IMG/VR virus record: IMGVR_UViG_3300028829_002605
Location: 1 to 22,184 of that record
DNA: 22,184 nt
Strand: one strand, 5' to 3'
DNA from: a virus
In this document: in pieces, positions 1 through 22,184 of the stretch
Layout of the letters: each line of letters opens with the position of its first letter
How positions within the stretch are numbered: position 1 is the first letter of the stretch
Program-made: the position numbers and the translations under genes
Notes under the pieces: model-generated
What the model was told of the DNA's origin: nothing
Databases searched by the model: none
What the model saw: only the letters and a program-made list of their open reading frames with translations

Positions 1-32
1 ATCTTAATTTAAAAGGATATTTAGGAGCTGAG

Positions 33-1973
33 ATGGCTTCTGATTTCGTAGCTTTTGACGGACAAGAGGAAAGATTAGCTAACTTAATTCAACAGTTTCC
101 TGATTTACAGAATCCAATAACCGAATATCTAGCTGCTGATCCTGACGATAATGAGTTAGTAGGTAGAGCTAAGAATGTTTTAGAAGGTGCTCTTATAGGG
201 TTAGGTGTAGGTGCTGTAGCTAAGTCTGTTATGGCAGGGTTGAATGCTATTAAGACTAAGAATGTAGAGATAGGTAAAGGAGCGAATAGAGAAGATGCTG
301 TTACTTCCGCTATGATGAAGTGGGAAGATGAGACTAAGGATTTAAGGGTTGCTGATCTACCTGACTTTAAGTTTATAGATGATGAGGCAAGATTACTGCG
401 AGAAATAGAGACGGACAAAGTAGCAGTTGCAAATGAAGAACGAGACTTAAAATCAATCTTAGATAAAGAAAAAGCAGGTGAGACTATTGACGATTGGCAA
501 AAAGGTCTTAGAGAAGATCGACTAGATAAATTTAAAACAGATTTAAAAAATAACGAAGAAGCTTTAGATAAACTTAAAGCTAGGAAATCTTTTGAAAAGC
601 AGCCTGAATTACAAGAAAAGCTAGAAGAGTTTGATGTAGGGATAGAAGAACTAGATGAAGTTATAGCCACTAGACCTCCTCCTTATCAAACTTATGAAGA
701 CGCTGGGATGTTAGATGTTAAACCTAGAGGTGCTGCAAACATAATAAGAAGATTGAGGCAACCTAATGTATTAAAAGATGCTGATCCATCCGATGTAAAA
801 GATATAGAAAAATTTATAGATGTAATAGGTGCTAGGTTATTTGATGATGTAGCTCAACCTATGATTACTAACAAGATTCCATCTGCTGGTAGGTACGAGT
901 TTGGTAGTAATCTGCTCAAGATAAGAGCTGACGTTGTTAAAGAAGGAGGGATGAAAAGAACTATGGTGCATGAGTTGTGGCATAGCCTTAGTAGGTATCT
1001 ACCTGAAAAAGATTTAACAAAGATAACTAAAGAGTTTCAAAGAGAACGTAATAAATACATTCAAAGTTTTGGGATAGAAATAAAAGATTTAGAAGTTGAA
1101 TTTGACCCAAGCACTGTAACTAGAAAAGACATACCTAAAGAACTCGATAGATTCTTGCGAGGCAAGAGAGGCGATTTTAATAATGCTAATTACAGATATA
1201 AAGATATAGACGAGTACTTTGCTGAAGAAATGTCCGACGCTTGGTTTAAGAAAGAAGCTGCTGGTGAACTTGCTCCTAGCGGAAGTCCTAAAAGAATTGC
1301 TCAAGAATTTGCTATATTCTTTAAAGATTTATTTGAGTCATTAAAAGCAAAACTAGGCATAGACCAACGACAAAAGATATTTAACGATTTCCTGAAACAG
1401 CGTAATGTAAAAGTACAAAGACAAAGTTCGTTAAGACCTGGTGAGGTTTCTTTTGCTGACTTACCTGATCTAAAACCTAGCGATGTTGTTGACGATATAA
1501 TCAAAGATGCAGACGCACCTACCTTTAGAGTTGGAGGTAAACAATCGTTAACTGGAATGGTTAAGACAATGGGTAAGCTACCAGAAGGTATGTACCCTCA
1601 AGAGTTAGCAAGTTTAGCTGAACAAGGTGCAGAGAAGCTTCTAAAGGATAGCACTAAGATGGCTAAGATGAGTCAAGAGATGTTAGATGAGGGTGTAGTT
1701 AATGAGTTAGCTGATGCTATGGGAGCTAACGGAAAGATGATGAACTCTTTGATACAACAAGCATCTAAAGATAAAACTACTCTGTTTCGTATCACAGCTA
1801 GGATTAAATCCTTGGAGTCTATGTTAGCTGCTAACGGTAAAGAAATACTAAATGTAGCTGAACAATACAAAAACAAAAAAGGTAAGATAGGTGAAGATGA
1901 ATTAGAAACCATTGAAGCTCGTTTGAAAACTTTAGTAGAACAACAACTACATATACAGCTAACACTAAGCTAA
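33..1973 (+). CDS. Internal virion (ejection) protein, N-terminal part, with zincin-like HExxH motif
   Basis: A 646-residue product resembling the N-terminal half of very large podovirus internal virion proteins, which enter the cell with the DNA. A small Gly/Ala-rich hydrophobic stretch (about residues 50-70) is followed by a long charged, coiled-coil-like segment (about 125-215). A metallopeptidase-like motif HELWH lies at residues 313-317, with an acidic DEYFAEE segment at about 393-399 that could give the third zinc ligand. The ATG at 33 has a good AGGAG ribosome site about 5 nt upstream. However, the frame is open from base 3 with no stop, so the protein may begin before the window. The ORF stops at 1971-1973, and the next ORF seems to continue the same protein in the -1 frame. 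Assignment to a virion protein is from family appearance and from its place next to the tail fibre; protease activity is inference. Confidence 0.7.
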   Translation: MASDFVAFDGQEERLANLIQQFPDLQNPITEYLAADPDDNELVGRAKNVLEGALIGLGVGAVAKSVMAGLNAIKTKNVEIGKGANREDAVTSAMMKWEDETKDLRVADLPDFKFIDDEARLLREIETDKVAVANEERDLKSILDKEKAGETIDDWQKGLREDRLDKFKTDLKNNEEALDKLKARKSFEKQPELQEKLEEFDVGIEELDEVIATRPPPYQTYEDAGMLDVKPRGAANIIRRLRQPNVLKDADPSDVKDIEKFIDVIGARLFDDVAQPMITNKIPSAGRYEFGSNLLKIRADVVKEGGMKRTMVHELWHSLSRYLPEKDLTKITKEFQRERNKYIQSFGIEIKDLEVEFDPSTVTRKDIPKELDRFLRGKRGDFNNANYRYKDIDEYFAEEMSDAWFKKEAAGELAPSGSPKRIAQEFAIFFKDLFESLKAKLGIDQRQKIFNDFLKQRNVKVQRQSSLRPGEVSFADLPDLKPSDVVDDIIKDADAPTFRVGGKQSLTGMVKTMGKLPEGMYPQELASLAEQGAEKLLKDSTKMAKMSQEMLDEGVVNELADAMGANGKMMNSLIQQASKDKTTLFRITARIKSLESMLAANGKEILNVAEQYKNKKGKIGEDELETIEARLKTLVEQQLHIQLTLS

Positions 1974-2002
1974 GACAAGAGTACCTCAATAAAAGAGGAG
2001 GC

Positions 2003-4285
2003 ATGACTGTCGATGAAATGGTAGAAGGCATAATGTTAGCTAAGAACGGACAGGGCGATGATTTGTGGAATACTTTGATCCAGATGAATAAAGTCATCCG
2101 AGGAGCTGAAGGTGGGAAGTTGATGGATATGGTAGAAGAGTATTATAAAAACTCTATCATGTACGGTCCTCGAACACTAACGGTTAATGCTACTGGTGGT
2201 GCTATGTCTTCTGCTCTTAAAAACTTTGAAAGATATGTAGGAGGTTGGTTAAGCTCTTCTCCTGATGTAAAGAAAGCTGTAGTTAACTCTGTATCTCAAG
2301 GGATGCACATGAAAGATTTAGCTAGGTTTGTATTGAATGCTTGGAAGAGTGGAGATCATTATATTGGAGACGCAAGGTCGGCTTTTGTTGAGACACCAGG
2401 AGGAAGTGTAGGTTCTATTACAGCTAAAAATGTAGAGCGTTTACGAGGTAAAGACATTGAAAGCGATGCTGTAAAAGGTTTCATTGATTTCATGGGTAAC
2501 GCTATAAGGATACCCAATAGGTTTAATACTTCTGTCGATCAGATGTATAAGTTCTATGAGTACAGAAACAGAGCTTCTGCTAATTTAGGACTAAAAGCGT
2601 TTGAACTAGGAATCAGAGACCCCAAGAAAGTTGCTGAGTATGTGGAAGATTCTTTAAGTGCTTTAATAACTCGATCTAACCGTAACTTTTCTACTACTCA
2701 TTTAATTAAAGAGGCAGAACAATTTGTTCAAGGTCCATTCGCTACACCAGCTGCTAGAGAAAAAGCAATAGCTGATTATGTTCAACAAGCACAAAGCGAA
2801 GCTTTAGAAACAGCGAGAAGAAATAAACTTGTAGGAGAAGATTCTAGGGATAATGACTTCATGGCTTTAGAGGAGTTAGCTAGAGATTGGGTTGACCCTA
2901 ATATTAAATCAGCAGATGAAATAGCTTTCTCAGAGCAATTAGGACCGACAATGCAGAAACTACAAGGTTTTGTAAGTGGTGTACCTTTAGGGTTTATTGT
3001 TGCTCCGTTTATTCGTACTCCAACAAACATCTTAAAGTTTTCTTTTAGTCGATTACTTGCTCCTGGAGAAATAGCTTACAACACAGCTAAGTATTTAAAA
3101 GGTGGGGAGTATGCTAAGAAAATAGATGCCCTTCAAGAAGGTAAAGCTCCTGCATTAGAAAAAACTAGGAAATCTTTGTTAGAACAGATTAACGCTGTTA
3201 AAGCTGACGGTTCGCCTGATTTAATTGCAAGAGCAGAAGCAAAAGGTAAACTCGCTACAGGTACGTTATTCAATACAGCTCTCGCTACTACTGTTTATCA
3301 TTTCAAAGATAAAATTAACGGTGGTGGTCCGAAGGACTTCAGGCAGCGTAAGGTTTGGATGGCAGCTGGTAATATGCCTTACAGTATAAAAGTAGGTGAT
3401 ACTTGGATGAGCTACCAAAGACTTGACCCTATAGCTACTATTATAGGTGTTTACGCTGATATGGCAGATTTGATAGACGATGGTAAAATGCATAGCATTG
3501 ATTCCACTACCTTTGAAAAAATAAGTTCAGCTTTAACTTTAACTTTAACTAGGAACGCAACCAACAAGTCATACCTTGCAGGTATTGATAAGTTCTTTAG
3601 TTTAATATTTGATCCTGAGTCTACTAGCGGAGCTAAATATTTAGGTGCAGCAGCAGGTGGTTTTATTCCTAACATATTTAATCAAGGTCAATCTATAACA
3701 GGAGATCAAGAACTAAAAGAAGCTAGAGATTTTGCTGATGTAATTCTTAAAAGAATCCCAGGAGTAGCTATGGATTTGAAAAGGAATCCTTTAGGAGAAC
3801 CTGTCGTACAAGAATACTTTGAAGGTATAGCAGGTGTTCTTAATCCTCTTAATCCTATTATGTGGGGAGGAGAAAAGAACGATGCAGTGTTAACTGAACT
3901 AGCTAGAGTTTCACACGGTTTCTCAGCTCCTCAGACAAAACTAGATGGTTTAATTGATCTTACTAATTTTGATGGTGCGAATGATAGGAGTGCTTACGAC
4001 AGATGGTTGGACCTTCAATCTAAAATTAAGATAAACAATTTAACTTTAAGACAGTCTTTAACTAAATTAATAAACAATAAAGAATACAGAAGTTTAGACC
4101 CACAATCTTTTAGTGGTTTGATTAGTCCCAGAGTTGCTTACTTACAAAGAATTATAGGAAGATATAGAAAAGCAGCTAAAATGCAGATGTTGAAAGAGTT
4201 TCCTGAAGTAAGACAAGAGCAACAAAAATTAAAGTCAGCCTCAACTAGAGAAGATGTGCTTGAACTTTTACAACAAACAAATTAA
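2003..4285 (+). CDS. Internal virion (ejection) protein, C-terminal part
   Basis: A 760-residue product with features seen in the C-terminal half of large podovirus ejection proteins: an early segment with SIMYGPRTLTVNATGGAMSS and a central FIVAPFIRTPTNILKFSF segment, a combination I recognise from this phage family. The rest is mainly helical, with Ala/Gly-rich amphipathic stretches. Joined to the upstream ORF it would give about 1,400 residues, near the 1,318 of T7 gp16. The ATG at 2003 follows GAGGAGG with only about 1 nt spacing, too close for normal initiation. The frame is open back to 1916 and encodes plausible sequence (LRQEYLNKRGG) before the Met. So 2003 may be an internal Met of a protein reached by frameshift. 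It ends 12 nt before the tail fibre gene. Confidence 0.75.
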   Translation: MTVDEMVEGIMLAKNGQGDDLWNTLIQMNKVIRGAEGGKLMDMVEEYYKNSIMYGPRTLTVNATGGAMSSALKNFERYVGGWLSSSPDVKKAVVNSVSQGMHMKDLARFVLNAWKSGDHYIGDARSAFVETPGGSVGSITAKNVERLRGKDIESDAVKGFIDFMGNAIRIPNRFNTSVDQMYKFYEYRNRASANLGLKAFELGIRDPKKVAEYVEDSLSALITRSNRNFSTTHLIKEAEQFVQGPFATPAAREKAIADYVQQAQSEALETARRNKLVGEDSRDNDFMALEELARDWVDPNIKSADEIAFSEQLGPTMQKLQGFVSGVPLGFIVAPFIRTPTNILKFSFSRLLAPGEIAYNTAKYLKGGEYAKKIDALQEGKAPALEKTRKSLLEQINAVKADGSPDLIARAEAKGKLATGTLFNTALATTVYHFKDKINGGGPKDFRQRKVWMAAGNMPYSIKVGDTWMSYQRLDPIATIIGVYADMADLIDDGKMHSIDSTTFEKISSALTLTLTRNATNKSYLAGIDKFFSLIFDPESTSGAKYLGAAAGGFIPNIFNQGQSITGDQELKEARDFADVILKRIPGVAMDLKRNPLGEPVVQEYFEGIAGVLNPLNPIMWGGEKNDAVLTELARVSHGFSAPQTKLDGLIDLTNFDGANDRSAYDRWLDLQSKIKINNLTLRQSLTKLINNKEYRSLDPQSFSGLISPRVAYLQRIIGRYRKAAKMQMLKEFPEVRQEQQKLKSASTREDVLELLQQTN

Positions 4286-4297
4286 TAATAGATTACC

Positions 4298-5752
4298 ATG
4301 CCTAATACATACGTAGACTACACTGGGGATAATACTACTACCTCCTTTGCTTTTCCTTTTCCTTATCTCGATGACACACACGTTGTAGTACAACTTGATA
4401 CAGTGGCTTTAGCTGGTGGTAAATTTGTAGATCAAACAGTTACTACTCACTACACAATCCAAACTTCTCCTTCTGCTGCTATAATATTTGTTACTGCTCC
4501 AGCAAATGGAGACAGGATAAGGATCAAAAGAGATAGTGCTTCTGATACTGCTCTTGTAGACTTTGAGAATGGAAGTGTACTTACTGAGGTAGAACTAGAT
4601 CGTGCTTACCTTCACAACCTTTATCTTAACGAAGAGATTGAAGAGGGTAGTGGTAAGAACACGATGACTAAAGACCCTGTTGATGGACACTACGATGCCG
4701 ATTTAGCCAAGATTAAAAACCTAGCTGATCCTACAAACCCACAAGATGCAGTAACTAAGAACTACGCAGATACTACTTTTGTTGATGTAGCTGGTGACTC
4801 GATGACTGGTAACTTGGCTATGGGTGCTAATAACATTACAGGTGCATCTAGTGTACAAGGACTTGCTCTTACCGATCCAGCTGCAAACGATCACGCTGCT
4901 AATAAGAAATATGTAGACCAACAAGACGCACTACAAGTTACTAAGACTGGTGATTCAATGAGCGGTGCTCTTGATTTAGGAAGCAATAAAATAACAAGTT
5001 TAGATACTCCTACTGTTGCTTCAGATGCTGCTAATAAATCTTATGTAGACTCAAACATTGCATCGACTCTAGCGACAGGTGTAGCAGGTGGACTAATAGA
5101 TACTGTTAATATTGCAGATGACGCTATTACTGGTGATAAGATTGCAGATAACGCAATAGGAACTAATCATTTAGGTGTTGATGTTATTGTTGCTGAAGAC
5201 ATAGCGAATAACGCAATCACGGTTGCAGAGCTAGCAGACAACGCAGTAACAGCTGCTAAGATTAGTGCGACTGATACTGATTTCTGTGTGGATACTAACG
5301 GAAGGGTTGGTATAGGTGTTTCGCCTCCTTTATCTCCTCTTCATGTAGTTGGGGATGCTCGTTTTAATGGTAATGTAATTGTAGGACCAGATTTAAGAGG
5401 GTTTATTGCAGAGAAGTCGGAGGGCTTGACTGGTACTGCTGTAGCTGTAGGCGGTACGGTTGATATTACTGTTGCAGGAGATTCAAGCTTTCAAGGTTTT
5501 TTAACAGTTTCAAGTATACACCCGCAAGACGCTACAATAAGAACTCAAACTACTTTCTCAGTTTTCGGGAGAAGTAATCAATCACCTGCTGCTCCAAGCT
5601 TTACAGCCACAATAATTACTTCTGTTGATGGTTCAAATCCAATGCAGTTTTCAATAACTTCTACAACAAACGGTGTAATAACTTTCACAAACAATCATGC
5701 CACTCTGACTTCTGCCGTTACTATGATGTATTTTGGAGCAAGTGGATTTTAA
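4298..5752 (+). CDS. Tail fibre protein (T7 gp17-type N-terminus)
   Basis: A 484-residue tail fibre. Residues 1 to about 115 resemble the T7 gp17 N-terminal domain that attaches the fibre to the tail: a YVDYTGDNTTTSFAFPFPYL start, then IRIKRDS and the helical DRAYLHNLYLNEEIEEG end. Next come repeats of the kind DPxxxxDAxxKxYVD followed by GDSMxGxLxxGxNxIT (two or three copies, about 145-250), then alanine/asparagine-rich ADNAIxxxxL repeats typical of slender trimeric fibre shafts. The last 120 residues are a beta-rich Ser/Thr/Val sequence ending MMYFGASGF and probably form the receptor-binding tip. The start codon has no clear Shine-Dalgarno. No chaperone or peptidase domain was recognised at the C-terminus. 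The receptor is unknown. Confidence 0.9.
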   Translation: MPNTYVDYTGDNTTTSFAFPFPYLDDTHVVVQLDTVALAGGKFVDQTVTTHYTIQTSPSAAIIFVTAPANGDRIRIKRDSASDTALVDFENGSVLTEVELDRAYLHNLYLNEEIEEGSGKNTMTKDPVDGHYDADLAKIKNLADPTNPQDAVTKNYADTTFVDVAGDSMTGNLAMGANNITGASSVQGLALTDPAANDHAANKKYVDQQDALQVTKTGDSMSGALDLGSNKITSLDTPTVASDAANKSYVDSNIASTLATGVAGGLIDTVNIADDAITGDKIADNAIGTNHLGVDVIVAEDIANNAITVAELADNAVTAAKISATDTDFCVDTNGRVGIGVSPPLSPLHVVGDARFNGNVIVGPDLRGFIAEKSEGLTGTAVAVGGTVDITVAGDSSFQGFLTVSSIHPQDATIRTQTTFSVFGRSNQSPAAPSFTATIITSVDGSNPMQFSITSTTNGVITFTNNHATLTSAVTMMYFGASGF

Positions 5753-5758
5753 TATATA

Positions 5759-6010
5759 ATGACTGAATCAATATCACACTTTCTCGACACTGCTCTAGCT
5801 GTTATCCTAGGTGCTATCGGATGGGTTATAAAAAAACTATCAGATCGCTTAGACACAGACGAGAAACGATTAACAAAGATTGAAGTAGAGTTAGCTACGC
5901 AACGAGAACGAGATACTGCTGTTGAGAACCGTATGAGTGGATTAGAAGTCACTGTAAAAGAAATTAACGGTAAACTAGATAGAATGATGGAGATATTAAT
6001 TAAACGATGA
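5759..6010 (+). CDS. Small membrane/coiled-coil protein, holin- or spanin-like candidate
   Basis: An 83-residue protein with one hydrophobic segment (about residues 7-25, LDTALAVILGAIGWVI) followed by a charged heptad-like region to the end (KLSDRLDTDEKRLTKIE onward), so it is probably membrane-anchored with a coiled-coil tail. Phage genes of this shape, lying between tail fibre and terminase, are often annotated as holin-like or as inner-membrane lysis accessories. That is an argument from position and architecture only; no endolysin lies next to it. It starts 6 nt after the tail fibre stop and shares ATGA with the next gene, so the two are probably translationally coupled. Confidence 0.7.
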   Translation: MTESISHFLDTALAVILGAIGWVIKKLSDRLDTDEKRLTKIEVELATQRERDTAVENRMSGLEVTVKEINGKLDRMMEILIKR

Positions 6011-6129
6011 AAAAAGGATTATACGCAAACATTAACAGAAGAAGAAAGCTAGGCATTAGTCGTAGCAAGAAGAAGTCTACTATATCACCTAAGTCCTACG
6101 CAAATATGAAGCGTGGGTTTAAAAAGTGA
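6007..6129 (+). CDS. Small basic marine phage protein (40 aa)
   Basis: A 40-residue, very basic protein (start MKKGLYANINRRRKLGISRS, end MKRGFKK). From memory, nearly identical short proteins occur in cyanophages and pelagiphages at the same place near the terminase genes; their function is unknown to me. The ATG at 6007 overlaps the upstream stop (ATGA), and its own TGA overlaps the GTG of the next gene, so three genes form a coupled string. Lys, Arg and Ser make up over half of the sequence, which suggests nucleic-acid binding or a packaged structural role; this is inference. The overlaps and recognisable sequence make it a convincing gene despite its size. Confidence 0.8.
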   Translation: MKKGLYANINRRRKLGISRSKKKSTISPKSYANMKRGFKK

Positions 6130-6365
6130 GAAGTGTATCGTTATCTCTAGGTAGAGGTGAGAAGTCTAAGAAGGGTGGACTCACTGCTAAAGGCAGAGCT
6201 AAGTATAACAAGGCTACTGGGTCTAACTTAAAAGCTCCTCAACCTGGTGGTGGTCCTAGAAAGCGAAGCTTCTGTGCTAGGATGGGTGGTAATAAAGGAC
6301 CAATGAAAGATAGTAAAGGTAGACCCACTAGAAAAGCGTTAGCCCTTAGACGTTGGAAGTGTTAA
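6126..6365 (+). CDS. Small basic phage protein (DUF6321-like)
   Basis: A 79-residue basic protein beginning with GTG inside the previous stop (GTGA). It contains KGGLTAKGRAKYNKATGSNL, PGGGPRKRSFCARM and a C-terminal RKALALRRWKC. This pattern matches a family found in many marine phages and, as I recall, named DUF6321; I cannot run the search to confirm. Two conserved cysteines (SFCARM and the terminal WKC) and many Lys/Arg/Gly residues suggest nucleic-acid or virion association, but no biochemical role is known to me. It lies between the basic 40-residue gene and a small membrane protein in the late region just before terminase. Confidence 0.8.
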   Translation: MRSVSLSLGRGEKSKKGGLTAKGRAKYNKATGSNLKAPQPGGGPRKRSFCARMGGNKGPMKDSKGRPTRKALALRRWKC

Positions 6366-6392
6366 CAAATGCCTCAGTAAGAAGTTGATGAG

Positions 6393-6716
6393 ATGACAGA
6401 GATAAACGCAAACGCATCCGCTAAAGTACAACTCGCTTTTGCTGCAAAGGTAATTGCTTTGGTAGGAACTGCGGTTTGGGGATATTCAGTAATTGTCAAC
6501 CGCCTAAATACCATTGAAATGGATATATCTAGGATTCAACATGAGCTTAATTTGAACTCAGAATTTCGCATAAGATGGCCTCGTGGGGAGATCGGTTCAC
6601 TACCTGCTGACGCTACCCAAGACATGAACATTGAACACCTAAAGACTAGGGTGAATAAACTAGACGAGCACGTAGATAAGTTGCGTTACGGTGTTCCTAT
6701 GACTAGAGAAGAATAA
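6393..6716 (+). CDS. Single-TM protein with coiled-coil tail, unknown
   Basis: A 107-residue protein with one hydrophobic helix (about residues 11-35, through AFAAKVIALVGTAVWGYSVI) and then a helical heptad-like region (RLNTIEMDISRIQHELNL). A Pro/Arg-rich stretch with FRIRWPRGEIGSLPADATQD leads to another helix and the end PMTREE. The topology is like that of the gene at 5759, so the two may be partners, for example holin with pinholin or inner-membrane spanin; this is speculation. A weak ribosome site (AAGAAG) lies about 10 nt upstream of the ATG at 6393. It is followed 12 nt later by the small terminase gene. Confidence 0.65.
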   Translation: MTEINANASAKVQLAFAAKVIALVGTAVWGYSVIVNRLNTIEMDISRIQHELNLNSEFRIRWPRGEIGSLPADATQDMNIEHLKTRVNKLDEHVDKLRYGVPMTREE

Positions 6717-6728
6717 TAACAATATATT

Positions 6729-6974
6729 ATGAAGACTTTTGAAGAACTAGGTAAATTACAAGGTTATGTAGCAGATACCTACAAATCAGCTATCGATCAG
6801 ATGCACGAGACTGGTGAGTACAATCCATCACTACTGAACGGTGCTAGGCAATTACTTAAAGATAATGAGATTGTATTAACAAGTGGGAAAGATACTCCCC
6901 TTAATGACCTACTCAATGAAGTACTCCCCTTTGAAGATGATATACAACTAAAGCAAAAAGTAGCTACAAAGTAA
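6729..6974 (+). CDS. Terminase small subunit (T7 gp18-like)
   Basis: An 81-residue, mostly helical acidic protein directly upstream of the large terminase gene. The size is close to T7 gp18 (89 residues), and the segment SLLNGARQLLKDNEIVL resembles small terminase proteins of marine T7-like phages. Small terminase binds the concatemer near the genome ends and directs the large subunit to cut and package. The evidence is position, size and this short motif; no helix-turn-helix was clearly seen. It starts with ATG after an AT-rich leader without a Shine-Dalgarno and ends 37 nt before the GTG start of the large subunit. Confidence 0.65.
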   Translation: MKTFEELGKLQGYVADTYKSAIDQMHETGEYNPSLLNGARQLLKDNEIVLTSGKDTPLNDLLNEVLPFEDDIQLKQKVATK

Positions 6975-7011
6975 TAACAACACCGAAAGAGAGAGACAAA
7001 AGAGTTGGATT

Positions 7012-8691
7012 GTGAGTATCGATAAACTTAAACAACTCAAGGACTTCCGTAACTTCTTATATGTAGTTTGGAAACACTTGAACCTACCTGATCCTACTGG
7101 ATTACAATATGACATTGCAGACTTCATGCAACACGGTCCTAAACGATCTGTTATCATGGCGTTCCGTGGAGTAGGTAAGTCTTGGATATGTTCTGCCTAT
7201 GCTGTACATCAACTCCTACTAGACCCCACTAAGAACATCCTGGTTGTATCTGCTTCTAAGAACCGTGCTGATGACTTCTCCACCTTTACCTTGAAAATCA
7301 TACACGACATTCCTGTTCTTCAAGGACTAATCCCTAAAAAGGATCAAAGGTTCTCTAAGATAGCCTTCGATGTCGGTCCTGCTCCAGCTGCTCACGCACC
7401 TTCCGTTAAGTCCCTTGGTATATCATCCCAGTTAACAGGTAGCCGTGCAGACATTATCATTGCTGATGACATCGAAGTACCTAATAACTCTGCTACTCAA
7501 GGAATGCGTGATAAGCTAGATGAACAAGTAAAAGAGTTTGAAGCTATTCTAAAGCCCTTAGACACCTCTAGGATTCTCTTTCTAGGGACACCCCAATGCG
7601 AGGACTCTATTTATAACAAACTGCGTGAGAGGGGCTATGACGCTCGTATATGGACCTCTGAGTATCCAAGTGAAGACTTAGTACTTAAGAACTACGATAA
7701 CGATATTGCTCCGTACTTAACTGAAAAGATAACAGATGAGACAGTAGGACGATCTACAGAACCCTCTAGGTTTACTGATCTAGACCTTGAAGAAAGAAAG
7801 CTGTCGTACGGTAGGACTGGGTATGCTTTACAGTTCATGCTTAACCCTCGTTTGTCGGATGCTGATCGGTATCCTTTAAAGGTTAACGATTTAATTATAA
7901 CAGATGTGGATGTAGACCTAGCTCCTGAAAAGATTATGTGGTCCTCTGATCCATCCTTTGAAAATAAAGATATTCCTAACGTAGGTCTAGGTGGGGATAG
8001 ATTTCATAAGCCCTTTAAGATATTAGGTGATATGATTGAGTACACAGGGTCTGTGTTGTCTATTGACCCTAGTGGTAGAGGAAAGGATGAAACAGGATAT
8101 GCTGTTGTTAAGATGCTTAACGGTCAACTCTTTGTTCCAGAAGCTGGTGGGTTAAAAGGTGGATATGATGAACAAACTCTTAAACAACTAGTCTACATTG
8201 CCAAGACTAATAAGGTTAACAAAATTATTATAGAGTCTAACTTTGGAGATGGTATGTTCATGGAACTACTTAAACCTTTGTTTATGACTACCTATCCTTG
8301 TTCCATTGAAGAAGTAAGACATAACAAACAAAAGGAACTTAGAATCATTGATGTCCTTGAACCTGTCCTTAATCAACATAAACTTATTATTGATCCTTCT
8401 GTTGTTCAACAAGACTATAAGAGTGCTCAGTCCTATCCTATTGAACATCAAGCTAAGTATATGCTTATCTATCAACTATCAAGGATAACAAAGGATAAAG
8501 GTAGCCTTATTAACGATGATAGATTAGATGCTCTCTCTATTGCTGTTAACTATTGGGTAGAACAAATGAATCAAGATGTTAACAATAACATTAACTATCG
8601 TAAACAGGAACTCCTGGACAAAGAACTAACGTCCTTTGTAGATACATTTAACAAAGCTAAAGGCTCTTATAACAGTAACCTTTGGATGTGA
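7012..8691 (+). CDS. Terminase large subunit (T7 gp19-like)
   Basis: A 559-residue DNA-packaging motor, near the 586 residues of T7 gp19. The ATPase domain has a Walker A motif FRGVGKSW (residues 51-58), a motif LVVSASKNRADDF (77-89) and a Walker B IIIADDIE (148-155). The C-terminal nuclease domain shows the first acidic motif in LSIDPSGRGKDETGYAV at about residue 350 and the late DDRLDALSIAVNYW motif near residue 510. It drives DNA into the prohead and cuts concatemers. It begins with GTG at 7012 (GTGAGT); no strong Shine-Dalgarno is visible nearby. It is the last gene of the late region, and a hairpin lies about 50 nt after its stop. Confidence 0.95.
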   Translation: MSIDKLKQLKDFRNFLYVVWKHLNLPDPTGLQYDIADFMQHGPKRSVIMAFRGVGKSWICSAYAVHQLLLDPTKNILVVSASKNRADDFSTFTLKIIHDIPVLQGLIPKKDQRFSKIAFDVGPAPAAHAPSVKSLGISSQLTGSRADIIIADDIEVPNNSATQGMRDKLDEQVKEFEAILKPLDTSRILFLGTPQCEDSIYNKLRERGYDARIWTSEYPSEDLVLKNYDNDIAPYLTEKITDETVGRSTEPSRFTDLDLEERKLSYGRTGYALQFMLNPRLSDADRYPLKVNDLIITDVDVDLAPEKIMWSSDPSFENKDIPNVGLGGDRFHKPFKILGDMIEYTGSVLSIDPSGRGKDETGYAVVKMLNGQLFVPEAGGLKGGYDEQTLKQLVYIAKTNKVNKIIIESNFGDGMFMELLKPLFMTTYPCSIEEVRHNKQKELRIIDVLEPVLNQHKLIIDPSVVQQDYKSAQSYPIEHQAKYMLIYQLSRITKDKGSLINDDRLDALSIAVNYWVEQMNQDVNNNINYRKQELLDKELTSFVDTFNKAKGSYNSNLWM

Positions 8692-8743
8692 TTAATGTAA
8701 GTGCTTCGGTAGTTAGTTTAAATACATATCTTTACAGATACTA

Positions 8744-8790
8744 CTTTTAAAAGAGGGTCGACCCTGACGAAGACCCTCCTCCTTTTAAAG
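8744..8790 (+). terminator. Hairpin after terL, possible transcription terminator
   Basis: CTTTTAAAAGAGGGTC (8744-8759) can pair imperfectly with GACCCTCCTCCTTTTAAAG (8772-8790): six G/C-rich pairs at the loop end plus the outer TTTAAAAG arms, with a small bulge. A second GACCCT at 8760-8765 makes the palindrome GGGTCGACCC (8755-8764), so two alternative hairpins compete. There is no clean U-run directly after it, which weakens the rho-independent call. A terminator for late transcription or a packaging-linked structure both fit. Confidence 0.5.
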
Positions 8791-9062
8791 CTCTTTATTA
8801 ATCATATATGTTAAAAAGAAAGATACTATTGGTCTTTAGACACACCTATCCTTAAAAAGTTTTTTAATAAAGAGAAGGTTAAAGAAGGTCTTTGTCTTGG
8901 TCTTTACTCTTAAAGGATTAGAAGGAGAAGAACGAAGTATCGACTTCTTGTTAAAGTTACTTTAAAGTAGTTTTTAAAAGATAGTCTTTAAAGAAAGACT
9001 CCTTATAAGTTATAGATAACATTATAAACGATTTTCAGATTTGTAAAGCCTTAAATTTAAAG
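8785..9062. repeat. Dispersed TTAAAG motif array (7 copies)
   Basis: TTAAAG occurs seven times in 278 nt; a rough estimate from base composition expects well under one. Several copies are extended to CTTTAAAG or paired with GGTCTTT or AGTCTTT. The array is non-coding and sits between terminase and the first early gene. By analogy with the CCTAAAG arrays beside the T7 terminal repeat it may mark the DNA ends; this is inference. Confidence 0.5.
8983..9000. promoter_or_regulatory. Perfect 7-bp inverted repeat AGTCTTT/AAAGACT
   Basis: AGTCTTT (8983-8989) and AAAGACT (8994-9000) are separated by 4 nt, about 65 nt upstream of the first small early gene. The same AAAGTCTTT core recurs in the second intergenic region (9783, 9828 and 9924). 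It could be a protein-binding site or a weak hairpin. Confidence 0.4.
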
Positions 9063-9064
9063 AT

Positions 9065-9271
9065 ATGGACATAGATACTCAGACAGACTTGTTAACCAAC
9101 GACTTATGTAATTTAATAAATCGTTATAAAGGGGAGTTCGATTTGAATGACCAAACAATCTTAGGTGTACTGGAGTTTGTTAAATACGATATATTAGCTA
9201 CCAGTGTCATCCTTTTAGAACTAGATGAAGAAGATGAAGAAGAAGATGATGACGATGAAGAGATAATGTGA
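9065..9271 (+). CDS. Small acidic early protein with poly-Asp/Glu tail
   Basis: A 68-residue protein with a helical body (DLCNLINRYKGEFDLNDQTI, then LGVLEFVKYDILATSVILLE) and a final 15-residue tail of almost only Asp and Glu. I do not recognise a named family. Strongly acidic small early phage proteins include DNA mimics that block restriction enzymes or nucleoid proteins, so that role is possible but unproven. It is alone in the junction region with one coupled small gene (9268) downstream. No Shine-Dalgarno is seen; the ATG follows an A/T-rich leader. The tail composition is unlike its neighbours. Confidence 0.65.
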   Translation: MDIDTQTDLLTNDLCNLINRYKGEFDLNDQTILGVLEFVKYDILATSVILLELDEEDEEEDDDDEEIM

Positions 9272-9390
9272 GACACGTACAAACAGAAATCTATTGGATA
9301 GTAGCTATGATCATGTTCTTTTTAGAACGAGATGTACTAGTAGATTGCTTCTTTATGATGCTAGAAATAATCATCAGACTTTGTTTTTAA
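9268..9390 (+). CDS. Very small hydrophobic protein coupled to the acidic gene
   Basis: A 40-residue hydrophobic peptide starting with GTG at 9268, whose TGA part is the stop of the acidic gene (4-nt overlap). Residues 8-19 (IYWIVAMIMFFL) and 22-40 form two short hydrophobic stretches separated by ERD, so it may be a membrane peptide. No family recognised. Support is the stop-start coupling, the GTGAG start pattern shared with other genes here and the coherent hydrophobic composition; a chance ORF is not excluded. Confidence 0.45.
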   Translation: MRHVQTEIYWIVAMIMFFLERDVLVDCFFMMLEIIIRLCF

Positions 9391-9513
9391 ACAAAAGTAT
9401 ATTGGATTTTTGGTAGAAAAATTTGAGGGGCTTACGCTATATACGCGAACACATCAACTCCCCGAGCTACCCCTATAAAATTACTGTGGGGGTGGGTATA
9501 TTGTAGGACATAA

Positions 9514-9540
9514 TTGACAATATATTATTTTTGTTATGAT
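9514..9540 (+). promoter_or_regulatory. Possible host sigma70-type early promoter
   Basis: TTGACA (9514-9519, a perfect -35 box) and TATGAT (9535-9540, a good -10 box) face the early genes. The spacer is 15 nt, shorter than the preferred 17. T7-like phages start early transcription with the host polymerase near the genome end, and this is the best candidate seen in the region. Confidence 0.35.
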
Positions 9541-9603
9541 TTTACTCAAATTAATTATGTAAAGACTAGAAATCATTGGACATAATGTATATTGGGAGCA
9601 TAT

Positions 9604-9680
9604 TACACGAGTAAAGCAAAGTACTACACGAGTAAAGCAAAACCTATTCAATTTGTTAGAGTACTACACGAGTAAAGCAA
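9604..9680 (+). repeat. Three direct repeats TACACGAGTAAAGCAA
   Basis: Exact 16-bp copies lie at 9604-9619, 9625-9640 and 9665-9680; the second and third share five more bases upstream (AGTAC). Start-to-start distances are 21 and 40 bp, close to two and four helical turns, so proteins bound to them would sit on the same DNA face. Iteron-like origin repeats, regulator sites or packaging repeats are all possible. Confidence 0.75.
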
Positions 9681-9746
9681 GTTGATCACTTGATCTTATT
9701 GATAATCTGTTATCATTTGTAAATTTGTATTTTTTACTTTGTTTAT

Positions 9747-9833
9747 CTTTGACTAATCAAAGTCTATTACAATCATTAATCAAAGTCTTTATTCACTACT
9801 GATAAAACTATCTACTTTGATTAGTCAAAGTCT
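9747..9833. repeat. Near-palindromic operator-like repeats with TCAAAGTCT core
   Basis: CTTTGACTAATCAAAG (9747-9762) and CTTTGATTAGTCAAAG (9815-9830) are exact reverse complements of each other, and each is itself nearly palindromic (CTTTGA/TCAAAG arms). As direct repeats, TAATCAAAGTCT occurs at 9754 and 9777 and TAGTCAAAGTCT at 9822. The dyad symmetry suggests a dimeric DNA-binding protein, or an origin element. Confidence 0.65.
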
Positions 9834-9999
9834 TTTAATCTCATTTTATCAATAAAACTATAAAACTTTTTTTATTTTTTTTTCTATTAAGTAAAATCAA
9901 TGACTTACAACAAACTTAAAAATAAAGTCTTTACAATTTTTGATAATTTTGATTTAAAGCAAATCATATTTATTTTAACCAATAACCAAATATAAAAAT

Positions 10000-10239
10000 A
10001 TGAATAAAGACAATCTAATCAAATACTTCAATACTGTTAAGAAAAGCATGATCGCCGCTGAAGAGCTTAAAAATTTCAAAGGAGGGGATAATGCTAGGTT
10101 CACAGTATTACAGAGGAACGCTACAAGATACCACAATGATTGTGATAGAATAAGAGCTGAATTCTCAAATGCTGATATGGAAGTTTATATGAGCGTTAAA
10201 CACGCTTGGGATACTTACGCTGACATCTTTACAAAATAA
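10000..10239 (+). CDS. Hypothetical early protein (79 aa)
   Basis: A 79-residue protein, mainly helical by composition, with nearly balanced Lys and Asp/Glu content. No motif or family recognised. It is the first gene after the long control region. The ATG at 10000 follows an A-rich leader beginning TTTAACCAATAA (9974-9985) that recurs before other early genes. The next gene follows after 23 nt. Early position suggests a host-takeover or regulatory role, but nothing in the sequence shows which. Confidence 0.65.
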   Translation: MNKDNLIKYFNTVKKSMIAAEELKNFKGGDNARFTVLQRNATRYHNDCDRIRAEFSNADMEVYMSVKHAWDTYADIFTK

Positions 10240-10262
10240 CCAATAGAAAGAAAAAACATTAT

Positions 10263-10505
10263 ATGAAAGAATTAAACAAAGGATATATCAAAAGAATTCA
10301 CGTCAATCAGCACGTTATTAAAGCTAATAAAAAGACTGGGTCGAATGATCCAGTACTTACAATCAAAACAACTCAAAACAATATCAAAGCCAATCATATC
10401 ATGATAGGAGAAAATGTAAGGCTTTGTTACGCTCCTGAATCGCCTTTAGCTTGTGGAGCTACGATTTGGATTGAGACAACTGAGGAAATCAATATTCAAG
10501 ATTAA
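10263..10505 (+). CDS. Conserved marine phage protein, unknown function (80 aa)
   Basis: An 80-residue protein that appears beta-rich. Segments such as HVNQHVIKANKKTG, PVLTIKT and the C-terminal ESPLACGATIWIETTEEI match a pattern I remember from small uncharacterised proteins of many marine phages; no function is known to me. Two cysteines (LCYAP, LACGA) are present. The ATG at 10263 is preceded by AATAGAAAGAAA (10242-10253), a leader motif also found at 11576 and 15478. It belongs to the early string of small genes. Confidence 0.75.
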   Translation: MKELNKGYIKRIHVNQHVIKANKKTGSNDPVLTIKTTQNNIKANHIMIGENVRLCYAPESPLACGATIWIETTEEINIQD

Positions 10506-10521
10506 ATAGAAAAAATATACT

Positions 10522-10689
10522 ATGAAAACACTACAAGACTTATCATTGCATGAATTGCAAGTTTTACTGACTAACTATAAAAAAACCTTATTAGAGGAAA
10601 TTGATATTCTATCAGAATCAACTAAGCAATTAGGCAATGATAGGATAAATGATATAAAACAAGAAATGAAAAAAAGGGGAGCTATATAA
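10522..10689 (+). CDS. Small helical protein (55 aa), unknown
   Basis: A 55-residue protein starting MKTLQDLSLHELQVLLTNYK and ending QEMKKRGAI. It is rich in Leu, Lys and Glu and is probably a helical hairpin or short coiled coil. Its ATG at 10522 lies 16 nt after the previous stop, behind an AATAGAAAAAA leader; its stop is directly followed by the ATG of the cysteine-rich gene (10691), so co-translation is likely. The N-terminal part (LSxxELQxLLxxYKKxL) resembles short helical proteins common in phages, without a known function. Confidence 0.65.
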   Translation: MKTLQDLSLHELQVLLTNYKKTLLEEIDILSESTKQLGNDRINDIKQEMKKRGAI

Positions 10690-10690
10690 T

Positions 10691-11395
10691 ATGAAACCAA
10701 ATGGATTTATAATACATGAGGGAACAAAGAACGGCAGTAAATACGCTGTAATTGCTACCCTTAAAACCTCCAATCGCAAAACTGGTAACATGATCCAATT
10801 ATGGATTCTGTTAGCTGACCATTCGCCAGTAGAAGGCGTTAAAAGCGGTCTTGATGCTAGTACCATATGTACAGGTTGCAAGTTTGCTAGCGGTAATGGA
10901 TGTTATGTCAATGTTGGGCAAGCTCCTAATAGTATATGGAAAGCTTACAAAGCTAACAAATATCCTAAACTTGACCCTTTTTTATACGACAATGTATTCA
11001 ATGGTCGCAAGGTAAGATTCGGAGCCTATGGCAATCCATCTTTAATTCCTCTTTCCATCATTAAAATGATCACTGAATCATGTGACGGTTGGACTGGATA
11101 CTTTCATGATTGGAAAGAAATGTCTAAGGAACGAGCTACCGCATACGGTAATTACTTTATGGCTAGTACTGAGACTAATGATAGCGTAAGACGGGCAAAA
11201 GAAAAGAATCTTAGGTACTTTCATGTATCTCCAAACCAACCTAAAGACACCATAGAATGCCTTGCAGATAGTAAAGGTTTATCGTGCGATCAATGTCAGT
11301 TATGTAAAGGTAATCGTATTGGAGCAAAGTCAATCTGGATTAATCCTCACGGAAGTAAGAAGAAAAGAGCAATCCAGCAAGCAATCTCTAATTAA
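10691..11395 (+). CDS. Cysteine-rich conserved phage protein, unknown (234 aa)
   Basis: A 234-residue protein with two cysteine clusters: CxxCx7C at residues 60, 63 and 71 (CTGCKFASGNGC) and CxxCxxC at 199, 202 and 205 (CDQCQLCKG), followed by a WINPHG motif. Between them VRFGAYGNPSLIPL, GWTGYFHDW and a later YFMASTETNDS look like successive strand-helix units. I recognise this pattern from a family widespread in phages and bacteria but know no proven function; I think it carries a DUF number (possibly DUF7227) and cannot confirm it. The cysteines suggest a zinc or Fe-S site, and the middle is reminiscent of a TIM-barrel or radical-SAM-like fold; this is inference. It is much larger than its neighbours. 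Confidence 0.8.
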   Translation: MKPNGFIIHEGTKNGSKYAVIATLKTSNRKTGNMIQLWILLADHSPVEGVKSGLDASTICTGCKFASGNGCYVNVGQAPNSIWKAYKANKYPKLDPFLYDNVFNGRKVRFGAYGNPSLIPLSIIKMITESCDGWTGYFHDWKEMSKERATAYGNYFMASTETNDSVRRAKEKNLRYFHVSPNQPKDTIECLADSKGLSCDQCQLCKGNRIGAKSIWINPHGSKKKRAIQQAISN

Positions 11396-11418
11396 TCAAC
11401 TAACTAACAAATATATAA

Positions 11419-11568
11419 ATGAAAAAACCAATAAGCAATCAATCGGACATACAAGAAATGTTCAACTCCCTAAAACCAAGCAAAAAGGAGCAAGCTATTA
11501 TATGGCTATTGTCACCAGTAATTGTGCTTGCAACGTGGAGCTTGTTAATCTTTATCTGTTCACTTTAA
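11419..11568 (+). CDS. Small single-pass membrane protein (49 aa)
   Basis: A 49-residue protein with a polar N-terminal half (MKKPISNQSDIQEMFNSLKP) and a C-terminal hydrophobic helix (about residues 27-48, IIWLLSPVIVLATW and on), so probably a tail-anchored membrane peptide. No family recognised. It lies between the cysteine-rich gene and the gene at 11596, in the only gap of this gene string. The ATG has an AT-rich leader (CTAACTAACAAATATATAA) similar to those of its neighbours. A longer ORF in another frame (11262-11591) covers this place but overlaps the previous gene heavily and has no clear leader. Confidence 0.6.
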   Translation: MKKPISNQSDIQEMFNSLKPSKKEQAIIWLLSPVIVLATWSLLIFICSL

Positions 11569-11595
11569 CCAATAAAATAGAAAGAAAATAATAAT

Positions 11596-11802
11596 ATGAA
11601 CTTATCAAAAACCTTCCCTAAAATGACCAACAATGATTGGCGTAAACTACAACTATCTACCGATGCCAAGAATCAAAGAGACTGGGCAAGTAGAAGATTG
11701 CACGACATGGAAAATGACCCTGATAACTTTACCTTGCGAGATTACTTAAAGGTAAAAGCTAGCTATAATACTGCAGTTGAAACACTGAGAGAACTACAAT
11801 AG
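11596..11802 (+). CDS. Hypothetical early protein (68 aa)
   Basis: A 68-residue, mainly helical, charged protein (KMTNNDWRKLQLSTDAKNQ near the start, then RDYLKVKASYNTAVETLREL at the end). No family recognised. Its leader has both recurrent elements: TTTAACCAATAA (11564-11575) and AATAGAAAGAAA (11576-11587), 8 nt before the ATG. Its stop TAG shares one base with the GTG of the next gene, which indicates coupled translation. Confidence 0.65.
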   Translation: MNLSKTFPKMTNNDWRKLQLSTDAKNQRDWASRRLHDMENDPDNFTLRDYLKVKASYNTAVETLRELQ

Positions 11803-11999
11803 TGAGCGTTACAGAATACATAGACGAAGTGCCTTTTGTGTACAGAATTGTAAGCGACTATAAAGAAGTCTATATCGAATGGCACATGAAAGACTTACCT
11901 CACCTGTTTACTGGTCGAGCTAATTCACATGAAGAAAAGATCGAGCAATACAAAAGTGTTCTTAAAGAACTAAAGAAGATGAGAAAACCAAACCAATAA
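11802..11999 (+). CDS. Hypothetical early protein (65 aa)
   Basis: A 65-residue protein. The N-terminal half is probably beta-rich (VPFVYRIVSDYKEVYIEWH) and the C-terminal half helical and basic (HEEKIEQYKSVLKELKKM). No family recognised. GTG start inside TAGTGAG, overlapping the previous stop by one base, so expression probably depends on the upstream gene. GTG followed by AG is the start pattern of several genes in this window. Confidence 0.6.
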   Translation: MSVTEYIDEVPFVYRIVSDYKEVYIEWHMKDLPHLFTGRANSHEEKIEQYKSVLKELKKMRKPNQ

Positions 12000-12008
12000 A
12001 ACCAAAAC

Positions 12009-12212
12009 ATGAAAAAGATAAGAAAGAAAAGGACCATAATAAAAAGATACGGAATCTACGCTGAAAGTAAGAGCTTAAAAGGTGTTACTGAAAAGCGAGA
12101 GATAAGTACTATTGAAACGAGAGATGGAATCGAAGAAGCTAACAGGTCAGGAAGAGACTTGGCAAAGATGCTAGGTATGAAATTTCTACACGCCAGGGAG
12201 TTGATTAAATAA
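12009..12212 (+). CDS. Small basic early protein (67 aa)
   Basis: A 67-residue basic protein with a Lys/Arg-rich N-terminus (MKKIRKKRTIIKRYG) and a helical C-terminal part (EANRSGRDLAKMLGMKFLHA). Nucleic-acid binding is possible from charge alone; no motif such as helix-turn-helix is certain. It follows a leader AACCAATAAAACCAAAAC of the type seen before other early genes, and its TAA overlaps the ATG of the next tiny hydrophobic gene (TAATG). Confidence 0.6.
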   Translation: MKKIRKKRTIIKRYGIYAESKSLKGVTEKREISTIETRDGIEEANRSGRDLAKMLGMKFLHARELIK

Positions 12213-12283
12213 TGAGCTTAGAAATGCTACTAATGTTTATGTTAATATTCTTGCTGAGTCTTGGCTTCTTATATACAGACTAA
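12212..12283 (+). CDS. Tiny hydrophobic peptide (23 aa), putative membrane peptide
   Basis: A 23-residue peptide (MSLEMLLMFMLIFLLSLGFL then YTD): almost entirely a single membrane helix. The ATG overlaps the previous stop (TAATG), which supports translation. Small single-helix peptides occur in phages as membrane-active or regulatory peptides; nothing more can be said. A chance ORF is possible, but the composition is extreme and the coupling is exact. Confidence 0.45.
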   Translation: MSLEMLLMFMLIFLLSLGFLYTD

Positions 12284-12339
12284 CTGTGAGCTATAGCACG
12301 ATAGAAGGATGCATCAGACAATCAACCAACAATAAAATA

Positions 12340-12588
12340 ATGAAAATAGAAATAACACCTAAAAAGAAAGCAAACAATAAAATGTGGAACGGTAAACCTA
12401 CAAACTTTAGTATTAAACAATCCTTAGAGGTAGTATGGGAAGCCATACATGAATGGAATGAACAGGCTACTGATAAAGAATACCATATGGATTCTGTTAA
12501 ACTAGGCATGGCTTGGATTATGGAGGAACTAGGTTACGGATACGATAAAGATGGAAGCATTGAAAAACAATGGGATAGACCTCTATGA
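12340..12588 (+). CDS. Hypothetical early protein (82 aa)
   Basis: An 82-residue protein starting MKIEITPKKKANNKMWNGKP, followed by a probably helical region (IKQSLEVVWEAIHEWNEQAT) and ending KDGSIEKQWDRPL. The frame is open from a GTG at 12286 (100 residues), but the ATG at 12340 is preferred: it follows AACCAACAATAAAATA, like other early leaders, and the MKIEITPK start matches MRTEITPK of the next gene. No family recognised. The stop overlaps the next start by ATGA, so the two similar-looking genes are translationally coupled. Confidence 0.6.
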   Translation: MKIEITPKKKANNKMWNGKPTNFSIKQSLEVVWEAIHEWNEQATDKEYHMDSVKLGMAWIMEELGYGYDKDGSIEKQWDRPL

Positions 12589-12767
12589 GAACAGAAATAA
12601 CACCTAAAGATTTTAAATACATTAACCAACCTAGAAATATGATAGAAGAAACCATGCACTACATCATGACCGAGCACTTCAAAGGTGTGCTTGATCCCGA
12701 ACATAAATACTTTAACCTTTACCTGTCCTTACAGAAATTACTAGAGGAGTACAACGATGGAAAATAA
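12585..12767 (+). CDS. Hypothetical early protein (60 aa)
   Basis: A 60-residue protein starting MRTEITPKDF, with a helical middle (MIEETMHYIMTEHFKG) and a helical C-terminus (YLSLQKLLEEYNDGK). Its first eight residues resemble those of the preceding gene, suggesting a shared N-terminal signal or an old duplication. No family recognised. Coupled to the upstream gene by ATGA at 12585 and overlapping the next gene (ATG at 12757) by 11 nt; the overlap region carries that gene's GAGGAG ribosome site. Confidence 0.6.
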   Translation: MRTEITPKDFKYINQPRNMIEETMHYIMTEHFKGVLDPEHKYFNLYLSLQKLLEEYNDGK

Positions 12768-12882
12768 ATACTGGCACAATGAATTTGAAGAAGATAAGGA
12801 AGAAGAACCTGATTGCATGACCTTAGCGAAAGCAAAGAGAGAGCGAGAGATGTTAGAAGAAGAGGAGGAGACCGATGAGTAG
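12757..12882 (+). CDS. Very small acidic protein (41 aa)
   Basis: A 41-residue, Glu-rich protein (MENKYWHNEFEEDKEEEPDC, then a helix with KAKREREMLEEEEE). It has a good ribosome site, GAGGAG, about 7 nt before the ATG at 12757, and overlaps both neighbours (11 nt upstream, 8 nt downstream). Its last codons supply the strong GAGGAGGAG ribosome site of the next gene, so part of its Glu run may be selected for that. No family recognised. Confidence 0.55.
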   Translation: MENKYWHNEFEEDKEEEPDCMTLAKAKREREMLEEEEETDE

Positions 12883-13084
12883 TGATGAAGATTTCGATGA
12901 AGTATATTATACTACGAGAGCGTTTGAAATGGAGGTAAAGAAAAAGTTTGAATTGTTTTGGATGAATAACCAATTAGGTTATGATGAGTTCGGACGATTG
13001 ATACGAACAGAAATACCAAGAAGGAAGCCGAAGGAGTGGAGAGAGTTTGAAATTAAAAAAAGAAAGATTAAAAGTGAGCAATAA
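12875..13084 (+). CDS. Hypothetical protein directly before RNA polymerase (69 aa)
   Basis: A 69-residue protein with an acidic start (MSSDEDFDEVYY), a helix, then a basic C-terminus (PRRKPKEWREFEIKKRKIKS). No family recognised. It has a strong ribosome site (GAGGAGGAG about 5 nt before ATG). Its end overlaps the start of the RNA polymerase gene by up to 38 nt (TTG at 13047) or 11 nt (GTG at 13074), so translation of the polymerase is probably linked to it. Confidence 0.65.
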   Translation: MSSDEDFDEVYYTTRAFEMEVKKKFELFWMNNQLGYDEFGRLIRTEIPRRKPKEWREFEIKKRKIKSEQ

Positions 13085-15470
13085 AAGAGTAAGTGGACAC
13101 CCAAAAGAAGATATGTGGGAACAGTCGATGGTAGAGTGGGGAAAGCACAGGTACAGGAAGATGAAGGAGGTATATAAAGATAACAATTACCTGTCCGAAC
13201 AACCAAGCTATAAGAGACTAGGACGAGCGATACATGAGGACGTAGAGAATGCAATTGCTAGGTACTTTGAGGACTGTTCAAAGCCAGACGCACCTGTTCC
13301 TTTGTGGCTTCCTTTTGTTTGGGATTTAGAACCCAGTGTGATTGCATATCTTGGTATTAAGAAGCTATTTGATTTGTTAATTGACGAACCAAACATTACT
13401 GCCGCGAGTTTTGAAATGGCAAAGGCAATAGAAGATGAAGTACGTGTCCGTTACTTTAAAAAGCACATGAACAAAAGCGATTGGATGCTACTCGAAAGGG
13501 ATAGAAAAGATGCGAAGAGTAGGTATCGTTTTATGTCCCACTTCTGGACAAAGGAAAGGAAGTACCACAAACAAGGAAGGTATAAACGCTTTGATCTTTT
13601 TAAACAACACCATAAAGCAGTGATTGGATGTTGGTTATTAGAAGTGATACGCTTACAAACCAATTTGTTTTCTGTCCGTGATCGATTCTGCCAAGGGAGA
13701 AAGACAAAGAAGATACTAGTTCCAAACCCTAAAATGTACGAGTGGATCAAGAAGTATGATGAACACTGTGAAGTCTTGTCTCCCTTTTGGTTAGCTACTC
13801 TTGAGAAACCTATTGAATGGAATGACAACTGGGGTGGTGGGTACAGTTCGATTGAACTTCCACAACTTCCCATCATGAAACGAAGTGATATGTCGAGGGA
13901 TTTATCCAAGGCTTTTGAACCTTTAAACAACTTGCAAAATGTACCGTATCGATTGAATAAAAAGTTATACGAAGTCATGCAATGGGCGTGGGAAAATGAC
14001 TTGTCCATCGGAGCTATGCAAAAGAGTCAGTTACTTGAACCACTTGACCCAGTAGAAGGACTAGTACAGAAAGACCCTGAAGCTTTTATCGAGTGGAAGA
14101 AGAAGGCTAAGTATATCTATGAGTTTAACCAACGGACTAACGGACAAAGGATGAGGTGTTTAAAAATCCTACACGTCTGTAAGTTATATGCTGACAAGGA
14201 AAAGCTTTTCTTTCCAGTTCAAATGGATTACAGAGGACGAGTGTATTATGTACCTAGCTATGTTAACCCACAAAGTTGTGACCTTGGAAGGAGTTGCTTA
14301 GAGTTTTACAATAGCGTACCAATTACTAACGAGGAGGAGAGTAGGTGGTTGTTAATACACGGAGCAAATGTATGGGGTACAAAGGGGACTTATGATGAAC
14401 GCATTGCTTGGATAAAAGACCATGAAAATGAGATAAAAGAATGTGCGTCTGATCCTTTTAACAATGACTATTGGCAAGAAGCTTCTGATCCTTGGGCTTT
14501 CCTGGCGTTTTGTTTTGAATACCAAGCATTTAAGGAGGAAGGATATGGATTTGAAACGAGGTTACCTTGTCACATGGACGCTACTTGTAATGGTGTACAG
14601 ATTCTATCTTTACTTTTAAAAGATGAGGAGATTGGAGAGTGGACAAACTTAGTACCACAAGATAAACCAAAAGATTTATACCAAGAGATATGTGACCGTG
14701 TAAATACTAGACTACACGCTAATAAGCACAGACACTCTCTTGCTGGTGACTGGTTAAAGTGGGGGATTACAAGGAAGTATGTAAAGAAGATAGTAATGTG
14801 TAAACCTTTTGGAATGAATAGCTACTCTAGTGTTGATGAAGTAGAAGATGTATTCAAAAGGGAGATCCGTAACGGACGAGTTAATCCATTTAGTAACACT
14901 GAATATGTGGAAGCTATGCTCTACCTTGCTACCTTGATTAATGACGTAGCAAATTGGATGCTTGGTAAACACATTACCTTCATGAAAAAGTTGAAGAATC
15001 AAATACGAAAGTGTGATAAAAAATTTACGTGGACTTCACCCTTTGGATTACCTATTGAACAGGAGCTTGTTAAGAAGGATAACCTTTACGTTAAATCTGT
15101 CCTTAACATGCAAAGCATTCAAGTAAAGTACCGAAGAGATAACGATTTAATTTGTCCTTCTCAGATGGCTAAAGCTATTGTACCCAACGTGATACACAGT
15201 ATCGATGCTAGTGTGGTACATTTTTTAGCTTGCAAATTCAAAGGTGATGTCTCATCTATACATGACAGCTTTGCAACTCAAAGCCCTAACGCACCGAAGA
15301 TGCACCAACAATTGAGAGAGATATACCAAGAGATTTTTAGTAACGACATCGGGAATAAGTTCAACAACGAAGTCGCTACACAAACTGGAACGAACGAACT
15401 GGAAGACAGCACAGAACTAGGCACACTTGACGTGTCTGCATTAAACGACTGCCAGTACCTGTTCTCATAA
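13047..15470 (+). CDS. Phage single-subunit DNA-dependent RNA polymerase
   Basis: A T7-type RNA polymerase of 807 residues (T7: 883), expected to transcribe middle and late genes from phage promoters. Catalytic motifs: MDYRGRVYY with Asp394 (T7 Asp537), RKYVKKIVMCKPFG with Lys580 (T7 Lys631), and IHDSFATQ with Asp740 (T7 Asp812); PNVIHSIDAS precedes the last. Ungapped comparison of the Lys motif puts Phe588 where T7 has Tyr639, the residue that discriminates NTP from dNTP. The stretch matching the T7 promoter-recognition loop region appears a few residues shorter. The start is uncertain: TTG at 13047 has a GGAG-rich upstream sequence, while GTG at 13074 (GTGAGC) fits the GTGAG start pattern and would give 798 residues. 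It closes the early region and leads into the replication genes. Confidence 0.96.
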   Translation: MKLKKERLKVSNKRVSGHPKEDMWEQSMVEWGKHRYRKMKEVYKDNNYLSEQPSYKRLGRAIHEDVENAIARYFEDCSKPDAPVPLWLPFVWDLEPSVIAYLGIKKLFDLLIDEPNITAASFEMAKAIEDEVRVRYFKKHMNKSDWMLLERDRKDAKSRYRFMSHFWTKERKYHKQGRYKRFDLFKQHHKAVIGCWLLEVIRLQTNLFSVRDRFCQGRKTKKILVPNPKMYEWIKKYDEHCEVLSPFWLATLEKPIEWNDNWGGGYSSIELPQLPIMKRSDMSRDLSKAFEPLNNLQNVPYRLNKKLYEVMQWAWENDLSIGAMQKSQLLEPLDPVEGLVQKDPEAFIEWKKKAKYIYEFNQRTNGQRMRCLKILHVCKLYADKEKLFFPVQMDYRGRVYYVPSYVNPQSCDLGRSCLEFYNSVPITNEEESRWLLIHGANVWGTKGTYDERIAWIKDHENEIKECASDPFNNDYWQEASDPWAFLAFCFEYQAFKEEGYGFETRLPCHMDATCNGVQILSLLLKDEEIGEWTNLVPQDKPKDLYQEICDRVNTRLHANKHRHSLAGDWLKWGITRKYVKKIVMCKPFGMNSYSSVDEVEDVFKREIRNGRVNPFSNTEYVEAMLYLATLINDVANWMLGKHITFMKKLKNQIRKCDKKFTWTSPFGLPIEQELVKKDNLYVKSVLNMQSIQVKYRRDNDLICPSQMAKAIVPNVIHSIDASVVHFLACKFKGDVSSIHDSFATQSPNAPKMHQQLREIYQEIFSNDIGNKFNNEVATQTGTNELEDSTELGTLDVSALNDCQYLFS

Positions 15471-15495
15471 AACAACAAATAGAAAGAAGAAAGAA

Positions 15496-16128
15496 ATGGC
15501 TATAAAAAGTAGATCAAAATTAGACAGTATCACTACACCTGTAGGAATTGCTAAGTATCCTTGGGTTAACACACCGAGTACTAAGTTCGTAGAGGGTGGT
15601 GAGTACAGCTGTAGCTTAGTGTTAACAAAAGAAGAAGGTGAAGTTATTGTAAAGCAACTCAAACCTATCTTTGAAGAAGCAATACTGGAGAAAAGTGAGG
15701 AGCTTGGTAAGAAAGCTAAGTCCTATGAGTTACCAATTCAACTTGAAGGAGATTCTTACATCCTCAAAGCAAAGTTGAAACCTGTTAACGGAATAAGTAA
15801 GAAGACTGGTAGTACGTACACTCGTTCACTTGGATTGTTTGATTCAAAGGGTAATCCTTGGGACAAAGAAACAATAGTACGAGGTGGTTCAAAGGTACGC
15901 CTTAACGTACGCCCTAAGACTTGGTACACTTCCTTGTTAGGAGTAGGATTATCGTTAGAGTTATTAGCTGTTCAAGTAATTGAGTTAGCAGAAGGCGAGT
16001 TCACAGAACAAGCAGCTGATTCATTTGGGTTCACTGCTGTTGAAGGTGGATATGTTAACGGAGGTGAAACCCTGGACCAAGCACTTGATGCCGAAGAAGA
16101 AGAAGACACCCTCACTGCCGACTTTTAG
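15496..16128 (+). CDS. Single-stranded DNA-binding protein (T7 gp2.5-like)
   Basis: A 210-residue SSB (T7 gp2.5: 232). The start MAIKSRSKLDSITTPVGIAK and central segments YPWVNTPSTKF, RSLGLFDSKGNPW and SKVRLNVRPKTWY resemble gp2.5-type OB-fold proteins of marine T7-like phages. The C-terminus is acidic and ends in Phe (AEEEEDTLTADF), the known gp2.5 tail that contacts DNA polymerase and helicase and competes with DNA for the binding cleft. A leader AATAGAAAGAAG lies 6 nt before the ATG. The coding sequence for the acidic tail overlaps the start of endonuclease I in another frame by 41 nt. Confidence 0.9.
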   Translation: MAIKSRSKLDSITTPVGIAKYPWVNTPSTKFVEGGEYSCSLVLTKEEGEVIVKQLKPIFEEAILEKSEELGKKAKSYELPIQLEGDSYILKAKLKPVNGISKKTGSTYTRSLGLFDSKGNPWDKETIVRGGSKVRLNVRPKTWYTSLLGVGLSLELLAVQVIELAEGEFTEQAADSFGFTAVEGGYVNGGETLDQALDAEEEEDTLTADF

Positions 16129-16585
16129 GAGTGGGTTTGAAGAGAGAATAGCTGCTCAGTTAAAGCGTCACGGAATAGATTACAAGTACGAGACGTTAGT
16201 CATTGAGTATAAGAGACTTAGTACCTACACTCCTGACTTCATTCTTCCCAACGGAATCATAGTAGAGACCAAGGGAAGGTGGGTCACGGAGGATAGGTCT
16301 AAGCATTTACTAATCAAAGAACAACATCCTGAGCTAGACATCAGGTTGTTATTTCAAAACGCCTACAATAAAATACGCAAAGGTAGTAAGACTACTTATG
16401 CAATGTGGTGTGAAAAGAAAGGAATATTATATGCACATAAACAAGTACCAAAGTCATGGCTTTCACTAACACGCATCAGCAATGTACAAAGTGTGGGTCG
16501 AGTGACGCTGTCGGAGTCAACGCAGACGGAAGCACAATGTGTTTCAGCTGTGCTACATACAGTAGACCTAAAGGAGGAACTGTAA
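16088..16585 (+). CDS. Endonuclease I, Holliday-junction resolvase (T7 gp3-like)
   Basis: A 165-residue resolvase (T7 gp3: 149). All four T7 catalytic residues have counterparts: Glu20 in FRSGFEERIA, Asp55 in YTPDFILPNG, Glu65 and Lys67 in VETKG; KHLLIKEQHPELDIRLLF is also family-typical. It cuts branched DNA before packaging and helps degrade host DNA. The frame is open from 16025, but ATG at 16088 gives the natural start (MPKKKKTPSLPTFRSGFEE); it lies inside the SSB gene. The conserved part ends at about PKSWL, near 16460; the last 43 residues have no T7 counterpart and are read out of frame with the primase start, an overlap of 130 nt. Confidence 0.92.
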   Translation: MPKKKKTPSLPTFRSGFEERIAAQLKRHGIDYKYETLVIEYKRLSTYTPDFILPNGIIVETKGRWVTEDRSKHLLIKEQHPELDIRLLFQNAYNKIRKGSKTTYAMWCEKKGILYAHKQVPKSWLSLTRISNVQSVGRVTLSESTQTEAQCVSAVLHTVDLKEEL

Positions 16586-18057
16586 AGGTGAGTAGTAACA
16601 ACAGTGAAACATCATTTCTTACTGGTAAGTACACAGATATAACAAGAAGGAACTTAACAAGTGAGACATGTCAGAAGTGGGGGTATCAAATTGGATACTT
16701 CAATAAAGAACCTGTCCAGATAGCGAACTATAGAAGTAGAGATGGCACATTAGTAGGACAAAAGATACGCACTGCGAATAAACAATTCCACATTCGAGGA
16801 GAGTTGCTTGGCTTATATGGTCAGCACCTTTGGAAGGATGGAGGAAGAAGAGTAGTGGTGTGCGAGGGTGAGGTGGATGCGTTAAGTATTTCACAAGCAT
16901 TCGGAAACAAGTGGGCAGTAGTATCTGTACCGAATGGAGCAGGAGCAGCAAAGAAGTACGTTAGTCAATCAATCGATTGGTTAGAGTCCTTTCAAAAAGT
17001 AATCTTCTGCTTTGATAATGATGACCCAGGAAGAAGGGGAGCAACAGAATGTGCTGGTCTTCTAACTCCAGGCAAGGCATCCATCGCAGAGCTACCGTTA
17101 AAAGATGCTAGTGATATGATCGTAGCCAAGCGTAGCGAAGAGTTAGTTAATTGCTTGTGGCAAGCGAGAGAGTACAGACCTGATGGGATAGTAGGAGGAG
17201 AAGAGATATGGCAAGCAGTCATAAAGGAAGACACTTCAGAGTGCCAACCTTATCCTTACCTCTCGTTAAATGAAATGACACACGGTATTAGAAGAGGAGA
17301 ACTGGTAACACTTTGTGCTGGGTCAGGGATAGGTAAGTCCTTGTTCTGTCGCGAAGTCTGTCACCACCTTCTTGGACTTGGAGAGACGGTAGGTTACATC
17401 GCACTTGAAGAGAGTGTTAGAAGGACAGCGTTAGGTATCATGGGTATCCACATTAAGAAACCTCTTCACATGGAGAACACCTTGACTGAGAAGGAGTTAC
17501 GAAAAGCATTCGATGAGACTGTAGGTAACGGAAACTTCTATACCTATGACCACTTCGGAAGTACAGAAAGTGATAATCTATTATCAAAGATACGCTACCT
17601 GTGCAAAGGGCTAGGATGTAAGTGGATATTCCTTGACCATCTATCTATTGTAGTTAGTGGTATCCAAGGAGATGATGAACGAAGGTTAATTGATAACACA
17701 ATGACACAACTACGAAGCTTAGTGGAAGAGACTGGATGTGGAATGGTGTTAGTATCTCACCTTAGAAGACCACCTAACGGAGGAGGACATGAAGAGGGAG
17801 GAGTTACTAGGTTAAGTGACCTGAGAGGTAGTCATTCAATCTCACAACTAAGTGACATGGTGATAGGACTAGAAAGAAACCAACAGAAAGAAGACAGCAA
17901 CGAAACAAAAGTAAGAGTACTTAAAAATAGATTCAGTGGTGAGACAGGATTGGCAACTACATTGTATTACAATGCAGACAGTGCTCGTTACACCGAAGAT
18001 GAAGAGGTATTCAAAGACAAAACAATAACCAACAATAACGGTAAAGCACCGTTTTAA
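16456..18057 (+). CDS. DNA primase-helicase (T7 gp4-like)
   Basis: A 533-residue bifunctional primase-helicase (T7 gp4A: 566). The N-terminal zinc finger has Cys10, Cys13, Cys29 and Cys32 and recognises the primer template. The Toprim primase core shows VVVCEGEVDALS and FDNDDPGRRG. The RecA-like helicase has Walker A GSGIGKS (residues 289-295), a KWIFLDHLS Walker-B-type motif, VLVSHLRRP and the C-terminal arginine-finger region SHSISQLSDMVI. The protein ends in Phe (NNNGKAPF), as the T7 helicase tail does where it contacts the DNA polymerase, though here the tail is less acidic. Start ATG 16456 is required to keep the zinc finger, so the overlap with endonuclease I is real unless that gene ends earlier than it appears to. 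Confidence 0.95.
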   Translation: MAFTNTHQQCTKCGSSDAVGVNADGSTMCFSCATYSRPKGGTVKVSSNNSETSFLTGKYTDITRRNLTSETCQKWGYQIGYFNKEPVQIANYRSRDGTLVGQKIRTANKQFHIRGELLGLYGQHLWKDGGRRVVVCEGEVDALSISQAFGNKWAVVSVPNGAGAAKKYVSQSIDWLESFQKVIFCFDNDDPGRRGATECAGLLTPGKASIAELPLKDASDMIVAKRSEELVNCLWQAREYRPDGIVGGEEIWQAVIKEDTSECQPYPYLSLNEMTHGIRRGELVTLCAGSGIGKSLFCREVCHHLLGLGETVGYIALEESVRRTALGIMGIHIKKPLHMENTLTEKELRKAFDETVGNGNFYTYDHFGSTESDNLLSKIRYLCKGLGCKWIFLDHLSIVVSGIQGDDERRLIDNTMTQLRSLVEETGCGMVLVSHLRRPPNGGGHEEGGVTRLSDLRGSHSISQLSDMVIGLERNQQKEDSNETKVRVLKNRFSGETGLATTLYYNADSARYTEDEEVFKDKTITNNNGKAPF

Positions 18058-18061
18058 AAAT

Positions 18062-18418
18062 ATGAAAACCAAATTAACAGAAGAGTTCTCGTTTGAGGCT
18101 GCTCATCGTATATTAAATAAAAGAAAAGAATATGGAGAACTGCATGGACATACGCATAAAGTATATGTAACTGTAAGCGGAGAACCTGACCCCGAAGTTG
18201 GGTGGTTAATCGATCAGCAAGAGTTTCGCGGTGTTGTCGGCAGAGTAGTGAAACGATTAGATCATCGATACTTAAATGAAATAATGGAACAGACTACAGC
18301 AGAAAGTATAGCCCTGTATTTATTCAAAGAGGTAGAGAAGAACTTATCATTCAATGCTTTGACTTTAGATTCAGTCAGGGTCTGCAAGACTACAACTCAA
18401 GCGGAGGTATCTAAATGA
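18062..18418 (+). CDS. queD: QueD/PTPS family protein with altered active site
   Basis: A 118-residue member of the 6-pyruvoyl-tetrahydropterin synthase / 6-carboxy-tetrahydropterin synthase family (E. coli QueD: about 120). QueD makes CPH4, an intermediate to preQ0. The zinc ligands are present: His15 (FSFEAAHR), His28 and His30 (LHGHTH). The catalytic Asp67-His68 pair is present (LDHRYLNEI, like LDHHYLNDI in E. coli). But the QueD catalytic Cys27 position (KCGRLHGH in E. coli) holds Tyr24 (EYGELHGH), and the conserved C-terminal Glu110 (VKETCT) aligns with Lys109 (VCKTTT). So canonical activity is doubtful. It starts 4 nt after the helicase stop and overlaps the next gene by ATGA. The gene symbol denotes the family, not a proven activity. 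Confidence 0.85.
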   Translation: MKTKLTEEFSFEAAHRILNKRKEYGELHGHTHKVYVTVSGEPDPEVGWLIDQQEFRGVVGRVVKRLDHRYLNEIMEQTTAESIALYLFKEVEKNLSFNALTLDSVRVCKTTTQAEVSK

Positions 18419-18819
18419 AGACGAGATTAGTTTACTTAGCTGGAGCAATATATGAGATGGATGATACTTGTATCAGGTGGAGGAAAGCAGCTTCTGCTTT
18501 ATTAAGAAAAAAAGGAGTGCAGAGTTTAAAGCCTACTGACGCAGATTATCGAGGGAAAGAAACCATTGCTGGTATCCCAGAGCAAATAGTGGAGCGAGAT
18601 AAGCGAGACATAGTAGCTTGTGATACGATCCTAGCAAAGTGCGATCAACCATCATGGGGAACTGCAATGGAAATTATGTTTGCTTGGAGTTTACATAAAC
18701 AAATTATTGTAGTCACTAGTTCAATGTCACCTTGGATTAGATACCACGCAGATTATGTATTCACTACAGTTGAAGAAGCAATTAACGCAATGGAATATCC
18801 AACACTAGAAGAGAGATGA
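18415..18819 (+). CDS. Nucleoside 2-deoxyribosyltransferase-like protein
   Basis: A 134-residue protein with the NDT fold signature: a YLAGAIYE start (residues 7-14), an acidic RDKRDIVACDTILA strand (61-74), then a WGTAMEIMFAW motif in which Glu86 matches the catalytic glutamate of NDT, and the strand KQIIVVTSS. Family members exchange or remove the base of deoxynucleosides or deoxynucleotides through a covalent glutamate intermediate (NDT, DNPH1/Rcl). The close linkage to queD and a TGT-like gene suggests use on a guanine or 7-deazaguanine nucleotide; this is inference. Coupled by ATGA overlaps on both sides. A nucleotide-salvage role unrelated to modification is the main alternative. Confidence 0.8.
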   Translation: MKTRLVYLAGAIYEMDDTCIRWRKAASALLRKKGVQSLKPTDADYRGKETIAGIPEQIVERDKRDIVACDTILAKCDQPSWGTAMEIMFAWSLHKQIIVVTSSMSPWIRYHADYVFTTVEEAINAMEYPTLEER

Positions 18820-19544
18820 TTCATTATCACGGAGTAGCTGGTGGTGGTAAGTATGAAGACTGCGTTACTTTAGCAACAGGCAGACACTGCTTTGTTAGTT
18901 ACGCAGCTTGTTCTAACTTACCTTTATTCGCTAGTGTTTGTAGTTCTTTTTCTCTAGACAACGGAGCGTATACAGCATGGAAACAAGGTAAAGCTTTTAA
19001 CTTTGAAGGGTTTGTTGAGTTTGTTAAAGAATGGATGCAACATCCCTCGTTTGATTGGGCAGTAATGCCTGATGTTATTGATGGAAGCGAGCAGGAGAAC
19101 GATGATTTATTATTGAGGTGGACATTACCGAAAGAGTTTGGAGTACCAGTTTACCATATGCACGAATCTTTTGATAGATTGGAAAGATTAATTAATGAAT
19201 ATAGTTACATAGCTCTTGGAAGTAGCGGACAATATTCTCAACCTAACTCTAAAGTATGGTGGGAAAGAATGAATCAAATAATGGATGTAGTTACAGATGA
19301 ACAAGGTAAACCTAAAACTAGATTACATGGGTTAAGAATGTTAGACCCAAGAGTGTTTACTAAACTACCTTTAAAGAGTGCTGACTCTACAAACGCAGAA
19401 AGAAACGGATTATTAAAACAAAGATTTGGAATGTATACTCCTCCAACTAGAGGTCAACGAGCAGCTGTTATAGCGAGTAGAGTTGAGAGTAGTCAGAGTG
19501 CTGTAGCATGGACCAAAGAAAAACAACTAGATTTAAAAATATGA
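18816..19544 (+). CDS. DpdA/TGT-like DNA base transglycosylase candidate
   Basis: A 242-residue protein with the motif order of the tRNA-guanine transglycosylase superfamily: HCFVSYA, SLDNGAYTAW (Asp48), WAVMPDVIDGS (Asp86), VYHMHESFDRLERLI, ALGSSGQY and finally HGLRML followed by KSADSTN (Asp190), where TGT/DpdA proteins have the catalytic Asp. Bacterial and phage DpdA proteins of this superfamily insert preQ0-type 7-deazaguanines into DNA in place of guanine. At 242 residues it is shorter than bacterial TGT (about 375) and bacterial DpdA, as are some phage forms. The zinc-binding cysteines of tRNA TGT are not seen, which favours DNA over tRNA. It overlaps its neighbours by ATGA on both sides. 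The superfamily call is good; the DNA substrate is inference. Confidence 0.75.
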   Translation: MIHYHGVAGGGKYEDCVTLATGRHCFVSYAACSNLPLFASVCSSFSLDNGAYTAWKQGKAFNFEGFVEFVKEWMQHPSFDWAVMPDVIDGSEQENDDLLLRWTLPKEFGVPVYHMHESFDRLERLINEYSYIALGSSGQYSQPNSKVWWERMNQIMDVVTDEQGKPKTRLHGLRMLDPRVFTKLPLKSADSTNAERNGLLKQRFGMYTPPTRGQRAAVIASRVESSQSAVAWTKEKQLDLKI

Positions 19545-19933
19545 AAGAAGAAAATAAAACAGTAACAACATGGTGGTTAATAGAGGATATAGACTATCAT
19601 GTACATGATATACCTAGAGAAGATGAATATACATGGTGTCATATGATTGACGAATATAATTACACAGAAGAAAAGCGTAGATTTACTGAACCTGAGTACG
19701 ATGAGATAAGTGGCAAGCTTTGTAGTTTTTGGTTGAAAGTAGAAATGCCTAAATATCTATGGCACTTAGATCAAGCGTCAATGGATGCTATAGGAAATAA
19801 AACTAAATGTGCTGAAGATGCTCATGATTTCTGTAGTAATATTATAGATAAGTGGGTGGAAACAAAAAGATTAGAACATAAAAAGAAAAACGAAAGCTTT
19901 TACAATATGAAAAAGAAGGAAGCACTTATATGA
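19541..19933 (+). CDS. Unknown protein of the modification cassette (130 aa)
   Basis: A 130-residue protein, Trp/Tyr-rich and charged (TVTTWWLIEDIDYHVHDIPR, DEYTWCHMIDEYNYTEEK, FWLKVEMPKYLWHLDQ), with a Lys-rich C-terminus. No family recognised. ATG at 19541 is chosen because it forms an ATGA overlap with the DpdA-like gene; the frame is open 33 nt further upstream. Its own stop overlaps the DNA polymerase start (ATGA at 19930). Position between the transglycosylase and the polymerase suggests a modification accessory, adaptor or replication factor, but nothing in the sequence shows catalysis. Confidence 0.7.
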   Translation: MKEENKTVTTWWLIEDIDYHVHDIPREDEYTWCHMIDEYNYTEEKRRFTEPEYDEISGKLCSFWLKVEMPKYLWHLDQASMDAIGNKTKCAEDAHDFCSNIIDKWVETKRLEHKKKNESFYNMKKKEALI

Positions 19934-21804
19934 AAATACTATTCTTCGATATAGAAACCAACGGCATTGAAGACTTCACTAATCTAAATGATTTAAAAGT
20001 CTGTCATTGCATGAGTGTGTATGATCCAATAGGAGGTAAGATGGTTACGTTTGAGGGTGATGGCATGAGGGCAGGACTAGATATGTTAAGCAAAGCAGAC
20101 AAGATCATCGGTCATAACATCATAGGCTTTGACCTACCTGCCCTATCTAAACTGTATAACTTCTATCCTCCTTTAGTCCAAGTACAAGACACCCTCGTTA
20201 TGAGTAGGTGTTTGAATCCAGACTTAAAGGAAGATGATTTTAGTAGAAAAAATTTTGACACTAAAATGATTGGTAGTCACAGCTTAAAAGCCTGGGGTCT
20301 CAGGATGGGTGAGATATTAAAGCTATCTTACGGAGAAGAAGAAGGTGCTTGGGATAGTTACAATGAAGACATGAAGAAGTACTGTGAACGAGATGTCATA
20401 GTAACAAAGACATTATATGAGTACCTAATAAATCAGAACCCTAGTAAGAAGATGTTAGCAGTAGAACATTGGTTCGCTTACATCATCAGACTACAGGAAA
20501 GCAAAGGGTTTGAGTTTGATGTGGATAAAGCAGAACAGTTAGAACAAAAACTTAACACTGTATCTGCTCGCTTGAAGGATGAACTGCAAAAAATGTTTGA
20601 ACCTAAAGTTGAAAAGATGAAGTCCTCTGCTGGATGGTCCTTAAAGATTGAACACATGGATGGAGTAGAGATAATCAATGCACCTACCAAAGCTAAGTTA
20701 AAAGATATACTTAAGAAAAGAGGTATGGTACAGAACCTAGTTAAAGATGCTGAGTCTATCGGGACACAAGAAAAAGTAACACCGTTTAATCCTGGCAGTC
20801 GCTTACAGATCAAAGAAAGATTTAAGGAACTAGGGATTGAACTTCCAGTTAGTAATGACGGAGAGACTGTAAAGGTAGACGAAGCTACTCTTAAAAAAAT
20901 AAGCCATCCAGCTGCCGAGCTTTTATTAGAGTATCTATTAGTAGTCAAACGACTAGGACAATTAGCTGACGGCAAGAATGGATGGCTTAAGCTAGTTAAG
21001 AATGGCAGGATACACGGACGAGTCAATACAAACGGTGCAGTCACAGGTAGATGTACTCACTCCTCGCCTAACCTAGCTCAAGTACCTGCTGGTAGAGTTC
21101 CCTATGGTGAAGAGTGTCGTAGTTTATTCATCGCTAAGAGTGGATATAAGTTAGTAGGTTGTGACGCGAGTGGGTTAGAACTTCGTATGCTTGCTCACTA
21201 CTTAGCTAACTGGGATGGTGGAGAGTACGCTAGGAATATACTAGAAGGAGACATCCACACTGTGAATCAGAAAGCAGCAGGGTTAAAGACTAGAGATCAA
21301 GCTAAGACATTCATCTATGGATTCCTTTACGGAGCAGGAGATGGAAAGATTGGAGAGATAGTAGGTGGTAGTCTAAAGGAAGGAAAGATATTAAAGATGA
21401 AGTTCCTTTCTAACTTACCTGCTTTGAAGATATTGAAGAAAGGTATCGAACAAAAAGTAACACGAAGTAAAAGACTGGTGGGTATAGATGGAAGGATACT
21501 TCCTATTAGAAGTCCACACTCTGCACTTAACATGTTACTTCAATCAGCAGGTGCTGTAGTTATGAAGGTAGCTTTGATAAAGTTGTACAGCAAACTACAG
21601 AGTCTTGAATGGCAACACGGCAGGGATTATTCATTCGTAGGTAATATACATGATGAGTTCCAAGCTGAAGTACTACCTGAGAAAGCTGAGACATACGGAC
21701 AGTTAGCAGTACAAGCAATCAAGGCAGCAGGTAAAGAGTTAAAGTTAAACTGTCCTATGGATGGTGAGTATAAGATAGGAGAGTCATGGTCACAGACACA
21801 CTAG
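19930..21804 (+). CDS. DNA polymerase, family A (T7 gp5-like)
   Basis: A 624-residue replicative polymerase (T7 gp5: 704). The N-terminal 3'-5' exonuclease has FFDIETNG (Asp7, Glu9), IIGHNIIGFDLPAL and YCERDVIVTKTLYEYL. Polymerase motif A is VGCDASGLELRMLAHYLA, motif B is RDQAKTFIYGFLYGAG and motif C is NIHDEFQAE. The O-helix position matching T7 Tyr526 is Tyr, so dideoxy-sensitive T7-type selectivity is expected. The segment matching the thioredoxin-binding thumb insertion in T7 appears shorter, so use of host thioredoxin is uncertain. ATG at 19930 overlaps the previous stop by ATGA, tying its translation to the modification cassette. The next gene overlaps its end by 19 nt. Confidence 0.96.
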   Translation: MKILFFDIETNGIEDFTNLNDLKVCHCMSVYDPIGGKMVTFEGDGMRAGLDMLSKADKIIGHNIIGFDLPALSKLYNFYPPLVQVQDTLVMSRCLNPDLKEDDFSRKNFDTKMIGSHSLKAWGLRMGEILKLSYGEEEGAWDSYNEDMKKYCERDVIVTKTLYEYLINQNPSKKMLAVEHWFAYIIRLQESKGFEFDVDKAEQLEQKLNTVSARLKDELQKMFEPKVEKMKSSAGWSLKIEHMDGVEIINAPTKAKLKDILKKRGMVQNLVKDAESIGTQEKVTPFNPGSRLQIKERFKELGIELPVSNDGETVKVDEATLKKISHPAAELLLEYLLVVKRLGQLADGKNGWLKLVKNGRIHGRVNTNGAVTGRCTHSSPNLAQVPAGRVPYGEECRSLFIAKSGYKLVGCDASGLELRMLAHYLANWDGGEYARNILEGDIHTVNQKAAGLKTRDQAKTFIYGFLYGAGDGKIGEIVGGSLKEGKILKMKFLSNLPALKILKKGIEQKVTRSKRLVGIDGRILPIRSPHSALNMLLQSAGAVVMKVALIKLYSKLQSLEWQHGRDYSFVGNIHDEFQAEVLPEKAETYGQLAVQAIKAAGKELKLNCPMDGEYKIGESWSQTH

Positions 21805-22184
21805 AACTTGAATACGATTACTACTTGTCCCTTGCAAACTTGTATGATACAACTGATTTAGATGTCTCTTGGGACTGGAAGAATCAACACAACAACAATG
21901 AAATGCCATCATCACCAAGTAATAGGATAGGAGCAATAGCAGAATCTGATTTTATAACTGAGTGCCTGAAGAGAAACTTTGAACCTCACCCTCCTGTTAC
22001 AGCGATGCCTTGGGACTTCATTGTTACTTGCCCTAGAGGTATATTAAAAGTTCAAATAAAAACAACAGCCCGTGAAAGTAGAGATAAAAGCTACAATATA
22101 GCCACAAGTACAGGCAGGGCAGGTGTAAAGAAACATATAAATAGAGAGGTAGATGTCGTGGCTTGTTTCATTCAACCTGAGAAG
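21786..22184 (+). CDS. PD-(D/E)XK-like nuclease, cut by window end
   Basis: A partial gene of at least 133 codons, open to the right edge. After a variable, acidic and Asn-rich start, a nuclease-like core begins at GAIAESDFITECLKR (Glu53), continues FEPHPPVTAMPWDFIV (Asp77) and LKVQIKTTARE (Gln90, Lys92), matching a D...(E/Q)xK arrangement of small PD-(D/E)XK nucleases, followed by YNIATSTGRAGVKKHI and a strand VDVVACFI. The ATG at 21786 overlaps the end of the polymerase gene by 19 nt and has GGAGAG about 4 nt upstream. At this place T7 relatives carry replication or recombination nucleases, so a role in DNA processing or host-DNA degradation is likely. Whether it is active with Gln in place of Glu/Asp cannot be judged here. 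Confidence 0.7.
   Translation, partial: MVTDTLELEYDYYLSLANLYDTTDLDVSWDWKNQHNNNEMPSSPSNRIGAIAESDFITECLKRNFEPHPPVTAMPWDFIVTCPRGILKVQIKTTARESRDKSYNIATSTGRAGVKKHINREVDVVACFIQPEK

What the first reader, a model, noticed from the sequence alone, without database searches (positions are those of the whole stretch)
9604..9680. Phased 16-bp direct repeats TACACGAGTAAAGCAA
Three exact copies at 9604, 9625 and 9665 with spacings of 21 and 40 bp, near whole helical turns, in a long non-coding region. The sequence stands out from the AT-rich surroundings. It may be iterons of an origin, sites for a phage regulator or part of the packaging signal.
Basis: seen in the sequence. Interest (0 to 1): 0.55.

Follow-up and report, generated by a model that had tools for sequence, protein, structure and literature searches.

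The report
Swappable control elements beside phage dif
The repeats are a real, short, one-directional DNA element that related marine phages swap in and out of one control region, right beside a copy of the chromosome-separation site (dif) of Verrucomicrobiota bacteria, which points to those bacteria as the likely host.

Summary
The three exact 16-mers are real and occur nowhere else in the 22,184-base record. In relatives (T7-like phages) the core lies 0.7-1.3 kb downstream of terL, always on the same strand: 59 hits in 44 of 115 regions, none on the other strand, one near-match in 810 kb outside. It is not needed for replication or packaging: 7 of 12 phages with terL at least 98.5% identical lack it and carry other short elements in the same slot. 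Its presence needs 19 changes on the terL tree (shuffled mean 22.1). So it is an exchangeable operator-like element. The protein that reads it is unknown, and no neighbouring gene family tracks it. Unrelated phages carry a fuller dyad of it, and another slot element, without dif. Next to the repeats (9575-9602) lies a XerC/XerD dif-like site. It matches the dif of Verrucomicrobiota class Opitutia, occurs in 44 of 45 terL-selected relatives, and none of 13 family records has a tyrosine integrase. This suggests an Opitutia host and use of host Xer recombinases. Helical phasing is not supported.

The parts
7012..8691 (+). terL, terminase large subunit; reference gene for locating the region in relatives
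   Evidence: tblastn to phage terminases
9065..9271 (+). last small acidic ORF before the control region; no family
9467..9495 (+). terminator-like hairpin (11 pairs), present in some form in relatives as CCCC...GGGG
   Evidence: 1 found, shuffles 0.1; fold -17.2 kcal/mol for 9455-9500; relatives
9575..9602 (-). dif-like site (XerC arm, 6-bp centre, XerD arm), 22 of 27 bases equal to the modal Opitutia dif
9604..9619 (+). 16-mer copy 1 (copy next to the reverse-type dif site)
9625..9640 (+). 16-mer copy 2 (same block as first copy of L004/L011)
9665..9680 (+). 16-mer copy 3 (same block as second copy of L004/L011)
9700..9715 (+). second slot element, dyad TGATAATCTGTTATCA
   Evidence: 18 + / 0 - in slots, 0 elsewhere in 810 kb
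9718..9746 (+). AT-rich block conserved between slot 1 and slot 2
   Evidence: alignment of 10 near-identical phages
9747..9830 (+). slot 2: copies of CTTTGAYTARTCAAAG as 17-bp inverted arms 9747-9763 / 9814-9830; replaced by other elements in relatives
10000..10239 (+). first early ORF
   Evidence: no Pfam family

Best explanation
The 16-mer is a binding site (operator-like element) for a dyad-reading DNA-binding protein. It sits in slot 1 of the control region between the late-gene terminator plus dif-like site and the early genes, where phages of this group exchange one short element for another. SHOWN: place, strand, exact conservation, confinement to the slot, exchange between near-identical phages, and a fuller palindromic form in unrelated phages. 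INFERRED: that a protein binds it, that this sets the early transcription of the incoming genome, and that the protein comes from the host or from a co-resident element rather than from a gene next to the site.
For: 59 of 59 region hits lie on one strand, in 44 of 115 regions; 1 near-match in about 810 kb outside. Whole-record search: only the slot copies in 3 of 13 records, none in the other 10. Near-identical phages swap it for CGCAAATC...TTTGCG, TTATTGCAAGT...TTGC or TTGAGAC-type elements between the same flanks; 19 changes on the terL tree. Other slot elements behave alike: 38 + / 0 -, 41 / 1, 18 / 0, with 0 elsewhere. Core TACACGWGTA is a near-dyad; unrelated phages have TGCTTTACAYRTGTAAAGCA, in several cases about 30-50 bp from the TTATTGCAAGT element or a variant of it. 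One slot element also stands between a divergent AraC-like gene and a TonB-receptor-like gene in one Opitutia-class chromosome (my reading of the ORFs, no family search).
Against: No binding protein was identified. No ORF family within 4.5 kb downstream (57 loci) or 3.5 kb upstream (79 loci) tracks the 16-mer. TACACGAGTAAAGC is absent from 384 of 384 Opitutia-class genomes searched (reversed control: 6 hits), so a host regulator with exact chromosomal copies is not supported. Sigma-70-like sites in 9270-10010 are no more than in shuffles. Strict one-strand orientation is not expected for a simple symmetric operator; the AAGCA tail makes the site asymmetric.
Confidence: 0.45

Rival explanations
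1. Accessory (arm-type) sites for Xer recombination at the adjacent dif-like site, bound by a protein that lets XerC/XerD act on the phage genome (integration at the host dif, circularisation or dimer resolution).
For: The first 16-mer starts 1 bp after the dif-like site in the window and 0-3 bp after it in many relatives (from the positions); dif-like site in 44 of 45 terL-selected loci; no tyrosine integrase in 13 of 13 family records while 3 of 3 distant relatives have one.
Against: 71 of 115 dif-bearing regions lack the 16-mer core; the dif-like site occurs in both orientations (92 forward, 23 reverse) while the 16-mer keeps one; unrelated phages carry the dyad or the TTATTGCAAGT element with no dif-like site within 800 bp (49 of 62 rows).
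Confidence: 0.2
2. Iterons of a replication origin.
For: Direct repeats in an AT-rich non-coding region next to an AT-rich conserved block.
Against: One copy only in 30 of 44 regions and none in 71 of 115; absent in near-identical phages with the same terL; no gene family near the slot tracks it.
Confidence: 0.08
3. Packaging or end-cleavage signal for the terminase.
For: Lies just after terL where T7-like genomes have their ends (recalled); contig ends lie near the dif-like site more than elsewhere, weakly.
Against: Phages with identical or nearly identical TerL differ in having it. None of the nine records whose ends were examined showed a terminal repeat there (one 127-base end overlap, of G399, has none of the landmark motifs).
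Confidence: 0.05
4. An RNA element (hairpin or protein-binding RNA) in a leader transcript.
For: Strict strand bias of this and most other slot elements; several can form short hairpins.
Against: No Rfam match at or above a gathering score; the elements read as DNA dyads; no transcript known.
Confidence: 0.12

Closest known systems
[quoted passage not shown] CTXphi, VGJphi, TLCphi (review PMC5357621, passages seen)
   Same: Phage DNA with a dif-like site, 11+6+11 bp, close to the host dif, and no tyrosine integrase of its own.
   Different: Those named in the passages are vibriophages, described there as filamentous, and genomic islands; here it is a T7-like phage group. No integrated copy was found in 384 Opitutia-class genomes (no positive control).
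Mycobacteriophage L5 stoperators (recalled, no call)
   Same: Short asymmetric sites with a fixed orientation to transcription.
   Different: Stoperators are many and spread over the genome; here 1-3 copies in one slot, and no repressor gene is known.
Roseobacter T7-like phages CRP-125 and CRP-361 and fosmid phage MedDCM-OCT-S45-C18
   Same: TerL about 59-64% identical and a similar gene order.
   Different: They encode a tyrosine integrase, two with an annotated MarR-like gene. None of the strings for the 16-mer, the dif arm or the anchor was found in the stretches examined (one single TTGAGAC in the MedDCM stretch).

Membership tests
IMEX (Xer-exploiting element) | dif-like attP with XerC and XerD arms like the host dif | tested here: met
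Window site 22 of 27 identical, score 22.5 against a shuffled maximum of 7.3.
IMEX (Xer-exploiting element) | no integrase of its own | tested here: met
   PF00589: 0 of 13 family records; 3 of 3 integrase-bearing relatives ring as control. Serine integrases not tested.
IMEX (Xer-exploiting element) | integrates at host dif through host XerC/XerD | tested here: inconclusive
   TerL in 0 of 384 Opitutia-class genomes at E<=1e-20, no positive control; activity not testable.
Replication-origin iterons | several copies kept in all members, with a linked initiator gene | tested here: not met
   Single copy in 30 of 44 and absent in 71 of 115 regions; no linked gene family near the slot.
T7-like packaging / terminal repeat signal | present in every phage with that terminase | tested here: not met
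   Absent in 7 of 12 phages with terL at least 98.5% identical.
Promoters of the phage's own T7-like RNA polymerase | same motif before many genes across the genome | tested here: not met
   No copy with up to 1 mismatch outside the slot in 13 records.
Transcription operator / activator site | dyad bound by an identified regulator, effect on a promoter | not testable with these tools
   Dyad seen; no protein, no promoter proven.

The most novel reading that the evidence does not exclude
T7-like podophages of marine Opitutia have dropped their integrase and use the host XerC/XerD system through a dif copy at the edge of the early control region. Beside it they keep plug-in slots in which they exchange sensor sites (the 16-mer is one word of a vocabulary shared with unrelated phages), so that the decision or strength of early expression is rewired by swapping 16-32 bp elements.
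Probability: 0.3. Interest if true: 0.8.

Novelty: new variant of a known kind. Interest (0 to 1): 0.6.

Why it matters
It gives a concrete host (class Opitutia) for a marine T7-like phage group whose TerL is at most 64% identical to any phage record searched. It suggests an Xer-dependent lifestyle that my searches did not find described for T7-like phages. It also exposes a natural library of exchangeable control elements whose readers could be fished out one by one.

Tried and rejected
Helical phasing: rejected from spacings in relatives. Iterons and packaging: rejected by absence in near-identical phages. A cognate gene near the slot: association tests (800 tests over all elements; 31) gave only hits that look lineage-linked (best: 10 of the 24 loci with the 16-mer). 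Host operator with exact copies: 0 of 384 genomes; the fuller dyad with any 4-base centre 2 of 188 against 3 of 188 for the control; CGCAAATCAACAGAT 1 of 141, in what looks like coding DNA; TTGCAAGTnnnTTGCATTA 1 of 188. Rfam: one sub-threshold microRNA hit, taken as chance. Terminal repeats by contig ends: suggestive clustering only, with two contigs (L099, G397) ending inside the dif-like site; not claimed. Search of isolate phages with the repeat pair: one 17-base chance hit in a Shigella phage. The notes are superseded where they differ: says 7 control hits, a recount of that output gives 6.

Rows dropped: 147 regions were reduced to 115 by identical first 250 bases, and regions were selected by the anchor GCTATATAC[AG] and the XerD-arm string, so invariance of those letters is by construction. 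The unselected check is: of 80 terL-found loci, 45 had 1400 bp or more downstream; 44 of 45 score at least 15, the last scores 14.7; 9 of the 45 hold the strict 16-mer core. Of 94 anchor loci with at least 450 bp, 18 lack the dif string; some are large unrelated contigs, I did not examine all. Six of the 32 stretches are hits away from any terL or dif-like site, mostly in what reads as coding DNA (L009, L010, L012, L018, L021, L028).

Full report
What the window is. The window is a 22,184-base virus record, a fragment of a T7-like phage: tail genes, terL (7012-8691), a 0.7-kb non-coding region, small early genes, RNA polymerase (13047-15470), SSB, endonuclease I, primase-helicase and DNA polymerase (the last two named from recall of the gene order). 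Its TerL is at most 64% identical to any phage record searched and its RNA polymerase is about 31% or less in the ten rows listed.

The observation. Three exact 16-mers stand at 9604, 9625 and 9665, beyond chance. A scan of 2.9 million viral contigs gave 32 stretches with the exact 16-mer. Reading them, 26 have the same setting and 6 look like chance hits. In loci that also hold terL, with TerL identity from 64 to 100%, the repeat lies about 0.7 to 1.3 kb after terL.

Conservation and confinement. In 115 deduplicated regions the core ACACGWGTAAAG occurs 59 times on the + strand inside the region and never on the - strand. Outside it occurs once in 809,872 bases, and that one departs from the 16-mer right after the core. 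It is present in 44 of 115 regions: one copy in 30, two in 13, three only in the window. The letters TACACGAGTAAAGC are nearly invariant while the flanks are not. In whole records with up to one mismatch, 3 of 13 have it, only in the slot.

Exchange. On a TerL tree of 78 loci presence needs 19 changes (11 forced by well-supported branches); shuffled labels give a mean of 22.1, with 31 of 500 as low. So the element is scattered almost at random over the tree. Among 12 phages with TerL at least 98.5% identical, 5 have it and 7 do not. The alignment of 10 of them shows largely conserved flanks in 9 and a replacement between ...GACTTAGGTAATA and TGTAAATTTGTATTTTTTACTTTGTTTAT; the window itself differs also around its dif-like site, which has the reverse orientation. 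The replacements are other short elements. Most are likewise confined to the slot and to one strand: CGCAAATC type 38 to 0, TTATTGCAAGT 41 to 1, TATTGATAAT dyad 18 to 0, each with none elsewhere in 810 kb; the TTGAGAC pair is 15 to 3, with 8 elsewhere on the other strand. The 16-mer and the CGCAAATC element avoid each other (6 both, 30 and 30 alone, 31 neither; p = 0.002), although relatedness was not corrected for. The window's three copies look like a recombinant: one copy of the reverse-dif type (compare L030) joined to the two-copy block of L004 (inference).

The dif-like site. Ending one base before copy 1 lies ATTGGACATAATGTATATTGGGAGCATA (9575-9602). In the family the consensus, read in the other direction, is TTCGYACAA-TATNNA-TTATGTCTAAT, 92 forward and 23 reverse. 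It occurs exactly once in 15 of 15 of these genomes. In the complete genome CP011265.1 it lies at 1.79 of 4.0 Mb, with dnaA at position 358. I therefore read it as the chromosomal dif of Opitutia, and the phage site as a copy of it. The window site scores 22.5 against a maximum of 7.3 in 120 shuffled 1600-bp stretches. In loci picked by TerL alone, 44 of 45 score 15 or more in the 1.8 kb after terL; the best score upstream in the same loci is 1.9. None of 13 family records has a tyrosine integrase, while three relatives do. This is what an Xer-exploiting phage should look like (IMEX; review PMC5357621, passages seen). But TerL was found in 0 of 384 Opitutia-class genomes (no positive control), so integration is not shown. 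The only isolated phage of this bacterial group that I saw in print is P8625 with a long tail (PMC4642752: start of the abstract and two passages).

What reads the 16-mer. The core TACACGWGTA is a near-dyad with an AAGCA tail on one side. Other phages, without any dif-like site nearby, carry the symmetric form TGCTTTACAYRTGTAAAGCA, several of them close to a TTATTGCAAGTnnnTTGCAT-like element. L413 also shares an early ORF with family member L047 (read by eye). So the elements are a vocabulary shared between phage groups, and they are not tied to dif. This favours binding sites for regulators over recombination accessories. No linked gene was found, and exact copies are missing from Opitutia chromosomes (0 of 384).

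Verdict. Observation confirmed. Iterons and packaging are unlikely. The larger result is the dif copy with adjacent exchangeable slots. My literature searches did not show a T7-like phage with a dif-like site or an Autographiviridae-Opitutia link; the library holds only part of the literature.

Noticed in passing
L051, L110, L052, L111, L070, L008 (region before the first early gene): Sequences resembling sigma-54 promoters (TGGCA-N..-TGC, -24/-12 spacing, recalled consensus) replace the usual AT-rich early promoter region, with slot-2 elements such as GTATAAAAACTATAC or CTAGGTAA upstream like enhancer sites.
   Followed up: partly
window 9747-9830 and relatives: A second exchangeable slot (CTTTGATTAGTCAAAG, TGACGTCA, GTATAAAAACTATAC, CCAWATWTGG, AACGATCA, TGTCAC, TCTCAA types).
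   Followed up: partly
L452 position 1500 (one unnamed Opitutia-class genome, G056): The slot element TTGCAAGTAATTTGCATTA stands between a divergent AraC-like gene and a TonB-receptor-like gene (read by eye), as a metal-regulator box might.
   Followed up: partly
L413 near 4215 on the motif strand: A contig without a match to seven window proteins tested shares an early ORF with L047 and carries both the full dyad and TTATTGCAAGT between late and early genes; possibly another phage group of the same host.
   Followed up: partly
G397 (contig of L062) and L099: Two contigs end inside the dif-like site; may be chance or a trace of recombination there.
   Followed up: partly
window 18062-18418 and 18415-18819: 6-pyruvoyl-tetrahydropterin synthase and nucleoside 2-deoxyribosyltransferase families side by side: possible base-modification or queuosine-type genes.
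   Followed up: no
window gene starts 10000, 10263, 10522, 11596, 18062: These genes lack a clear Shine-Dalgarno-like sequence and have A-rich leaders.
   Followed up: no
loci with GTTGATNATCAACGACTTA around the dif-like site: A palindromic motif flanks dif in the forward type and recurs before early genes; unexplained.
   Followed up: no
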